Shown in pieces: positions 1-64,000 of a stretch of DNA of 64,000 nt. Each line of letters begins with the position of its first letter. The stretch's first letter is position 1. A model generated the notes under the pieces. It was not told where the DNA came from. It worked only from the letters and a program-made list of their open reading frames with translations, and ran no database searches. A program made the translations under genes and the position numbers. The DNA is taken from contig NZ_CP030053.1 in assembly GCF_004114955.1 (NCBI RefSeq), positions 4,650,001 to 4,714,000 on the forward strand, read 5' to 3'. The DNA comes from Bradyrhizobium guangzhouense. Lineage in GTDB: Bacteria > Pseudomonadota > Alphaproteobacteria > Rhizobiales > Xanthobacteraceae.

Positions 1-372
1 AACGGGCATGACCGTTGGCATCCGGCGGTCGCGACCTCCTCGATCGAACGCGCGCACGCCTCCGACAAGATCGGCTGCATCAGGCGGTTCAAGCTGAAGG
101 ACGGCGCCGAGCTGCGCGAGCAATTGCTGGCGCTGTCAGACCTCGAGCAGAGCTTCAGCTACTGCCTGCTCGATACGCCGATCCCGATGTTCAACTACGT
201 CGCCCATGTCCGCCTGCTGCCGGTGACCGACGGCGACCGCACCTTCTGGCACTGGGAGTCGCGCTTCACGACCAGGCCAGAAGACCGCGACCGCATCACC
301 CACATGGTCGCCGAAGACATTTACCAGGCCGGGTTCGAGGCAATCCGCCGGCATCTGAAGGAGGCCGCCTGA
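1..372 (+). CDS. SRPBCC-family protein, 3' part only
   Basis: The reading frame is open from base 1, so the N-terminus lies outside the window; 123 residues remain. The visible part (a WHPAVATSS stretch, then KIGCIRRFKL, a region with YCLLDTPIPMFNYVA, and HWESRF) has the alternating strand pattern and long C-terminal helix of the START/SRPBCC hydrophobic-ligand fold, of the MxaD/polyketide-cyclase-like kind. Such proteins often accompany molybdenum hydroxylases and may bind a hydrophobic substrate or intermediate, but no catalytic residue can be assigned. Its stop codon is followed directly by the ATG of the FAD subunit, so it belongs to the same operon. Confidence 0.7.
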   Translation, partial: NGHDRWHPAVATSSIERAHASDKIGCIRRFKLKDGAELREQLLALSDLEQSFSYCLLDTPIPMFNYVAHVRLLPVTDGDRTFWHWESRFTTRPEDRDRITHMVAEDIYQAGFEAIRRHLKEAA

Positions 373-1191
373 ATGGCCGTGACAGTGAAGACTTTTGCCA
401 GCGCCGGCGAGGCAGCCGGAGCGCTCTCCTCGGATCGCAGTGCGCGCTATCTTGGCGGCGGCACGCTAGTGATGCGAGCGCTGAACGAGGGCGATGTGTC
501 GATCTCGACCGTCGTCCGCGCCCAGGACCAGGCACTGACCCGGATCGATGCCTCCGGCCCGCGCATCAAGCTGGGCGCCGGCGTCACCTTCGCGCGGGTC
601 CTCGCCGAACGCGATCTCGGCTTCCTGCACGCCCCTGCCCGTTCGATCGGCGGACCCGCCGTGCGCAACATGGGAACGATCGGCGGCAATCTCTTTGCAC
701 CAAATCCGTACGGCGATTTTACCGTCGCGCTGCTGGCGCTCGACGCGACCGTCGCGGTCGCCGGCGGCTTTGGCTCGCGCGACATCGGAATCGAGGAGTT
801 CTTGCAGGCACGCGACCGGCAGGCCGGGACATTGGTCCTGTCAATCTCCTGCACGCGACCGGCGAGCACCGAAGCGTTCCGCTATCGCAAGATCGCGCGT
901 ATCAAGCCGAAGGGCGGCTCGGTCATCACGCTGGCCGCACATCTGCCAATCTCCGGCGGCCGGATCGCAGGCGCCCGGATCGCGCTCGGCTCGATGGCTC
1001 CGACGCAAATTCGTGCCCGCGCGGCCGAGCGGGCGCTGGAGGGGCGCTCGTTGGACGCGGCGACCATCGCTGCCGCTGCGTCGGCCGCGACCGAAGGAAC
1101 ATCACCCTCCGACAACGCACTCGGCAGCGCCTGGTATCGCCGCGAGATCGTCGGCGTGCATCTGCGCCGCCTGCTGTCGGGACAGGAATAG
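373..1191 (+). CDS. FAD-binding (medium) subunit of a xanthine dehydrogenase-family molybdenum hydroxylase
   Basis: This 272-residue protein has the two flavin-binding motifs of the CoxM/CutM/XdhB family: a glycine-rich RYLGGGT near residue 28 and IGGPAVRNMGTIGGNLF near residues 95-111. It should take electrons from the iron-sulfur subunit and pass them to an acceptor such as a quinone or oxygen. Length is normal for the family (about 270-290). The C-terminal CO-dehydrogenase flavoprotein domain is present (RYRKIARIKPKGGSV, then a SMAPTQIRA-like segment). It starts immediately after the SRPBCC gene and ends 6 bases before the iron-sulfur subunit. The substrate cannot be read from this subunit. 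Confidence 0.92.
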   Translation: MAVTVKTFASAGEAAGALSSDRSARYLGGGTLVMRALNEGDVSISTVVRAQDQALTRIDASGPRIKLGAGVTFARVLAERDLGFLHAPARSIGGPAVRNMGTIGGNLFAPNPYGDFTVALLALDATVAVAGGFGSRDIGIEEFLQARDRQAGTLVLSISCTRPASTEAFRYRKIARIKPKGGSVITLAAHLPISGGRIAGARIALGSMAPTQIRARAAERALEGRSLDAATIAAAASAATEGTSPSDNALGSAWYRREIVGVHLRRLLSGQE

Positions 1192-1197
1192 ACCAAC

Positions 1198-1674
1198 ATG
1201 TCAAAGATACCCCTGCAATTTCGTCACAATGGCCGCGACGTCGCGATCTTCGTCGATGGCGGCACCAATCTCTTGGTGGCGCTGCGCGAGCTGATCGGCG
1301 ACATGACGCCGAAATTCGGCTGCGGCCAGGGTGGCTGCGGTACATGCAGCGTGCTCATCGACGGCGAGCTTCACCTCTCCTGCCTGACGCTTGCCGAAAC
1401 GGTCGCCGGCCGCTTCGTTGAAACGCTCGACGGGATGAAGCAGGGTCCGAACCTGCATCCGCTCCAGCGTGCCTTCGCCGACAATTTTGCCGCCCAGTGC
1501 GGCTACTGCACGCCGGGCATGCTGATGGCCGCAAAGGCGCTGCTCGACCGCAATCCACAGCCAAGCCGCGACGAGGTCATCGAGGCCATCTCCGGAAATA
1601 TCTGCCGCTGCACCGGCTACGAGCCGATCATCAATGCCATCCTGGCCGCCGCTGGCGGCCGGGTCAGCGCCTGA
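1198..1674 (+). CDS. [2Fe-2S] (small) subunit of a xanthine dehydrogenase-family molybdenum hydroxylase
   Basis: This 158-residue protein carries both cluster-binding sets of the CoxS/XdhC-type electron-transfer subunit. The plant-ferredoxin-type set is C42, C47, C50 and C62, within GCGQGGCGTC. The proximal cluster set is C101, C104, C136 and C138, within CGYCTPGM and CRCTGY. All eight cysteines are present. It relays electrons from the molybdenum centre to the FAD subunit. Length and motif spacing are standard. It lies between the FAD subunit and the molybdopterin subunit genes, in the usual M-S-L order. Confidence 0.95.
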   Translation: MSKIPLQFRHNGRDVAIFVDGGTNLLVALRELIGDMTPKFGCGQGGCGTCSVLIDGELHLSCLTLAETVAGRFVETLDGMKQGPNLHPLQRAFADNFAAQCGYCTPGMLMAAKALLDRNPQPSRDEVIEAISGNICRCTGYEPIINAILAAAGGRVSA

Positions 1675-1684
1675 GGACGTCGCC

Positions 1685-3280
1685 ATGCTGGAACTGCGCA
1701 AGGACATTTTCGCCGACGAGCGCGACGATAACCTCAAGGAAATCGGCAAGGGCACGCAGCGGCAGGACATGCTCGGCCATGTCACGGGTACGTCGAGCTA
1801 TTTCAACGACCACAAGCTGCAGGGCATGCTGCATCTGAAGGTCGTGCGTTCGACGCAGGCGCACGCTCGTATCCGCCGTATCGACACCGCCGAGGCGGAG
1901 CGTTCGACCGGCGTGCGCAGGATCATCCGCGGCGCTGACGTGCCGGTGAATCTCAACACGCTGCTCAGCCTGATCAATTTCGGCAAGGACGACGAGCCGT
2001 CGCTGGCGGTCGACAAGGTCCGCTACAAGGGCGAGCCTGTGATCGCCATCGTCGCCGACAGCGAGCGCGAGGCGTTCGAGGCCATCGCGAAAGTCAGGAT
2101 CGACTACGAGCCGCTGCCGGCGGTGTTCGACGTCGAGGATGCGCTGAAATCAGGCGCGCCCGTGGTCAACGAGACCTATCCGAAGAACACCTTCACCTAT
2201 CACGAGACCTACGACCACCAGAGGCTGCGCTTCGGCGACGCCGACGCGGCGCTCGCGACGGCCGACCACGTGCTGGAGCAACGCTACCAGATGTCGCCGA
2301 TCGAGCACGCGCCGACCGAGACCAACGGCGCGATCGCCGCGCCAGACACCAATGGCCGTTATGTCGTCTACACCTCGACCCAGGCACTGTTCTTCTCGGT
2401 CGACACCTGCGCCAAGATCCTGGACGTGCCTTCCAACACCTTCCACTTCATCGGCGGCACCGTCGGCGGAGGGTTTGGCGGCAAGGTCGACACGCTGACC
2501 GAGCCGCTCGCCATCCTCGGCGCCATGCTGACCGGAAAGCCCGTGCGCTACGTGTTCGGCCGCGAGGAGGAGATGCAGTACGGCCCGCCGCGCGGCGCCG
2601 AACGCATCTACATCAAGGACGGCGTCATGCGTGACGGCCGCATCGTGGCGCGCAAGATCCGCGCCTATTTCGACAGCGGAGCCTATACGCGGCTCTCCAG
2701 TTATGCCGCCGTGAAATGTGCCGCTCATCTGCCGGGCCCCTACACCATCCCCAACGTCTACGGCGACGTCTATTGCGTCTTCACCAACCGGACGCCGGCG
2801 ACTGCGATGCGCGGCTTCGGCGTCACCGCGATGGATTTCGCGATCGAGTGCCAGATGGACAAGCTGGCGCATCTCATCAACATGGATCCGATGGAGTTCC
2901 GGATCCTCAACGCCTATCGCGATGGCGACATGAAGGCGCATCGGCGCGAGGCCAAGAACACCGCGCTGATCGAATGCGTGCAGGTCGCCGCCGAGAAGGC
3001 AAAATGGCCGCTGCGTGAAGAGTTCAAGCGCGCGTCATCGCGCAAGGACGGCGGCGGCAGCCGCGCCGTGATCCCGCCGACCCCAACGGACTCTTCGCGC
3101 GTGCGACCGACCGCTCCGGCGCAGCAGCGCACCAGCTACGACCGGCTGCCCCCCACCGTCACCCGCGAACCGCCGCGCGAGCCGCCTCCACCGGCTCCGC
3201 CGCCGCCTGCACCGCGGCCGGGGGCGCCCTCGCATGGCGCCACTCGTTTCTCCTCCGTCTTCGGCACCAGGAGGCGCTAG
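1685..3280 (+). CDS. Molybdopterin-binding large subunit, N-terminal part (split gene) with proline-rich tail
   Basis: 531 residues from the ATG at 1685; the frame stays open upstream to 1634, but that part overlaps the small-subunit gene. It contains the a/b-hammerhead domain and the first molybdopterin-binding domain, with GGGFGGK near residue 260 and an AMRGFG segment where CO dehydrogenase would have its AYRCSF loop. This is therefore a xanthine-dehydrogenase-like hydroxylase and not a form I CO dehydrogenase. The homologous sequence ends near KWPLREEFKRA. The last 80 or so residues (3030-3280) are low-complexity and rich in Pro, Arg and Ala. The stop TAG is followed at once by the ATG of the second half. 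Family members normally have both halves in one chain of about 770 residues. Confidence 0.85.
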   Translation: MLELRKDIFADERDDNLKEIGKGTQRQDMLGHVTGTSSYFNDHKLQGMLHLKVVRSTQAHARIRRIDTAEAERSTGVRRIIRGADVPVNLNTLLSLINFGKDDEPSLAVDKVRYKGEPVIAIVADSEREAFEAIAKVRIDYEPLPAVFDVEDALKSGAPVVNETYPKNTFTYHETYDHQRLRFGDADAALATADHVLEQRYQMSPIEHAPTETNGAIAAPDTNGRYVVYTSTQALFFSVDTCAKILDVPSNTFHFIGGTVGGGFGGKVDTLTEPLAILGAMLTGKPVRYVFGREEEMQYGPPRGAERIYIKDGVMRDGRIVARKIRAYFDSGAYTRLSSYAAVKCAAHLPGPYTIPNVYGDVYCVFTNRTPATAMRGFGVTAMDFAIECQMDKLAHLINMDPMEFRILNAYRDGDMKAHRREAKNTALIECVQVAAEKAKWPLREEFKRASSRKDGGGSRAVIPPTPTDSSRVRPTAPAQQRTSYDRLPPTVTREPPREPPPPAPPPPAPRPGAPSHGATRFSSVFGTRRR

Positions 3281-4303
3281 ATGACCCGGCACCGCGGACG
3301 CGGCATCGCGTCGATCAACTATCCCATCGGCATGAATCTCGGAGGCGACCCCAGCCAGGCGCTGGTGCATTCCAACCCGAGCGGCAAGTTCACGGTGGCG
3401 TTGTCGTCGATCGACCTGGGCCAGGGCATGAAATCTGTGACGCGGCAGATCTGCGCGGAGACGCTGGGCGTGCCGGTCGAGGACGTCTATGTCGACACCG
3501 CCGATTCCGACACCGGCCCGCATTGCATGGGCTCGTTCGCCTCGCGCGGAACGCATCGCGTCGGGAACGCGGTGATGGCGGCGGCGCGCGAGGCGCGCGG
3601 CGTGATGATGGAGGCCGCCGCCGAGGAGCTGGAGGTCAACGCCGCCGACCTCGAGACCGACGGCCGCGGCAACATCCACGTCAAGGGCGCGCCGCATCGC
3701 TCGATCTCGACCAAGGACGTCGCGATTGCCGCGCAGTTCAAGCAGGGCAAGACCATCTCCGGCCGTGGCATCTTTTTGGTGCCGCTCTCCGAAGTGAATC
3801 CGGAGACGGGCGAGATGTCGCCGGCGACCTGCTATGCCCATGCCTGCCTCGTCGCTGAAGTCGATGTCGATGACGAGACCGGCGAAGTGGCGATGGTGCG
3901 AATGGACTCGGCCTATGAACTCGGCCGTGCGCTCAATCCGCGCCTGGTCGAGCAGCAGCTCGTCGGCGGCGCCTGGATGGGTGTCAGCCACGCGCTGTAT
4001 GAGACGCCGGAGCCGTATTATCCCGAGCCCGTCCACGGCCCACGCGACTTCGTCGAATATCTGATGCCCGGCCCCGGCGATATCTGCCCGCACGATATTG
4101 CTGTGCTGGAGCGCCCCGCCCCTGATGGTCCGTTCGGCGCCAAGGGCCCCGGCGAGATGTGCGCCAACCCAGTGCTGCCCGCTGTCGCGAACGCGATCTT
4201 CAACGCGGTCGGTGTGCGGATCGACGATCTGCCGATCACCCCCGAAAAGGTGCTGCGCGCGATCAAGGCCCAGGGCGGCGCGCGGCCGCAGGCGCGGCGC
4301 TAG
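3281..4303 (+). CDS. Molybdopterin-binding large subunit, C-terminal part (split gene)
   Basis: 340 residues beginning at RGRGIASINYP, which is the usual opening of the second molybdopterin-binding domain in this family. It contains the loop DLGQGMKSVTRQI, the cofactor-contact segment SFASRGTHRVGNAV and the GAKGPGEMC motif. The Glu of that motif (E292) is the base that activates water at the molybdenum centre in xanthine dehydrogenases. With the preceding gene it makes one complete large subunit, so the two products probably associate into an active site; alternatively the split is a recent lesion that abolishes activity. No Shine-Dalgarno is obvious. The start abuts the upstream stop, suggesting translational coupling. 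Confidence 0.85.
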   Translation: MTRHRGRGIASINYPIGMNLGGDPSQALVHSNPSGKFTVALSSIDLGQGMKSVTRQICAETLGVPVEDVYVDTADSDTGPHCMGSFASRGTHRVGNAVMAAAREARGVMMEAAAEELEVNAADLETDGRGNIHVKGAPHRSISTKDVAIAAQFKQGKTISGRGIFLVPLSEVNPETGEMSPATCYAHACLVAEVDVDDETGEVAMVRMDSAYELGRALNPRLVEQQLVGGAWMGVSHALYETPEPYYPEPVHGPRDFVEYLMPGPGDICPHDIAVLERPAPDGPFGAKGPGEMCANPVLPAVANAIFNAVGVRIDDLPITPEKVLRAIKAQGGARPQARR

Positions 4304-4315
4304 AGGTCTTCGTCA

Positions 4316-5197
4316 ATGGCGGTCCGCAGCAACATCGTCGGCATCGACAGCCCGGAGGCGCTGGAGAAGGCGCTGCGCGCAGCCTATTACCTCGCCGACG
4401 AGGGCCTTGCGACATCAGCCTATCTCGGCCTCGCGCTCGGCAAGCCTTTGCTGCTCGAGGGCGCGCCCGGCGTCGGCAAGACGGAAGCCGCGAAAGCCAT
4501 CGCCGCTGTGCTCGGCCGCCGTCTCATTCGCCTGCAATGCTATGAGGGCATCGACGCCTCCGCCGCCCTCTACGAATGGAATTACCCCCGCCAGATGCTC
4601 GCGATCCGCCAGGCCGGCGACGAGAGCATCGACATCTATGGCGAGACATTCCTGATCGAACGCCCCATGTTGGCGGCACTGCGTACGCCTGATTCCACCG
4701 TGCTGCTGATCGACGAAATCGATCGCGCCGATCAGGAATTCGAGGCGTTTCTGCTGGAATTCCTGTCCGATTTCCAAATTTCGATTCCCGAGCGCGGCAC
4801 CGTGCGGGCCGCCGAGCGCCCCGTGGTGGTGCTGACGTCGAACCGGACGCGCGACTTGCACGAAGCGCTTCGCCGCCGCTGCGTCTATCACTGGATCGAC
4901 TATCCGACCGAGGAACGCGAGGCGCGCATCGTGATGTTGCGCGCCTCCAGCGTTGCCGAAGCCACCGCGCGGGCCGTCGTCGCGGCGGTCGGCAAGCTCC
5001 GGCGCGAGCCGCTGAGCAAGGTGCCCGGAATCGCCGAGGCGGTCGACTGGGCGGAAGCCGCGACGTTGCTGCACAAGGGCGGGGCGCGTTGGCCCGACGC
5101 GTTCAAGCGCTCGATTGGCGTCGCGCTGAAGGACGAGGAGGATCTGCATTTCATCTCGCCCCGGCTGGACGCGATGCTCGCGGAGGCCACCGCATGA
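4316..5197 (+). CDS. MoxR-family AAA+ ATPase (CoxD-like)
   Basis: A 293-residue AAA+ ATPase with Walker A GAPGVGKT near residues 48-55 and Walker B LLIDEIDRAD, followed by a sensor-1 region VVLTSNRTRDLHEALRRR. In the cox operons of CO oxidisers, CoxD is a MoxR ATPase needed to mature the molybdenum-copper site. Related genes next to other molybdenum hydroxylases are thought to insert sulfur or otherwise finish the cofactor. It lies 12 bases after the large subunit and overlaps the VWA-domain gene by 4 bases (ATGA), the standard MoxR-VWA pair. Confidence 0.9.
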   Translation: MAVRSNIVGIDSPEALEKALRAAYYLADEGLATSAYLGLALGKPLLLEGAPGVGKTEAAKAIAAVLGRRLIRLQCYEGIDASAALYEWNYPRQMLAIRQAGDESIDIYGETFLIERPMLAALRTPDSTVLLIDEIDRADQEFEAFLLEFLSDFQISIPERGTVRAAERPVVVLTSNRTRDLHEALRRRCVYHWIDYPTEEREARIVMLRASSVAEATARAVVAAVGKLRREPLSKVPGIAEAVDWAEAATLLHKGGARWPDAFKRSIGVALKDEEDLHFISPRLDAMLAEATA

Positions 5198-6315
5198 GCA
5201 CCGAGCTTGCGCTTCCGCGCGCCGCAAGAATCTTCGTCTCCTTCGTCGCACTGATGCGCGCCAACGCCTTCGCCGTCGCGCCGGAGCAGACCACCGCGTT
5301 CCTCACCGCCATCGAGCTGCTCGGCCCGCGCGACCTCAGGGATATCAGGCAGGCGGCACTGGCTACCCTCGCCCCTCCGCCGGAGCGCCGTGCGACGTTC
5401 GACCGCCTGTTCGACCTGCATTTCCGCGGCAGCGAGGCGATCGAGCGCGCCGATGATGGCGAGGATGACGAGACCGTGCGCCTTCAGGAGGAAGGCCGCG
5501 GCGATGAGGAACCGCTGCTCTCCGACGAGGCCAACGAATCCGGCTTGACCGCGACCCGCACCGAGGCGCTGGTCGAGCGCCGCTTCGCACAGCTCTCCAC
5601 CACCGACGCGCTACGCCGGTTGGCACGCGAAGCCCCGAGGCGCCTGCCGCGTCGACGCGGCCACCGCCGGATGCGCGCCCGCCGCGGTCCGTTTGCCGAT
5701 CTGCGCCGCACGTTGCGCGACAGCGTGCGCAGCGACGGCGAAATTCTGCGGCTCGGCCACATGAAGCGGCGCCAGCGCCCGCGCAAGTTCCTGCTGCTGA
5801 TCGATGTCTCCGGCTCGATGAAGAGCCGCACGGAGGAGAACATGAAGCTGGCGCATGCGCTGGTGCAGGCCGCGCCCAATGTCGAGGTCTTCACTTTCGG
5901 CACGCGGCTGACCCGCGTCACCCGCGCGCTGCGCGTGAAGCGCCGCGAGCAGGCGCTGAACGCGGCCGCACATCTCGTCAGCGACTGGGACGGCGGCACC
6001 CGCATCGGCGATGCGCTGCAAGCGTTCCTCGCGGTACCCCGCTTCGGCGGCTATGCGCGCGGCGCGGCCGTGGTCATCGTTTCGGACGGGCTGGAGCGCG
6101 GCGAGCCCGATGCGTTGCGCGATGCCGTGGCAAAGCTGTCGCGGCGGGCCTGGCGCGTGAGTTGGCTGACGCCGCTGGCGAGCGGCCCGGCGTTTCGTCC
6201 GCAGACCGAGGCGCTCGTCGCGATCGAGCGCTTCGTCGATGACCTCGTCGACGGCGGATCGACCGGATCGATCGTCGCATACGTACTGGCACTGGGACGA
6301 AGGAGCGTTGCGTGA
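5194..6315 (+). CDS. VWA-domain protein (CoxE-like)
   Basis: 373 residues from the ATG at 5194, which overlaps the MoxR stop as ATGA; an upstream in-frame start at 5089 lies inside the MoxR gene and is not needed. The C-terminal half is a von Willebrand A domain with an intact metal-ion site, DVSGS beginning at D204, and a later SDG near VVIVSDGLERG. The middle is acidic and then arginine-rich. CoxE partners CoxD during maturation of CO-dehydrogenase-type enzymes, so it probably acts as adaptor between the ATPase and the large subunit. The next gene starts at GTGA overlapping this stop. Confidence 0.88.
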   Translation: MSTELALPRAARIFVSFVALMRANAFAVAPEQTTAFLTAIELLGPRDLRDIRQAALATLAPPPERRATFDRLFDLHFRGSEAIERADDGEDDETVRLQEEGRGDEEPLLSDEANESGLTATRTEALVERRFAQLSTTDALRRLAREAPRRLPRRRGHRRMRARRGPFADLRRTLRDSVRSDGEILRLGHMKRRQRPRKFLLLIDVSGSMKSRTEENMKLAHALVQAAPNVEVFTFGTRLTRVTRALRVKRREQALNAAAHLVSDWDGGTRIGDALQAFLAVPRFGGYARGAAVVIVSDGLERGEPDALRDAVAKLSRRAWRVSWLTPLASGPAFRPQTEALVAIERFVDDLVDGGSTGSIVAYVLALGRRSVA

Positions 6316-7196
6316 CCGAGATTGTCGACGGCCATCATCACATCTGGCGGCAGGCCGACCTGCCCTGGCTGGTCGGCCCGATGCAACCGCGCATCTTCGG
6401 ACCCTACGAGGCCATCAGGCGCGACTACCCACTTCGCGAATATCTCGACGACCTCAAAGGCAGCGGTGTTAGCCGCTCGGTTTACGTCCAGACCAACTGG
6501 CCCAACGATCGTTTCGAGGACGAAGCGGCCTGGGTGCAGAAGACCGCCGACGAGCAGGGTTGGCCGCACGCCATCGTCGCCTATGCCAATTTCGCCGTCG
6601 ACGACGTTCGTCCGCAGCTCGACCGGCTGAAGCGCCATTCCCTCGTGCGCGGCGTGCGCATGCAGCTGCACTGGCACGAGAACCCGCTCTATCGCTTTGC
6701 GGCCAAGCCCGATCTGTGCATCGATCCCATGGTCCGCCGCAATGTCGCCCGGCTCGCCGACTACGGCTGGAGCTTTGATCTCCAGGTCTTCACGCCGCAG
6801 ATGCCGGACGCGGCACTGCTCGCCGAATCCTGCCCCAAGGTGACCTTCATCCTCCAGCATGCCGGCATGCTGGAGGATCTCTCGCCCGCAGGCCGCGCCG
6901 CCTGGCGCGCCGGCATGGCCCGACTCGCGATATGTCCGAATATCGTCTCGAAGCTCTCCGGGCTTGGCACCTTCATCCACCGCAACGATCCCGCGCATAT
7001 TGCCGCGGTGGTCATGGACACCGTCGCGATCTTCGGCGCCGAACGCTGCCTGTTCGGCTCCAATTTTCCGATCGAGAAATTGTGGACCAGCTATCGCGAG
7101 CTCGTTGACGCATTTCGCGCAGCAGCCGCGCCGCTGAGCGCCGAGCAACGGGATGCAATCTTCCGAGGCACCGCAACGCGCGTCTATCGGCTTTAA
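6312..7196 (+). CDS. Amidohydrolase-family protein (lactonase / 2-pyrone-dicarboxylate hydrolase type)
   Basis: 294 residues from a GTG that overlaps the CoxE stop codon. The N-terminus VDGHHHIW carries the metal-binding HxH of the amidohydrolase superfamily. Later come VRGVRMQLHWHE, a QVFTPQM segment, LQHAGM and FGSNFPIEKL, where the Asp of the more common FGSDYP is replaced by Asn. Closest families are L-rhamnono-lactonase-like and 2-pyrone-4,6-dicarboxylate-lactonase-like hydrolases. A role in opening a lactone or lactam made after the molybdenum hydroxylase step is inferred from position only. Confidence 0.82.
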   Translation: MTEIVDGHHHIWRQADLPWLVGPMQPRIFGPYEAIRRDYPLREYLDDLKGSGVSRSVYVQTNWPNDRFEDEAAWVQKTADEQGWPHAIVAYANFAVDDVRPQLDRLKRHSLVRGVRMQLHWHENPLYRFAAKPDLCIDPMVRRNVARLADYGWSFDLQVFTPQMPDAALLAESCPKVTFILQHAGMLEDLSPAGRAAWRAGMARLAICPNIVSKLSGLGTFIHRNDPAHIAAVVMDTVAIFGAERCLFGSNFPIEKLWTSYRELVDAFRAAAAPLSAEQRDAIFRGTATRVYRL

Positions 7197-7226
7197 AAAA
7201 CAAGAGCAGAACAGGGAGGGAAACGA

Positions 7227-8075
7227 ATGGCGCTGGAGATCAAGATCCTGGACTACGGCGATATCGAGCTGGAATCGAGCTTCCTGGTGCTCGGCCGCGA
7301 CTGCGGCCGGACCCGCCGCGTCCTCACGCTGGGCTTTTTGATTCTCGGCGGCAAATATCCAGTCGTGGTCGACACCGGCTATCGCTCCAACCAGATCATG
7401 GAGACGCTGGGCATGCGGGGGCTGCAATACCACGAACACATGATCGAGAACCAGCTTGCCCGCCATGGTGTCCGCATGGGCGACGTCCGTTTCGTCTGCC
7501 ACACCCATCTGCACATCGATCATGCCGGCAAGGACGATCTGTTCCCGATGAACACGACCGTCGTGCTCAACCGCAAGGAGCTGGAATATTCGGTCTCCGG
7601 CCTGATGCACCCGCAATATCCGGCGCCCGACATCAAGCATTTGATCGACCGCCTGCACACCAAGAGCGCGCTGCGCTTCCTCGACCTGGAGATCACCGGC
7701 CCGATCGAGCTGATGCCCGGCGTCTATTGCGATGCCGCCAATGCCCACACCGAGGGCTCGATGAATATCATCGTCGAGACCGCCGATGGCATCGCCACCA
7801 TCTGCGGTGACGTGATCTACGATTTCAACGACCAGATCGTGACGCCTTTCCACGAGATCCATGACTGGGAGCCGCGCACGACGGGCAACCACGGCACCAG
7901 CAAGCGCGCCGAGAAGGCCGCGATCAAGAAGCTGCTCAGCAATTCGCGCTATCTGCTGCCGGTGCATGACCGCCCCGCCAAGATCGAAGGCGGCAATGTC
8001 GTGGGACGCCTGCATGACCAAGTCCCGGGACCGATCGTGCAATCCCTGCCCGCTCGCAACTGGTTCCCGGCCTAG
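7227..8075 (+). CDS. Metallo-beta-lactamase-fold hydrolase, N-acyl-homoserine-lactonase family
   Basis: 282 residues with the dinuclear zinc motif HTHLHIDH near residues 92-99, a further His in AHTEGSMN and an Asp in ICGDVIYD. This is the complete ligand set of AiiA-like lactonases. A strong ribosome site (GGGAGGG) precedes the ATG at 7227. The AHL-lactonase family name does not prove quorum quenching. In this operon, with two other lactonase-type enzymes, hydrolysis of a pathway lactone is at least as likely. No signal peptide is visible, so it is probably cytoplasmic. Confidence 0.85.
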   Translation: MALEIKILDYGDIELESSFLVLGRDCGRTRRVLTLGFLILGGKYPVVVDTGYRSNQIMETLGMRGLQYHEHMIENQLARHGVRMGDVRFVCHTHLHIDHAGKDDLFPMNTTVVLNRKELEYSVSGLMHPQYPAPDIKHLIDRLHTKSALRFLDLEITGPIELMPGVYCDAANAHTEGSMNIIVETADGIATICGDVIYDFNDQIVTPFHEIHDWEPRTTGNHGTSKRAEKAAIKKLLSNSRYLLPVHDRPAKIEGGNVVGRLHDQVPGPIVQSLPARNWFPA

Positions 8076-8095
8076 CACGATGTGAGGACCGACCG

Positions 8096-9673
8096 ATGAC
8101 ACACGTCACCTTGCGTTCTGAATTCGAGACCCTGATCGACCCCTACGCACCCGTTGCCCAGGTCGGCACAGGCTTTGAGTTCACCGAAGGCCCGATCTGG
8201 CATCCGGTCGATCATTACTTGCTGTTCTCGGACATGCCGGGCGACGTACGACGGCGCTGGGATGCCCGGCGCGGTGTCGCCGAGGTCAAGCGCCCGTCGA
8301 ACAAATGCAACGGCATGACCTACGATGCCGAGCTCAATCTGATCGTTTGCGAGCACGCGACCTCGTCGCTGATCCGCGAACGGCCGGATGGGCGGCGCGA
8401 GGTGCTGGCCTCGCATTTTGGCGGGCAGGAGCTCAACAGCCCGAACGACGTCTGCGTGCATTCCTCGGGTGCGATCTATTTCTCCGATCCCTGGTATGGC
8501 CGCATGCCGGTCTATGGCGTCGAGCGGCCACGCCAGCTCGGCTTCCAGGGCGTCTATCGCGTCATGCCCGGCAGCGAGCCGAAGCTGGTGGTCGATCGCA
8601 ATTTGTTCGACCAACCGAACGGGCTGTGCTTCTCGCCCGACGAAAGACTGCTCTACGTCAACGACACCGTGCAGGCGCTGATCCGCGTGTTCGACGTCAA
8701 TGCCGACGGCACGCTGGCGAACGCGCGGGTCTTCGCGAGCGGCATCCGCTCCGAGCTGGAGCCGGGTGTGCCTGATGGCATGAAGTGCGATCAGCACGGC
8801 AATGTCTGGGTCACCGCGCCGGGTGGCGTCTGGGTGTATTCGCCGCGCGGCGAACTGCTCGGAAAAGTTCGCGTGCCGGAGCTGGTCGCCAACCTCGCCT
8901 GGGGTAATCAGGATTTCCGTACGCTGTACCTGACCTCGACGCATTCGGTCTATGCCATCCCGACCAAGACCGGGCCGCGCCACGAGCCCTATATGAGCGG
9001 CAGGCGCAGCAGTGGCAGCGCCACGAGCGGAGGCCCAGCGGCCCCGGCGCCGATCCTCGCCGATGGCGAGTTGCGCCTCGATCCGAACCGCTGCGCCATG
9101 ATCATCCAGGACCTCCAGAACGACGTCATCATGGATGGCGGCGCCTTCGCCGAGTCCGGTGCGCCCGGCCACGCCAAGCAGCAGCACGTGGTCGAGAACG
9201 TCCGGCGCCTGGCTGAAACGGCCCGCGCGCGCGGCGTCGCCATCATCCATGTCTGGTTCGTGGTCGAGCCAGGCGCGCCCGGCGTGACGCTGAACGCGCC
9301 GCTGTTCGAAGGGCTGGTCGACAGCAAGGCGATGGTGCGCGGCAGCTGGGGCGCTGCGCCGGTCTCCGGCCTCGAGCCGCGGCCTGGCGATTTCGTCGTC
9401 GAGAAGATGCGCATGAGCGCCTGGGAAGGCACCAGGCTGGAGACGATCCTGAAAGCCACCGGCCGCGACATGATCATCAACACCGGCGCCTGGACCAACA
9501 TGTCGGTCGAGCACACCGCCCGCACCGGCGCCGACAAGGGCTATTTCATGATCGTGCCCGAGGATTGCTGCTCGACCATGAATGCCGATTGGCACTCGGC
9601 CTCGATCAATTTTGCCATGCAGAACGTCGCGGTGGTGACCAGGGCGGATGCCGTCATCAGAGCGCTGGGATGA
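8096..9673 (+). CDS. Fusion of SMP-30/gluconolactonase-type lactonase and isochorismatase-type hydrolase
   Basis: 525 residues. Residues 1 to about 300 form an SMP-30/gluconolactonase propeller (FTEGPIWH, NSPNDVCVHSSGAIYFSDP, QPNGLCFSPDE, PDGMKCDQHGNVWVTAPGG). A Ser/Gly/Ala/Pro linker spans about 302-318, and the rest is an isochorismatase-like cysteine-hydrolase domain. In that domain the catalytic Asp (D339, in QDLQND) and Lys (K437, in VEKMRM) are present, but the position of the nucleophilic Cys in TNxCVE is Ser (S470, codon TCG at 9503-9505, in TNMSVEHTAR). The domain may be a non-amidase hydrolase of the EntB/PhzD kind, where no Cys is needed, or may be inactive. The gene starts 20 bases after the lactonase gene. 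Confidence 0.87.
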   Translation: MTHVTLRSEFETLIDPYAPVAQVGTGFEFTEGPIWHPVDHYLLFSDMPGDVRRRWDARRGVAEVKRPSNKCNGMTYDAELNLIVCEHATSSLIRERPDGRREVLASHFGGQELNSPNDVCVHSSGAIYFSDPWYGRMPVYGVERPRQLGFQGVYRVMPGSEPKLVVDRNLFDQPNGLCFSPDERLLYVNDTVQALIRVFDVNADGTLANARVFASGIRSELEPGVPDGMKCDQHGNVWVTAPGGVWVYSPRGELLGKVRVPELVANLAWGNQDFRTLYLTSTHSVYAIPTKTGPRHEPYMSGRRSSGSATSGGPAAPAPILADGELRLDPNRCAMIIQDLQNDVIMDGGAFAESGAPGHAKQQHVVENVRRLAETARARGVAIIHVWFVVEPGAPGVTLNAPLFEGLVDSKAMVRGSWGAAPVSGLEPRPGDFVVEKMRMSAWEGTRLETILKATGRDMIINTGAWTNMSVEHTARTGADKGYFMIVPEDCCSTMNADWHSASINFAMQNVAVVTRADAVIRALG

Positions 9674-9676
9674 ACG

Positions 9677-10303
9677 GTGGCCAAGCTCCTGCACCTCTCC
9701 TGCTCACCGCGTGCCGATTCCGAGTCGAGCGCCGGCGCCGGCGTTTTCCTTGACGGCTTTCGCCAAGCCCGCCCCGATTGGGACATCGACGTCGTCGATC
9801 TCTGGCGCGAGCGGATGCCGGAATTTGCCGGCCCTATCGTCGAGGCCAAATACGCACGGATGAAGGCGCTAGCCTTCAATGACGCCCAGCGGGACAGCTT
9901 TGCCGAAGCCGAACGGATGGCGACACGCTTCTCGCTGGCCGATCGCGTGCTGATCTCGACGCCGATGTGGAACTTCGGCATCCCCTACAAGCTGAAGCAG
10001 TGGTTCGACATTGTGATCCAGCCCGGCCTGACCTTCCGCTTCGATCCCGCGCAGGGATATCTGCCGCTGCTGAAGGACCGGCCGACCATCGTGATCCTCG
10101 CCTCCGGCAGCGACTTTGCGACCGGCATGAATCGCGGCCGCATCGACATGGCGACGCCCTATCTGCGCGAAGCGCTCCGCTTCATCGGTGTCAGCAACGT
10201 GCGCTTCGTCCCGATCGGCCCGACCACAGGCCCTACCGAGCCGATCCGCGCCGCCCGCGAGACCGCGCATCGCCGCCTCGCCGAGATGGCAAAGCGGTTC
10301 TGA
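9677..10303 (+). CDS. FMN-dependent NADH-azoreductase / NAD(P)H quinone oxidoreductase family
   Basis: 208 residues from a GTG four bases after the previous stop. It shows the flavodoxin-like fold of AzoR/AcpD: an N-terminal LLHLSCSPR phosphate-binding loop, STPMWNFGIPYKLKQWFD in the middle (the PMxNFxxPxxLKxWxD motif contacting FMN) and an ILASGSDF segment. Such enzymes reduce quinones, azo dyes or nitro compounds with NADH. It closes the catabolic operon and may recycle a quinone product. Length is usual for the family. Confidence 0.85.
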   Translation: MAKLLHLSCSPRADSESSAGAGVFLDGFRQARPDWDIDVVDLWRERMPEFAGPIVEAKYARMKALAFNDAQRDSFAEAERMATRFSLADRVLISTPMWNFGIPYKLKQWFDIVIQPGLTFRFDPAQGYLPLLKDRPTIVILASGSDFATGMNRGRIDMATPYLREALRFIGVSNVRFVPIGPTTGPTEPIRAARETAHRRLAEMAKRF

Positions 10304-10347
10304 GCCACATTGTCAGGTGATTCGCCCGGTCCCAGGACTCACGATCG

Positions 10348-10803
10348 TCACTCTCCGTCCGGCGCGATGACGCCTTTGGAGAGGATGAAGCAGCCGTAGA
10401 AGCGCCGCTCGCCGGTGGCGATCACGCAATAGGCGGCCTTGGCTTTCTCATAGAAGGCGTGGCGTTCGACCCCGACCAGCGGCCAGGAGCGCCCCTCGGC
10501 GCGGTCGATCACGGCCTGCACCTCGTGCTGCACCGGTGGCACTTCCTGAGGCTGGCCGACGATCTCCATGCGCATCGCCGCATCGTCCACGAATGTATCG
10601 AGCAGCAGCACCGAGAGAATGGCTTCGATCGCCTTGGCGGTGCTGACATTGTCGATGCGAAGCAGCTCGCCGAATGCGGTCTGGCGCGCGATCGAGTCGG
10701 CCGGGAAATTGGTATCGCACACGACGAGACGATCCCCGTGCCCCATGGCACGCAAGGCATAGAGCACGTCGGCATTGAGCAGTGGGTTGATGCCCTTGAG
10801 CAT
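10348..10803 (-). CDS. RbsD/FucU-family sugar mutarotase
   Basis: 151 residues from the ATG at 10803, chosen because a GGAGGG ribosome site lies just upstream and the family begins MLKGINPLL; the longer frame to 10920 runs into dhaK. Conserved features are LRAMGHGDRLVVCDTNFPADS near the N-terminus and the C-terminal GERRFYGCFILSKG. RbsD/FucU proteins interconvert sugar anomers, D-ribose pyranose/furanose or fucose alpha/beta forms. It is the last gene of the ABC-transporter/dihydroxyacetone-kinase operon, which hints that the transported substrate or product is a sugar that cyclises. Confidence 0.85.
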   Translation of the reverse strand: MLKGINPLLNADVLYALRAMGHGDRLVVCDTNFPADSIARQTAFGELLRIDNVSTAKAIEAILSVLLLDTFVDDAAMRMEIVGQPQEVPPVQHEVQAVIDRAEGRSWPLVGVERHAFYEKAKAAYCVIATGERRFYGCFILSKGVIAPDGE

Positions 10804-10828
10804 GGTGGGTCCCTCCGTTCCCTGTTTA

Positions 10829-11818
10829 TCACATGCGCCAGCGGAGTGCGGCGGTATGCACCGGAGCGTCCCACAATTCCTTCGATTGGTCATCGAGCAC
10901 TGAGACGGTGATCGAAGCACCGGCCATGTCGAGCGATGTCACGTAGGAGCCGGTCAGGAAACGCGTCGCCGTGATCCCGGCGCCATCCAAAATCCGTTTG
11001 GCGCTGTTGACCATCAAATAGAGCTCGATCAACGGCGTCGCGCCGAACCCGTTGACCAGAAGCACGACCTCGCTGCCCTTGCTCGGCTCGAGATCATCCA
11101 GGATCGCGCCAACTATGTCGGCGGCAATAGCATCGGCAGAGGCCAGTGGCACTCGGCGGCGTCCCGGCTCGCCGTGAATGCCGACGCCCATCTCCATCTC
11201 GTTGTCAGTCAGCGTGAAGTTCGGCCGGCCCGCCGCCGGAACGGTGCACGGCAGCAGCGCGACGCCCATCGATCGGGTGCGCCGGTTGACATCATCGCCG
11301 AGCGTCTTGAGCGCGGCGAGCGGCATGCCCTTTTCCGCCGCGGCGCCGACCATCTTTTCAACGATCAGCGTGCCCGCAACGCCGCGACGGCCGGTCGTAT
11401 AGGTCGATTTCTCGACCGCGACGTCGTCATTGGTGACCACGCTTGCGACCTCGCGCCCGGCCATCTCGGCGGCCATGGTAAAATTCATCACATCGCCTTC
11501 GTAGTTCTTGACGATGAAGAGCACGCCCGCGCCGGTATCGACAGCCTCCGCCGCCTCGATCATCTGATCCGGCGTCGGCGACGTGAAGACCTGGCCTGGA
11601 CAGGCGGCATCGAGCATGCCATGGCCGACGAAGCCGGCATGAAGCGGTTCATGGCCGGAGCCGCCGCCCGAGATCAGCGCAACCTTGCCCGGTTTCAAAC
11701 TGCGTCGGCGCACGAACTTCCTGTCGGCACCAAGCAGCAGGATATCGGCGTGAGCAGCTGCAAGCCCGTCGAGACTCTCTTCGAGCACCGTGTCGGCGCT
11801 GTTGATCAGCTTTTTCAT
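10829..11818 (-). CDS. dhaK: Dihydroxyacetone kinase, substrate-binding subunit DhaK
   Basis: 329 residues, complete. It has the N-terminal ISGGGSGHEPLHAGFVG substrate loop and the GIHGEPGR motif, whose His (H215) forms the covalent hemiaminal with the ketose in DhaK enzymes. With DhaL and DhaM it makes the PEP-dependent kinase: phosphate passes from PEP through enzyme I, HPr and DhaM to ADP held on DhaL, then to the substrate on DhaK. A GGAGG ribosome site precedes the start. It is separated from dhaL by dhaM, HPr, enzyme I and a small HTH gene. Related enzymes act on erythrulose or other short ketoses, so the true substrate is open. Confidence 0.93.
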   Translation of the reverse strand: MKKLINSADTVLEESLDGLAAAHADILLLGADRKFVRRRSLKPGKVALISGGGSGHEPLHAGFVGHGMLDAACPGQVFTSPTPDQMIEAAEAVDTGAGVLFIVKNYEGDVMNFTMAAEMAGREVASVVTNDDVAVEKSTYTTGRRGVAGTLIVEKMVGAAAEKGMPLAALKTLGDDVNRRTRSMGVALLPCTVPAAGRPNFTLTDNEMEMGVGIHGEPGRRRVPLASADAIAADIVGAILDDLEPSKGSEVVLLVNGFGATPLIELYLMVNSAKRILDGAGITATRFLTGSYVTSLDMAGASITVSVLDDQSKELWDAPVHTAALRWRM

Positions 11819-11850
11819 GGCGTCCTCCCGGTTTTTTCGTTTCGAATCCG

Positions 11851-12282
11851 TCAGCCGATGCTTTCGGCATAGCGTGCGAGCTGGGCCGCGAAGTCGACGA
11901 TGAGCTGCTCCAGAGCGCGATTTTTCTTGTCATCGCCGAGATCGGGCACCGTCACGGTCACGACGCGCGTGCGCGCCTCGCGGTGAGCGCCGCGCAACCG
12001 CCCCGGATGCGCACGCCCATAGGCTTCGAGGAAAGCCGCACGCTCGCTACCCGAGAGATGGCAGACCTCGAAGATGATCGCGACATGCTTTGCGGGGATC
12101 GGCACCAGATAGGCCGGATTGGTGATCTGGCTGACGAAGGAGCGGTTCTTGCCAAGCGCGGCCGCGAGCTTCAACCGCGTCCCGGACGGTCGGTTGTCGA
12201 GTGCCCGTCGCAGGATGAGCTTGTAATCGGCGACATTGCTGTCGCCCGGCCGGCTCGCCTCTTCCTCTGCATCCTCGCTCAT
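11851..12282 (-). CDS. Small putative HTH DNA-binding protein in the dha operon
   Basis: 143 residues starting at the ATG at 12282, which overlaps the enzyme I stop as ATGA. After an acidic N-terminus, residues about 20-75 (YKLILRRALDNRPSG, then RLKLAAALGKNRSFVSQITNP) look like an XRE/Cro-type helix-turn-helix. A helical region and a C-terminal amphipathic helix (KNRALEQLIVDFAAQLARYAES) follow. I do not recognise a named family. Its place inside the kinase operon, coupled to enzyme I, suggests a local regulator, possibly of this operon. Confidence in coding is good because it is tightly packed between two clear genes in the same direction. Confidence 0.7.
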   Translation of the reverse strand: MSEDAEEEASRPGDSNVADYKLILRRALDNRPSGTRLKLAAALGKNRSFVSQITNPAYLVPIPAKHVAIIFEVCHLSGSERAAFLEAYGRAHPGRLRGAHREARTRVVTVTVPDLGDDKKNRALEQLIVDFAAQLARYAESIG

Positions 12283-13877
12283 GCGGTCACTCCGGCAATG
12301 GCGGCCTTGAGCCGCGCCACCGCAATCGGCGAGACCGACAGAGTCGTCAAGCCCGTCGCCAGCAGCGCCTTCGTCAAGCGCGTATCGGCCGCGGCATCGC
12401 CGCAGAGCGAGACCTCGACACCGCGCTTGCGACCGGCCTCGACCGTTCGCGCAATCAGCGCCAGCACCGCTGGATGACCGGCATCGTTGAGGCCGGCGAC
12501 AGCGCCGATATCGCGCGCCGCGGCCATCGTGTATTGGGTCAGGTCGTTCGATCCGATGGAATAGAACGCCGCGCCGAAATCCTCTGCGCATAGCGCTGCC
12601 GAGGGGACCTCGACCATAATGCCCAGCGGCGGCCGCGCGCAGGCGACGCCCTCCGCCCTGAGGGTGGCAAACTCTGCGTCCAGCAGGGCATTGGCGCGGT
12701 CGAGCTCCGACGGGATCGCGACCATCGGCAGCATCACCTTCAGCGTCCCATGCACGGCTGCACGGCACAGCGCCCGCAACTGCACGCGAAACACCTCCGG
12801 CCGCGCCAGCGAGAGCCGGATACCGCGCAGACCCAGGAATGGATTGCGCTCGCCATCGACAGTCACGCCTGGGATCGGCTTGTCGCCGCCCGCATCGAGG
12901 GTGCGGATTGTCACCGGCCGTCCTTCCGCCCATTCGAGAATGCGGCGATAGACCTGGTATTGCGTATCTTCGCGGGGCAGGCCCCGCGATCCCTCGAACA
13001 GAAATTCCGTCCGCACGAGGCCGATGCCGTCGCAGATGATGGGATCGAGACTGGCCAGCTCTTCCGGCGCGGCGACATTGAGCATGACGGCGATGCGCAT
13101 TCCATCCGCCGTCAGCGCGGGTTTGAGGCGGCCGGCATCGGCAGCAATCTGCGCGGCATTCGCAGCCGCCATGCGGTGTTCAAACAGGCGGCGCGTTTCG
13201 GGATGGGGATCGAAGATCACCGTACCAGCGTCGCCGTCGACCAGCGCCAGTGACGGCGGCTGTCCGTTCCATGGCAACGGCCCCAACCCAACCACCATCG
13301 GAGCGCCACGCGATCGCGCGAGCATCGCGACATGCGACGATGGCGATCCGGCGGCCAGTGCAATGGCGCCGCCCCGAGTCCAGTCAACGGCGAGGAACGT
13401 CGACGGCGAAATATCGTCACCCGTGACGACCGAATCGCCTGAGATCTCGGCGATCGCGTTGGCACCGTTCAGGCCCGCCAGCACGCGATCGCGAATGTCG
13501 ACGAGATCGGCAGCGCGCGCCCGGAAATATTCCTCGTCCGCCGCCCGATAGCCTGAAATTTCGGCTTCGAGTGCCGCACGCCAGGCCTCGTCGGCGGCCG
13601 TACCCTCCGCAATGGCTTCGTAAGCACCCTCTGCAAGTGCATCGTCGCCGAGCATCGCAACCTGGAACTCCAGAATCTCCGCGGCCTCACCGTGAACCGT
13701 CGCGATCAGGTCGGCGAGCTCCGCTGCTGCTCCCTCGATCGCCGCCTTCAGCTCTGCGGCCTCCTGCGCCGGATCGCCCTTCGCCGCCCTGCTCGCGATT
13801 TCTGTCGTCAGCACAGCGACCGGGCCGATGGCGAGGCCGGGCGAAGCGGGATGGCCGGTGAGATGGATCTCGCCCAC
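12279..13877 (-). CDS. PTS enzyme I-type phosphoenolpyruvate-protein phosphotransferase (stand-alone, dha-linked)
   Basis: 532 residues with all enzyme I parts. An N-terminal HPr-contact region leads to the phosphorylated His in GSPSSHVAMLARS (H182). The PEP-binding barrel follows with GIGLVRTEFLF, DAGGDKPIPG, and SLCGDAAAD with its catalytic Cys (C492). It is shorter than the general PTS enzyme I (about 570) but longer than the truncated enzyme I domain fused in E. coli DhaM. In E. coli the DhaM chain reads EIIA-HPr-EI; here the same three parts are three consecutive genes in the same order. It should deliver phosphate to the HPr encoded just upstream. Confidence 0.9.
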   Translation of the reverse strand: MGEIHLTGHPASPGLAIGPVAVLTTEIASRAAKGDPAQEAAELKAAIEGAAAELADLIATVHGEAAEILEFQVAMLGDDALAEGAYEAIAEGTAADEAWRAALEAEISGYRAADEEYFRARAADLVDIRDRVLAGLNGANAIAEISGDSVVTGDDISPSTFLAVDWTRGGAIALAAGSPSSHVAMLARSRGAPMVVGLGPLPWNGQPPSLALVDGDAGTVIFDPHPETRRLFEHRMAAANAAQIAADAGRLKPALTADGMRIAVMLNVAAPEELASLDPIICDGIGLVRTEFLFEGSRGLPREDTQYQVYRRILEWAEGRPVTIRTLDAGGDKPIPGVTVDGERNPFLGLRGIRLSLARPEVFRVQLRALCRAAVHGTLKVMLPMVAIPSELDRANALLDAEFATLRAEGVACARPPLGIMVEVPSAALCAEDFGAAFYSIGSNDLTQYTMAAARDIGAVAGLNDAGHPAVLALIARTVEAGRKRGVEVSLCGDAAADTRLTKALLATGLTTLSVSPIAVARLKAAIAGVTA

Positions 13878-13880
13878 GAC

Positions 13881-14195
13881 TTACGCCTCGCCGAAACCGT
13901 CATGCACCAGCGCCAGCATGGCCGCGAGCGCTGCCTCGCCATCAGGACCGTTGACGCGGAAATGCAGCGTAGCGCCTTGCGGTGCCTTCACCCGCATGAC
14001 CTTCACCGGGCTCTTGGCGTCGGTCCAGGGTCCCTCAGGCGCAAGCGCAATTTCGATCTTCGCGGTAAAGCCCTTAGCCAGTTGCGTGAGCTTCACCGAT
14101 GGCCGCGCGTGCAGGCCGACCGGGTTGACGAGAACCGCGGAGGCAGTCAGCGGCGCGAACGACTGGGCCGCCCGGTTGACATTGGCATCATGCAT
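13881..14195 (-). CDS. HPr-family phosphocarrier (dha-linked)
   Basis: 104 residues from the ATG at 14195, which overlaps the end of dhaM; the frame is open back to 14228 but that would deepen the overlap. The phosphorylation site is H29 in NPVGLHARPSVKL, the canonical HPr motif. There is no obvious HPr-kinase Ser motif, which fits a dedicated carrier and not a regulatory HPr. It carries phosphate from the adjacent enzyme I to DhaM. It ends three bases before the enzyme I start, so the three phosphotransfer genes are probably translated together. Confidence 0.9.
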   Translation of the reverse strand: MHDANVNRAAQSFAPLTASAVLVNPVGLHARPSVKLTQLAKGFTAKIEIALAPEGPWTDAKSPVKVMRVKAPQGATLHFRVNGPDGEAALAAMLALVHDGFGEA

Positions 14196-14574
14196 AGAAT
14201 TCCTCCGCGCTGCGCTTGACGGCGGCAAGCGATGAGCCGCCCGAAGATTCGGTCGCGGCGATCACCGCCCCCTCGACCACCGGGGCATTGCAGACCAGCA
14301 CGCGCGCACGACGATCTTCGGAGAGCATCTCCACCGCCATCTCCGAATTGGTCTCGGCACCGCCGAGATCGACGAGGATCGCAACACCTGCCGGCGACCA
14401 GGCGGTCTCGATCGCCTCGAGGATTCCGGCAACGTTCGTACCTAACCCGCCATCGACATCGCCACCGGTCCAGGCCAGCGGCACTGCGTCACCGACCATC
14501 TGGCGCACCATATCAGCCGCGCCTTCCGCGATCTTCGGCGAATGCGATACGATGACAATTCCGACATTGCTCAT
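14188..14574 (-). CDS. dhaM: DhaM phosphotransfer subunit, EIIA-mannose-like domain only
   Basis: 128 residues comprising just the EIIA-Man-type domain. The N-terminal VIVSHS carries the phosphorylated His (H11), followed by a GGLGTNVAGI segment and VAILVDLGGAETN. In E. coli DhaM this domain is fused to HPr and a partial enzyme I; here the partners are separate downstream genes. It would rephosphorylate the ADP bound to DhaL. It overlaps dhaL by four bases and the HPr gene by eight, consistent with coupled expression. Confidence 0.92.
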   Translation of the reverse strand: MSNVGIVIVSHSPKIAEGAADMVRQMVGDAVPLAWTGGDVDGGLGTNVAGILEAIETAWSPAGVAILVDLGGAETNSEMAVEMLSEDRRARVLVCNAPVVEGAVIAATESSGGSSLAAVKRSAEEFYA

Positions 14575-15185
14575 GGATTGACCTCGAATTCCAGTATCTC
14601 GACTGCTGCGCCGATCAGGAGGGATGCCGAGCGCGAGCCCGGGTCCATATGACCGATGGAGCGTTCACCAAGGAAAGATGCGCGGCCGCGAATCGCCAGC
14701 ATGGGCGTGGTGCGATCGGCCGCTTGCGCAGCCTCGGCCGCAATGGCCCTGGCGTCGCCGCCGCCCGCCAGGACGACGTGAACCGGCACCAGGACATCCA
14801 GCAGCGTCTTCTGTCCCGCCTCCGAACGGCCGCGCGCCTTGACTGCCTCGATCGCCTTGTCCGTCGCGGCGACCAAATCAGGCCGGCTCGGCTGTTCCGG
14901 GAGGGCCTTACCTAATTCCATGAAGAAAGTTCCGACCAGCGGCCCCGACGCACCGCCGACCTTCATCACCAACGTCATTCCAATCGCCTTCAGCATGTCC
15001 GGGAGCGATTTGTCGGCAAGATCAGGCAGTGCCGCGAGCACCGCCTCGAAACCGCGCTTCATGTTCAGCCCATGATCTCCGTCGCCGATCGCCTGGTCGA
15101 GGCTCGTCAACTCGTCCGCATGCTCGATCACCGCCGCTGCCAGCGCTCGCACCAATCTTTCCCTGGCTACCCGATCAAGGCTCAT
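14571..15185 (-). CDS. dhaL: Dihydroxyacetone kinase, nucleotide-binding subunit DhaL
   Basis: 204 residues of the DAK2/DhaL helical barrel. The metal-ADP binding motif QAIGDGDHGLNMKRGF lies near residues 30-45, with a GGASGPLVGTFF loop after it. DhaL holds ADP as a cofactor that is recharged by DhaM in PEP-dependent systems. The presence of DhaM, HPr and enzyme I next door indicates PEP rather than ATP as donor. The start overlaps the stop of the upstream ABC ATPase gene by four bases. Confidence 0.93.
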   Translation of the reverse strand: MSLDRVARERLVRALAAAVIEHADELTSLDQAIGDGDHGLNMKRGFEAVLAALPDLADKSLPDMLKAIGMTLVMKVGGASGPLVGTFFMELGKALPEQPSRPDLVAATDKAIEAVKARGRSEAGQKTLLDVLVPVHVVLAGGGDARAIAAEAAQAADRTTPMLAIRGRASFLGERSIGHMDPGSRSASLLIGAAVEILEFEVNP

Positions 15186-16189
15186 GCCGCCACCCTCCAG
15201 CCATTCGCATCGAAAAACAGCGGTTTGTTGAGACGAAGCGACACGACATCTCCGGCGCCGAAGCCCGCCTCGGGATCCGCCAACGTCACAACCGGTCGGC
15301 CGGCAACATCGAGATGGAGATGGCTCTGGTCGCCGAGATGCTCGACACGCTTGACCGTTGCCGAGACATCGCCGCCGCCACGTGCGATCGTCAGGTGCTC
15401 GGTCCGCGCACCGACCGTCTCGACACCGGCAGGCGCGCTGCCGAACAGGGCCGCCGGCAGCAGATTGATCGTCGGCTGCCCCAACCTTGCTGCGACGTGC
15501 GCGTTGATCGGGTTCTCGTAGATCTCGCGCGGCGAGCCGATCTGCAACAACCGCCCGCCCTCGATCACGCCGATGCGCGAGGCCATGGTCATCGCCTCGG
15601 TCTGGTCGTGGGTGACATAGAGGATCGTGGCGCCGAGATCGACCTGGATCCGCTTCAGCTCCAGGCGAAGCTCGCCGCGCAGCTTGGCGTCGAGCGAGGA
15701 GAGCGGCTCGTCCATCAGATAGATCGAGGGCGAACGAACCAGTGCGCGGCCGATCGCAACGCGCTGCATCTGCCCGCCCGAAAGCTGCGTCGCCTTGTTG
15801 TCCAGCTTGGTTTCGATGTGAAGGAGACGGGCGACCTCCTGCACCTTGGTGCGGATGTCGGCTTCGGGAACGCGGCGGGTCGGCGCTCGCAGCGCGAAGG
15901 CCATGTTCTCGAACACGGTGAGGTGCGGATACAGCGAATATTGCTGGAAGACGAAGGCAACGTCGCGATCCGCAGGCGCCGCACCGGTGACGTCACGCCC
16001 GTCGATGCGGATCGAGCCGCTATCCGGTTGCTCCAGTCCCGCAATCAAGCGCAGCGCGGTGGTCTTGCCGGCACCGGTCGGGCCGAGCAATGCGACGAAT
16101 TCGCCGTCGCCTATCGTCAGCGACAGGTCGCTCAGCGCTTGCGTCCTGCCGAAGGCCTTGGAGACGGAGACGATCTCGACCTCAGCCAT
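15182..16189 (-). CDS. Sugar/polyol ABC transporter ATPase, second subunit (MalK/UgpC family)
   Basis: 335 residues from the ATG at 16189, preferred because MAEVEIVSVSKAFG is the normal start of the family; the frame continues to 16336 only by overlapping the other ATPase. It has Walker A GPTGAGKT, Q-loop FVFQQYSLYPH, a consensus signature LSGGQMQRVAIGRAL, Walker B IYLMDEPLSSLD and H-loop VTHDQ. A C-terminal MalK-type regulatory domain (TOBE) follows. With the neighbouring ATPase it likely forms an asymmetric dimer, as in the rhizobial glycerol importer that has two ATPase genes. Confidence 0.9.
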   Translation of the reverse strand: MAEVEIVSVSKAFGRTQALSDLSLTIGDGEFVALLGPTGAGKTTALRLIAGLEQPDSGSIRIDGRDVTGAAPADRDVAFVFQQYSLYPHLTVFENMAFALRAPTRRVPEADIRTKVQEVARLLHIETKLDNKATQLSGGQMQRVAIGRALVRSPSIYLMDEPLSSLDAKLRGELRLELKRIQVDLGATILYVTHDQTEAMTMASRIGVIEGGRLLQIGSPREIYENPINAHVAARLGQPTINLLPAALFGSAPAGVETVGARTEHLTIARGGGDVSATVKRVEHLGDQSHLHLDVAGRPVVTLADPEAGFGAGDVVSLRLNKPLFFDANGWRVAA

Positions 16190-17279
16190 GCGCAGCTCCC
16201 TCGTGCAACGCGGTGCGAATGGCCCGGCCCGACGCCTGGTCGAAGATCGACAGCGTGTCGGGCCGGAAGTCGAGGCCGACGGTCTCGCCCGTTCGAAACG
16301 ATCTGCTGCTGGGTGAACGAGCCTTGAGCGCACCATAGCTCGTCGTCACCGTCACGATCTGCGTCGTGCCCAGATATTCGGTGCCATAGACCTCGCCGCG
16401 CACCATGCCGCGATCCGTGAACCGCACGTGCTCGGGCCGCACCCCGAGCACGAGCTCGCTCTCCGCCATCGCTTCGCGCGCAGTCGGAATGGCAACGTCC
16501 CGTTCGCCAAGCCGGATCGCTTCTGCGCCGGTCTGCAAGCCGCCACGGAACGGCAGGAAGTTCATGGGCGGTGACCCGATGAAGTCGGCGACGAACAGCG
16601 ACGCCGGCCGGTCATAGATGTCGCGCGGGCTTGCGACCTGTTCGACCACGCCATTGTTCATCACCGCGATCCTGTCGGCCATCGCCATGGCCTCCAGCTG
16701 GTCGTGGGTGACATAGACGGTCGTCGCGCCCAGCCGGTCATGCAGGGCGCGCAATTCATGAATCATGGCCTCGCGCATCTCGGTATCGAGCGCGCCGAGC
16801 GGCTCGTCCATCAGAAAACATTTCGGCTTGCGTACGATCGCCCGCCCCAGCGCGACGCGCTGCCGGTCGCCGCCGGCAAGGCCGGAGACCGAACGGTCGA
16901 GGAGATGGGAGATCCGCAGGATGCGCGCGGCCTCGACGACGCGACGGTCACGCTCGGCCGCGCCGATGCCCTCGCATTTCAGGGGAAAGCCGATGTTGTG
17001 CCGGACATTCATGTGCGGATAGAGCGCGAACAGCTGGAACACGAAGGCGATGTCGCGCGCCGAGGCGCGGTTCATCGTCACATCCTCGCCGTCGAGCCTG
17101 ATGGTGCCTGCCGTCGGCAGCTCCAGGCCGGCGATCATGCGGAGTGTCGTGGTCTTGCCGCAGCCGGAAGGTCCGAGCAGGCAAAGGAACTGACCATCCT
17201 CCACCGTGAAGCTGGCGGACTTGACCGCATGAAACGAACCGAACGATTTGTCGAGCGCCTCGACCTTGATTTGTGCCAT
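16182..17279 (-). CDS. Sugar/polyol ABC transporter ATPase, first subunit (MalK/UgpC family)
   Basis: 365 residues. Walker A GPSGCGKT, Q-loop FVFQLFALYPH, Walker B CFLMDEPLGALD and H-loop VTHDQ are intact. The signature, however, reads GLAGGDRQRVALGRA, deviating from LSGGQ at two positions, unlike the partner ATPase. The C-terminal TOBE-type domain is present. The gene overlaps the second ATPase by eight bases. Paired, non-identical ATPases suggest one consensus and one modified ATP site. The deviation may be mild, since GGD/GGE variants occur in active transporters. Confidence 0.9.
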   Translation of the reverse strand: MAQIKVEALDKSFGSFHAVKSASFTVEDGQFLCLLGPSGCGKTTTLRMIAGLELPTAGTIRLDGEDVTMNRASARDIAFVFQLFALYPHMNVRHNIGFPLKCEGIGAAERDRRVVEAARILRISHLLDRSVSGLAGGDRQRVALGRAIVRKPKCFLMDEPLGALDTEMREAMIHELRALHDRLGATTVYVTHDQLEAMAMADRIAVMNNGVVEQVASPRDIYDRPASLFVADFIGSPPMNFLPFRGGLQTGAEAIRLGERDVAIPTAREAMAESELVLGVRPEHVRFTDRGMVRGEVYGTEYLGTTQIVTVTTSYGALKARSPSSRSFRTGETVGLDFRPDTLSIFDQASGRAIRTALHEGAAHG

Positions 17280-17285
17280 CGCGCC

Positions 17286-17498
17286 CTACTCCCGAACCTT
17301 GGACACGATGGTGAACATCACGGTGCCGAACAGGGTCGTCGCAAACGACCAGGAATACAGCGTCAGCGAAAACGGCTGCATCAGCATGACCACGCCGGCG
17401 GCAATGATCGCGGTCGCCGCGGCTTCAAGCGGGCCGCGGCGCAGAACACGGTCTGCAAGACCACGTCGCACGATGGCTGGGGTGACATCGGGGCTCAT
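17286..17498 (-). CDS. Small membrane protein in the ABC-transporter operon
   Basis: 70 residues. A charged N-terminus is followed by two hydrophobic segments, roughly residues 24-41 (LEAAATAIIAAGVVMLMQ) and 46-65 (LYSWSFATTLFGTVMFTIVS), and a short charged end. It starts at an ATGA overlap with the permease stop and ends six bases before the first ATPase, so it is almost certainly a real operon member. Its position matches that of the small membrane protein found between permeases and ATPases in rhizobial glycerol-type importers, though I cannot assign a family. It may assist assembly or coupling of the permease. Confidence 0.65.
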   Translation of the reverse strand: MSPDVTPAIVRRGLADRVLRRGPLEAAATAIIAAGVVMLMQPFSLTLYSWSFATTLFGTVMFTIVSKVRE

Positions 17499-18448
17499 TT
17501 GCGGACAGCTCCAAAGGTGATGCCGCGCAGCAGATGCTTGCGCAGGAGCACCGTGAACACCACGATCGGCACCAGGAACAGCGTCGTGCCAGCGGCCACT
17601 GCCGGCCAGTCCTGACCGCCCTCGCCGATGATGATCGGAATGAACGGCGGCGCCGTCTGGGCGTTGCCCGAGGTGAGAAGCACCGCAAAGGCGTATTCGT
17701 TCCAGGCGAAGATCAGGCAGAAGATCGCGGTTGCCGCGATCCCCGTGGTGGCCTGCGGCAGCACCACCTTCACGAAAGCCTGGAAGCGGGTATAGCCGTC
17801 GATCATCGCGGCTTCTTCGTACTCGCGCGGGATTTCGTCGATGAAACCCTTGAGCAGCCAGACCGCGAGCGAGACGTTGACCGAGGTGTAGAGCAGGATC
17901 ATCCCGAGCCTGGTGTCCGACAATCCGATCGTGCGGTACATCAGATAGATCGGAATCGCGACCGCAATGGGCGGCATCATCCTGGTCGACAAAATGAAGA
18001 AAAGAAGATCATCTTTCAGGGGTACGCGGAAGCGCGAGAAGCCGTAGGCCGACAAGGTGCCGAGCGCGACGGCGAGCACGGTCGAGCCGAACGCGATGAT
18101 CAGCGAGTTGACGAAGCGCGGCACATAGTTCGAGGGACCTGCGACCACCATGTTGCGGTCGCGCGCGATGCTGTCGCACATCCCTTGTGGCGGCCCCAGC
18201 GAGCGGATGAATTCGGGCGTCTGGCGCGAGCGTGTCGTGAACAGGTTGCAGAAGCCTTCGAGCGACGGCTTGAACAGCACCTTGGGCGGATAGGAGATCG
18301 CATCGTCAGGCGACTTGAACGCGGTGAGCATGATCCAGACCAGCGGGATCATGGTGATGATGGCGTAGAGCACGACCAGCGAGCCGGCAAAACGCCGCGT
18401 CGTGGCCGAGGGCTCGACGACCGAATGGGCTGTGGTGGCTGAGGTCAT
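17495..18448 (-). CDS. Carbohydrate ABC transporter permease (MalG-type)
   Basis: 317 residues from the ATG at 18448, overlapping the other permease's stop as ATGA. It has six predicted membrane helices, the first near residues 21-42 (AGSLVVLYAIITMIPLVWIML). The cytoplasmic EAA loop EYEEAAMIDGYTRFQAFVKVVLPQ-like region contacts the ATPases. The periplasmic loop after the first helix is long (about residues 45-110) and includes two Cys residues. This is the MalG-like half of the import channel. Confidence 0.9.
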   Translation of the reverse strand: MTSATTAHSVVEPSATTRRFAGSLVVLYAIITMIPLVWIMLTAFKSPDDAISYPPKVLFKPSLEGFCNLFTTRSRQTPEFIRSLGPPQGMCDSIARDRNMVVAGPSNYVPRFVNSLIIAFGSTVLAVALGTLSAYGFSRFRVPLKDDLLFFILSTRMMPPIAVAIPIYLMYRTIGLSDTRLGMILLYTSVNVSLAVWLLKGFIDEIPREYEEAAMIDGYTRFQAFVKVVLPQATTGIAATAIFCLIFAWNEYAFAVLLTSGNAQTAPPFIPIIIGEGGQDWPAVAAGTTLFLVPIVVFTVLLRKHLLRGITFGAVRK

Positions 18449-19404
18449 CGGCTTTTCACCCTGTTCAGCGCTTTCACGTAGATGTTGGCGAGACCAAAGA
18501 CCGTCACGAACAGGATGATCGCGAAAGCCGAGGAATAGCCGGTGCGCCAGCTCTCGAACGCCGCCCGCTTGAGCGTGATCGAGGCAACTTCGGTGGTCGA
18601 TCCCGGCCCGCCGCCGGTGAGCAGATTGACCATGTCGAACATCTTGAAGTTCTCGATGCCGCGGAACAGCACCGCCAGCATGATGAACGGCAGCGCCATC
18701 GGCAGCGTGATCGACCAGAATTGCCGCCATTTCGACGCGCGATCGACCTCTGCCGCTTCATAGATGTAATCGGGGATCGACCGCAGACCGGCCAGGCAGA
18801 TCAGCATCACATAAGGCGTCCACATCCAGGCATCGACGATGACGATGGCCCAGGGGCTCAGCGTGACGTCGCCCAGCATCTGAAAGGACGATGCGGCGCG
18901 GCCGGTAAAGAAGGCGACGACGTAGTTGAACAGTCCGATCTGCGGCTGATAGAGGAACGTCCAGAAATTGCCGACGACGGCGGGCGACAGCATCATCGGC
19001 AGCAGGATGATCGTGGTCCACATGCCGTGGCCGCGGAATTTCTTGTCGATGAGATAGGCAAGGCCAAATCCGAGGACGGTCTCGATCACGACCGTCCAGA
19101 TCACGAAATGCGCCGTCACCTGCATCGCCGCCCAGATGTCCGGATCGGTGAGAATCGACTGGTACCAGTCGGCGCCCAGCCAGATCGTCGGCACATTGGC
19201 CCTGTTGGCGCGATAGTTCGTGAACGACAGATAGATCGTCCAGAGCAGCGGGAAGATATTGATCGCCAGCAGCAATACGATCGTCGGCGTGATGAAGAGC
19301 CAGGCGAGCGTCTTGTCCGACAGGCCCCGGATACGACGCGCCACACCGGGCCGGACCATGACGGCCCGATATGTGATCCGCGAAGAGGCACTCAGTTCAT
19401 TCAT
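18445..19404 (-). CDS. Carbohydrate ABC transporter permease (MalF-type)
   Basis: 319 residues from the ATG at 19404. The frame is open to 19485, but the extra 27 residues are charged and unlike the family. There are six membrane helices, the first at LAWLFITPTIVLLLAINIFPLLW, and an EAA loop around YEAAEVDRASKWRQFWSITLPM. It ends by overlapping the MalG-type permease. The start region lacks a clear ribosome site, so the start is the least certain part. Confidence 0.88.
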   Translation of the reverse strand: MNELSASSRITYRAVMVRPGVARRIRGLSDKTLAWLFITPTIVLLLAINIFPLLWTIYLSFTNYRANRANVPTIWLGADWYQSILTDPDIWAAMQVTAHFVIWTVVIETVLGFGLAYLIDKKFRGHGMWTTIILLPMMLSPAVVGNFWTFLYQPQIGLFNYVVAFFTGRAASSFQMLGDVTLSPWAIVIVDAWMWTPYVMLICLAGLRSIPDYIYEAAEVDRASKWRQFWSITLPMALPFIMLAVLFRGIENFKMFDMVNLLTGGGPGSTTEVASITLKRAAFESWRTGYSSAFAIILFVTVFGLANIYVKALNRVKSR

Positions 19405-19503
19405 CGTAGCGACCGATCCTGGCACCGGGATGTCGACGATGCGACGGTTCCGGTCATCGAAGGAAAGTCCGGAGCGCGAGCGCACGCGCTCCGGGTATCA
19501 ACC

Positions 19504-20850
19504 TCAGAACTTCTTGCCTTCTTCCTTGAAGATTGCCTTCCAGTCCTTGACCAGACCATCGAGCGCTTCCTGTGCAGTGCCCTTGTCGGCCACCACATAA
19601 TCATGCACGCGCTTCTGCTCGGCTTGCAGCAGCTGGGCGTAAGAGGGTTCGGCCCAGAAGTCGACCACCATGCCCATCGACTGCAGGAACTCCTTTGCGA
19701 AGGGCGCGCTACCAGGGAAGCTCGGATCGTTCAGCACGGACTTGGCGCAGGAATAGCCGCCGAGCGCCCACCACTTCTTCTGGACGTCGCCGCCGGAGAA
19801 CCACTTGATGTATTGCAGCGCCTCGGCCTGGTTCTTGGAGTACGAAACTACCGAGATGCCCTGCCCGCCGAGCTGCGTCGCCTGCGCGGCGGGACCGGCC
19901 GGATTGACGAAGAAGCCGATCTTGTCGCCGCCGACGTTCGGGTCCTTGTAGAGGCCCGGGAAGAAGGCGAAGAAGTTCATCTGCAGCGCGACCTGACCGG
20001 ACTTGAAGGCATCAAGCCCCTCCGACATGTAGGAGTTGGAAGCGCCGGGCGGCGTGCAGCACTTGTAGAGCTCCTTGTAGGCTTCGAGCCCCTTCACGGC
20101 ATTGGCCGAGTTCACGAACCCGTCCATCGCATAGGGCTTCTTCGGATCGTCGTATTTGAAGCCGTAATCGTAGAGGTAGTTCGACACGCCCATGGTGATG
20201 CCTTCCGAGCCGCGCTCGGTGTAGATCGAGGCGCCATAGACCTTCTTGCCGTCGATCTCGCGGCCCTGGAAGAATTGCGCGATGTCCTTGAGCTCGTCGA
20301 GCGTCTTCGGCACGCCGATCTCCCGGCCATACTTGGCCTTGAAGTCCTTCTGCACGTCCGGGCGCGCGAACCAGTCCTTGCGATAGGTCCAGCCCACCGC
20401 ATCGCCCATCGCCGGCAGCGCCCAGTAGTTCGGCGTGTTCTTCGGCCACTCGGAATAACCGACCACCGTGGCCGGCATGTAGTCGTCCATGCTGATTCCT
20501 TCCTTCTTGAAGAAATCGTTGAGCTTGACGTACTGGCCGTTCTCCGCGGCGCCGCCGATCCATTGGGAATCGCCGATGATGAGGTCGCACAGTGAGCCGT
20601 GCGAATTGAGTTCGTTCAGGAAGCGATCGGCGTAATTGGTCCACGGCACGAATTCGAACTTCATACCGATACCCGATTTGGCGGTGAAGTCCTTCGACAA
20701 TTCGACCAATGCATTGGCCGGGTCCCATGCGGCCCAGCACAGTGTGATGGTCTTGCCTTGCGCCTGCGCGGGCGTGGTGCCCGCTCCGACGCCAAGCGCG
20801 GCGGCCACTGCCCCGCATGCCACTACAAGCGTCTTCATCGTTCGTTTCAT
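19504..20850 (-). CDS. Extracellular solute-binding protein of the sugar/polyol ABC importer
   Basis: 448 residues from the ATG at 20850, chosen for the GGAGGGAAC ribosome site upstream and because a typical signal peptide then begins (KRTMKTLVVACGAVAAALGVGAG, cleavage likely after AQAQ). The mature protein is a family 1 sugar-binding protein (LCWAAWDPANALVELSKDF; later YEIKWF-like region QYIKWFSGGDVQKKWW). It captures the substrate in the periplasm for the two permeases. It is the first gene of a 13-gene minus-strand operon that ends with dhaK and rbsD/fucU, so the substrate is probably a short sugar or polyol leading to a ketose. Confidence 0.9.
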   Translation of the reverse strand: MKRTMKTLVVACGAVAAALGVGAGTTPAQAQGKTITLCWAAWDPANALVELSKDFTAKSGIGMKFEFVPWTNYADRFLNELNSHGSLCDLIIGDSQWIGGAAENGQYVKLNDFFKKEGISMDDYMPATVVGYSEWPKNTPNYWALPAMGDAVGWTYRKDWFARPDVQKDFKAKYGREIGVPKTLDELKDIAQFFQGREIDGKKVYGASIYTERGSEGITMGVSNYLYDYGFKYDDPKKPYAMDGFVNSANAVKGLEAYKELYKCCTPPGASNSYMSEGLDAFKSGQVALQMNFFAFFPGLYKDPNVGGDKIGFFVNPAGPAAQATQLGGQGISVVSYSKNQAEALQYIKWFSGGDVQKKWWALGGYSCAKSVLNDPSFPGSAPFAKEFLQSMGMVVDFWAEPSYAQLLQAEQKRVHDYVVADKGTAQEALDGLVKDWKAIFKEEGKKF

Positions 20851-20948
20851 TACACGTTCCCTCCGAGTGGGCCGGCCATCGACATGGCGCGGCTTTCCTA
20901 CCCGCTCGAATGCTTCGAGCAGAGCGACACAGTCCACGACGAGCTGAG

Positions 20949-20957
20949 TAACTAAAC
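20949..20957. promoter_or_regulatory. Half-site related to the 21008-21033 inverted repeat
   Basis: The sequence TAACTAAAC matches eight of nine bases of the right arm TTACTAAAC found at 21025-21033. It lies about 100 bases upstream of the solute-binding protein start. It could be a secondary site for the same repressor, but a single half-site of this length can occur by chance. Confidence 0.35.
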
Positions 20958-21007
20958 TGGTGTTTCCTCGCGCCACCCGGATTCTATAGGCCCGGCAGGC
21001 TCGATTT

Positions 21008-21033
21008 GTTTAGTAATGCACGGTTTACTAAAC
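21008..21033. promoter_or_regulatory. Candidate operator: perfect 9-bp inverted repeat upstream of the ABC/dha operon
   Basis: The arms GTTTAGTAA (21008-21016) and TTACTAAAC (21025-21033) are exact reverse complements separated by an 8-bp spacer. The AT-rich arms stand out from the surrounding high-GC DNA. The site is about 160 bases upstream of the solute-binding protein gene and in a non-coding gap. Such spacing fits a dimeric repressor of the LacI, DeoR or GntR type controlling the operon. No such regulator gene lies beside it, apart from the small HTH protein inside the operon. Confidence 0.55.
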
Positions 21034-21113
21034 ATTGCAAGCGCGGTTCGTCGGCTCCCGACATGAAGCCCGCAGAGATTGTACATCGTCTCCAGCACAC
21101 GAAGGTCAGGCGG

Positions 21114-22103
21114 TTACAGCGCCTGAAGTCCGATCGATTTGATCACCGGCGCAAGGCTTGCCGAAGTGGCATCAACAACCCGCTGGAATTTCTCCGGACC
21201 TGAATCGCCGTCGGGCTCCATGCCCTGCGCGCGGTAATTCGCCTGCAGTGCTGGATCCGCCATCGCCAGCCGAGTTGCCTGCGCGATGCGGTCGATGATC
21301 GCATCATCAGTCTTTTTCGGTGCGAACAGGCCGAACCATCCCTCGTAGCTGAGATCGGGCATGCCGGATTCAATCGCGGTCGGAATCTCCGGCGCGCCGC
21401 TCAAGCGCCTGTCGGTCGTGACTGCAAGCAACCTTACCTTGCCGGCCCGGCTCAGTTGCTGCAATTGAACCGACATGACGGCAATGACGAGAGATATCTG
21501 ACCGCTAACGAGATCGTTGGTGGCCTGTGCGATTCCCCGATAGGGAACGTGGACGATATCCAGGGCGCCGGCCTGCTGCTTGAACAGCTCCCCCACGAGG
21601 TGATTTCCGGTGCCGATGCCGGGGGTTCCATAGGACAGCGTACCCGGTTTGCTTCTGGCATAGGCGATCAGGCCCTGCAGGTCTGTGACGGGCAGCGACG
21701 GGTGCACGACGAAAACCAGCGCACTGCTGATCAGGCGATAGATCGCCCGGAAATCGCCCATGGAATACGAAGGATTTGGCGTCGTCAGCGGAATGATGAC
21801 CTGCGTGCTGCCGTTTCCCAGAAGCAACGAATAGCCATCGGGCGTCTCGCGCGCGACCTCAGTCGTCCCGATCGCGCCTCCCGCACCGCCGACATTGTCG
21901 ACAAAGGTTGAGCCAAGTCGAGATGACATCTTCTCGGCCCAGGGTCGTCCGATCTGATCACCCGAGCCGCCCGCGGCATAGGGAATCACAAGCCGAATTG
22001 GGCGCGACGGATAGTCAGCCGCATTCGCGCTGCGCGACAGTCCGGAGAGCGCAACGCCAAGCGTGGCCGCATTGACGAAATCTCGCCGCGAGAGGGAGGG
22101 CAT
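21114..22103 (-). CDS. Tripartite tricarboxylate transporter (Bug-type) substrate-binding protein
   Basis: 329 residues from the ATG at 22103. The N-terminus SRRDFVNAATLGVALSGL is a twin-arginine-type signal peptide, with likely cleavage after SANA. The body has the Bug/TctC pattern: YPSRPIRLVIPYAAGGSGDQIGR, VDNVGGAGGAIGT, YGTPGIGTGNHL and VPYRG. These proteins bind carboxylates or small aromatic acids in the periplasm and hand them to TctA/TctB permeases. No TctA or TctB gene lies within the window near it, so it is an orphan. It is divergent from the large regulator at 22460. Confidence 0.9.
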   Translation of the reverse strand: MPSLSRRDFVNAATLGVALSGLSRSANAADYPSRPIRLVIPYAAGGSGDQIGRPWAEKMSSRLGSTFVDNVGGAGGAIGTTEVARETPDGYSLLLGNGSTQVIIPLTTPNPSYSMGDFRAIYRLISSALVFVVHPSLPVTDLQGLIAYARSKPGTLSYGTPGIGTGNHLVGELFKQQAGALDIVHVPYRGIAQATNDLVSGQISLVIAVMSVQLQQLSRAGKVRLLAVTTDRRLSGAPEIPTAIESGMPDLSYEGWFGLFAPKKTDDAIIDRIAQATRLAMADPALQANYRAQGMEPDGDSGPEKFQRVVDATSASLAPVIKSIGLQAL

Positions 22104-22459
22104 GTCCTGTTCCGAACGTCGGGACCGGCTCTGAAAGCTCCATACGCAGCAGGAGGCAGCCATCGTCAATGGCCCATTCGATCAGCGCGCCACTCCCGGC
22201 TCGTGCGCGAAATGAGAGTGCCCATCCGTTTTCGGCTACGGTCCCTGCGCAAGACGGACAGCTCAGCGGCTGAGCCAATCTCGCACACCAGACTAAACCA
22301 TTCATCTAACAGCAATATTTCAAGACTCTCTGAGCCGGTCGGAGCAACGGCGCGCGCACCTCATGCCGCTCCCGCTGCTTTCGTCGAGTTTACTGTACGG
22401 TTCGTTCTGATAGGAAAAAGTCAAACTATTTTGACTCCCCGCTGCGGGGGCGATGGCGC
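22104..22459. other. Divergent intergenic region between the Bug protein and regulator 1
   Basis: This 356-bp gap contains no gene I can support. It is more AT-rich than its flanks toward the right-hand end and should hold both divergent promoters. It includes a short inverted repeat at 22420-22435 and CTAA-type pentamers (CTAAA at 22293, CTAAC at 22306) that are spaced 13 bp and so do not fit the 10-bp pattern seen further on. Confidence 0.6.
22420..22435. promoter_or_regulatory. Short inverted repeat just upstream of regulator 1
   Basis: GTCAAA (22420-22425) and TTTGAC (22430-22435) are perfect reverse complements around CTAT, centred about 32 bases before the GTG start of the regulator. 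It may be an autoregulatory operator or part of the promoter. The arms are only six bases, so it is weak on its own. Confidence 0.35.
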
Positions 22460-25297
22460 GTGCCAGACAACAAACAAGACTCGGCCATCTCTTTTGGGCC
22501 ATTTCGACTGTTTCCAAAGTCTCGCCTCCTGGAAAAGGACGGCGCGCATCTTCACGTCGGCGGCCGCGCGCTCGACATCCTGATCTTCCTGGCCGAGCGG
22601 CCCGGCGAAGTCGTCGACAAGCGCGAGCTCGTCAAGCGTGTCTGGGCCGACGTGAATGTCGACGATGGCAGCCTCCGCTTCCACATCGCAGCCCTGCGCA
22701 AGGCACTCGGCGACACCGGCAAATCGGCCCGCTATGTCGTCAACGTCCCGGGACGCGGCTATTGCTTCGTTGCATCTCTCACCCAGCTCGCACCCGCACC
22801 TCCCGCGCCCCTGACCGACATCCCTCTGCCACGTTCCCTTCCCGCTCCGCTCGCGCGGGTGATCGGGCGCGACGACGTCATCGAGAAGATTGCGACCGGG
22901 CTGGCAACGCATCGCTTCGTGACGGTGGTCGGCCCCGGCGGCATCGGCAAGACTGCCGTGGCCGTGACCGTCGGCCATCGCCGGCTTGCACATTTCGACG
23001 GGCATGTGTTCTTTGTCGACTTCGGGCCGGTGAGGAAGCCGGAGCTCGCAGCAACCACCATCGCATCGACGCTCGGGCTGTCCATCAATGCGGAGGATCC
23101 GGTCCCGGCGCTGCTGACGCACCTCCAGACGAAACCGACGCTGCTGATCTTCGACAGCTGCGAGCACGTGCTGGAGACCCTTGCCCCGCTCGTCGAGCGC
23201 CTGGTTCGCGAAGTACCGCGATTGCATGTACTGGCGACCAGCCGGGAATCCTTTCGCAGCGAGGGAGAACGGATCTTCCGACTGTTTCCGCTCGATTGTC
23301 CGCCTCGGCGCGACGACCTCACCGTGCCCGAAATCCTCGCCTATCCGGCGGCCCAGCTCTTCATCGAACGAATTGCGCAGAGCTCCGGACCATTTCAGCT
23401 GAGCGCGGAAGAAGCACCGCTGGTGGCCGACATCTGCCGCCGCCTCGACGGTATAGCGCTCGCGATCGAGCTCGCCGCGGGACGCGTCAACGCCTATGGC
23501 ATCGCCGGCACGGCATCCCTGCTCGACAGCCGCTTTTCACTGCAATGGCGCGGGCGCCGCACGGCCATCCCGCGACATCAGACGCTCGGCGCCGCGCTCG
23601 ACTGGAGCTACGACCTTCTTCCCGCATCCGAGAGCGCGATCTTGCGGCGATTGTCCGTATTCGCCGGGCCGTTCACGCCGGAGGCCGCTGCCGCCGTCGC
23701 CTCGGGCGACGGACTCAGCGCCGCCGCGACCATGGAGGCGATCGACAATCTCGTCACGAAGTCGCTGATCGCACCGTCGGGCGCGCGAGCACTGCGCTAT
23801 CGCCTGCTGGATACAACACGCACCTACGCGTTTGGCAAGCTGAACGAGGCCGGCGAAGCGAAGCGGATCGCGCAGCGGCACGCCGAATATTTTCGCGATC
23901 TTTTCGAGCGCGCCGAGGCCGAAACATCCGCTCCACTGGCGGACTGGCTCGGTACCTATGGCGCGGAACTGGACAATCTGCGTGCCGCGATCGATTGGGC
24001 CTTTTCGGCCGATGGCGACACACAGCTCGGAATCGTGTTGACGGCGGTGGCCGTCACGCTCTGGATCCGCCTGTCATTATTTTCCGAGTGTCGCGAGCGC
24101 GCCAGGACGGCACTTGCGGCCCTCGCAGACCACGGCGACGAGCGCGTGCGCATGCAGCTCCTGGCAGCGCTTGGCTGGTCGCTGATGTATGGCGAAGGAC
24201 GGGCGCGCGAGGCCCGCCCGATCCTCGAAGCCACTCTCGAGCTGGCCGACAGGCTCGATGACAAGGATTTCCGCTTGCGGGCCCTCTGGGGCCTCTCCAT
24301 CGACCAATTCAACAACGGAGCGTTCGGCAAGGCACGCGCGCTGGCCGACCGTTTCGCCGAGGCCGCGGCGAATTCGGCTGACAAAACCGACCTCATGTTG
24401 GCGGACCGGCTCACGGCCGTCGTGCTGCATTATCTCGGCGACCAACGCGAGGCGCGCGTTCGAATCGACCGGGTGAATTCGTCGCTGCATGTGCTGGCTG
24501 AGAAGCCAAAGATCTTCCCGCTCGATCTGCGGATATCGACGCAGTATTTCCGCGCCCGCATCCTGTGGCTGCAAGGTCAGGCCGACCAGGCTCTTGCGCT
24601 TGCCGAGCAGAACATCCACGAAGGCCGCGCCAACGGCCACGCGCTGACCTTCTGCAGCGTGCTCGGACAAGCCGCCTGCCCGATCGCGTTCCTGGCCGGC
24701 GACTACGACGCCGCCGAGCGCTATGGCACCGAGTTGCTCGAGCATACCGATCGGCACGCGATCCGGCTCTGGGGCCTGTGGGCCCGTGCGTTCAACGCGC
24801 TGGTCGTCGCAAAGCGTACGGATGTCGAGACGGGTCTGCCGTTACTCCGCGACGAGCTCAATCGCGCCGGCGATGCACGCTTCCTGCCGCGATTTCTTCC
24901 ACTGCTCGGCGAACTCGCGGCGTGTTTCGGACAGGCGAGCCAGGTCCACCACGGCTTGGACGCGATCGAGAACGCGCTGGCGCGCTGCAACGACAGGCAG
25001 GAACGCTGGTATCTGCCCGAGCTGCTTCGCATCAAGGGCGAGCTGATGCTGAGGGAGTCGCCGCAATCGGAAGCCGCTGATGCCTGCTTTCACGAGGCGA
25101 TGGAGCTGGCGGCACAGCAAGGCGCGCACTTCTGGCAGCTGCGCTGCGCGATCAGCATTGCGCAGCTCGGGATCGGACGAGACCAGCGCACCGAAGCGCG
25201 CGCGGTTGTGGAGAAGGCATGCGGCGCCATGACTGAAGGATCCGGGATCGCCGATATGCGGATCGCGCGCGACCTGATCGCGCAATTGCGGGCATGA
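22460..25297 (+). CDS. Large regulator 1: OmpR-type winged helix + NTPase + helical repeats
   Basis: 945 residues from a GTG at 22460. Residues about 8-105 form an OmpR/PhoB-type DNA-binding domain (FGPFRLFPKSRLLEKDG, then RELVKRVWADVNVDDGSLRFHIAALRKALGD and GRGYCF). A P-loop NTPase follows (GPGGIGKT at 158-165, Walker B LLIFDSCEHVLE, then LATSRESFRSEGERIFRLFPL), like AfsR/LuxR-LAL-type STAND ATPases. The remaining 500 residues are TPR-like helices. Such proteins typically switch on ATP binding and a ligand or partner sensed by the repeats. The paralogue at 30191 has exactly the same length. The sequence WRVPD around the GTG is shared by both, so the real start could be further upstream. Confidence 0.88.
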   Translation: MPDNKQDSAISFGPFRLFPKSRLLEKDGAHLHVGGRALDILIFLAERPGEVVDKRELVKRVWADVNVDDGSLRFHIAALRKALGDTGKSARYVVNVPGRGYCFVASLTQLAPAPPAPLTDIPLPRSLPAPLARVIGRDDVIEKIATGLATHRFVTVVGPGGIGKTAVAVTVGHRRLAHFDGHVFFVDFGPVRKPELAATTIASTLGLSINAEDPVPALLTHLQTKPTLLIFDSCEHVLETLAPLVERLVREVPRLHVLATSRESFRSEGERIFRLFPLDCPPRRDDLTVPEILAYPAAQLFIERIAQSSGPFQLSAEEAPLVADICRRLDGIALAIELAAGRVNAYGIAGTASLLDSRFSLQWRGRRTAIPRHQTLGAALDWSYDLLPASESAILRRLSVFAGPFTPEAAAAVASGDGLSAAATMEAIDNLVTKSLIAPSGARALRYRLLDTTRTYAFGKLNEAGEAKRIAQRHAEYFRDLFERAEAETSAPLADWLGTYGAELDNLRAAIDWAFSADGDTQLGIVLTAVAVTLWIRLSLFSECRERARTALAALADHGDERVRMQLLAALGWSLMYGEGRAREARPILEATLELADRLDDKDFRLRALWGLSIDQFNNGAFGKARALADRFAEAAANSADKTDLMLADRLTAVVLHYLGDQREARVRIDRVNSSLHVLAEKPKIFPLDLRISTQYFRARILWLQGQADQALALAEQNIHEGRANGHALTFCSVLGQAACPIAFLAGDYDAAERYGTELLEHTDRHAIRLWGLWARAFNALVVAKRTDVETGLPLLRDELNRAGDARFLPRFLPLLGELAACFGQASQVHHGLDAIENALARCNDRQERWYLPELLRIKGELMLRESPQSEAADACFHEAMELAAQQGAHFWQLRCAISIAQLGIGRDQRTEARAVVEKACGAMTEGSGIADMRIARDLIAQLRA

Positions 25298-25311
25298 CGC
25301 TTATCGCAACG

Positions 25312-25605
25312 TCAGCCCAATCCTTCGACGATCCGGACATCCCGCTCGCAGGCCTTGCCGAGCGTCTTCAGCGCCTCCTGATAGGCAGGGCTGTCGTGCG
25401 CCGCCACAGCGAGTTCGAGGCTGTCGAACTCGGTCACCGTGGTGCGCTGGGCAATGCCCTGCTCATAGACCTTCGTGGCAACGCCGCGCGCGAGGAAGCG
25501 GCCACCATGCGCGCTGATCGCGGGCCCGGCGAGCTTCACATAGGCCGCCAGCGCCTCTGGATCGGAAATCGAGCGATAGAGGGTGATCCAATAGCCCTTG
25601 GCCAT
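25312..25605 (-). CDS. DUF1330-family protein
   Basis: 97 residues from the ATG at 25605. It has the DUF1330 dimeric alpha/beta-barrel pattern: KGYWITLYRSISDPEALAAYVKLAGPAISAHGGRFLARG, then EFDSLELAVAAHDSPAYQEAL. The biochemical role of the family is not established. It begins two bases after the msrA stop, so the two are co-transcribed. It converges on regulator 1 with only 14 bases between the stops. Confidence 0.85.
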   Translation of the reverse strand: MAKGYWITLYRSISDPEALAAYVKLAGPAISAHGGRFLARGVATKVYEQGIAQRTTVTEFDSLELAVAAHDSPAYQEALKTLGKACERDVRIVEGLG

Positions 25606-25607
25606 CG

Positions 25608-26123
25608 CTAGCCTCCGGCAACGGCCGCGCGTCGCGGCAGTTTCCAGTTCGGCCTGATAAAGTGACACGTGTAGCCGTCAGGATAACGTTCGAGATAGTC
25701 CTGATGCTCGGGCTCGGCCTCCCAGAATTCGCCGGCTGGAGCGACCTCCGTCACCACTCTGCCGGGCCACAGGCCTGACGCCTGGACATCTGCAATGGTG
25801 TCTTCCGCGGTACGCTTCTGCTCATCTGACGTGTAGAAAATCGCCGAGCGGTAGCTCGTCCCCAAATCATTGCCCTGGCGATTGAGCGTCGTCGGATCGT
25901 GAATCTGGAAGAAGAACTCCAGCATGGTCCGGAAGCTGGTCTTTGCGGGGTCAAAGATGATCTCGATCGCTTCGGCGTGACCTTCATGGTTGCGATAGGT
26001 GGCGTTCTTCACCCGTCCGCCGGTGTAGCCGACGCGCGTGGAGATTACACCTGGCTGCTTGCGAATGAGATCCTGCATGCCCCAGAAGCAGCCCCCAGCC
26101 AAAACCGCGCGTTCTGTCGTCAT
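25608..26123 (-). CDS. msrA: Peptide-methionine (S)-S-oxide reductase MsrA
   Basis: 171 residues, full length. The catalytic motif GCFWG has its nucleophilic Cys at C12. [20 protein letters not shown] and [24 protein letters not shown] are characteristic of the family. It repairs the S-epimer of methionine sulfoxide in proteins after oxidative damage. There is no signal peptide, so it is cytoplasmic. It is followed by the DUF1330 gene and preceded by a hairpin-forming sequence. Confidence 0.96.
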
Positions 26124-26151
26124 TTGTCAGCTCCTGTCATGCCAGGGATGT

Positions 26152-26189
26152 CCATCCGGTTCCTGCCTTTTTGGTGAAGGACCGGATGG
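26152..26189. repeat. Hairpin-forming inverted repeat between osmC and msrA
   Basis: CCATCCGGT (26152-26160) and ACCGGATGG (26181-26189) are exact reverse complements around a 20-base loop. The stem can extend by three more pairs after a bulge. It lies after the osmC stop and about 30 bases upstream of the msrA start on the minus strand. No run of U follows on that strand, so it is not a classical terminator. It may limit read-through or protect an RNA end. Confidence 0.5.
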
Positions 26190-26212
26190 TCAATCTATTC
26201 GAAGCGGCCCGG

Positions 26213-26635
26213 CTAGACCAGCTTGGCGTCGAGGCTGATTTCGGCGTTGAGAACCTTGGAGACCGGGCAGTTCTTCTCGGCCTCGCCGGCAATGCGAGCG
26301 AAGCCGGCATCGTCGAGATTGGGCACCTTGGCGCGCAGCGTCAGAGCGGACTTGCTGATCTTGAATCCCTTGCCTTCCGGCTCGAGCGAGACCGCGGCCT
26401 CGGTCGACAGCTCGGTCGGCGTGAACCCGGCAAGCTGGAGGCCGAACGCCAAGGCCATGGTGAAGCAGCCGGCATGAGCGGCTGCGATCAATTCCTCGGG
26501 ATTGGTGCCCTTCTCGTTCTCGAAACGGGTCTTGAACGAATAAGGCGTCGCGGCCAGCACGCCGGACTCGCTCGACAGATGGCCGGTGCCGTCGCGGCCA
26601 GTGCCCTGCCAAACTGCTTTTGCCTTGCGGATCAT
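26213..26635 (-). CDS. OsmC-family peroxiredoxin (OsmC subfamily)
   Basis: 140 residues. Both redox Cys of the family are present: C57 in AHAGCFTMAL and C123 in KNCPVSKVL. The beginning MIRKAKAVWQGTGRDGTGHLSSESG is typical of the OsmC rather than the Ohr subgroup. It reduces organic hydroperoxides or related electrophiles using thiols. It lies between msrA and an epoxide hydrolase, in a group of genes for oxidative and electrophile damage. Confidence 0.93.
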   Translation of the reverse strand: MIRKAKAVWQGTGRDGTGHLSSESGVLAATPYSFKTRFENEKGTNPEELIAAAHAGCFTMALAFGLQLAGFTPTELSTEAAVSLEPEGKGFKISKSALTLRAKVPNLDDAGFARIAGEAEKNCPVSKVLNAEISLDAKLV

Positions 26636-26778
26636 CTTGTTTCTCCTTGCTGGTTGCGGATTGACCAGCGGCGCTCCGCAACGGTGGAAGGCGGCCCCGC
26701 TGGGATTTGTTGGGACGCTTCGGGATTTGCACCATCGAAGTGTCTTTTGAAGGGCGGGACGCGCCTGTCAGGGCTACC

Positions 26779-28092
26779 TCAAATCGACTGGCGGAGCGAG
26801 CGGAAGGCGGTGCGCACTTCCGCGCAGAACAGCACGGGCTGTTCCCACGCCGCGAAATGGCCCCCCTTGTCGAGGCGGTTGTAATGGATCAGCTTGGGAT
26901 AGGCCTTCTCGGCCCAGCTGCGCGGCGCGGCATAGATCTCGTCCGGAAACACGCTGACGCCGACCGGGATATTCACATGCTTGGGCGCGAAGAACGCCAG
27001 CTTGTTTTCCCAGTACAGACGCGCCGAAGACACCGCAGTGTTGGTGAACCAGTAGAGCGTGATGTTATCGATGACATCGTCGCGCGACAGTCCTTCGGTC
27101 TTGCCGTCGAAGGCTCGCGCAATCATTGCGGTACTGCGGGCGTCGTGGTCGAGCATCCAGGACGCCAGACCTGCCGGCGAATCGACGAGGCCATAGAGCG
27201 TCTGCGGCCGGTTCGACATCTCGATCGCATAGCCGAGGCCATGCTTGTAGAAATCGTCGAGCTGATCATAGGCGAGATTCTCGTCGGCCGTGAGGCCCGA
27301 CGGCTTCGCCCCACCGGGCTGGAGTGCCTTGGCGATGTCGTCTGGAACGGTCGCGGGCATATTGGTGTGAATGCCGAGCAATTCCGGAGGTGCCAGCAGC
27401 GCCATTTGCTCTGTGATCGCGTTGCCCCAGTCGCCGCCCTGCGCGACGTATCTGGTGTAACCGAGCCGCTTCATAAGCACGACCCAGGCCCGCGCAACAC
27501 GCTGTGGATCCCAGCCAAGCGCCGCAGGCTTACCGGAGAAGCCGTATCCGGGGAGCGAAGGGATCACCAGGTGAAACGCATCGGCTGCTGCTGCGCCATG
27601 CGCGGTGGGATCGCTCAGCGGACCGACGATCTTCATCTGCTCGATGATCGAGCCCGGCCAGCCATGCGTGACGATCATCGGCAACGCGTTGTCATGCTTG
27701 GAACGCACGTGGATGAAATGAATGTCGACGCCGTCGATCTCCGTGACGAATTGCGGCAGTGCGTTCAGGCGCGCCTCAATCTTGCGCCAGTCGTAGTCGG
27801 TCTGCCAGTAACGAACGAGCTGCTGGATGGTCGAGAGCTGCACGCCTTGCGACTGATCGGCCACAAATTCGCGATCCGGCCACCGCGTCGCGGCTAGACG
27901 GCGGCGCAGATCGAGCAGATCTTCCTCAGGCACGCTGACGTGGAACGGGCGGATTGCATCGCTTGCAGCAGCCTTTCCGGAATTTGCCGGAAACAGGCTC
28001 GCCGTGCCTGCGGCAACAGCTATCATCGCGGCTTGGCCCAACAATTGGCGGCGGTCCGGGTTTATGATGTCGGCTCGTGTCTGCGTTGTCAT
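26779..28092 (-). CDS. Epoxide hydrolase (EHN-type alpha/beta hydrolase) with Tat-like leader
   Basis: 437 residues from the ATG at 28092; the frame extends to 28182 but a GGGAGA site and a leader fit the shorter start. Residues about 14-45 (DRRQLLGQAAMIAVAAGTASLFPANSGKAAA) look like an export signal. The EHN domain follows (RPFHVSVPEEDLLDLRRRLAATRWPD), then the hydrolase core with HGWPGS (oxyanion), GGDWG holding the nucleophilic Asp, and the C-terminal GGHFAAWEQP carrying the His. It opens epoxides to diols. A four-box phased repeat lies about 100 bases upstream. Confidence 0.9.
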   Translation of the reverse strand: MTTQTRADIINPDRRQLLGQAAMIAVAAGTASLFPANSGKAAASDAIRPFHVSVPEEDLLDLRRRLAATRWPDREFVADQSQGVQLSTIQQLVRYWQTDYDWRKIEARLNALPQFVTEIDGVDIHFIHVRSKHDNALPMIVTHGWPGSIIEQMKIVGPLSDPTAHGAAAADAFHLVIPSLPGYGFSGKPAALGWDPQRVARAWVVLMKRLGYTRYVAQGGDWGNAITEQMALLAPPELLGIHTNMPATVPDDIAKALQPGGAKPSGLTADENLAYDQLDDFYKHGLGYAIEMSNRPQTLYGLVDSPAGLASWMLDHDARSTAMIARAFDGKTEGLSRDDVIDNITLYWFTNTAVSSARLYWENKLAFFAPKHVNIPVGVSVFPDEIYAAPRSWAEKAYPKLIHYNRLDKGGHFAAWEQPVLFCAEVRTAFRSLRQSI

Positions 28093-28192
28093 CTCGCATC
28101 TCCCTGGCTGCGGTCTCATGACGTTCACCGAAATTCGAAATCGACAGATCGGTTCGTCCTTGATGTAGATTGGCTCAGGCATCGGCCATTGG

Positions 28193-28230
28193 CTCGTTAT
28201 GGATTGTTAGAGCGCGTTAGCGGTTGCGAG
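28193..28230 (-). promoter_or_regulatory. Phased direct-repeat operator, site A (epoxide hydrolase promoter)
   Basis: On the plus strand four pentamers start exactly 10 bp apart: GTTAT at 28196, GTTAG at 28206, GTTAG at 28216 and GCGAG at 28226, preceded by GCTC. Read toward the minus-strand gene they are CTCGC, CTAAC, CTAAC, ATAAC. The end of the site is about 100 bases upstream of the epoxide hydrolase start. Tandem sites with one-turn spacing are what OmpR-type winged-helix proteins bind. Confidence 0.65.
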
Positions 28231-28358
28231 TTGTCGTGCCGCAGGATCGAAGGGGGACGACGGATGATCACCGCAAGATGCGTCGGTGCAGACGCATGAC
28301 GGCGCGCGACCGGCTATCGCGCGCCGTCAATCGCGATCCAACCAGCTACGGCCGTGCA

Positions 28359-29048
28359 TCAGGTCGGCAGTGGCTGGCCGGCCTGCTCGCGGACGATGTA
28401 ATCGGCGTACCAGTCCGGCCAGTTCTCGTCGTGTCCGCCGGTCCGCTTCTCGTGCTCGCCATGCGCCGCTGCCGCGCGCCGCAGAGCGCCTGCAAGTTCG
28501 CCGGATGAGGTGAACGTGGCGTCCGTCGCCTCGATGCGGCCAGGCAGCCGCGTGGTGATTTCCTGAAACAGCCAGCCGTTGCCGTCCGGATCTCTGAAGG
28601 AGGCAAACGAGCTGTAGCTGCCGCGTTTGGGATCAGCACCGTTGAGCCTGATACTGCCGAACAGATACGGCTCGTCCGCGCCGGCGTGGACGTCGCCGCC
28701 GCCGTGGAAGGGTTCGCTGATCTCGACGCCGCGCGCGAGCAGATCCTGCCGTGCGGCGTCAAGGTCCGAGACGATCAGATACAGGCCTTGCGCCGAACCG
28801 GGCACCGCCGATGTGACGTTCTTGCCGAAGATCACCGAGCAGGCCGAGCCCGGCGGCGTGAACTGAATGACGCGCCAGCCGTCGGCAGAGGCGAAATCGG
28901 CATCCAGGCGCCAACCGAGACTCGCATAAAATGCCTTGGCCCGATCCACATCCGATACGGGAATCACGACAACCTCGAGCTTGAGGTCGACGGCACGCGA
29001 TTTCGCCGGCTTGGCGCCGGCTGGGTGATTCATCTCGGCGGCGGTCAT
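28359..29048 (-). CDS. VOC/glyoxalase-fold protein
   Basis: 229 residues. The core (about 22-165) has the glyoxalase/bleomycin-resistance pattern: LEVVVIPVSDVDRAKAFYASLGWRLDAD, GLYLIVSDLDAARQDLLARGVE and SFRDPDGNGWLFQEI. A C-terminal extension of about 55 residues, with WPDWYADYIV, is present. Family members act on or sequester small electrophiles, or serve as dioxygenases; the substrate cannot be told from the sequence. A phased-repeat site (B) lies about 80 bases upstream, linking it to the epoxide hydrolase and kinase genes. Confidence 0.85.
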   Translation of the reverse strand: MTAAEMNHPAGAKPAKSRAVDLKLEVVVIPVSDVDRAKAFYASLGWRLDADFASADGWRVIQFTPPGSACSVIFGKNVTSAVPGSAQGLYLIVSDLDAARQDLLARGVEISEPFHGGGDVHAGADEPYLFGSIRLNGADPKRGSYSSFASFRDPDGNGWLFQEITTRLPGRIEATDATFTSSGELAGALRRAAAAHGEHEKRTGGHDENWPDWYADYIVREQAGQPLPT

Positions 29049-29130
29049 GTCGAACTCCCTGGTTTGAGATACGGGCTCGGCACCGAGACCGTTTGTGACA
29101 CCACGAGTTTCGCGCAGACGATGGAATAAT

Positions 29131-29169
29131 GCTCGCTATCGGTTGTTATGCTTCGTTAGCGAATGTGAG
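29131..29169 (-). promoter_or_regulatory. Phased direct-repeat operator, site B (VOC-protein promoter)
   Basis: Plus-strand pentamers GCTAT at 29135, GTTAT at 29145, GTTAG at 29155 and GTGAG at 29165 are spaced exactly 10 bp and preceded by GCTC, as in site A. Read toward the minus-strand gene they are CTCAC, CTAAC, ATAAC, ATAGC. The site is about 82 bases upstream of the VOC start and lies just after the stop of the histidine kinase gene. Confidence 0.65.
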
Positions 29170-29179
29170 CGCCACTTCC

Positions 29180-29854
29180 TTACGCTGCAGGGAGCGGCAT
29201 CGCGATGGTGACACGTGTGCCGCCCCGCCCGGCTTCGCCATGCATCCGGGCACAGATGCTGCGCGCGAGGCCTTCCAGGATCCGGCTGCCGGCCCCTTGA
29301 AGCGGTGCGGTCGCGCCGACGCCATTGTCAGCCACCGCGCAGAGCCAGCTGCCATCGCGATTCACAACCTCGATGCGGATCAGCGCGCCGTTTTTGCTCG
29401 GAAAGGCATGCTTTGCCGCATTCGTGACCAGCTCCGTCAGCATCAGCGCGAGCCGGTGACACTGCCAAGCCGGCAGCGTACCGTTTTCGATCGAAGCCTC
29501 GCAGCGGATGCCGGCCGGCTCCAGCACCGCTTCGGAAAGCGCGCCACACAATTTTTCGAAGAAGGCCTCAACGGGGATATCCGAGAGATCGTCATTGTCG
29601 GACAAGAGTTGATAGAGCCTGCCGAAGGCGACGATCCGCCGCTCCAACCGGTCCACCGCACCGGACATGTCTCGGCCTCCGGCCCGCGTGAAGTCGCGAC
29701 GGACTGACGCACCCAGCAGCGTCAGCGTATTCTTCATCCGATGGTGCGATTCGCGCAGCACCAGTTCCCAGTCACGCGAGACGTCATCCGGATTGCTGAC
29801 GACATGCGATCGAACACCCTTGTCGTTCGGCCGAGCGCTGATATCGGGCATCAT
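29180..29854 (-). CDS. Soluble HWE/HisKA_2-type histidine kinase without sensor domain
   Basis: 224 residues. The dimerisation/phosphorylation region LRESHHRMKNTLTLLG has the phospho-acceptor His (probably H38) in the HWE/HisKA_2 pattern. The ATPase domain has the N box LTELVTNAAKHAF and G box VADNGVGA. There is no PAS, GAF, receiver or membrane segment, so the input must come from a partner protein. No response regulator gene is adjacent. Kinases of this type in alphaproteobacteria often feed the general stress response (PhyR). The gene lies between two phased-repeat sites. Confidence 0.88.
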   Translation of the reverse strand: MMPDISARPNDKGVRSHVVSNPDDVSRDWELVLRESHHRMKNTLTLLGASVRRDFTRAGGRDMSGAVDRLERRIVAFGRLYQLLSDNDDLSDIPVEAFFEKLCGALSEAVLEPAGIRCEASIENGTLPAWQCHRLALMLTELVTNAAKHAFPSKNGALIRIEVVNRDGSWLCAVADNGVGATAPLQGAGSRILEGLARSICARMHGEAGRGGTRVTIAMPLPAA

Positions 29855-30190
29855 AGCCTCCCCATTGGAAATAGGCCTAACTCGAAGCCTATACTGATGC
29901 AGACCCGCCGCTCACGCTCGTTAGACGTTGCAAGATTGTGTTATGATTGCAGGGCACGTCACAATTCCAAGCCATGCCAAAAGCATCGCCCTGAAGCGGC
30001 CTGCTGAATTTTCCCGCTTCCCGGATAAGCCGTTCGCGTTTAAACAAAATTCGCAGCATTTGATCCCAACGCTTTCGACCCGGTCCCATGCCCGTTGCTC
30101 GATTTCGCCGCTTTCGGCCGGTTTACTCGCTGTAACGTTCTGCTAGATCAAACAGACAGCAGCTCTTTCCTTTCGCTGGAACCGTGGCGC
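29855..30190. other. Divergent intergenic region between the histidine kinase and regulator 2
   Basis: This 336-bp gap has no supportable gene. It holds phased-repeat site F near the kinase and an AT-richer stretch around 30035-30060 with the palindrome GTTTAAAC. An in-frame ATG at 30095 could extend regulator 2 by 32 residues, but the paralogue lacks a matching extension. Confidence 0.6.
29916..29944 (-). promoter_or_regulatory. Phased direct-repeat operator, site F (histidine kinase promoter)
   Basis: Plus-strand boxes GTTAG at 29920, GCAAG at 29930 and GTTAT at 29940 are spaced 10 bp and preceded by GCTC. Read toward the minus-strand kinase gene, CTTGC is followed 10 bp later by CTAAC, exactly as in site C. 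Compared with sites A and B the two central boxes are missing, so this is a shorter site. It ends about 62 bases upstream of the kinase start. Confidence 0.5.
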
Positions 30191-33028
30191 GTGCCGGACA
30201 CTAACGACCAGGACTCAGCCATTTCCTTCGGGGCCTTCCGGCTGTTTCCGCGGTCCAGGCTGCTCGAAAGGGATGGCGTGCCGCTGCATCTCGGCGGCCG
30301 GGCGCTCGACATCCTGATCTTTCTCGCCGAGCGCGCCGGCGAGGTCGTCGACAAGAGGGAATTGGTCAAGCGGGTCTGGGCCGACGTGAATGTCGATGAG
30401 GGCAGCCTGCGGTTTCACATCACCTCGCTTCGCAAGGCGTTGGGCGATGCGGGCGAAGGCTCCCGCTACGTCGTCAACGTGCCTGGCCGGGGCTATTGCT
30501 TCACGGCGCCGCTGCTCCGTGCGGCACCTGCGGAGATCAGAACAGGCGCGGCTGCTTCCTTGCTTCGCTCCCTCCCCGCCCCGCTTGCGAAGATGATCGG
30601 CCGCGACGACGCGGTCGAGAAGATCGCAAACGAACTATCCCTGCATCGGTTCGTCACCATCGTCGGCCCCGGCGGTATCGGCAAGACCTCCGTCGCGCTC
30701 GCGGTGGCGCATGGCCAGCATGCGGGTTTCGAGGGTCAGGTCTGCTTCGTCGATTTCGGCGCACTGACCGACCCGCAGCTCGTTCCTGGCACGATCGCCG
30801 CCGCCCTTGGCCTGACCGTCAGTTCCGGCGACCCGCTACCCGGGTTGCTCCAGTCGCTGCGCAGTCGCCGGATGCTGCTGGTGTTCGACAGCTGCGAGCA
30901 TATCATCGACGAGCTTGCGCCCCTGGCAGAACGCATCGTCCGGGAAGCTCCCGAGTTGCATCTTCTCGCCACCAGCCGCGAATCCTTCCGCACCGAAGGC
31001 GAACGGGTTTACCGGCTGTTTCCGCTGGATTGTCCGCCACAACGCGACGGACTGAGCATGGCCGACGTCCTTGCCTATCCGGCGAGCCAGCTTTTCGTCG
31101 AACGCATCGCCGACAGCTTGAGCGAATTCGAACTCAGTGAAGAGGACGCGCCTCTCGTCGCCGATATCTGCCGGCGCCTGGACGGCATCGCGCTCGCGAT
31201 CGAGCTTGCCGCCGGACGGGTCAACGCCTACGGAATCGCCGGCACGGCCTCGCTGCTCGACAGCCGCTTCTCGCTGCTTTGGCGGGGACGCCGCACCGCT
31301 ATACCCCGGCACCAGACGCTGAGCGCAGCGCTGAGCTGGAGCTACGATCTTCTGCCCGCGGCAGAGAGCGCGACCTTGCGCGGATTGTCGGTCTTCGTCG
31401 GACCATTCACGCTGGAAGCGGCGCTCGCCGTCGCCGCAAGTCAGGGCATCGACGAGGCCGAGGCGGTCGAGACCATCTCCAATCTGCTGTCGAAATCTCT
31501 CATTGCGACGTCGCCTGCGGAACGCCGGCTGAGGTACCGCCTGCTCGACACGACCCGCGCCTTTGTCGGCGACAAGCTCGTCGAGAGCGGCGAATCGGCC
31601 CGCGTCGCGCGCGCCCACGCCGAATATTTCCGCGACTTCCTGCACGACATCTCCGTGAAATCGACGGGCATGCAGAGCGCGGGCGGCTTCCTGCCCTATG
31701 CCGATCATTTGCCGAACGTGCGGGCCGCGCTGACGTGGAGCTTCTCGGAAAGCGGCGACCGCACGGTCGGCGCGGACCTGGCCGCGTCAGCCGCGCAGTT
31801 CTTCCTCGAGCTGACCTTGCTGACGGAGTGCCATAGCTGGACCCAGCAGGCACTCGCTTCCGCCGAGGCACTCGACGGCCGCAAGGAAATGACCTTGCAA
31901 GCGGCTCTCGGCGTCTCCGTGATGTTCACGCAAGGCAATACGGAGGGAGTCCGATCGGCGTTCACGCGAAGCCTGCAACTGGCCGAGGAACTCGACGATC
32001 TGCACTGGCAGCTCTGGCTGCTCCGCGGGCTCCACATCTACCTGACCCGGGTCGGGGATTTTCACGGCGCGCTCGGCACCGGCGAACAAGGCCAAGCCGT
32101 CGCGAGGAAGCTGAACGACCCGACCAGCACACTGAACGTCGAGTGGATGCTGGGCGTGGCCCATCATCTGATCGGCAACCAGGACAAGGCCGTTCAGTTC
32201 TGCGAGAGCGCGATGGTGGACAATCCGGGTTCACAGCGGCTGAATATTGGCCATCTCGGCTATGACGACCGTATCGTTGCGCTGGTCGCTTTGGCGCGGG
32301 GGCTCTGGCTCAGCGGCCGGCCCGATCGCGCCATCGAGGCGGCGCGATACACCGTGAAAGAGGCCGAGCAGCTCGAGCAACCCCTGACGCTCGGCATTTC
32401 CCTGATCTGGACCATCTACGTGTTTCTCTGGGTCGGTGACTGGACCAGCGCCGAGAGCTTGATCGAGCGGCTGATCGACCACGCCGCGCGGCACTTCCTC
32501 GGCCCCTATCACGCCGTCGGCATCGGCCAGAAGGGAGAGCTCCTGCTCCGCCGCGGGGATATCGCCGGCGGTATCGAGCACCTTCGCCGCAGCCAGGCGA
32601 CCTTGTATGCCACGCGGCACCGGATCATGACGACGGTGTTTGCAACGGCGCTCGCGGAGGGACTTGCGGCTCAGAACCAGGTCGATGAGGCGTTGCGCAC
32701 GATCGATGAAGCCATCGCCCAGATCGGCGATCACGGCGAATCCTTCGACATGCCGGAAATGCTCCGGGTCAAGGCGGACATCCTGGTGCAATCCACCCGG
32801 GCGACGGAAGCTGAAGCCTGCCTCCAGCAATCGCTCGCCTTGTCGCGCCGCCAGTGCGCGCGCGGCTGGGAGTTGCGGGGCGCAATGAGCCTGGCTCGCG
32901 TCTGGCTGCAGGCTGGTCGAAAGGGCGACGCCCAGGCCCTGCTGGCGCCGCTCCTTGCGCACTATCAGGAAGGCCTGTCGAGCCGCGATCTGGTCGCCGC
33001 CAGGGCGCTGCTGAGCGCCCTGAATTAG
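30191..33028 (+). CDS. Large regulator 2: OmpR-type winged helix + NTPase + helical repeats
   Basis: 945 residues from the GTG at 30191, the position equivalent to the start of regulator 1. The N-terminal winged helix (RELVKRVWADVNVDEGSLRFHITSLRKALGD) and the NTPase (GPGGIGKT; LLVFDSCEHIIDE; LATSRESFRTEGERVYRLFPL) are very close to regulator 1. The C-terminal TPR-like half has diverged much more, suggesting the two bind similar DNA but respond to different inputs. An in-frame ATG at 30095 would add 32 residues. The two copies lie 4.9 kb apart in the same direction, with the stress genes between them. Confidence 0.88.
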   Translation: MPDTNDQDSAISFGAFRLFPRSRLLERDGVPLHLGGRALDILIFLAERAGEVVDKRELVKRVWADVNVDEGSLRFHITSLRKALGDAGEGSRYVVNVPGRGYCFTAPLLRAAPAEIRTGAAASLLRSLPAPLAKMIGRDDAVEKIANELSLHRFVTIVGPGGIGKTSVALAVAHGQHAGFEGQVCFVDFGALTDPQLVPGTIAAALGLTVSSGDPLPGLLQSLRSRRMLLVFDSCEHIIDELAPLAERIVREAPELHLLATSRESFRTEGERVYRLFPLDCPPQRDGLSMADVLAYPASQLFVERIADSLSEFELSEEDAPLVADICRRLDGIALAIELAAGRVNAYGIAGTASLLDSRFSLLWRGRRTAIPRHQTLSAALSWSYDLLPAAESATLRGLSVFVGPFTLEAALAVAASQGIDEAEAVETISNLLSKSLIATSPAERRLRYRLLDTTRAFVGDKLVESGESARVARAHAEYFRDFLHDISVKSTGMQSAGGFLPYADHLPNVRAALTWSFSESGDRTVGADLAASAAQFFLELTLLTECHSWTQQALASAEALDGRKEMTLQAALGVSVMFTQGNTEGVRSAFTRSLQLAEELDDLHWQLWLLRGLHIYLTRVGDFHGALGTGEQGQAVARKLNDPTSTLNVEWMLGVAHHLIGNQDKAVQFCESAMVDNPGSQRLNIGHLGYDDRIVALVALARGLWLSGRPDRAIEAARYTVKEAEQLEQPLTLGISLIWTIYVFLWVGDWTSAESLIERLIDHAARHFLGPYHAVGIGQKGELLLRRGDIAGGIEHLRRSQATLYATRHRIMTTVFATALAEGLAAQNQVDEALRTIDEAIAQIGDHGESFDMPEMLRVKADILVQSTRATEAEACLQQSLALSRRQCARGWELRGAMSLARVWLQAGRKGDAQALLAPLLAHYQEGLSSRDLVAARALLSALN

Positions 33029-33062
33029 AAGCGTCTTCAACGGGATACCGCAAAATCGCTCT

Positions 33063-33087
33063 CTTGCAACTCCTAACAACTTCTAAC
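33063..33087 (+). promoter_or_regulatory. Phased direct-repeat operator, site C (upstream of the 33147 gene)
   Basis: CTTGC at 33063, CTAAC at 33073 and CTAAC at 33083 are spaced exactly 10 bp on the plus strand; the fourth position (33093) is not conserved. The site lies 35 bases after the stop of regulator 2 and ends about 60 bases before the start of the next gene, in the same orientation relative to it as the other sites. Confidence 0.6.
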
Positions 33088-33146
33088 ACGCCAAGCCGCC
33101 CGCGCCCCGCCATGGTGACGACAATTCATGGTGGATGCAGTGAGAC

Positions 33147-33854
33147 ATGGCACTTCTTGACGATGCGATCGACGCCTGCGGGGGACTGACCCGCTGGAAC
33201 AGCTTGAGCCGGTTCACTCTGCATCTGTCCGTCGGCGGCAGTCTGTTTTCCGACGCCGGACATGCCCGCGAATTCAAGGATGTGACTGCGGAGGGATCGA
33301 CGCGCACACAATCGGTCCGCTTCACCGGAATCACCGGTGGCGAGCAGTCCGGCGCCTTTCAGGCGGACGCGATCACGATCGAGAGCCTGGATGGCCAGGT
33401 ACTCCGGACCTGGCGAAACCCGAGCCTGGCCTTCCCGACCAATGGCACACATGCGCTGGCGGACGAACTGCATCTGGTGTTGTTCTGCGGCGTCCAGATC
33501 TGGAACTATCTCACGACCCCGTTCCTTCTCGCCCGGCCCGACGTCGTCGTCGAGGAGCTGCCGCCATGGCAGGAGAACAGCGAAACGTGGCGATGCCTTC
33601 GCGCGCAATTCCCGTCGGGCCTCATCAACCTGGCCTCGGAGCAGGTCTTCTATTTTGACGAGAACGCGTTGCAGCGGCGAACCGACCACGATCTCCTGGG
33701 GGCGCGCGTCGCGCACTATTCGTGGGCCCACGAGAATTTCTGCGGCATCGTAGTGCCAACCCTCCGACGCACGCTGACGCGACAGGCCGATGCAACGGTG
33801 ATCGCCAAACCCGTGCTGATCGACGTCGAGATCTTCGATGCCGTCTTTGAGTGA
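33147..33854 (+). CDS. Conserved-looking protein of unknown function
   Basis: 235 residues; I do not recognise a family. It begins MALLDDAIDACGGLTRWNSLSRFTLHLSVGG, a pattern seen in beta-rich lipid-binding-like proteins where a short helix precedes a long sheet. Repeated alternating strands follow, with conserved-looking Trp and Tyr residues (IWNYLTTPFLL, SWAHENFCGI). No signal peptide, membrane segment or catalytic motif is visible. The coding call rests on length, codon pattern and a promoter-like gap with phased repeats upstream. It may be part of the stress regulon inferred from those repeats. Confidence 0.7.
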   Translation: MALLDDAIDACGGLTRWNSLSRFTLHLSVGGSLFSDAGHAREFKDVTAEGSTRTQSVRFTGITGGEQSGAFQADAITIESLDGQVLRTWRNPSLAFPTNGTHALADELHLVLFCGVQIWNYLTTPFLLARPDVVVEELPPWQENSETWRCLRAQFPSGLINLASEQVFYFDENALQRRTDHDLLGARVAHYSWAHENFCGIVVPTLRRTLTRQADATVIAKPVLIDVEIFDAVFE

Positions 33855-33920
33855 CCAATAAGTCCCTGACATATTGGTTCAAGTTGAAGCCGCTGCAATC
33901 GACCGCGGCATCCGATCCAC

Positions 33921-33955
33921 CCCACACAATCTAACAGATCCTAATCACCCCTAAC
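33921..33955 (+). promoter_or_regulatory. Phased direct-repeat operator, site D (AraC-gene promoter)
   Basis: Four boxes start exactly 10 bp apart on the plus strand: CCCAC at 33921, CTAAC at 33931, CTAAT at 33941 and CTAAC at 33951, followed by GGGC where sites A and B have GAGC. The site ends about 97 bases before the AraC-family gene, with the same orientation toward its gene as the other sites. Confidence 0.65.
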
Positions 33956-34052
33956 GGGCGTCCGAGCCTGCTCAGGCCTATCCTGTCAGCATGCCGAGGA
34001 TGCGAGTCCACCGGTCCTCGTGAACGACCGTGCAGCCCAGAGGGAATAAGCG

Positions 34053-35045
34053 ATGCTGACCGAATTGCAGAGGGCCCACGCCCGGATCAATCTTCCGGCA
34101 GGTTCCGGGGATCACGAAGCGCCTCGCGCGGCCCAGGCGATCGCCCGGGAACGCGAGTGGCGCCAGATCGCTTGCGGCGCGCAGCCCGCGCTGGACGACA
34201 TCACGATCTCGCGGTGGGAGGATTCGCGTGCGGCATCCTGGCACGTTGCGACGACGCCGTCAGATCGATATTTCGTCGGCATTGCGCTGAAGACGACGCG
34301 TGCGATCCTCACCAGGGACCGCCGGGTCATCTTCGACGGCACCATGCCATCGGGCACGCTCTATGTCAGCGCGCCGACGCGGCAGCTGAGCGCACAGTTC
34401 CAGACGCCCTGCGCCTTTCTGCACCTTCACATCTCCGCCGAGCATTTCCCGACGCAGTGGTCCGCAGCCGCGGCCGAAGGTCTCGACGATTTGATTCTGC
34501 TGCGCGATCCGCTCGCTGCGGGACTGGCCAGAGCGCTCGCCGAGCAAGGCGACGCTGCGGGACCTCAATTCGCGCATTGCATCGGACAGATTCTTGCGAT
34601 GCATCTGACTCGGCCCGAATTGCCGCGCGCCAAGGTCAATGCCTTGCCGAAATGGCGCCTGCGCCGCGTCGAACAGCATATCGCCGCTCATTTCGAACGC
34701 AGCATCAGCCTGTCCGAGCTCGCCGGCGTCGCGGGCCTTTCCAGGATGCATTTCGCCGCGCAGTTCCGTGCAGCGACCGGATATCGTCCGCGCGAATACC
34801 TGCTCAATCATCGCATCGAGCAGGCGAAGTCCCTGTTGACGAGGACCGAGAGACCATTGGCCGAGATCGCACTTGCCGTCGGCTTCAGCACTCAGGCGCA
34901 CTTTTCGACCGTCTTCAAGCGCATCAGCGGCGAAACCCCGGCGCGCTGGCGTGCGGCCAGCAGGAACCACCGGCCTGACGTTGAAGCGCTGCCACGACGA
35001 CGTCCATCATGGGATCAGGACCACATCGTGAGCACGGCCGCATGA
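34053..35045 (+). CDS. AraC-family transcriptional regulator
   Basis: 330 residues. The C-terminal 100 or so residues contain two helix-turn-helix motifs of the AraC/XylS family (LSELAGVAGLSRMHFAAQFRAATGYRPREYL and LAEIALAVGFSTQAHFSTVFKRISGETPARWR). The N-terminal 200 residues form a ligand or dimerisation domain without a recognisable specific signature. It should bind DNA directly and respond to a small ligand. The upstream phased repeats suggest that it is itself a target of the large regulators. A strong terminator follows. Confidence 0.9.
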   Translation: MLTELQRAHARINLPAGSGDHEAPRAAQAIAREREWRQIACGAQPALDDITISRWEDSRAASWHVATTPSDRYFVGIALKTTRAILTRDRRVIFDGTMPSGTLYVSAPTRQLSAQFQTPCAFLHLHISAEHFPTQWSAAAAEGLDDLILLRDPLAAGLARALAEQGDAAGPQFAHCIGQILAMHLTRPELPRAKVNALPKWRLRRVEQHIAAHFERSISLSELAGVAGLSRMHFAAQFRAATGYRPREYLLNHRIEQAKSLLTRTERPLAEIALAVGFSTQAHFSTVFKRISGETPARWRAASRNHRPDVEALPRRRPSWDQDHIVSTAA

Positions 35046-35131
35046 CAACGCTCGGGCCAAGCCTCTTCGCGTAGGTGTCCTTCCGCTTGCGCCGGCTCGC
35101 GCCCTCCTCCTCCCGGGCCTACGAGCCTCTT

Positions 35132-35170
35132 GGGGCCGCCCTGCACCCCACAGGACGGCCCCTCTTTTTC
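35132..35170 (+). terminator. Rho-independent terminator after the AraC gene
   Basis: The arm GGGGCCGCCCTG (35132-35143) pairs with CAGGACGGCCCC (35151-35162) with one mismatch around a 7-base loop. It is followed by a T-rich run (TCTTTTTC). The T-run is on the plus-strand side only, so it terminates araC transcription. It also separates it from the convergent peptide-transporter operon. Confidence 0.85.
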
Positions 35171-35190
35171 ATCACGCCGCGTTTTCAGCA

Positions 35191-36182
35191 TCACGAATGC
35201 GCTTTTTCCGCCGGCAGCGCATCCAGATGACAGGCGACCCATTGCTTGCCGTCCACCGAACGAAGCTGCGGCTCTTCGCTGCGGCACCGATCGAACACAA
35301 ACGGGCATCGGGTGTGGAAGCGGCAGCCATTCGGCGGATTGATCGGGCTCGGCACGTCGCCGCCGAGGATGACGGGATTGCGCTTGGCGCCAGGCTCCGG
35401 GAGCGGCACCGCCGAGAGCAACGCCTTGGTATAGGGGTGTCGGGGCGCGGCAAAGATCTCCCGGCGCGGCGCGACCTCGACGATCTTGCCGAGATACATC
35501 ACCGCGACGCGGTGGGTCATGTGCTCGACGATGGCGAGATCATGGCTGATGAACAGCAGCGCCAGGCCGAACTCGCGCTGCAGATCCTGCAGCAGGTTGA
35601 CGATCTGCGCCTTGACCGAGACGTCGAGCGCCGAGACCGCCTCGTCACAGACGATCAGCTCCGGCTCGGCCGCGAGCGCCCTGGCAATGCCGATGCGCTG
35701 GCGCTGACCGCCGGAGAACTCATGCGGCCGGCGGTTCAGCGCCTCGCGCGGCAGGCGCACCGTGTCCATCAGCGCGGTCACGCGCGTCTCGAGATCTGTT
35801 GCCGATTTGGCGAGGCCGAAATTGCGGATCGGTTCGGCCAGAATGTCGCGCACGCGCATGCGCGGATTGAGGCTCGAGAACGGATCCTGAAACACCACCT
35901 GAATGCGTTGCCGCAGCCGACGCATCGTGCCCGGATGGGCGTCGTCGATACGCTGACCGTCGAGGATCACCTGGCCGGAGGTCACATCGAACAGCCGCAG
36001 GATCGCGCGGCCGACCGTCGACTTGCCGCAGCCGGACTCGCCGACCAGCGACAGCGTCTCGCCCCGCGCGATCTCGAACGAAACGCCGTCGACGGCATAA
36101 ACGAATTCGGTTTGTCGCCCGAACAGGCCCTTGTTGACGGGAAAATGCTTCTTGAGGTCGTTGACCTGGAGCAGCGGGACAC

Positions 36183-36186
<4 letters not shown>
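35191..36186 (-). CDS. Dipeptide/oligopeptide ABC transporter ATPase (DppF type)
   Basis: 331 residues with Walker A GESGCGKS, signature [15 protein letters not shown], Walker [13 protein letters not shown] and the C-terminal oligopeptide-transporter domain containing CRFHTRCPF. The last feature distinguishes DppF/OppF proteins. It powers import with the DppD-type partner, whose gene it overlaps by four bases. It is the distal gene of the hydantoin/carbamoyl-amino-acid operon. Confidence 0.93.
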
Positions 36187-37172
<986 letters not shown>

Positions 37173-37187
37173 CGCGATCAGCCCCCG

Positions 37188-38111
37188 TCAGAGACGCTTG
37201 GCCATGCGCGGATCGAGCGCATCGCGGAGACCATCGCCGAGCAGGTTCACGGCCAGCACGGTGATCGAGAGAAAGGCCGCCGGGAAGAACACGATGTAGG
37301 GCTTGACCTGCCACAGCGCGCGCCCCTCGGCCATGATGTTGCCCCAGGACGGAATGGTGGGCGGCGTGCCGGCGCCAATGAAGGACAGGATCGCCTCGGT
37401 GATCATGGCGCTGGCGCAGATATAGGTCGCCTGCACCAGCATCGGCGCGACCGTGTTGGGCAGGATATGGCGCAGGATGATCATCGGCGTGCGCGTGCCG
37501 CATGCGACCGCCGCGTCCACATAAGGCTGCTCGCGCAGCGACAGCACCACGCTGCGAACCAGGCGCGAGACGCGCGGGATCTCGGCGACGGTGATGGCCA
37601 GGATGACGTTGCCGACGCTGCCGCGCGTCAGCGCCATCAGCGCTATCGCGAGCAGGATCGGCGGGATCGACATCAAGCCGTCCATGAAGCGCATCAGGAT
37701 GCCGTCGGCCCAGCGCACGAAGCCCGAGACCATGCCGATGGCAAGACCGGCCGCGGACGCGAAGATCGCGACCGACAGCCCGACCGTCAGCGAGACCCGC
37801 GCGCCGAACAGCACGCGTGAATAGATATCGCGGCCCAGCGCGTCGGTGCCGAACCAGTAGAGCGCCGACGGCGCCCTCGTGCGCCTGGCAGGCGCGAGCG
37901 CGGTCGGATCGACCGTCCAGAGATACGGCGCAAAAACCGCGATCAGGACCAGCATCAGCAGCAACACGCCGCCGACCGCGACCGTCGGATGGCTGCGCAG
38001 AAAGCCGATGAAACCACGGCGGATCGTGACCGGCCGGAGGATGTCGGGCAGTTGCGGGGCGAGCGCGAGGCCGGCCGGCAGCACCTGCGGATTGACGGTC
38101 GTATCGGTCAA
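37188..38111 (-). CDS. Dipeptide/oligopeptide ABC transporter permease (DppC type)
   Basis: 307 residues from a TTG at 38111 that overlaps the DppB stop codon. The N-terminal cytoplasmic stretch precedes a helix at [23 protein letters not shown]. The DppC hallmark [23 protein letters not shown] is present as [10 protein letters not shown], and the EAA loop lies near [21 protein letters not shown] later internal start is possible, but the overlap favours the TTG. Confidence 0.9.
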
Positions 38112-39049
38112 TAGCGGATCCTCGGGTCAACGAGCGTGTAGGTGACGTCGATCATCAGATTGACGAGGACGTAGACGAAGCTGAACAGCAGCACGATGCC
38201 CTGAATGACGGGATAGTCGCGCCGCAGGATCGCATCGATGGTGAGTCGGCCGAGGCCGGGAATCGCGAACACGCTTTCGGTCACGACCGCGCCGCCGATC
38301 AGCAGCGCGATGCCGATGCCGATGACGGTGACGATCGGCACCGCCGCGTTCTTCAGTGCGTGAATGAACAGGATGCCGCCCTGCCCGAGACCCTTTGCCT
38401 TGGCGGTGCGGATATAGTCCTGCTGCAGCACTTCGAGCATGGCGGCACGGGTGATGCGCGCGACCAGTGCGATATAGACGCAGCCGAGCGCGATCGCCGG
38501 CAGGATCAAATTCTGCAGCCACGGCCAGAAGCCCTGGTTGAGCGGCGTATAGCCCTGCACCGGAAGCCATTCGAGCTGGAGCGCGAAGACATAGGCGAGG
38601 ACATAGCCGACCACGAAGACAGGCAGCGAGAAGCCGAATACGGCAAAGCCCATGATGGCCCGATCGATGAAGCTGCCGGCCTTCCAGGCCGCGACGACGC
38701 CGAGCGGCACCGCGACGACGATCGTGAGCAGCAGCGTGATCACCATCAGCGACAGCGTCGGCCCGAGACGCTGCCCGATCAACGTCGACACCGGAAGATT
38801 GGTGAAGATCGAGGTGCCGAGATCGCCGTGCAGGAGGCGCCACACCCAGCTCCCGAACTGGATCAGGAACGGCCGGTCGAGGCCGAGGCTCTGGCGGATG
38901 CGCTCCACATCCTCCGGGCTCGCCTGGTCGCCCGCGATCACCACGGCCGGATCACCCGGCGCGATGTAAAGCAGGCTGAACACGAACAGCGCGACAATCG
39001 CCATCACCGGCAAGGTGGCGACGATGCGCCGGAGGATGTAGGAGAGCAT
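38108..39049 (-). CDS. Dipeptide/oligopeptide ABC transporter permease (DppB type)
   Basis: 313 residues. It starts with a helix (LRRIVATLPVMAIVALFVFSLLYIAPGDP, the typical DppB N-terminus ending PGDP) and has the LGLDRPF motif. The EAA loop lies near DYIRTAKAKGLGQGGILFIHALKNA. It forms the channel with the DppC-type protein. It is 17 bases downstream of the solute-binding protein. Confidence 0.93.
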   Translation of the reverse strand: MLSYILRRIVATLPVMAIVALFVFSLLYIAPGDPAVVIAGDQASPEDVERIRQSLGLDRPFLIQFGSWVWRLLHGDLGTSIFTNLPVSTLIGQRLGPTLSLMVITLLLTIVVAVPLGVVAAWKAGSFIDRAIMGFAVFGFSLPVFVVGYVLAYVFALQLEWLPVQGYTPLNQGFWPWLQNLILPAIALGCVYIALVARITRAAMLEVLQQDYIRTAKAKGLGQGGILFIHALKNAAVPIVTVIGIGIALLIGGAVVTESVFAIPGLGRLTIDAILRRDYPVIQGIVLLFSFVYVLVNLMIDVTYTLVDPRIRY

Positions 39050-39066
39050 CTGGCCTCAGCCCAGGA

Positions 39067-40671
39067 TCATGCGGTCTTCGACACGCCCCAGAAGAACGGC
39101 AGCGGCCCCTTGGTGACACCGGAGACGTTCTTGCGCCACGCGGTGTAGCTCAGGAAGAAGCCGGTCGGCGCGTAGACGACGTCATCCATCGCCGCCTTGT
39201 TGAGACGGCCGATCGCGGCCTTCTCTTCGTCGAGGTTCTTTGCCTCGAACCAGGACGTGACCTCCTTTTCCGTGCCGGCACTGGTCGGCCAGCCAAACCA
39301 GGCCTTGTCGCCATTGGCACGAATGGCGGTGTAGGGCGCGGGGTTGATGCAGTCCGCGCCTGCGTGCCAGGTGTGGAACATGTTCCAGCCGCCCTGTCCC
39401 GGCGGCGTCTTCAGTGCGCGGCGCGCGCCGACCGTGCCCCAATCCGTCGCCACGAAGTCGACATTCATGCCGAGCTTCTTCAAGAGATCGGCCGTCACGT
39501 CGCCCATTGCCTTGGTAATCGGCTGGTCCTGCGCGACGAGACACGTCACCGGCTGACCGGAATAGCCGCTCTCCGCAAGCAGCTTCTTGGCGGCATCAAG
39601 ATCGCGCTTGCCCATGAGGATCTCGCCGCCCATTTCGGTGTAGAGCGGCGTACCGGGCGTGAAGAAGCCAGGCAGCGGCTTCCACAGCGTGTCGTCGTCG
39701 CCGACGAGCGCGCGCATGTAGTCTTCCTGGCTCATCGCCATCAACACGGCGCGCCGCGCGCGCACGTCATTGAACGGCGGATAGAGGAAATTCATGCGGA
39801 AGGAGCCGATATTGCCGAGGGGATCGCCGATATCGACGTTGATGTTCTTGTTGTTCTTCAGCACCGGAACGAGATCGGCGATCGGGTTCTCCCACCAGTC
39901 GATCTCGCCATTCTGCAACGCGGCCGCCGCGGTCGCCGGATCCGGCATGACCACCCACTCGACGCGATCGACCAGGATCTGCTTGCCACCCGCGAGCCAA
40001 GACGCCTTCTCCTGCCGCGGCGCATAGTCGGTGAACTTTTCGAACACCGCTTTCGCGCCCGGCACCCACTCGCCCGTGGCGAACTTCATCGGGCCGGAGC
40101 CGACATAATCCGAGATCTGCTTGAACGGATCGGTCTGCGCGATGCGTTCCGGCATGATGAAGGCGCAAGGCGAATTGTTCTTGGCGAGCGCGTAGAGCAT
40201 CTTCGGAAACGGCTGCTTCAGGACCCATTTGAAGGTGCGGTCGTCGACGGCCGTGAGCTCCTGCTGGATCGCCTTGAGCATCAGGCCCATGGGATCGCGC
40301 GCAGCCCAGCGATTGAGACTCGCGACGACGTCCTTGCTCAGCACCGGCTCGCCGTCGTGGAATTTCAGGCCCGAACGCAGCTTGAACGTCCAGGTCATGC
40401 CGTCGTCGGTCACTTCCTCGGATTCGACCATCTGGCGTTGTGGCACGAGCGAGGAATCGACGCCGTAAAGCGTGTCCCAGACCAGCGCCGCCGCATTGCG
40501 CACGACATATTGGGTGCCCCAGATGGGGTCGAAATTGGCGAGATTGGCCTGCGGCACGAAGCGCAGCGTGCGGGCCGAGGCACCTTGCGCGATCGCCGGG
40601 GCCGAGAGGCCGCCGGTCAACGCCAGACCGCTCGCGCCGGCCAGTCCCTTCAATACGGTCCTGCGATCCAT
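39067..40671 (-). CDS. Peptide/nickel-type ABC transporter substrate-binding protein
   Basis: 534 residues from the ATG at 40671, chosen for the GGGAGGA ribosome site and because a twin-arginine-like leader then begins (DRRTVLKGLAGASGLALTGGLSAPAIA). The body is family 5 (DppA/OppA): LRFVPQANLANFDPIWG, then TWTFKLRSGLKFHDGEPV and AVLMAMSQEDY. It captures the substrate for the Dpp-type permease. Given the two enzymes encoded just upstream, the ligand may be a hydantoin, N-carbamoyl amino acid or peptide-like amide and not a dipeptide. Confidence 0.92.
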   Translation of the reverse strand: MDRRTVLKGLAGASGLALTGGLSAPAIAQGASARTLRFVPQANLANFDPIWGTQYVVRNAAALVWDTLYGVDSSLVPQRQMVESEEVTDDGMTWTFKLRSGLKFHDGEPVLSKDVVASLNRWAARDPMGLMLKAIQQELTAVDDRTFKWVLKQPFPKMLYALAKNNSPCAFIMPERIAQTDPFKQISDYVGSGPMKFATGEWVPGAKAVFEKFTDYAPRQEKASWLAGGKQILVDRVEWVVMPDPATAAAALQNGEIDWWENPIADLVPVLKNNKNINVDIGDPLGNIGSFRMNFLYPPFNDVRARRAVLMAMSQEDYMRALVGDDDTLWKPLPGFFTPGTPLYTEMGGEILMGKRDLDAAKKLLAESGYSGQPVTCLVAQDQPITKAMGDVTADLLKKLGMNVDFVATDWGTVGARRALKTPPGQGGWNMFHTWHAGADCINPAPYTAIRANGDKAWFGWPTSAGTEKEVTSWFEAKNLDEEKAAIGRLNKAAMDDVVYAPTGFFLSYTAWRKNVSGVTKGPLPFFWGVSKTA

Positions 40672-40851
40672 AAAGTCCTCCCAGTCATGCCGTGATGCCG
40701 GCCGCTCATTGGCCAAAGGCAGGTGAAACAGAGCCCATCGGCCTGCAAATGGTATGCCAGCAATGGCGCTTCACGAGCGGGATCTTGTCGACTTCCGGCT
40801 GTCGCCGCGCGGCCGCAGGGAACGACGAGCTTCAGCGCGCCCGGTTCATGA

Positions 40852-42321
40852 TCACAGCAGTTTGGCCCCGAAATTCCGCTCCGGATCCATGTCCGCGACG
40901 AGCCGGCCGGTGGGCTTTGCCGCCTCGCCTCCGCTGCGCGCCAGGAATTTGCCACTGCCGGCGCTGGCGAGACATTTGTCGCCGTCGACGATCAGCCGGC
41001 CGCGCGACAGCACCGACACCGGCCAGCCCTTCAACTTGCGGCCCGAGAACGGCGTGTAGCCGGCGAGATCGTGCATCATCTCGTCGGCGATCACGGTCTC
41101 GCGGTTGGGATCCCAGATCGCGATATCGGCATCGGCACCGACGGCGATCGAGCCCTTGCGCGGGTGCAGATTGTAGATTTTTGCCGGCGCCGTCGCGGTC
41201 AGCTCGACAAATTTTTCGACGCCCAGCCGGCCCTTGGAGACCATCGCGTCGAACAGCAGCGGCAGCCGCAGCTCTAATCCCGGAAGGCCGTTGGCGACCT
41301 GCTTGAAGTTCGGATTGGGGCCGGCGCGCAGCTTGCCGGTCTCATCAAAGCGATAGGGCGCATGGTCGGACGAAATGGTCTGGAGATCGCCGAGCGACAA
41401 TGCCTGCCACAGCGCTTCCTGATCGGCATGCGTGCGCGGCGGCGGGCTGCACATCCACTTGGCGCCTTCCGCGCCGGGCTTGTCGAGATCGCCAGCGGTG
41501 AGGAACAGATATTGCGGACAGGTCTCCGCAAACACCTTCAGCCCCTGCCCGCGCGCGTCACGGATCACCTTGGCGCCTTCGGCAGTCGAGACATGGAAGA
41601 TCATGATCGGCTGGTCGATCAGCGCTGCCATGCCGATCAGCCGGGTGAAGGCTTCCGCCTCCGAGACGCGGGCGTGGCTGACGGCGTGGTATTTCGGCAT
41701 CGTGTAGCCGCGTGCAAGCAGCCGCTTCACCATCCAGGCGATGATGCCGTGGTTCTCCGCGTGCGCACACAGCATCGCGCCAGACTGGCGCGCGGCCAGG
41801 AGAATGTCGAGCAGCGGCTCGTCATCGACCTTGAGCCGGTCGTAGGTCATGAAGATCTTGATCGACGCATGCCCCTGCCTGACCAGTGCGGGAATGTCCT
41901 CCTCGATCGTCTCCCTGGTCGCGTCCGCGATGATCATGTGAAAGGCGTAGTCGATCAGGGCGCCCTTCCTGGCGAGCGCGTGATAATCCTCCACCACTTG
42001 CGGCAGCTTCATCCCGACATGCTGGGCCGCGAACGGGATCACCGTAGTGGTGCCGCCGAAGGCCGCCGATACGGTTGCGCTCTCGAACGTGTCGGCATTC
42101 ATGATACCGGCCGCGGACAGCTGCTCGATATGGGCGTGGCTGTCGACGCCGCCAGGCAGCACCAGCTTGCCGCGCGCATCGATCTCGCGCCTGGCTGGCG
42201 GCAAGCCGCGGCCGATGGCGACGATGGTCTCGCCGGAGACGGCGACATCGGCCTCGAACACGTCAGTGGTGGTGGCGACGCGCCCGCCGCGGATGACGAG
42301 GTCGTAGGTGGGTTCGGTCAT
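40852..42321 (-). CDS. D-hydantoinase / dihydropyrimidinase
   Basis: 489 residues from the ATG at 42321. Metal-binding residues of the family are visible: H62 and H64 in VDSHAHIEQ, the carboxylated Lys K155 in HASIKIFMTYDRL, a His in LCAHAENHG, one in MIFHVST and an Asp in SSDHAPY. It hydrolyses cyclic ureides, dihydropyrimidines or 5-substituted hydantoins, to N-carbamoyl amino acids. The neighbouring gene encodes the enzyme that removes the carbamoyl group, so the pair completes conversion to the free amino acid. The motif HIEQ replaces the more usual HxxM/HTHxE region, a minor variation. Confidence 0.9.
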   Translation of the reverse strand: MTEPTYDLVIRGGRVATTTDVFEADVAVSGETIVAIGRGLPPARREIDARGKLVLPGGVDSHAHIEQLSAAGIMNADTFESATVSAAFGGTTTVIPFAAQHVGMKLPQVVEDYHALARKGALIDYAFHMIIADATRETIEEDIPALVRQGHASIKIFMTYDRLKVDDEPLLDILLAARQSGAMLCAHAENHGIIAWMVKRLLARGYTMPKYHAVSHARVSEAEAFTRLIGMAALIDQPIMIFHVSTAEGAKVIRDARGQGLKVFAETCPQYLFLTAGDLDKPGAEGAKWMCSPPPRTHADQEALWQALSLGDLQTISSDHAPYRFDETGKLRAGPNPNFKQVANGLPGLELRLPLLFDAMVSKGRLGVEKFVELTATAPAKIYNLHPRKGSIAVGADADIAIWDPNRETVIADEMMHDLAGYTPFSGRKLKGWPVSVLSRGRLIVDGDKCLASAGSGKFLARSGGEAAKPTGRLVADMDPERNFGAKLL

Positions 42322-42367
42322 GAGGCACTCCATCAGTCATCGCCAGCTTGCGAGAAGAGCGTCGCCG

Positions 42368-43300
42368 TCACTTCGCCGGTGGCGGCACTGCGCCGGTGCG
42401 GCTCGTGATCAGGCCGTAATGCTCGATGCGGCGGTGCCTGGCGAAATCGAAGATCGTCGTCTTGCCGAAGGTGGTGGCATCGAGGTCGCAAGCGTGGACC
42501 AGAACCTCGTCGTCGTCGGTCTTCGCTTCAACAACGATCTCGCCATTGGGATCGACGATCAAGCTGCCGCCGAACAGCGCGTGGCCGTCCTCGATGCCGG
42601 CCTTGGCGACGGCAACCACCCAGGTTGCGTTCTGGTAGGCGCCGGCCTGCACGGAGAGGCGATTGTGGAACAGACGCTTTTCGACGCCCTCCTCGCCTCG
42701 CTCCGCATTCACCGACGGCGTGTTGTAGCCGATCAACACCATCTCGACGCCCTGCAAGCCCATGACGCGATAGGTCTCGGGCCAGCGGCGATCGTTGCAG
42801 ATCGCCATGCCGATGATGCCGCCAAGCTCGCGCCAGACGTTGAAGCCGAGATCGCCCGGCTCGAAATAGCGCTTCTCCAGATGCTGATGCGACCGGTGGG
42901 ATTCGAATTCGACATGACCAGGCAGATGGACCTTGCGATATTTGCCGACGATCCTGCCGGATTTGTCGGTCAGAACAGCGGTGTTGAAGTGATGGCCGTC
43001 GGGCGTCAGCTCGGCATAGCCGAAATTCATCGCGATTCTGTGCTGCGCCGCGCGCTCGAACAGCGGCCTTGTCGCCGCGTTCGGCATCTCGCGTTCGAAC
43101 CAGACGTCGAACGCGGCGCGGTCCTCGACGTACCAGCGCGGAAAGAACGTCGTCAGTGCCAGTTCCGGATAGACGATGAGATCGGCACCCCTGGCTTTGG
43201 CCTCGTCCATCAGCGCGATCATGCGCTTGACCACAGCCTCGCGGCTGTCGGCCTTCTGAATCGGGCCCATCTGGGCGGCGGCGACGGTGACGATACGCAT
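42368..43300 (-). CDS. N-carbamoyl-D-amino-acid hydrolase (nitrilase superfamily)
   Basis: 310 residues from the ATG at 43300, where family homology begins; the open frame to 43411 adds unrelated sequence. The catalytic triad of the nitrilase fold is present: E46 in PELALTTFFPRW, K123 in GKYRKVHLPGH and C168 in AICNDRRWPETYRVMGLQG. The last motif, with HLEKRYFEPGDLGF, is close to what I recall of the Agrobacterium D-carbamoylase. It yields D-amino acid, CO2 and ammonia. It is the first gene of the operon; no hydantoin racemase gene is nearby. Confidence 0.92.
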   Translation of the reverse strand: MRIVTVAAAQMGPIQKADSREAVVKRMIALMDEAKARGADLIVYPELALTTFFPRWYVEDRAAFDVWFEREMPNAATRPLFERAAQHRIAMNFGYAELTPDGHHFNTAVLTDKSGRIVGKYRKVHLPGHVEFESHRSHQHLEKRYFEPGDLGFNVWRELGGIIGMAICNDRRWPETYRVMGLQGVEMVLIGYNTPSVNAERGEEGVEKRLFHNRLSVQAGAYQNATWVVAVAKAGIEDGHALFGGSLIVDPNGEIVVEAKTDDDEVLVHACDLDATTFGKTTIFDFARHRRIEHYGLITSRTGAVPPPAK

Positions 43301-43841
43301 CAGCGTGTTCCTGATTTCTTGACGACTTTTTTTTGGCGAGGCTGGCGATCGCAGCTTCAAGGGCGGGTCGGCGCGCAGCATAACGTGGCCGAACGGCGTC
43401 TTTCCAGCCAAGCAGCTTTCATGCCGTCCGCTCCCTCGCTCCGCATCTTACCGACGCGCCATGATAAACCCTCACGCGCAACGACCGCGCTGCACGCCCA
43501 GAAGGTGCGGGCGTCCCCCGTCTCGACGGGTCACATTGCCCGCGGAATGAGCATAGGCGCGGAGCAACGTTCCCGAAAGAAACCTGCGGCGCATCGCGGT
43601 TTTCCGCGCAAATCGTGATCTCCGCTGCGCTGCAACCGGAGCGCCTCGACCGGCTGACTAATTTGCAGGCGATCGAAGCGCGGTTGGGGATCGTCGGATG
43701 CCTATGAGCTATGCGCAGCGGTCAGCTCAGCTTCCTTTCATGCGCGCCCCCAAGCCCAAGGTCTTGCAGCCGCGGCTTCGCCATCTCGCGGCGCGTTTCG
43801 CCCGAGTTTTGCGTTACCTTTCACGCCCCTCGAAAGAAAGG
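43301..43841. other. Gene-free leader region of the hydantoin operon
   Basis: No reading frame here looks coding: short frames occur on both strands but none has family features or a ribosome site. The part next to 43300 contains a run of T (about 43325-43332) and presumably holds the promoter of the minus-strand hydantoin operon. I see no clear operator. Confidence 0.55.
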
Positions 43842-43954
43842 GCGCAGGGAAGGCCGGGTGCCGGCCGGCACCCACGGTCCGCTGTGCGCATGTAGCGCAA
43901 AAGGAACTGCACAGCGGCATACAGGTGAAGCCGAACACACGGCCTTCCCTGCGC
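43842..43954. repeat. Structured repeat element with nested inverted repeats
   Basis: A 15-bp perfect inverted repeat (GCGCAGGGAAGGCCG at 43842 and its complement at 43940) encloses an 18-bp perfect palindrome (43856-43873, GGGTGCCGG arms). A second perfect stem lies inside it (CCGCTGTGC at 43879, GCACAGCGG at 43909). The spurious minus-strand frame across it (CSSFCATCAQRT...) resembles hypothetical proteins I recall from many Bradyrhizobium genomes, implying a dispersed, non-coding family. Function unknown. Confidence 0.6.
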
Positions 43955-44397
43955 GATGGTCGGACGGCTTATGCCGCGCTCTCCCGGGAGCCGAATTCCT
44001 TCTGGCCTCCCTCGCCGTGCGGAAGTGACCAGCACCGCGCCGGTTGGCGCCGATGCCGCATCCGCAAGACTTGGCCGTAGCGACGACGGCCGGGACCACA
44101 CGGTTTTGCCGTACGCAAGACAAGGCGCCGTTCGAACAACGCGGCTTGCCGACGGCTCACGGGGCTCGGCTCAATCCACTGCCCCGCCCTGCCACCCGCA
44201 TCCGCGACGGCGCCGCTCGCGTCCACCGCAACCCGATCCGCGGCTCGTGACGACGTACGACCGCCCCTCTTCGCCGGATCAGGATGGACGAAACATACGA
44301 CAAATCCGAATTTCGGTAAAGTGGAATTTTTTGACGGGCGGTGGTTGACAGGCCCGCGAAACAGGGGCGACGGAGAGCTCTTCTCTCCGCCGTCATC
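43955..44397. repeat. Continuation of the dispersed non-coding repeat region
   Basis: This stretch has frames on both strands (for example 43956-44348 plus and 43969-44469 minus) that I judge spurious. Their compositions are Arg/Ser/Pro-rich, they overlap each other, and the minus frame resembles hypothetical proteins I remember being annotated repeatedly in related genomes. It contains small repeats, among them two copies of CGCAAGAC (near 44056 and 44115), and a hairpin CGGAGAG/CTCTCCG at 44371-44389. Best regarded as degraded repeat DNA. Confidence 0.5.
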
Positions 44398-44424
44398 CCG
44401 GGGCTCGCGCTTGGCGCGCCCCGG
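44398..44424. repeat. REP-like palindromic element
   Basis: CCGGGGC (44398-44404) and GCCCCGG (44418-44424) pair perfectly. An inner stem GCGC/GCGC closes around TTG. The flanks GTCAT and AAAGAC are partly complementary too. This resembles the small palindromic repeats scattered between genes of bradyrhizobia. It may act as a transcript-end or nucleoid element. Confidence 0.55.
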
Positions 44425-44575
44425 AAAGACGGTCGCTGCAAGCTTTCGAACGACATCATCATGATACAAAACGTCAACTCACGGCGCTGCCGGAACTCTG
44501 GCCTTCGCTTCCCGTTGATGATCTAAGCACACTCCTTGCCCGCGATCGCGCGCGTTTTCCTCCCGGAGTCCATCG

Positions 44576-45712
44576 ATGACCTCAGCCGACCGGCCGGCGA
44601 CGCGGCTCGCCACGCGACTCTCGTTCCTGGTCGCCGGCTTCGGGCTTGCGTGCTGGGCACCGCTGGTTCCGTTCGCGAAGGAGCGGCTCGCGGTCGACGA
44701 CGCCGTGCTCGGCCTGCTGTTGCTCAGCCTCGGCATCGGCTCGGTGCTCGCGATGCTCGCGACCGGCATCTTGAGTGCCCGTTACGGCACCAAGCCGATC
44801 ATCATCGCCGGCGGGATCGGCCTCGCCCTGATCTTGCCGCTGCTGGTCGTCGCCGGCACGCCCACGGCATTGGCGCTGACGCTGCTCGCATTCGGAGGCG
44901 CGCTCGGCTCCATCGATGTCGCCATGAACATCCACGCCGTCGAGGTCGAACGCGCGGCGGGCGAACCGTTGATGTCGGGCTTCCACGCGCTCTTCAGCAT
45001 TGGCGGGTTCGCGGGATCGGCGGTGATGACGGCGCTGTTGTCGTTGCAACTTGGGCCGCTCGGAAGCGCATTGATCTGTTCCGTGCTGATGCTGATCGCG
45101 ATGGCGATGGCTGCACCACGCCTGTTGCGCCGGGCGCAGGCGCAGGACGGGCCGCTGTTCGTGCTGCCGCACGGCATCGTGCTGCTGCTGGCGCTGCTGG
45201 CGGCCGTCACCTTCCTGATCGAAGGCGCGATGCTGGACTGGGGCGCCCTGCTCGTCATCGGCGCAGGTCTCGTCAGCGAGGCACGCGGCGGGATCGGCTA
45301 CATCGTGTTCTCGATCGCGATGACCACGGGCCGGCTCGGCGGCGATGCCGTCGTGGCCCGGATCGGCGATCGCGCGACATTGATCGGGGGAAGCCTGCTT
45401 GCGGTCGCAGGCCTTGCCGTGCTGCTGCTGGCGCCGAGCGCGGCCGTTGCCATCGCCGGCTTCCTGCTGATCGGCCTCGGCGCGTCGAACCTCGTGCCGG
45501 TGCTGTTCCGCGGCGCGGCCAGGCAGACCGCGATGCCCACCGGGCTGGCGGTGGCGTCGATCACCACTGCCGGCTATGCCGGTGTTCTGGTCGGCCCTGC
45601 CGGCATCGGTTTTGTCGCCCATGCCGTCGGATTGCCGGCGGCATTCTGGATGCTCGCCGCGCTGATGTGCGTCGTCACGCTGTCGGCGCGCGCCGTGACC
45701 AGAAAAATATGA
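44576..45712 (+). CDS. MFS transporter (YbjJ-like)
   Basis: 378 residues with twelve hydrophobic segments. It begins SFLVAGFGLACWAPLVPFAKERL, and a motif between helices 2 and 3 (GILSARYGTKPII) stands for the MFS GxxxDRxGR. GSIDVAMNIHAVEVER in helix 4 is typical of the YbjJ-type subgroup of fucose-permease-related transporters. Likely an exporter or a sugar/drug transporter; the substrate cannot be predicted. It converges on the PepSY gene with 7 bases between the stops. Confidence 0.88.
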   Translation: MTSADRPATRLATRLSFLVAGFGLACWAPLVPFAKERLAVDDAVLGLLLLSLGIGSVLAMLATGILSARYGTKPIIIAGGIGLALILPLLVVAGTPTALALTLLAFGGALGSIDVAMNIHAVEVERAAGEPLMSGFHALFSIGGFAGSAVMTALLSLQLGPLGSALICSVLMLIAMAMAAPRLLRRAQAQDGPLFVLPHGIVLLLALLAAVTFLIEGAMLDWGALLVIGAGLVSEARGGIGYIVFSIAMTTGRLGGDAVVARIGDRATLIGGSLLAVAGLAVLLLAPSAAVAIAGFLLIGLGASNLVPVLFRGAARQTAMPTGLAVASITTAGYAGVLVGPAGIGFVAHAVGLPAAFWMLAALMCVVTLSARAVTRKI

Positions 45713-45719
45713 AGGCGCG

Positions 45720-47180
45720 TCATGCGGCTTGGGGCACAACTGTCGCCCGCAACCGCCGCCAGCCGATCACGATGCCCGTGACGGAGAATGCCAGGCCCAG
45801 CGCGCAAAGCCCGACGATCAGAGCATCGCGCAGGCGCGGATGCGAGATGAGGATGGGAAAATCCAGCGTGTGCAGCGCGCTGTAGGCCCAGCGATAGGCC
45901 CGCCGCGAAGCATCGAGCCGCTGCACGATGCTGCCGTCGGCCCCATCGACATCGAACCAGAGATCGCCGCAGCGGGAGCGATAGACGGGCGCGCCGGGAA
46001 CGATGGACCGCGCAGGATAGGCGTCGTTGTCGGCAAGAATGGACACGGCGTCACATCCGGCCGCCAGGCGTGTGGTCAGGTTGAGGATGTCCTGTTCAGC
46101 CAAGAACGCGGCTTGCCGATTGCGGATCGGCGCGCCGGCTTTGATCAAGGCCTGGCTGCCAAGGCCGGTCCGATCGCGCCGAAAGACATGCGCATTGAAA
46201 GCGAACCATTCGATTTCGCGGGATGAGGTCGATAGCGGCTGCTGAGCGAGAGAGGTCGCCGCGCCCCAGTCCGGCACGGCATTCGTTAACCGCGCCTCCG
46301 CCGCGGTCAATTGCCCGCGCGAGAACAGCCGGCCGTGATCCATCGAGAGCCAGCCGCTGAAGATCCAGGTCAGCACGAAACCTGCCGAAACAAGACCGAT
46401 GATGTGATGCAGGGCGTGCCAGCCGCGATAAGGCGATGAGACGAGGCCGCTGCGGATCCTAGTTCTGACGACGCCGAGCACCGCGCCCAGCATTGCCATG
46501 ATCAAGGCCGCCAGCGACAGCGTCGAGACGACCCGGTCCCACAGCGCCCAGTTGCTCCTGAGAACCGTCGGATAGATCCAGTGCAGGACGCTGCCGACCC
46601 AATTCCATCGACGGTCCCAGCGGGTCGTGTCGAGCACGACCTCACCGGTGCGCGACGAGATGTAAATGTCCGTTCCGGCCGCATCGTCGAGAGCGACGCG
46701 GAACAAAGGCCGATGGCGATCGAACCCGTTGGGGACGCTCCATTGATCATAGTCCGCGCGTGCAGCGATCGTGGCGTGTGCTGGATCCAGCCCGCGTCGG
46801 CGGGCATGGTCTCGTGCAATGACGAGCGCGAGATCGGGAAACTCCACCGCGGCGTCTGCCCCGTCCGACGCATGGATCGCCCGCAGGCGCGAGGGTCCCG
46901 ACACGACATAGACCGGCCCGTCGCCGCGCTGGATCAGGCGAACGCGGGTGGCCTCGGTGATGCCGCTCGCCGCGACCGCGTCGGCAACCGGAATGATCGG
47001 TGCTCCGCCCTCCACCGGCGCAAGGCCGGCGAAACGCTCCGCCTCCGTCAACGACGGAAACGGAACGAAATGCATCACGATCCCGCTCGCGAACCACATC
47101 GCGAACAGCAGGCAGAACGCGATCCCGAGCCAGCGGTGCGTAAGGACGATCGCGCCCATCATGCGGTCGGCGCCTACCAT
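45720..47180 (-). CDS. PepSY-domain membrane protein (iron-regulated/reductase-like)
   Basis: 486 residues from an ATG at 47180 overlapping the receptor's stop codon; an ATG at 47162 is an alternative. An N-terminal helix (THRWLGIAFCLLFAMWFASGIVMHF) is followed by a PepSY-type periplasmic region. Three more helices lie near residues 218-240, 262-285 and at the C-terminus. Several His residues are near membrane boundaries (HRW, HW, HALHH). Such proteins accompany TonB receptors and may reduce metal chelates in the periplasm. Here it follows a receptor controlled by a cobalamin riboswitch, so reduction of a cobalt corrinoid is an attractive but untested role. Confidence 0.82.
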   Translation of the reverse strand: MVGADRMMGAIVLTHRWLGIAFCLLFAMWFASGIVMHFVPFPSLTEAERFAGLAPVEGGAPIIPVADAVAASGITEATRVRLIQRGDGPVYVVSGPSRLRAIHASDGADAAVEFPDLALVIARDHARRRGLDPAHATIAARADYDQWSVPNGFDRHRPLFRVALDDAAGTDIYISSRTGEVVLDTTRWDRRWNWVGSVLHWIYPTVLRSNWALWDRVVSTLSLAALIMAMLGAVLGVVRTRIRSGLVSSPYRGWHALHHIIGLVSAGFVLTWIFSGWLSMDHGRLFSRGQLTAAEARLTNAVPDWGAATSLAQQPLSTSSREIEWFAFNAHVFRRDRTGLGSQALIKAGAPIRNRQAAFLAEQDILNLTTRLAAGCDAVSILADNDAYPARSIVPGAPVYRSRCGDLWFDVDGADGSIVQRLDASRRAYRWAYSALHTLDFPILISHPRLRDALIVGLCALGLAFSVTGIVIGWRRLRATVVPQAA

Positions 47181-49522
47181 TTGAACGCCGCCGAGATCTC
47201 GTAGGTCCTGGGCGCGCCGAGCAGGATCTGGTCGGGATAGAATGGATCGCCCCAGATCGCGTAGCGCTTGTCGGTGACGTTGCGCACCCGGAAAGTCAGG
47301 CGCGCCTGATCTACCGCATTGAAGGTCGTCTTGGGGATATCGACGAAGGCATAGATATCGCCCACAGTGTAGGCATTCATCGTCACAGTGTTGGCGTCGC
47401 TGTTATAGCGGTCGCCGACACGACGGCCGGTGATGCCGACCTCCAGCGGCCAAGGCGTGAAGAAGCGCCAGGATGCGCCGGCATTGGCGACGATGCGCGG
47501 CACGTTGGGCGGCGTATTGCCCGAGAACGATCCGCCCGCGAAATCATAGTCGGCATAGCGCGCATCGACATAGGCGATGTTGGCCCACAGCCGCAAAGGC
47601 TCGATCGGACGGACCGCTCCCGCGAGCTCGACGCCTTTCGATTCCTGCTGTCCCGCAATGTTGAGCGTCTGGCCCCCGGCCGCGGCATAGACGTTGCTGC
47701 GCAGGATGTCGTAGGCCGAGAACGACCACTCCGCCCTGTTGTCCCAGAGCACGTGCTTGACGCCGGTCTCGTAGGTGCGCGCGGTGGTGAGATCGAGCGG
47801 TTGGGACGGCCCCAGCAAAAAGATGTTGTTCGCCGAGACGTCGGCGCCGGTGGCGTACTGGCTGAAGAAGGTCAGGCCCGGAACGGCTTCCCAGGTGTAG
47901 CCGATGCGACCGGTGACGGGTGCCCAGTCCTTCGTGAACGGGAAGTTCTCGTTCTCCAGGCCGTTGACGTCGGTCGAGTTGCGGCCGAGCCCGATATGTT
48001 CGACGCGCAAGCCGCCGATCAGTGCGAAAGTCCGGGTGAGCTTCAGCCGGTCCTCGAACGACAGCGCCTCGTTGTCGATCCGCGCGGTCTGCTGCCTGGT
48101 CGTGAGCAGGCCGTAGAAGCCGCGGTCGGGATCGACGAGATCGACGGAATCGCCCGGGAAATTCGCGGCACCCGGCCGGACGAAATCGAGATAGCTCGAC
48201 GACAGCGTCGTGACGAGCCTGTTGTCGAAGCCTGCGATATCAGCATCCCACGTCAGATCGGTGATGTTGCCGACCAGGCGCTGGCTGTGCGCGACATAGA
48301 AGCGACTGCGATCGACCGTGTTGGTCGCAGTGTTGAACGCCTCGACCTCGTTGTTGAACCAGGAGCGCTCCGCGCCATAGCCATAGGCCTGGCTCTTCAG
48401 CGTCAAATCAGGCGCCAGCTTCAGCTCGAAGCCGCCGCGCAGCCAGACTTCCTGCGCCACGTTCCTGTTATCGAGGACGTTGTAGTTGGCGTTGAAGGTG
48501 CGATCGTCGATCGTAATAGGGCCGAGATTGGTCCCGTTGAAGTTCGAGACGTAAGTGCCCGAGACGATGCTTGCCGTCGCGTGTGAGCCGCTGAACGCCA
48601 CGGGCACCAGCGGCGCGCCCCAATAGGCCTTGCCGCGGTCCTCGCGAAATTCGATCGCGCCCCAGACCTTGAGGCTGTCGGAGATGCGGTAGTTGAGCTG
48701 GCCGGAGACGTCGAACGTCCTGGTGCTGGTGTCGTCGGCGAAGCCGTTGAGCGCGGAACGGCTGACGTCAAACCGATAATCCAGCCCCTGCACATCAGTG
48801 CTGCCGCCCGAACCGTAATGCGCGCGGAACGAATTGAGCGAATCGTACGAGAAATCGGCTTCGTTCCGGATCGGCCCCGTGTGCGGTTGCCTGGTCACGA
48901 AGTTGATCGCGCCGCCCGCGGCGCCTTCGCCCGAGATCAGCGAGGCCGGGCCTTTCAGGATTTCGACGGCTTCGAGATTGGCGGTGTCCATGATCCGAGA
49001 GGTCATGTTCTGCGGGCCGATCTTGATGCCGTTGTAGAGCGTGTTGATCTGGCTGTTGGTGAAGCCGCGCATCGAGAAGGCCGAGGGCTCGGCCGGGTTG
49101 TCGCCGGCGATAACCCCGACCGCGCCTTGTGCGACGTCGGAGACAGTGCGGTAGCCCTGCTCGCGGATGGTCTCGGCGGAGATGACTTCGACGGTCGCGG
49201 GCGTCTGCCGCACCGTCAGGCCAAGGCGCGAGGCGCTCTCGGCGACCGCGTTGCTGTTGAGAGGCGTCGGCACAGCGACGTTGGGCACGACCGGCTTTGG
49301 CGCGGTCGCTGACCTGCGCGCTGTTGCGCGGCGGATACTTGCCGCGTCCCGGGCTGCCGGCTTGGCGGGCTTGCGGGATTGTGGAGCAGACACCTCCACA
49401 GGCGGCAGCGGCTCGCGGGCCTGCTGCGCCAAAGCAGCCGGCATGTCGATGGCAGCAAAGGATGTCAGAACGGCGGACGCCAGCAAGAAGCAGCGTGGTC
49501 GTACGATACGGATGGAAAACAC
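47174..49522 (-). CDS. TonB-dependent outer-membrane receptor, riboswitch-controlled
   Basis: 782 residues from a GTG at 49522 with AGGA just upstream. A signal peptide (residues 1 to about 32) precedes a TonB-box-like LPPVEVSAP and an Arg/Ala/Pro-rich linker. The plug domain follows (TPATVEVISAETIREQGYRTVSDVAQ, SMRGF, LKGPASLISGEGAAGGAINFVTRQP). The 22-strand barrel ends in the aromatic residue W (SAAFKW). By sequence alone it would be called a siderophore receptor of the FhuE/FpvA type. The cobalamin riboswitch upstream makes a corrinoid or cobalt-related ligand more likely. It is followed by the PepSY gene. Confidence 0.92.
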   Translation of the reverse strand: MFSIRIVRPRCFLLASAVLTSFAAIDMPAALAQQAREPLPPVEVSAPQSRKPAKPAARDAASIRRATARRSATAPKPVVPNVAVPTPLNSNAVAESASRLGLTVRQTPATVEVISAETIREQGYRTVSDVAQGAVGVIAGDNPAEPSAFSMRGFTNSQINTLYNGIKIGPQNMTSRIMDTANLEAVEILKGPASLISGEGAAGGAINFVTRQPHTGPIRNEADFSYDSLNSFRAHYGSGGSTDVQGLDYRFDVSRSALNGFADDTSTRTFDVSGQLNYRISDSLKVWGAIEFREDRGKAYWGAPLVPVAFSGSHATASIVSGTYVSNFNGTNLGPITIDDRTFNANYNVLDNRNVAQEVWLRGGFELKLAPDLTLKSQAYGYGAERSWFNNEVEAFNTATNTVDRSRFYVAHSQRLVGNITDLTWDADIAGFDNRLVTTLSSSYLDFVRPGAANFPGDSVDLVDPDRGFYGLLTTRQQTARIDNEALSFEDRLKLTRTFALIGGLRVEHIGLGRNSTDVNGLENENFPFTKDWAPVTGRIGYTWEAVPGLTFFSQYATGADVSANNIFLLGPSQPLDLTTARTYETGVKHVLWDNRAEWSFSAYDILRSNVYAAAGGQTLNIAGQQESKGVELAGAVRPIEPLRLWANIAYVDARYADYDFAGGSFSGNTPPNVPRIVANAGASWRFFTPWPLEVGITGRRVGDRYNSDANTVTMNAYTVGDIYAFVDIPKTTFNAVDQARLTFRVRNVTDKRYAIWGDPFYPDQILLGAPRTYEISAAFKW

Positions 49523-49650
49523 GGTCCTGGACCTCGGAGTGACGTCAGTGGCACGTCACCGCGAACCAAGGTCCCATCATCAGGCCATGAGCCTTCCGAT
49601 GAAGCCAAATGTCTGTACTCCCCGACCGACATCTTCGCGTGTGACCACGG

Positions 49651-49840
49651 CTGACGGCAGGTCTCCTGGCTCGCGGGTCGTGACCGCTTCGTCGCCTTCC
49701 CGGGACCGAGGACCCAGTGGCTTAAAGACGAAGGATTCGCCGCTTACAGTTGCGGGGGCAGCTACGGCATTGGGGATATCGTCCCAGCACCGCATTCCCT
49801 TTTCATCCCCCTTTCGGGGAAACCGTCACCGCCATCTAGG
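49651..49840 (-). promoter_or_regulatory. Cobalamin riboswitch
   Basis: Read on the minus strand, the conserved core elements appear in order: GGGAATGCGGTGC near 49800, then GCTGCCCCCGCAACTGTAAGC around 49745-49770 (B12 box core), and GAGCCAGGAGACCTGCC ending near 49656. The region lies about 130 bases upstream of the TonB-receptor start. When adenosylcobalamin binds, such elements usually hide the ribosome site or terminate transcription, so the receptor and PepSY genes should be repressed by B12. The boundaries are approximate. Confidence 0.9.
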
Positions 49841-49915
49841 ATTTCGGCGAAGACAGAGTCAATGTGCCAGATGCGGCGATATTGCCGCAGCGGCCAACTT
49901 TCCCGGGAGATCTGC

Positions 49916-50488
49916 ATGGAAGGCGAGACCTTCCTCTGGCTGATACGGCATGCCCCCGTCGACGGCGTCGCGGGGACCATCCATGCCAATGACGCGCCCG
50001 CCGACCTCGGCGATCGCGCGCAGCTGGAGGCGCTGCGTCAGCGCCTGCCGCCCGATGCGGCTAGTTATGCGAGCCAAGCGCGACGCACGGTCGAGACCGC
50101 GCGGGCGCTGGGACTCGCGCCCCAGCAGATGGCTGAGTTCGGCGAGCAGGATTTTGGTGACTGGACCGGCCGTCGGCATGACGAGCTCGCCAGCAGCGGT
50201 GGCGAGGCCTATGCGCAGTTCTGGCGCGATCCGGCGCGCGGACGACCGCCCGGTGGCGAGAGTTTTGAGAATCAGGTCGCGCGCGTCCGGCTGGGGCTTG
50301 CACGGATCGACGCGGGTTCGGCAACGCTGGTCGTGCATTCCGGCACGATCCGGGCGGCGCTCTGCATCGCGCTCGACCTGACGCCGCAGGCCGCCTTGCG
50401 CTTCGTGATTGATCCGCTGTCACTGACCCGGATCGATCGGCTCGCGACCGGCTGGCGCGTCGTGTCGGTCAATCAGCGGATCAGCTAG
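49916..50488 (+). CDS. Histidine phosphatase (CobC/alpha-ribazole-phosphatase-like)
   Basis: 190 residues from the ATG at 49916, with GGGAGA upstream; an earlier in-frame start at 49862 is less likely. The phosphatase motif RHAPVDG carries the catalytic His, and a second His lies in VVHSGTIRAALC. The length and its place at the end of the cobalamin cluster fit a CobC-type phosphatase that removes the phosphate from the nucleotide loop, but a general phosphoglycerate-mutase-like enzyme cannot be ruled out. It converges with cobT and overlaps it by eight bases. It starts 76 bases from the riboswitch on the opposite strand. Confidence 0.78.
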   Translation: MEGETFLWLIRHAPVDGVAGTIHANDAPADLGDRAQLEALRQRLPPDAASYASQARRTVETARALGLAPQQMAEFGEQDFGDWTGRRHDELASSGGEAYAQFWRDPARGRPPGGESFENQVARVRLGLARIDAGSATLVVHSGTIRAALCIALDLTPQAALRFVIDPLSLTRIDRLATGWRVVSVNQRIS

Positions 50489-51533
50489 GCCTGTCAGGCA
50501 CATTGGCCTGCGCAAATGTCGCCATGTCGTTGTGCAGCGCGCAGGCGAAGCGCACCAGCGGCAGCGCGATCGCAGCGCCTGATCCTTCGCCAAGCCTGAG
50601 ATCGAGGCTGATCAATGGCTGCACGTTCAGGGCACGCAATACCAGCCGATGCCCCTGTTCCGCCGATTGATGCGACGGCAGCAGGAACGGCTGGCACGAC
50701 GGATTGAGACGCACCGCCGCGAGTGCCGCGACTGAAACAATAAAGCCATCGATCAGCACGGGAATGCGCGCCTGCGCAGCCGCGATGATCGCGCCTGAGA
50801 TCGCGGCGATCTCGAGGCCGCCGACGGCACACAGGATCTTTTCGGGCGAGCCGCCCGCCACGCCATGGCGCGCGATCGCGGCCTCGATCACGCGCACCTT
50901 GTGTGCGCGGCCTGCTGCATCGACGCCGGTGCCACTGCCCGCGATCTCCTCGGCGCTGATGCCGAGCAGGCTCGCGGCGATCGCGGCTGATGTCGTGGTG
51001 TTGCCGATGCCCATCTCGCCGAAGATCAGCAGGTCGGGCTGATTGGCCATCGCCTGCATTACCGCGCGTTGGCCGGCCTCGAAGGCGAATGCCAGCTCCG
51101 CCGGCGTGAGCGCAGGCTCGATGCTGAAATCGCGCGTGCCATGGCGCGGCTTGTCCGTGACGATATCAGGCATCGCATCCTCGGCCAGCGTGCCGGCGTC
51201 GACCACCTCAAGGTCGGAGCCCAGCTCACGCGCCAGCACCGAAATCGCGGCACCTCCGGACGCAAAATTCGCCATCATCGCGATGGTGACGGCCTGCGGA
51301 TAGGCCGACACGCCCTGGGCCACGATGCCGTGATCGCCGGCGAAGATGATGATCGGCACGCGCGCCGCGCGCGGCCGTTCGGTCGCTTGCAGGCCCGCCA
51401 GCTCGATCGCGAGCTGCTCGAGCCGGCCGAGCGCGCCGGTCGGCTTTGTCAATTGTGCCTGTCGTGCGATTGCCGCCTCGCGATGGTCAGCGGAGATCTC
51501 GGGGCATTTCTGGGTGATCCATTCGGGGAGCAT
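50481..51533 (-). CDS. cobT: Nicotinate-nucleotide-dimethylbenzimidazole phosphoribosyltransferase
   Basis: 350 residues from the ATG at 51533. It has the CobT signature IIFAGDHGIVAQGVSAYP, GEMGIGNTTTSAA, GTGVDAAG and LGEGSGAAIALPL; the Glu of the last (E316) corresponds to the catalytic base of this family. It makes alpha-ribazole phosphate from dimethylbenzimidazole and nicotinate mononucleotide for the lower axial ligand of B12. It is the last gene of the minus-strand series, 10 bases after cobF. In Pseudomonas denitrificans nomenclature it is cobU. Confidence 0.95.
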   Translation of the reverse strand: MLPEWITQKCPEISADHREAAIARQAQLTKPTGALGRLEQLAIELAGLQATERPRAARVPIIIFAGDHGIVAQGVSAYPQAVTIAMMANFASGGAAISVLARELGSDLEVVDAGTLAEDAMPDIVTDKPRHGTRDFSIEPALTPAELAFAFEAGQRAVMQAMANQPDLLIFGEMGIGNTTTSAAIAASLLGISAEEIAGSGTGVDAAGRAHKVRVIEAAIARHGVAGGSPEKILCAVGGLEIAAISGAIIAAAQARIPVLIDGFIVSVAALAAVRLNPSCQPFLLPSHQSAEQGHRLVLRALNVQPLISLDLRLGEGSGAAIALPLVRFACALHNDMATFAQANVPDRPS

Positions 51534-51543
51534 GCTACCTCGC

Positions 51544-52293
51544 TTAGGGGCTGCGCTTGAGGATGTAACTGTCCATGATCCAGCCGTGCCGCTCGCGCGC
51601 GTCCTGCCGCGTGGCGACGATGCGCGGGCCGATCTCGGCGAGCGCGCCGGACAGGATGATCTGGTCGGCCATGCCGAGATAGGCGCCCCACCAGATGTGA
51701 ACTCCATCAGGGTCGAGCGACTGGAACGCCGTGCTGCCGTCGAGCATCACAACGATCGTATCGACGCCTTCAGGCCAGCCGCCTTCGCGCAAGCGGCGCC
51801 CCGTCGTCACCAGAAACGGCTCGCCGATATCGTTGAGCGGCAACGCATGCGCCGCGCACAGCGCCTGGATCGAGGTGATGCCGGGCACGACCGCGATGTC
51901 TGGCAACGGATCGAGCCGCCGCGCGATGCGCAGCGAGGAATCGTAGAGCGAGGGATCGCCCCAGATCAGCAGCGCGACCTTGCCGGCGCCGTCAAGATGA
52001 TCGGCGATGGTCTGCGACCAGGTCGCGGCGACCGAATCGTGCCAATCGTCCACGCCCTTGCGGTAATCCGCTTCGGCGGCGTCGCGCACCGGAAGATCGA
52101 ATTCGGCAATGCGCGTGGTGGCGCTCGTGAGCACGTCGGCGCAAATCGTCCGCCTGAGGTCGGCGAGATCGGATTTTGCGGCGCCCTTGCGCGGGATCAG
52201 GATCAGGTCTGCGGCGTTGATGGCTTCGATTGCCGCGCGCGTGAGCTGCCTGGGATCGCCGCAACCGATGCCGATCAGGGACAGCGTCATCAT
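51544..52293 (-). CDS. cobF: Precorrin-6A synthase (deacetylating) CobF
   Basis: 249 residues of the tetrapyrrole methylase fold: LSLIGIGCGDPRQLTRAAIEAINAADLILIP at the start, and a WGDPSLYDSSLRI substrate loop. CobF removes the acetyl group and methylates C1 in the aerobic pathway; it is absent from the anaerobic route, so it marks oxygen-dependent B12 synthesis. It overlaps cobA by four bases. Confidence 0.93.
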   Translation of the reverse strand: MMTLSLIGIGCGDPRQLTRAAIEAINAADLILIPRKGAAKSDLADLRRTICADVLTSATTRIAEFDLPVRDAAEADYRKGVDDWHDSVAATWSQTIADHLDGAGKVALLIWGDPSLYDSSLRIARRLDPLPDIAVVPGITSIQALCAAHALPLNDIGEPFLVTTGRRLREGGWPEGVDTIVVMLDGSTAFQSLDPDGVHIWWGAYLGMADQIILSGALAEIGPRIVATRQDARERHGWIMDSYILKRSP

Positions 52294-53021
52294 GACGATC
52301 CGCCCTCCGCCAGCGCGCCGAACATGATGACGGCGGCCGTGGAAGCCGCGCCGCCGCGCGCCAGTTGCTCGGCAAGCTCGACAACAGTGGAGCGGACCAG
52401 ACGCTCATCGGCACGGCCGAGCGATTCCGCGAACAATGCCGGAGTGCTCGGTGAAAGGCCATGCTCGATCAGTTTCCCGACCAGCGCCGAAAAGGTCCTC
52501 CGGCCCATATAGACCACCGTCGTCGCATCGGGGTCAGCCAGCGCGGCCCAGTTCAGATTTGGCGGCAGCTCGCCGGTCACATCGGCGCCGGTCACGAATT
52601 GGACGCGGCGCGAGGTGTGACGACGTGTCAGCGGAATGCCGGCTTGCGCGGCGGCGACGCAAGCCGAGGTGACGCCAGGGATGATCTCATAGCCGATGCC
52701 GGCCTGGCGCAGCGTCTCGATCTCCTCCTCGAGCCGGCCAAAGATGCCGGCATCGCCCGACTTCAGCCGCACGACGCGGACGCCCGTGGCGGCATAGTCG
52801 ACCAGCAGACGATTGACGTGATGCTGCTTTGTCGACGGCCGCCCTGCCCGCTTCCCGACTGCGACGAGGTTGGCACCGGGCCGCGCCAGATCGAGGATCG
52901 CTCCCGACGCGAGATCATCATAGAGGACGACATCGGCCTCGCGCAGCCGCGCGGCGCCCTTGAGCGTGAGAAGCTCGGGATCGCCGGGGCCGGCGGAAAC
53001 GAAGGAGACAAAGCCGCTCAC
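52290..53021 (-). CDS. cobA: Uroporphyrinogen-III C-methyltransferase CobA
   Basis: 243 residues with the SAM-dependent methylase signature VSAGPGDPELLTLKGAARLREADVVLYD, VRLKSGDAGIFGR and PGVTSACVAAAQAGIPLTRR. It methylates uroporphyrinogen III twice to precorrin-2, the branch point toward B12 and sirohaem. It lacks the dehydrogenase/ferrochelatase part of CysG. It overlaps cobF and cobB by four bases each. Confidence 0.94.
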   Translation of the reverse strand: MSGFVSFVSAGPGDPELLTLKGAARLREADVVLYDDLASGAILDLARPGANLVAVGKRAGRPSTKQHHVNRLLVDYAATGVRVVRLKSGDAGIFGRLEEEIETLRQAGIGYEIIPGVTSACVAAAQAGIPLTRRHTSRRVQFVTGADVTGELPPNLNWAALADPDATTVVYMGRRTFSALVGKLIEHGLSPSTPALFAESLGRADERLVRSTVVELAEQLARGGAASTAAVIMFGALAEGGSS

Positions 53022-54328
53022 CGGTCCTCCGCGATCAGATGGAAGAACGTGCCGGTGGCGCGGCCGCGCCGCGAGCCGGTCTCGGCGATGACCGCGCCGG
53101 TCGCGTCGTGCACGACCGCCAGCGGCGTATCGGGCTGGGCGAGGATCGTTGAATAGTGGAATTCGTGGCCGCGCAGACGCGCGCCGACCGGATGGCCCGG
53201 CATCGGCGCTGCGAGCGCAGCGAGGCGATAGCCGAGATGCATGCGGCGCTTGGCAAAGCTCGTCTCCAGGCCCAGCAGGCCCGCCATCTCATGCCTGACA
53301 CCCTCGGCATCGATCAAAGCGGACCCCAGCACCATATACCCGCCGCATTCGCCGTGCACCGGCCGCGTCTCGGCGAAAGCGCGCAGCCTGCTGCGGAAGC
53401 CCGTGTTTGCCGCGATCTTGCCGGCGTGAAGCTCGGGATAGCCGCCGGGGAGCCAGCATACATCGGCGCTTTTATCGGGGCCTTCATCCGCGAGCGGCGA
53501 GAACGTCGCAATTTCGGCGCCCGCCGCGCGCCAGCCTTCCAGCATGTGCGGATAGATGAACGAGAATGCGGCATCGCGGGCGAGCGCAATGCGCTGGCCG
53601 GGCGGTGTCACGTTCAGGCCATTCGTTGCGGATTGCGGAGACCAGGAAGCCGCCGACCCCAGGACCGCATCGAGATCGACATGCTCGGTGACGAAGCGCG
53701 CAGCTTCGTCGATCAGCTTGCCGATCTCCGCCTGCTCCTCGGCCTGCACGAGGCCAAGATGGCGCTTCGGCAGGCTGATCTCGGCATGGCGCGGCAACGC
53801 GCCGAACACGGCAATGCCGGCGTCATTCAGCGCGCGCCGCACCAGATCTTCATGGCGCGGGCTGGCGATGCGATTGAGCACGACGCCCGCAAGGCGCACA
53901 CCGGCGCGGTAGTCGCGCAGGCCAGCCGCGATCGCCGCCGCCGTCTGCGCCTGTCCGGAGGGATCGATGACCAGCACCACCGGCCAACCCAGCATCTCCG
54001 CGATATCGGCGGTGGCGCCTGTGCCGGAGACGCCGCGAGCGGCGACGCCGTCGAACAGGCCCATCGAACCCTCGGCGAGCACGATGTCGGCGTCCGCCCC
54101 GTGGCTGACGAGATGTGAGATCGTCGCGCGGTCCATCGCCCAGCTATCGACATTGACCGAAGCGCGGCCGGTGGCCACTGCGTGGAAAGCGGGATCGATA
54201 TAGTCCGGGCCGCTCTTGAAGCATTGCACGTTCAAGCCGCGATGGCGCCAGGCGCGCGCGAGCGCCAGCGTCAGCGTGGTCTTGCCGACACCGGAAGCCG
54301 GCGCGGAGATGACGAGGCCTGCCGCCAT
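53018..54328 (-). CDS. cobB: Cobyrinic/hydrogenobyrinic acid a,c-diamide synthase CobB
   Basis: 436 residues from the ATG at 54328, overlapping the cobM stop. The N-terminal ATPase domain has a P-loop ISAPASGVGKTTL; the C-terminal glutamine amidotransferase domain has its Cys at C328 in HGECGGYMVLG. It amidates the a and c side chains with glutamine and ATP, before cobalt insertion in the aerobic pathway. Length is normal. The frame is open further upstream to 55321, but only across cobM. Confidence 0.95.
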   Translation of the reverse strand: MAAGLVISAPASGVGKTTLTLALARAWRHRGLNVQCFKSGPDYIDPAFHAVATGRASVNVDSWAMDRATISHLVSHGADADIVLAEGSMGLFDGVAARGVSGTGATADIAEMLGWPVVLVIDPSGQAQTAAAIAAGLRDYRAGVRLAGVVLNRIASPRHEDLVRRALNDAGIAVFGALPRHAEISLPKRHLGLVQAEEQAEIGKLIDEAARFVTEHVDLDAVLGSAASWSPQSATNGLNVTPPGQRIALARDAAFSFIYPHMLEGWRAAGAEIATFSPLADEGPDKSADVCWLPGGYPELHAGKIAANTGFRSRLRAFAETRPVHGECGGYMVLGSALIDAEGVRHEMAGLLGLETSFAKRRMHLGYRLAALAAPMPGHPVGARLRGHEFHYSTILAQPDTPLAVVHDATGAVIAETGSRRGRATGTFFHLIAEDR

Positions 54329-55110
54329 CACGACGCCTCCGGAAAGCGCGGCTCCGCGCCGACCGGCCGATAGCGGCGATCGTAGTCCGCGGCATAAAGC
54401 CGGCTCTCGTCGAAATCCGAAAGCCCAAGCGTCTTGCCGACCAGGATCAGCGCGGTGCGCTCCATCTCGACGGCGACAGTGGCATCGAGTGTTGCCAGCG
54501 TCGCACGCACGACGCGCTGGTCCGGCCAACTCGCGCGCCAGACGACCGCGACCGGGCAGTCCGCACCGTAATGCGGGGTGAGCTCGGCGACGACTTTGTC
54601 GAGCTGATGGATCGACAAGTGAATCGCGAGCACCGCGCCGGTTGCAGCGAAGGCCGCGAGTTTCTCGCCTTCGGGCATCGCGCTGGCGCGGCCCGGCGTG
54701 CGCGTCAGCACGACCGACTGGGCGAGACCGGGCAGCGTCAGTTCGGCTTCGAGAGTGGCCGCAGCGGCGGCGAAGGAGGGCACGCCTGGCGTGACGGTAA
54801 AGGGAATGCCAAGCGCGCGCAGACGGCGAAGCTGTTCGCCCATCGCCGACCAGATCGAGAGATCGCCGGAATGCAGCCGTGCGACGTCCTTGCCCTCGGC
54901 ATGCGCGGCGGCAATCTCGGCGATGATCTGGCCGAGCGACAGCGGCGCGGTGTTGACAATGCGCGCCCCAGGCGGGCAATGCGCCAGCACGCCCTCTGGC
55001 ACCAGAGAGCCGGCATACAGGCAGACCGGACAGGCGGCGATCAGGTCGCGGCCGCGCAGCGTCAGCAGATCGGGCGCGCCCGGCCCGGCGCCGATGAAGT
55101 GCACCGTCAC
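54328..55110 (-). CDS. cobM: Precorrin-4 C11-methyltransferase CobM
   Basis: 260 residues: [36 protein letters not shown] opening, [15 protein letters not shown] in the middle, and [12 protein letters not shown]. The opening YAGSLVP and LHSGD motifs are characteristic of CobM/CbiF. It methylates C11 of precorrin-4 to give precorrin-5. It overlaps cobE and cobB by a few bases. Confidence 0.94.
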
Positions 55111-55475
55111 GGGCCGTCTCCTTCAGCGATTGCGGCGGTTGCGGTGCGGTCCTGCGAGACGACGCGTGTTGCGATGAGCCGCGCCCGCGGACCAGCCGCA
55201 GCGAGCGCCGCGGCTTCGGCGACCGAGCCCGTGCCGAACGTTTCGGTGATCCGCCGCGACTGCGTCGGCGTATCGATACCGGCCAGCACATCGGCCGGCA
55301 CAGCCCTGATCGGAACGCCATACTCGCGCGCGAGCTGTTTCAGCGCCTCCGCGTCAGCCTTGTCGCTGATGGTCGCCACGGCCGCGAGGCCATCTGAACC
55401 GCCTGCGGCCGCCAGCGCTTCGCGCAGTGAGGCCAGCGTCACATCCTGTTTGAATCCGAGCCCGGCGACCTTCAT
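55107..55475 (-). CDS. cobE: CobE / CbiG C-terminal-domain protein
   Basis: 122 residues from the ATG at 55475, overlapping the cobL stop as [24 protein letters not shown] and [20 protein letters not shown], then [11 protein letters not shown], match the CobE/CbiG_C fold. Its exact role in the aerobic pathway is unsettled; it may help in ring contraction or bind an intermediate. The larger reading frame to 55910 is a shadow of cobL. Confidence 0.88.
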
Positions 55476-56665
55476 CGGACCGTACTCCACTGCACCACCG
55501 GCCGGGCCGTCTCCCACGAACGATAACGGCCGAGCGGAGCGGCATGCGCGATCTCGACCCGCATCAACTCGCCGCCATGGTGCTGATGCAATTCGCCGAG
55601 CAACGCTTCGGTCTCCAGGGTCACGGCATGAGCGACCAGCCGTGCCCCCGGCACAATCCGCGACCAGACCACATCGAACATCGCGCGATCGAGACCACCG
55701 CCGACGAAGATGGCATCCGGCGCATCCAGCGCAGCGAGCGCGTCCGGTGCCTGTCCTGCGATCACCGCGATCCGATGCGCCAATCCGAACGATGCCGCAT
55801 TGGTGCGAATAGTCGCAGCGCGATCCTCGCGCGCCTCGACGGCGGTCGCGGTCCCGCCACACAGCGCCCACTCCACCGAGATCGAGCCGGAGCCGGCGCC
55901 GATGTCCCACAGCCGCTCGCCGGGACGCGGCGCCAGTGCAGACAACGCGAGCGCACGCAGCGGCCGCTTGGTGATCTGGCCGTCATGGGCGAAGAGCTCG
56001 TCCGCAAGCCCAGAACTGCGGGGAATACCTTGCCCGCCCATCGCCTCGATCGCAACTGCAACCAGGTTTCCAGCGAGCTCGCCCCTAAAGCTGTCTGCGC
56101 GATGCTCTGCGATGCTTTCGCGCGGCCCACCGAGCGCTGCGAGCGTCCAGAAGGCCGAGGCGCCCCAACCGCGATCGCTCAGCCATTTCGCGAGGTCGCC
56201 GACCGCCTCGCCGTCGCGCACGAGACAAACGATCTGCGCCCCATCCGCCAGATGCGGCACAAGGCGTTCGAACGGCGCGGCATGAAGACCGAGGCAGACG
56301 ATCGATTCGAGCCGCCAGCCAAGCCGCGCGGCAGCGAGCGAGAATGTCGAGGGCGCGGGATGGGCGATCCACTCGTCACTCCCGAGTTTTTCGGCAAGGC
56401 CTGCGCCGGCGCCGTACCAGAAGGGATCGCCGGAGGCGAGCACCGCCGTCGGCCGACCGCGACAATTCAGCACTGCGCTGGCGTCGAACGGCACCGGCCA
56501 GGCGCGACCGCGGCCCCCCGCCCCGGCAAGCGCAAGATGGCGCTCGCCGCCGAACACGGTTTCGGCGCCCGCGAGCGCCTTTCGGCTTGCCTCGGACAGC
56601 CCGGCAAGGCCATCTTCGCCGATACCGATGATGGTCAGCCAGGGATCAGGCAGGAAATCAGCCAT
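55472..56665 (-). CDS. cobL: Precorrin-6Y C5,15-methyltransferase (decarboxylating) CobL
   Basis: 397 residues from the ATG at 56665. An N-terminal CbiE-type methylase domain (LTIIGIGEDGLAGLS, VLASGDPFWYGAG) is fused to a C-terminal CbiT-type domain (LWDIGAGSGSISVEWAL, then FVGGGL). It methylates C5 and C15 and removes the acetate side chain on C12. The start codon lies within a CATG that is also the start of cobK on the other strand, and a GAGGG ribosome site sits inside cobK. Confidence 0.94.
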   Translation of the reverse strand: MADFLPDPWLTIIGIGEDGLAGLSEASRKALAGAETVFGGERHLALAGAGGRGRAWPVPFDASAVLNCRGRPTAVLASGDPFWYGAGAGLAEKLGSDEWIAHPAPSTFSLAAARLGWRLESIVCLGLHAAPFERLVPHLADGAQIVCLVRDGEAVGDLAKWLSDRGWGASAFWTLAALGGPRESIAEHRADSFRGELAGNLVAVAIEAMGGQGIPRSSGLADELFAHDGQITKRPLRALALSALAPRPGERLWDIGAGSGSISVEWALCGGTATAVEAREDRAATIRTNAASFGLAHRIAVIAGQAPDALAALDAPDAIFVGGGLDRAMFDVVWSRIVPGARLVAHAVTLETEALLGELHQHHGGELMRVEIAHAAPLGRYRSWETARPVVQWSTVR

Positions 56666-57410
56666 GACGCGCGCCCTCATTCTGGGCGGAATTGCCGATG
56701 CGAGCCTGCTCGCCGCGGAGATCGCGCGTGCCGGCATCGACGCCGTGTATTCCTATGGCGGCCGCACGCGGGCGCCAGCCGATCAACCGCTGCCGACCCG
56801 CATCGGCGGCTTCGGCGGTGTGAGCGGTCTCGTCGATTACATCCGCGGCGAAGGCGTTACGCATGTGATCGACGCGACGCATCCCTTTGCCGCCGAGATG
56901 AGCCGTCACGCCATCGCCGCGTGCGCGGAGACCGGCACGCCGCTGATCGCGCTGGAGCGCGCGCCCTGGCGCAGAGCGCCAGGCGACATCTGGATTGAAG
57001 TCGACGATGTCAACGCCGCAGCCGCCGCGCTGCCCGAAGCGCCGGCCAACGTGTTCCTCGCCATCGGGCGCCAGCACATCGCGCCGTTCGCGGCGAGGCC
57101 GCAGCATGCCTACACGCTGCGGTTCGTCGATCCGCCCGAAGCGCCCCTGCCCTTCGCCGGCGACGTCATTGTATCGCGCGGACCGTTCACGCTTGATGGC
57201 GAGTTGGCGATGATGCGCGCACGCGGCATCGCCTGGATCGTCGCCCGCAATTCCGGCGGCGACGGCGCGTACGCCAAGATCGATGCGGCCCGCAAGCTCG
57301 GCCTGCCCGTCATCATGATCTCGCGACCGCAATTGCCCGAACGATCGCGGGTCGAGAGCGTCACTGACGTGATGCAGTGGCTCGGTCATTCTACCCGCCT
57401 CGGCGCATAG
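56664..57410 (+). CDS. cobK: Precorrin-6A reductase CobK, inverted within the cluster
   Basis: 248 residues from the ATG at 56664, with AGGAA upstream; an ATG at 56628 would lie within cobL. ALILGGIADASLLAAEIARAG and VIDATHPFAAEMSRHAIAACAETGTPLIALERAPW are the CobK/CbiJ family motifs. It reduces precorrin-6A with NADPH to precorrin-6B. It is the only core cob gene on the plus strand: its 5' end overlaps the cobL start and its 3' end overlaps the end of cobJ by 25 bases, so any read-through from cobJ to cobL runs antisense to the whole gene. Confidence 0.93.
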   Translation: MTRALILGGIADASLLAAEIARAGIDAVYSYGGRTRAPADQPLPTRIGGFGGVSGLVDYIRGEGVTHVIDATHPFAAEMSRHAIAACAETGTPLIALERAPWRRAPGDIWIEVDDVNAAAAALPEAPANVFLAIGRQHIAPFAARPQHAYTLRFVDPPEAPLPFAGDVIVSRGPFTLDGELAMMRARGIAWIVARNSGGDGAYAKIDAARKLGLPVIMISRPQLPERSRVESVTDVMQWLGHSTRLGA

Positions 57411-58120
57411 ACCCAACGGCCGACGCGGCGCGTCCGGGAATTGCCGACAATCACCAGCGTGCGCATATCGGCCATCTCCGGTGTCGCGTCGTTCAGCCTC
57501 ACGGTCACAATCTTCTCGTCAGCCGCGCTGATCGCGCGCGCGAAGATCACCAGGCGGTCGCCGCACCCGGCTTCCTTCAACACGTCGACCGCCCGTCCAA
57601 ATCCTTCCGGTCGGCTCGCCGAGCGCGGATTGTACATGGCGATGGCAAAATCCGCTTCGGCAGCAAGCCGGAGCCGCTTCTCGATCACGGCCCAGGGCTT
57701 GAGATTGTCGGAGAGATTGATCGCACAAAAATCGTGACCGAGCGGCGCACCGGCGCGCGCCGCGGCGGCCAGCATCGCGGTGATGCCGGGCAAGACGCGG
57801 ATCGGCAGGTCCTGATAGTGCGGCGCCTGTTCGAGCGCTTCGAACACGGCCGACGCCATCGCAAACACACCGGGGTCGCCGGAGGAGACAATCACCACCT
57901 GCCCCCCTTCGGCCGCGAGCCGCAATGCTTCAGCAGCTCGCTGCAGCTCTTCGCGATTTTCGGAGGGATGCAAGGTGAGACCGGCCCGCGGCGGCACGCG
58001 CGCGACATAGGGGGCGTATCCCAATATATCGGTCGCGGCGGCAAGCGCGACGGAGACCTCCGGCGTCACCAGCGCATCGCTGCCCGGGCCGAGCCCCGCG
58101 ATGGTCAGCGTGCCCGTCAT
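57386..58120 (-). CDS. cobJ: Precorrin-3B C17-methyltransferase CobJ
   Basis: 244 residues from the ATG at 58120, overlapping the cobI stop as ATGA. The methylase pattern is TIAGLGPGSDALVTPEVSVALAAATDILGYAPYV, then VSSGDPGVFAMA and AMYNPRS. It methylates C17 during contraction of the ring. The open frame extends to 58594 only as a shadow of cobI. Its last 25 bases overlap the convergent cobK. Confidence 0.95.
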   Translation of the reverse strand: MTGTLTIAGLGPGSDALVTPEVSVALAAATDILGYAPYVARVPPRAGLTLHPSENREELQRAAEALRLAAEGGQVVIVSSGDPGVFAMASAVFEALEQAPHYQDLPIRVLPGITAMLAAAARAGAPLGHDFCAINLSDNLKPWAVIEKRLRLAAEADFAIAMYNPRSASRPEGFGRAVDVLKEAGCGDRLVIFARAISAADEKIVTVRLNDATPEMADMRTLVIVGNSRTRRVGRWVYAPRRVE

Positions 58121-58848
58121 TCGACGGCGTCCGGAAGCCGGCCCTTGCCGTGCACCAGCACGATCGCAAAGTAAGGACAGTCCGTTGCGTCGATCTCGGC
58201 TAGCCGCGCGACGCGCTCGCCAGGCATGGTGCCGCGCTCGACCAGCCAGGCGTCGTCGAGCCGCCCGGCCGACGCGAGCGCACGCCGCACTTTTGCGAGG
58301 TTGCGCCCGATCTTCATGATCACAAGCGCATCGGAATCGCGCATGCGGCGTTCGAGCTCGGATTCGGGAAGCGTGCCCATCAGCACCGTCGTCACGTCGT
58401 CGCCGAGCGCGATCGGCTGGCCCACGCCATTCCAGCAGCCGACCATACCGGGAATGCCGGCGATCACCTCGATCTCGACGCGGCCCTGCAGGCGCGTGTG
58501 CAAATGCATGAAAGAGCCGTAGAAATAGGGATCGCCCTCGCAGAGCACGACGACGTCGACGGCACGCGCCAGGCGCGCGAGGCGCTCCGCCCATTCATCG
58601 TAGAAGCCGGCGAGAAGCTGGACATAGTCCGGGCTGTCGAAGGCGATCTCGGTCGTCACAGGGTATTCCATGGGATATTCGGTGACGTCGGCCGCGAGCA
58701 GGCCCTCGACGATGCGTCGCGCCTGGCCGGGCCGGCCCTTCTTGCGGAAATAGGCAAGGTGCTTGGCAGCCCGCACGGTGCGGTCCGCGCGCACGCTCAT
58801 CAGATCGGGATCACCGGGGCCGAGACCGCAGCAGATGATGCGTCCCAT
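58117..58848 (-). CDS. cobI: Precorrin-2 C20-methyltransferase CobI
   Basis: 243 residues: IICCGLGPGDPDLMSVRADRTVRAAKHLAYF, CEGDPYFYGSFMHLH and IPGMVGCWNGVG. The combination of GLGPGDPDL and CEGDP...FYGS is characteristic of CobI/CbiL. It methylates precorrin-2 at C20 to give precorrin-3A, the substrate of CobG. It starts two bases after the cobH stop. Confidence 0.95.
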   Translation of the reverse strand: MGRIICCGLGPGDPDLMSVRADRTVRAAKHLAYFRKKGRPGQARRIVEGLLAADVTEYPMEYPVTTEIAFDSPDYVQLLAGFYDEWAERLARLARAVDVVVLCEGDPYFYGSFMHLHTRLQGRVEIEVIAGIPGMVGCWNGVGQPIALGDDVTTVLMGTLPESELERRMRDSDALVIMKIGRNLAKVRRALASAGRLDDAWLVERGTMPGERVARLAEIDATDCPYFAIVLVHGKGRLPDAVE

Positions 58849-58850
58849 GG

Positions 58851-59480
58851 CTACTCGCTCCGGCTCGCCAGTGCATTCACGGCGGCGACCGTGATCGCGG
58901 AGCCGCCGAGGCGGCCTTCGACGGTGAGCGCCGGCGCCGGCGGATCAATCATCAGCGCGGCCTTGGATTCGGCGGCGCCGACGAAGCCGACCGGACAGCC
59001 GATGATCGCCGCAGGCCGCGGGCAGTCGTGATCCTCCAGCATGTTGAGCAGATGGAACAGCGCTGTCGGCGCATTGCCGATCGCGACGATCGCGCCATCC
59101 AGATGCGGCCGCCACAGTTCCAGCGCCGCGGCCGAGCGCGTGTTGTGCATGGACTTGGCCAACGCAGGAACGGCCTCGTCGCCGAGCGTGCAGATCACGA
59201 CGTTGGCGGCAGGAAGTCGCGCGCGGGTAATGCCCTCAGACACCATGCGCGCGTCGCACAGGATCGGCGCGCCCTTCTGCAGCGCTGCCCGTGCTGCGAT
59301 CGCCATGCCCGGTGTGAAGCGGATATGCGCCTCCAGGCCGACCATGCCCGCGGCGTGGATCATCCGCACCACGACCTGCTCCTCCTCAGGCGTGAAGCGC
59401 GCGAGATCAGCCTCGGCCCGGATGGTCGCAAAGGATTGCTGATAGATCGCCGCACCATCGGTCTGGTAAATATGCGGCAT
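58851..59480 (-). CDS. cobH: Precorrin-8X methylmutase CobH
   Basis: 209 residues from the ATG at 59480, overlapping the cobG stop. The catalytic His is H42 in RMIHAAGMVGLE, and the substrate loop NAPTALFHLLNML plus IIGCPVGFVGAAESK are conserved. It moves the methyl group from C11 to C12, giving hydrogenobyrinic acid. The longer open frame to 59735 overlaps cobG and is not used. Confidence 0.96.
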   Translation of the reverse strand: MPHIYQTDGAAIYQQSFATIRAEADLARFTPEEEQVVVRMIHAAGMVGLEAHIRFTPGMAIAARAALQKGAPILCDARMVSEGITRARLPAANVVICTLGDEAVPALAKSMHNTRSAAALELWRPHLDGAIVAIGNAPTALFHLLNMLEDHDCPRPAAIIGCPVGFVGAAESKAALMIDPPAPALTVEGRLGGSAITVAAVNALASRSE

Positions 59481-60640
59481 CAGTGCCCTCCCATCAGAAT
59501 GGAGGGATCGCGCACGATGTCGTCGCGGTCGAGCCCGCGCAAGATCGGCTCGTCGCGGGTCGAGCCGCCGCGCACGAGATCGAATCCCGCAGGCGTTGCG
59601 ACCAGCGTGATCGCGGCCTCGCCGGAATGGGCGCAGCCCTTGGCGCAGCCGGAGACGTGGAGCCGTGCCGCCCCGCCGATGTTCGGCGCCAGCGCCGCGG
59701 CAAGTCCGCGCGTGTCGGCATGGGCCTCGCGACAACGCGGCGCGCCGCTGCAGGCGATGACGCGCAGCGCCGGATCATAGGCCTCGGTGATCAGGCCGGA
59801 AGCGGATGGCATCGTCCGCTTGCCTTCGCTCAGGACCATGCGCCACGGCGTCATCCGCAGCGGATAGCCGCAAGCCGAGAGCTGATTGAGCGTCGTGTGC
59901 GGCATTTGTCCGAAGGCGATGCCGATCATGGCGCCTTGCGGATAAAGACCAGGACGCGCTGCGGCCATGATCGGCGCAGGCTCCGCCTCGCCGCGCAGCG
60001 CCTCAGGCAATGTCGCGCCGGCCGCAAGATGCGTTGCCATGCGCCCTCGCCCGCCCCTAACGCCCGACGCGACGAACCAGCGCGCGAAAGCAAGCGCAGT
60101 GTTCACCGCTTCACCGCGCGCGACGCTGCGGCCGAAGCCGGCGCCATCCGCGCGCACGAGGAGACCGCCAGCGGCATCGCGCTCGATCCGCACGTCGGCG
60201 GAAGCGCCAGCGAGCACGCGCGAGGTGCCGTCATCGATGGCAAAGCCGAATTTCGTCGGTAGCTCGAGCGCCGAGTCCGCCAGCGCCTCTTCGAGTTCGG
60301 CGGCGAACGCCTGGGTCTCGTCGCCGTCGCGCCAGAACGGCGTGACCAGGATGTTGCGGCGGGACTCGGTGTCAGCGTCCGGATCGAGCAGCGTCAGTTC
60401 CGCGAGCCCGTCGATCAGCGGCCGGTGGCTGGCCTCGCTGACGCCTCTGATCTGCAGATTGGCGCGGCTGGTCACGTCGATCAGACCATTGCCGTGGCGT
60501 TCGGCGAGACGCGCAAGCCCCGCGATCTGTTCCGCATCGAACCGACCGCCGAACGGGCGCACGCGGACCACGAGCCCGTCGCCCGATTGCATCGGCCGGA
60601 GCGCGCCCGGACACCAGCCCCTCACTGAAGCCGCGCTCAT
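59480..60640 (-). CDS. cobG: Precorrin-3B synthase CobG
   Basis: 386 residues of the nitrite/sulfite-reductase-like ferredoxin half-domain family. The [4Fe-4S] ligands are visible as C297 and C303 (CSGAPRC) and C332 and C336 (GCAKGC). CobG is the oxygenase that starts ring contraction and defines the aerobic route together with CobF. It overlaps cobN by four bases and cobH by one. Confidence 0.94.
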   Translation of the reverse strand: MSAASVRGWCPGALRPMQSGDGLVVRVRPFGGRFDAEQIAGLARLAERHGNGLIDVTSRANLQIRGVSEASHRPLIDGLAELTLLDPDADTESRRNILVTPFWRDGDETQAFAAELEEALADSALELPTKFGFAIDDGTSRVLAGASADVRIERDAAGGLLVRADGAGFGRSVARGEAVNTALAFARWFVASGVRGGRGRMATHLAAGATLPEALRGEAEPAPIMAAARPGLYPQGAMIGIAFGQMPHTTLNQLSACGYPLRMTPWRMVLSEGKRTMPSASGLITEAYDPALRVIACSGAPRCREAHADTRGLAAALAPNIGGAARLHVSGCAKGCAHSGEAAITLVATPAGFDLVRGGSTRDEPILRGLDRDDIVRDPSILMGGH

Positions 60641-63600
60641 GACGCCTCCTTCAGCGCAGCCGCAATCGAGTTGCGGCGCGTCCGCCAGAGCGAGGCCTCG
60701 TGCAGGCGGGTGAAGCAGGTTTCCATTGCGGCAAGCGCCGCCGGATTCTCGCGCGCGATGAAGGCGCGGATTTCAGCATCACCCAGCGTCGCATCATAAT
60801 AGAGATCGAACAGATGCGGCGGCACGGCGCCGGCAAGGTGCGCAAAGGCGGCCATGTGTTCGAGCGTCGCTGATATCTCGGCCGCTCCGCGAAAGCCGTG
60901 GCGCATCATGCCGGCGATCCAGGCCGGATTGGCAGCGCGGGCCCGGACGACGCGCGAAATCTCTTCCGTCAGCGTGCGCGCATGCGGCTCGTCCGGCCGC
61001 GTCGTGTCGAGATGATAGAGCGATGGCGCGGCAGCACCAAGATGGGCGGCTGCCGCGGCGATGCCGGCTTCATGCGCGGCATAATCGGCGGCGAGCAAAA
61101 GATCCGCCTCAGGCAGATCCTGAGCGTGGACGAACGCATCGGCAGACGCGAGCCGCTGCTCGATGCCGGCGCGATCGTGCTTGATCTCGCCGTCGGCGGA
61201 GAACGCCCAGGACGATGCCGACAACCAGGCTTCGCCGGCCGCATCGCGCGTTTCCGACGTGAACGCATCGGGAATGGCCGAAAGGCCGACGCCGTATTGC
61301 CCGGGACGCGGCGCGAACACGCGGGAGGCGCGGTAGCGATAGGGATTTTCGTCGCCCTCGTCTTCGCGTGAGGCGAGCGCCTCGGAGGCGGCCTCGAACA
61401 GATGCGCAAGCCCGGAGAATACATCGCGGAACAGGCCCGACACTCGCAGCGTGACGTCGATGCGCGGACGGCCGAGCTCGGCCGGCGCGACGATGTCGTA
61501 ACCGGTGACGCGGCCAGAGGCATGATCCCAGCGCGGCGCGAGGCCGGCCAGATGCAGCGCCATCGCGAATTCCTCGCCCGCGGTGCGCATGGTCGCCGAG
61601 CCCCAGAGATCGAAGACGAGACCTTTCGGCCAATCGCCGTGATCCTGCAAATGACGGCGCAGCAGCTCTTCTGCAAGCTTGATGCCTTGCGCATGCGCCG
61701 ATGGTGTCGGCACGGCGCGGGGATCGACGGCGAAGAGATTGCGTCCTGTCGGCAGCACGTCCTGCCGTCCGCGATAGGGGGAGCCCGACGGGCCGGGCGC
61801 GACGCGACGTCCTGCAAGCGCGGAACGCAATGCATCCCGCTCGGCATCGCCACAGGCACCGCGACCGAACACATGCAGGCCGTCGCCGAACTGGCTTTCC
61901 TTGAGGTCGCAGACGAAGCGGTCGATGCGCGGGATCGCTTCGGCCGCTGCAGCGGTCGCATCGAGACCGAGATCGTCTTCGAGACCGGCCGCGCGCGCCT
62001 CGTTGCGGATCGCCGCGATCAGGCGCTGGCGGCGGGCAGGATCGAGACCATCGGCGGTCGAATATTCGTCGAGCAGACGTTCGAGCCGGCGCAGGCCCTC
62101 CGGCACCGCGGATTGTTCGAGCCGGGCCGGCAGATGGCCAATGGTGACGGCGCCGATCCGCCGCTTGGCCTGCGCGGCCTCGCCGGGATCGTTGACGATG
62201 AAGGGATAGATCACGGGGAGATCGCCGATCAGCGCCTCCGGCCAGCAGGACGAGGACAGCGCCACGGATTTTCCCGGCAGCCATTCCAACGTGCCATGCG
62301 CGCCCATGTGCACGATGGCATCGATCCCCTGCCCGCGGAGCCAGAGATAGAACGCGACATAGGCATGGCGCGGCGTGCGGGCAAGATCGTGATAGTCTGC
62401 ATCGCGTGTCACCGCATCGCCCCGCTCGGGCTGGACCGCGATGATCGATCGGCCGCTCGCGATGGCCGCGAAGTGGAACGCGCCGTCGCGGCAGCTCGGA
62501 TCGCTCTCCGGTGCGTCCCAGGCTTGCACGAGATCATCCTGCAAACTTTGCGGAAGCTGCAGGAGCGCCGCGCGGTAGTCGGCGACACTCCAGGTCAATT
62601 TCCGTTTTAGCAACGTCTCGCCGAGTGCATGCATCGGCGTAACGTCAAAGCCGGCCTCCCGGAGATCGGCCACCAGCGCTTCGACCGACGCCAGCGCATC
62701 GAGACCGACCGCATGCGCGATCTGATGCGGACGGCCGGGATAATTTGAGAGCACGACGGCCAGCCGCTTTTCGGCCGCCGGCTTCCCGGCAAGCTTTCGC
62801 CAAGCTGCGACGCGAGCGACGACCGCTTTCACACGCTCCTGATCCGGCCTGTGGGCCAGATGGGAGAATTGCAGATCGGGATCGCGCTCCGCAGCCGACT
62901 TAAAACTTACCACGCCCGCAAACAGGCGGCCATCGACCTCGGGCAGCACCACATGCATGGCGAGATCGCCGGGCGACAGGCCGCGCAGCGACTCCGCCCA
63001 GTCCTCCCGTTGCGCCGATGACAGAGCGACCTGGAACACGGGACACGGCGCAGCATCGAACGGCGTGGTGCCGTCATCGCCCATCGCCGAGAACGCCGTG
63101 GCATTGACGATCGCGGCCGGTGGATTTTGCACGAGATGCGCGCGCAGCCAATCCACGACGCCCGCCGCCTTCAGCGAGGTGACGAAGGCCCCATACGCGT
63201 CAAAACCATTCTCGCGCAGCGCTGCGATCAACGCATCGACCGGCCCCGTGTCGGCGGCCGTGAGATAGGAGCGATAGAACGTCACGAGCGCGCGCGGCCT
63301 GCCCTCGCTCGGCGCCGGCTCTGCGACCACACCATGCGCGGGATCGTAAAAGCCCCTCTCAGGAACGTTCATCTCGCCGACAACAGGCCCGGCATAGAGT
63401 CCCGAGGCCAGCGCGAGCTGCGCGATCGCGGCTTGCGCCGCGACGGGGCCGCCGGTGTCGCACAGCACCTTCAGCCGGCGCAGCGTCGAGACCGGCAGGG
63501 TTGAGTACCCATCGAGCCTGATGTCGTCGCGGCCATCGGCCGGCAACACGGCAAGAGCGATGTTGCGGTCTTTCGCGAGCTGCTGGAGCGCCGCCAATCC

Positions 63601-63885
63601 ATACGACCAATAGGATACACCGCCGATCAGACGCACCAGGATGCCGCGCGCCTGTGACAGCGTGCGCTCGATATAGGTGTCGACCGAGAGGGGATGGCGC
63701 AGTTCCGCGAGATTGGCAAGCCGCAGCGACGGCAGGCTGCCCCGGCCGCGCCGCCAGCCCGCCGCAAACGCAGCCAGGTCGGAATCCGAGAACGAGAGCA
63801 CCACGAGATCGGCCGGGTCCTGGCCGATGTCCCTTGGCGTCGCGGTCTCTTCCAGACCGCGGCTCTCGCGGAAGACGACGTGCAT
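60637..63885 (-). CDS. cobN: Cobaltochelatase large subunit CobN
   Basis: 1082 residues. The CobN/BchH chelatase core signature HMGAHGTLEWLPGKSVALS and the motif PVIYPFIVNDPGEAAQAKRR are present, with RDVFSGLAHLFEAA nearer the C-terminus. It inserts Co2+ into hydrogenobyrinic acid a,c-diamide, using the AAA+ partners CobS and CobT-chelatase, which are not in this window. Length is shorter than the 1275-residue Pseudomonas denitrificans protein. It overlaps the cobW end by one base and cobG by four. Confidence 0.95.
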   Translation of the reverse strand: MHVVFRESRGLEETATPRDIGQDPADLVVLSFSDSDLAAFAAGWRRGRGSLPSLRLANLAELRHPLSVDTYIERTLSQARGILVRLIGGVSYWSYGLAALQQLAKDRNIALAVLPADGRDDIRLDGYSTLPVSTLRRLKVLCDTGGPVAAQAAIAQLALASGLYAGPVVGEMNVPERGFYDPAHGVVAEPAPSEGRPRALVTFYRSYLTAADTGPVDALIAALRENGFDAYGAFVTSLKAAGVVDWLRAHLVQNPPAAIVNATAFSAMGDDGTTPFDAAPCPVFQVALSSAQREDWAESLRGLSPGDLAMHVVLPEVDGRLFAGVVSFKSAAERDPDLQFSHLAHRPDQERVKAVVARVAAWRKLAGKPAAEKRLAVVLSNYPGRPHQIAHAVGLDALASVEALVADLREAGFDVTPMHALGETLLKRKLTWSVADYRAALLQLPQSLQDDLVQAWDAPESDPSCRDGAFHFAAIASGRSIIAVQPERGDAVTRDADYHDLARTPRHAYVAFYLWLRGQGIDAIVHMGAHGTLEWLPGKSVALSSSCWPEALIGDLPVIYPFIVNDPGEAAQAKRRIGAVTIGHLPARLEQSAVPEGLRRLERLLDEYSTADGLDPARRQRLIAAIRNEARAAGLEDDLGLDATAAAAEAIPRIDRFVCDLKESQFGDGLHVFGRGACGDAERDALRSALAGRRVAPGPSGSPYRGRQDVLPTGRNLFAVDPRAVPTPSAHAQGIKLAEELLRRHLQDHGDWPKGLVFDLWGSATMRTAGEEFAMALHLAGLAPRWDHASGRVTGYDIVAPAELGRPRIDVTLRVSGLFRDVFSGLAHLFEAASEALASREDEGDENPYRYRASRVFAPRPGQYGVGLSAIPDAFTSETRDAAGEAWLSASSWAFSADGEIKHDRAGIEQRLASADAFVHAQDLPEADLLLAADYAAHEAGIAAAAAHLGAAAPSLYHLDTTRPDEPHARTLTEEISRVVRARAANPAWIAGMMRHGFRGAAEISATLEHMAAFAHLAGAVPPHLFDLYYDATLGDAEIRAFIARENPAALAAMETCFTRLHEASLWRTRRNSIAAALKEAS

Positions 63886-64000
63886 CAGACTCCCAATCCC
63901 GCCCTGATCGCGGACTCGTCGATATCGCCGTGCTCGCCGATGACGACGAGCTTCGATTGCCTGAGCCCCGCGCCCCAGGGCTTGTCGAACTGGTGGCGCA
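63885..64000 (-). CDS. cobW: CobW-family GTPase, C-terminal end only
   Basis: The 37 readable residues before the stop at 63885-63887 run ...HQFDKPWGAGLRQSKLVVIGEHGD...AIRAGLGV, the typical C-terminus of CobW/COG0523 proteins. The GTPase domain lies beyond the window. CobW is thought to supply or chaperone cobalt for the chelatase. Its stop overlaps the cobN start by one base, so it heads this transcription unit or continues it from upstream. Confidence 0.88.
   Translation of the reverse strand, partial: RHQFDKPWGAGLRQSKLVVIGEHGDIDESAIRAGLGV

Follow-up and report, generated by a model that had tools for sequence, protein, structure and literature searches.

Phased CTAAC repeats as candidate operators of two winged-helix, STAND-type regulators in Bradyrhizobium guangzhouense

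Related systems and the two regulators

AfsR and the large SARPs of Streptomyces unite an OmpR-type winged helix, a nucleotide-binding oligomerisation domain and TPRs in one protein, and tandem direct repeats lie over the -35 region of their target promoters, which have a poor -35 (PMC10936776, in part). Both traits appear to have counterparts at the locus described here, a 64,000-nucleotide stretch of DNA (the window) that encodes two 945-residue regulators, Reg1 and Reg2 (Table 1). Unlike the SARPs, Reg1 and Reg2 have no detected BTA domain (after the winged helix, Pfam gave no BTAD match at E 0.001 in either), the repeats recur every 10 bp, against 11 or 22 bp in the SARPs, and 23 bases separate the last full box from the -10 hexamer, whereas the 3′ repeat of the SARPs lies 8 bp from it (PMC10936776, in part). 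Of the 10-11 bp period that the earlier note had borrowed from OmpR/PhoB- and SARP-type proteins, the 10 bp stands and the 11 bp of the SARPs does not.

With the activators of the MalT type, the two regulators appear to share a STAND ATPase core and a TPR region as presumed sensor, and multimerisation upon activation is the general model for STAND activators (PMC6468293, in part). The DNA-binding domain found in Reg1 and Reg2 is an N-terminal winged helix, and Pfam at E 0.001 returned no C-terminal DNA-binding domain of the LuxR type. In MalT, by contrast, the DNA-binding domain is a C-terminal LuxR-type helix-turn-helix. By sequence the winged helix resembles those of CadC, ToxR, HilA and PhoB: the nearest solved or modelled DNA-binding domains belong to CadC (5ju7), ToxR (8b4b) and PhoB (1gxp), and the NCBIfam models of CadC, HilA and PhoB match it, all far below their cut-offs. 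The remainder of each protein probably consists of ATPase and TPR, with no receiver domain among the Pfam families matched.

The EcfF regulon of Bradyrhizobium japonicum is comparable in its genus, its stress genes and its GTAAC element. However, the EcfF element is a promoter that a sigma factor recognises, made of a single box and a -10 of the form CG(t/a), and the five target types of the window are absent from the consulted part of the EcfF target table (PMC3420878, in part). The literature searched, which takes in few subscription journals and some papers only in part, holds no account of the CTAAC motif, the regulators, their operator, the target set or the signal.

The Trans_reg_C family (PF00486) is matched in Reg1 and Reg2 at 59 and 59.2 bits, for a cut-off of 26.2. 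The ATPase match starts about 35-50 residues past the winged helix; NACHT, NB-ARC and nSTAND models match both ATPase regions below the Pfam cut-offs, and TPR models score above the cut-off in Reg2 and below it in Reg1. In an alignment of 30 proteins, a GPGGIGKT motif and a motif of the LLVFDSCEH type show little or no variation. The secondary structure order of the winged helix appears to fit the Trans_reg_C pattern of a four-strand sheet, three helices and a hairpin at the C-terminus, in a structure model whose mean pLDDT is 69, which is low in the winged helix and the ATPase, with low confidence at about residues 51-140. The open frame of Reg2 begins at 30095, and the alignment with homologues sets in at the GTG at 30191. 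Identity between Reg1 and Reg2 is 83% in the winged helix, 68% in the ATPase and 27% in the remainder. As the DNA-binding domains are shared and the sensors are not, the pair would offer one address to two signals.

The repeats and their promoters

Table 1. Positions of the regulators, repeat sites, predicted -10 hexamers and candidate targets in the window
Feature	Position	Strand	Description
Reg1	22460..25297	+	945 aa; winged helix (Trans_reg_C), STAND-like ATPase, TPR-like
Reg2	30191..33028	+	945 aa; winged helix (Trans_reg_C), STAND-like ATPase, TPR
Site A	28196..28230	-	CTCGC, CTAAC, CTAAC, ATAAC in 10-bp steps, then GAGC; upstream of epoxide hydrolase
Site B	29135..29169	-	CTCAC, CTAAC, ATAAC, ATAGC, then GAGC; upstream of glyoxalase-fold gene
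Site F	29920..29944	-	ATAAC, CTTGC, CTAAC, then GAGC; upstream of HisKA_2/HWE histidine kinase
Site C	33063..33087	+	CTTGC, CTAAC, CTAAC, then ACGC; upstream of 235-aa protein
Site D	33921..33955	+	CCCAC, CTAAC, CTAAT, CTAAC, then GGGC; upstream of AraC-type regulator
-10 of promoter A	28167..28172	-	CAATCT (predicted); A at +25, T at +29 past last box
-10 of promoter B	29106..29111	-	GAAACT (predicted)
-10 of promoter F	29891..29896	-	CAGTAT (predicted)
-10 of promoter C	33111..33116	+	CATGGT (predicted)
-10 of promoter D	33979..33984	+	TATCCT (predicted)
Epoxide hydrolase	26779..28182	-	EHN + Abhydrolase_1; candidate target, site A
Glyoxalase/bleomycin-resistance fold protein	28359..29048	-	candidate target, site B
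HisKA_2/HWE histidine kinase	29180..29854	-	candidate target, site F; PhyK similarity far below cut-off
235-aa protein	33147..33854	+	candidate target, site C
AraC-type regulator	34053..35045	+	candidate target, site D

The earlier note had described pentamers exactly 10 bp apart in five promoters, and all five sites were recovered with its coordinates and orientations. When both strands of the window were scanned for three pentamers with at least 12 of 15 matches to CTAAC, period 10 gave 8 registers, all within sites A, B, F, C and D; at the same threshold all remaining periods between 6 and 15 together gave a single match, at period 13. Within the window the pattern exceeds what simulated sequence gives: five clusters were observed, and 200 first-order Markov simulations averaged 0.1 and never went above 1. 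The five-site observation is confirmed as real. The first boxes read as described (CTCGC, CTCAC and CCCAC in A, B and D, CTTGC in C and F). The GAGC or GGGC trailer claimed for A, B and D is present there and extends to F, which has GAGC, but C has ACGC. From the last box to the start codon there are 59 bases at C, 65 at F, 86 at B, 97 at D and 103 at A, in agreement with the 60-100 or so announced. The figure for A takes the ATG at 28092, the start used by homologues, as that of the epoxide hydrolase; the open-frame ATG at 28182 would leave only 13 bases to site A. The window scan found no repeat of this type upstream of Reg1, which counts against the operator model.

A sigma70-like -10 element (yAnnnT) lies at constant spacing, the hexamer beginning 23 bases past the last full box in the pooled sites, so that the -35 region, 17 bp from the -10, is taken up by the last box together with its GAGC trailer. 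At falling redundancy cut-offs, the A and T of this element are found at that offset in 71 of 88, 35 of 49, 14 of 24 and 8 of 17 sites, and the means at other offsets are 2.4, 1.4, 0.9 and 0.6 for the same four cut-offs. Among the seven promoters recognised in the B. guangzhouense genome, identity amounts to 78% in the boxes, 39% in the spacers, 31% in the stretch before the -10 and 100% at both -10 bases. As judged by position, this is the layout of a class II promoter, with an activator box over the -35 and a sigma70 -10, here predicted, at a fixed distance.

In the whole genome, CTAACN5CTAACN5CTAAC with up to 3 mismatches occurs at 36 places and its reversed pattern at 172; a relaxed pattern gives 16 matches against 56 for its reverse. 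Because the reversed pattern is the commoner, genome-wide counting of the bare pattern is uninformative, and what is unusual is the local clustering, the conservation and the fixed -10, not the abundance of the bare pattern. Of the 16 relaxed matches, six are distinct promoters, two are further registers of A and B on their upstream side, and the remaining eight fall elsewhere; both -10 bases are present in 6/6 promoters versus 0/8 of the matches elsewhere.

Two more such sites lie elsewhere in the genome, before a SoxC-type sulfite dehydrogenase and before a MOSC-ferredoxin-reductase. The regulon proposed by the earlier note hence reaches past the cluster, and with the five promoters of the window the candidate regulon would so far number seven. 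For the 235-aa protein, neither Pfam nor NCBIfam gave a match at E 0.001. A PAS-GGDEF-EAL gene (C1:2848006), whose site lacks the trailing RNGC and is missed by the second, relaxed pattern, was rejected as a target, as was C1:1978189, likewise missed by that pattern.

Conservation, co-occurrence and the recognition helix

At the orthologous loci the flanks diverge and the sites stay. Site A is kept in 8/8 orthologous stretches with a called epoxide hydrolase, site C in 10/10 and site F in 11/11 stretches covering the site (the kinase gene is not called in L074), and site D in 7/7 with a called AraC gene. The conservation expected of operators is therefore seen at all loci compared for A, C, D and F but is incomplete for B, which is kept in 4 of the 10 stretches with the glyoxalase and absent from 6.

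The motif, at no more than 1 mismatch, was then compared with the regulators in 146 genomes, in counts that carry no correction for phylogeny. It is present in 50/50 genomes with Reg2 at 70% identity or more (165 sites versus 6 reversed), in 6 of the 7 that have only a Reg1-like protein of 49-51% (16 versus 0), and in 10 of the 85 with neither Reg1 nor Reg2 (13 versus 16). On this uncorrected set, the clustering with regulator orthologues that the earlier note had anticipated is borne out. One genome counted as Reg1-like, G032, has the helix LRVH, so its regulator probably belongs to another subfamily. Moreover, most sites share a gene island with the regulators, and co-inheritance of the island accounts for part of the co-occurrence. 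Some genomes count against the model: in G102 four good sites occur, and the one regulator detected within the 20 kb stretch is just 39% identical, while G156 and G016 (the latter 89% complete) each have a site with neither Reg1 nor Reg2 found. In G077 and G155 a site adjoins a frame that presumably resembles ribosomal protein L28; this is a probable chance match.

The two remote targets were followed among homologues. For the MOSC-reductase, 40 upstream stretches were taken from among the homologues listed: a site of at least 13/15 is present in 13/20 from genomes with Reg1 or Reg2 (the 7 misses being 59-72% homologues) and in 0/20 from genomes without the regulators or with a diverged Reg2, these negatives being 54-70% homologues, probably paralogues. 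For SoxC, a site scoring 12-14/15 precedes all 24 homologues sampled at 82% identity or more, and in 19 cases the printed register also shows both -10 bases. The sample, all from genomes with Reg1 or Reg2, holds 24 of the 27 such homologues among the matches listed and leaves out three 88% copies (G000, G060, G112) as well as six copies at 72-80%; at 77-80% the site is absent in 6/6 examined. Since regulator-less genomes mostly have paralogues instead of orthologues, these tests are confounded, and they show a conserved remote site but do not amount to a clean trans test.

A link also emerged with the recognition helix. Over 54 regulator loci, the repeat adjoins 24 of the 28 whose helix reads LRF[HQ] and none of the 26 with other or unextracted helices (24/28 versus 0/20 without the six loci of unextractable helix); four LRF[HQ] loci have no adjacent repeat of at least 13/15. 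The table leaves out L057-L060, which give C-terminal matches only, and the residue rule was spotted post hoc, with the data in view. In a tree of 33 of 34 chosen proteins the phenylalanine is seen on several branches apart from one another, and operators accompany it on three of these. A de novo search for other 10-bp repeats beside regulators with other helices gave no clear excess of period 10 over other periods.

Proposed mechanism and rival explanations

Conservation, co-occurrence and the helix link, like the sites and the -10-like element all computed from sequence, support the earlier proposal that the repeats are operators of both 945-residue regulators. We consider it very probable that Reg1 and Reg2 are one-component class II activators that bring two signals to bear on one gene set through these operators. 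Each would couple an OmpR/CadC-type winged helix to a STAND-type ATPase and a TPR sensor. The winged helices would line up head-to-tail on three or four CTAAC(AA) boxes at about -70, -60, -50 and -40, the last box and its G(A/G)GC(AA) replacing the -35, 17 bp from the yAnnnT -10. As the last box and its trailer sit in the -35 place, we propose that the activator, once bound, brings RNA polymerase to promoters with no usable -35, and thus activates instead of repressing. The signal may be relayed by ATP-driven oligomerisation, as in other STAND proteins, and electrophile, sulfite or oxidative stress may be the inducer. Given the same address and strongly diverged sensor regions, two signals could switch on one gene set; in the soil and root-nodule genus Bradyrhizobium, two proteins that sense differently are predicted to govern a common set of detoxification-type genes. 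The picture suggests a stress-type gene network with docking sites for a regulator family, and it yields a candidate operator with the geometry of its promoters, a candidate regulon of seven promoters, and a testable rule that ties a helix residue to the boxes.

Could another local factor bind the boxes, above all the AraC-type regulator downstream of site D? AraC proteins can bind tandem half-sites, and this gene lies in the same island with a site in its own promoter. However, the search gave no close orthologue of AraC for G018, G033, G106, G159 or G169 (best E 1e-18 to 1e-24), the island copy matches in its C-terminal part only in G087, G029, G145, G130, G089 and G086, and all eleven of these genomes retain 1-8 sites. 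Moreover, the repeats beside the related regulator Reg3 precede a different gene, in stretches where the window targets are absent. AraC was rejected as the binder on the persistence of sites in genomes without a close or full-length island AraC, and we hold a local factor of this kind to be very unlikely. Some of these genomes, G145 among them, have more distant full-length AraC homologues. Another winged-helix/STAND/TPR member could be the main binder, such as the 37-40% identical Reg4 type of G033 and G102, whose helices also read LRFH; the four sites of G102, in a stretch whose one regulator is 39% identical, would fit. Against this, the B. guangzhouense genome has no other full-length family member among the matches listed, and the sites track Reg1 and Reg2, which makes such a binder very unlikely.

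That the conserved element belongs to an alternative sigma factor of the ECF type, EcfF for instance, is a highly improbable reading. The EcfF motif, GTAAC(g,a)-N14-15-(c,t)CG(t,a), is similar to a single box, MsrA genes of B. japonicum are under EcfF control, and a putative epoxide hydrolase, bll3418, is induced by H2O2 (PMC3420878, in part); an MsrA gene is present in the window, and bll3418 offers a candidate link to the window gene only. Yet three or four phased boxes are conserved here instead of one, and the 88 pooled sites show no conservation 14-15 bp past the box, the yAnnnT beginning at 23 bases, so the EcfF promoter was rejected. The consulted part of Table 3 in the EcfF paper lists no epoxide hydrolase, glyoxalase, kinase or AraC gene, and its main text mentions neither AraC, histidine kinase, glyoxalase nor sulfite (PMC3420878, in part). 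That the repeats are mobile or chance repeats devoid of function is barely conceivable: simple repeats can spread, and the bare pattern has no genome-wide enrichment, but the spacers are unrelated among promoters where the boxes and the -10 agree, the position relative to the -10 is fixed, and orthologous sites are kept.

Beyond operators of Reg1 and Reg2, we lean slightly towards a wider reading: a winged-helix/STAND/TPR family, expanded in Bradyrhizobium and its bacterial family, would own a private promoter class of CT(A/C)AC boxes, phased at 10 bp and fused to GAGCAA in the -35 place. The address would be read through one helix residue (phenylalanine in LRF[HQ], valine in box-less relatives), gained on at least three branches, and paralogues, Reg1 and Reg2 among them, would swap sensors while keeping the address, as a plug-in sensor system on one regulon. 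In favour of the operator model, a variant, CTCACAAN3CTCACAAN3CMAAC, stands in 18 of 20 upstream stretches of Reg3-type regulators; the two without it (L153, L160) have helices unlike Reg3 and were set aside only after the misses had been noticed. At the Reg3 sites the A of the -10 is in place in 18/18 and the T in 0/18, which counts against that model. The variant pattern occurs in 60 of the 146 genomes and its reverse in none; an operator of this type persists in the B. guangzhouense genome, which gave no Reg3 gene, and this again counts against the model. Regulators related to these are very numerous: at least 7986 homologues were scored, and a single genome gives as many as 16 matches if partial ones are counted.

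Phased CTAAC repeats and their promoters

The five sites that the earlier note had described, runs of CTAAC-like pentamers 10 bp apart, are all present as it reported: A in the promoter of an epoxide hydrolase, B in that of a glyoxalase-fold protein, F before a HisKA_2/HWE kinase, C before a 235-aa protein that belongs to no family and D before an AraC regulator. Period-10 triplets of such pentamers (at least 12/15 matches to CTAAC) occur in the window in eight registers, all within these sites, against a single match over all remaining periods between 6 and 15; clustered, this gives five sites, where 200 first-order Markov sequences averaged 0.1 and never exceeded 1. The same scan saw no CTAAC-type site before the gene of Reg1, one of the two 945-aa regulators, Reg1 and Reg2. 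The kinase bearing site F could possibly link these promoters to the general stress response.

The orthologous island was found in 11 of the 16 relatives' stretches compared (L065-L074, L076). At a threshold of at least 12/15, site F is kept in 11/11 orthologous stretches, site C in 10/10 covering that place, site A in 8/8 with a called epoxide hydrolase and site D in 7/7 with a called AraC gene. Site B is kept in only 4/10 with a glyoxalase; where it is missing, this gene could be transcribed from promoter F via the adjacent kinase gene. In alignments of orthologous sites the flanks drift and the boxes stay conserved.

Aligned on the last box, the pooled sites (116 in total, 88 below 75% identity) have a repeat unit CTAACAACNY and a 3′ end (C/A)TAACG(A/G)GCAAA, followed downstream by a single sharp element, yAnnnT, whose A (82%) and T (85%) lie four bases apart. 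The A..T pair is concentrated at this one offset: as the identity cut-off is lowered from 75% to 60, 50 and 45%, it is found there in 71/88, 35/49, 14/24 and 8/17 sites, while other offsets average 2.4, 1.4, 0.9 and 0.6. If yAnnnT is read as a sigma70 -10 hexamer, the boxes fall near -60, -50 and -40, also -70 in four-box sites, and GAGCAA spans -35 to -30, leaving a spacer of 17 bp.

In the 8.14-Mb own genome, a relaxed two-box pattern, which like our other own-genome patterns would miss sites too diverged to fit it, gave 16 matches, against 56 for its reversal. Both -10 bases are in place at six of them: A, B, C, D and two remote sites, one before a SoxC-type sulfite dehydrogenase gene (481.9 bits, cut-off 420), the other before a MOSC/FAD/NAD/ferredoxin fusion gene. 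Two further matches belong to sites A and B themselves, in upstream registers, and none of the eight other places has both bases. Site F fits as well, which makes seven promoters; across them, identity is 78% for the boxes, 39% for the spacers and 100% for both -10 bases. The SoxC site is kept in 24/24 homologues examined at 82% identity or more (27 listed), all from genomes with Reg1 or Reg2. Of the 20 MOSC homologues examined from genomes that carry the regulators, 13 keep the site, namely the more similar ones; it was found further in the own gene and six other loci. In other genomes such sites also precede a second epoxide hydrolase gene, a DJ-1/PfpI-like gene, a Dps-like gene and others.

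Association of the sites with the regulator family

At no more than one mismatch, CTYRCAANNNCTAACNNNNNMTAAC matches 195 sites in 67/146 genomes, against 22 for the reversed pattern. In plain counts that ignore phylogeny, it occurs in 50/50 genomes with Reg2 at 70% or more (165 sites; reversed 6), in 1/4 with Reg2 at 65-66%, in 6/7 with only a 49-51% Reg1-like protein (16 sites; reversed 0) and in 10/85 of the remainder (13 sites; reversed 16). Three genomes at 65-66% have no match (G061, G104, G167); the two that were checked, G061 and G104, both carry sites at the orthologous positions in which the first box has diverged. Either regulator appears to suffice: sites persist in G026, G033, G070, G089, G109 and G130 with no Reg2 detected, and the seven genomes G018, G084, G095, G141, G153, G159 and G163 have Reg2 but, among the matches listed, no Reg1 of at least 49%, G163 having a partial 57% match in L172. 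The AraC regulator is dispensable for keeping the sites.

Reg3 represents a sister subfamily. Its CTCACAA-type boxes, with the same 10-bp period, precede Reg3-type genes in 18/20 stretches, the two exceptions encoding regulators with helices unlike that of Reg3; the A of the -10 pair is at the same offset in 18/18 of these sites, the T in 0/18. The Reg3-type motif occurs in 60/146 genomes, with no reversed-pattern match, and loci from other genera of the bacterial family (L183, L186, L192, L195) carry further box variants.

Sites are also present in G102 and G156, where Reg1 and Reg2 were not found, and in G016, an incomplete genome, likewise; in the own genome a retained Reg3-type operator precedes a hydrolase-like gene, yet no Reg3 gene was found. 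Together with the missing Reg1 site, these cases show that an operator outlasts a regulator or serves more than one, and none contradicts binding by the regulator family.

The recognition helix provides a finer distinction. A set of 54 regulator loci, each comprising the gene and flanks of 1.5 kb, was scanned for a CT[AC]AC repeat of at least 13/15. Loci with an LRF[HQ] helix have it at period 10 in 24/28 and at periods 8, 9, 11 and 12 in none, against 0/26 for those with other or undetermined helices. Leaving out Reg1/Reg2 orthologues, the contrast is 9/12 against 0/26, L195 being a weak case among the nine with a poor first box. The position of the F is, in the PhoB register, a recognition-helix residue. 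Phenylalanine occurs on several separate branches of the family tree, three of them with operators; L045 (phenylalanine) has an operator, whereas its nearest tree relative L046 (valine) is without a CTAAC-type repeat. As a group, 10-bp repeats near valine-helix relatives are not above chance.

Coordinates of regulators and side observations
Feature	Location	Observation
Reg1	window 22460..25297	
Reg2	window 30191..33028	
Epoxide hydrolase start	window 28092-28182	probably 28092, rather than the open-frame ATG at 28182
Predicted -10	window 28167-28172	inside the longer epoxide hydrolase frame (ATG 28182)
HisKA_2/HWE kinase	window 29180-29854	short (224 aa); weak PhyK similarity; site in own promoter
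F-C interval in G026	L076 17534-17802	Reg2 absent exactly between F and C; operators 141 bp apart; Reg1 kept nearby
Reg3-type operator, own genome	L161 ~6795-6819 = C1:6773795-6773819, minus strand	perfect; downstream gene 84% identical to the gene beside Reg3 in G021, product, by sequence, looks like a Tat-exported alpha/beta hydrolase
Further regulator type, G102	L162 9516-12368	37-39% identical, helix LRFH, inside same island; only regulator seen within the 20-kb stretch, amid four CTAAC sites
Further regulator type, G033	L074 9149-12067	37-39% identical, helix LRFH, inside same island
Repeat near valine-helix relative	L046 ~4878-4912	single candidate 10-bp repeat, TTAAACG-type
Repeat near valine-helix relative	L051 ~1245-1276	single candidate 10-bp repeat, CTTTAC-type
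Second SoxC-like gene	C1:590386-591609	88% identical to target SoxC; no adjacent match in own-genome pattern scans

Regulator architecture and a possible mechanism

Reg1 and Reg2 each carry a Trans_reg_C winged helix at the N-terminus (59 bits) and STAND-type ATPase matches scoring below cut-off; TPRs are above cut-off in Reg2 and below it in Reg1, and the domain search found no BTA domain in either. The two proteins share 83% identity across the winged helix, 68% across the ATPase and 27% over the rest of the sequence. By sequence, the nearest solved DNA-binding domains are CadC, ToxR and PhoB. An AlphaFold2 model shows the OmpR-type strand/helix order; in it the recognition helix spans residues 70-83, and helical repeats follow from residue 469. 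Its confidence is low across the winged helix and in some of the ATPase.

The operator anatomy, its conservation, the fixed -10-like element and the association with the regulators are observed; the mechanism that we propose goes further. Oligomerising STAND proteins would bind the boxes cooperatively, head-to-tail, giving class II activation of promoters that lack a -35, and the two sensors would feed one regulon. The target gene types suggest that the inducer may be electrophilic, sulfite or oxidative. A putative epoxide hydrolase of B. japonicum, bll3418, which may or may not correspond to the window's gene, is reported to be induced by H2O2 (PMC3420878); this is no more than a lead.

AfsR has the nearest architecture. 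PMC10936776 describes for it repeats spaced 11 bp apart, the last of them 8 bp away from the -10, and a BTA domain contacting sigma and RNA polymerase; unlike these, the Reg1/Reg2 sites have a 10-bp period and a last box ending 23 bases before the -10, with no BTA found. By analogy, Reg1 and Reg2 may work like a STAND activator (PMC6468293) with an OmpR/CadC-type reader, and we file the type neither as SARP nor as MalT. The CTAAC repeat promoters differ from the B. japonicum EcfF motif (PMC3420878). Among Reg2's 120 closest listed homologues, every one bearing an organism name is from Bradyrhizobium.
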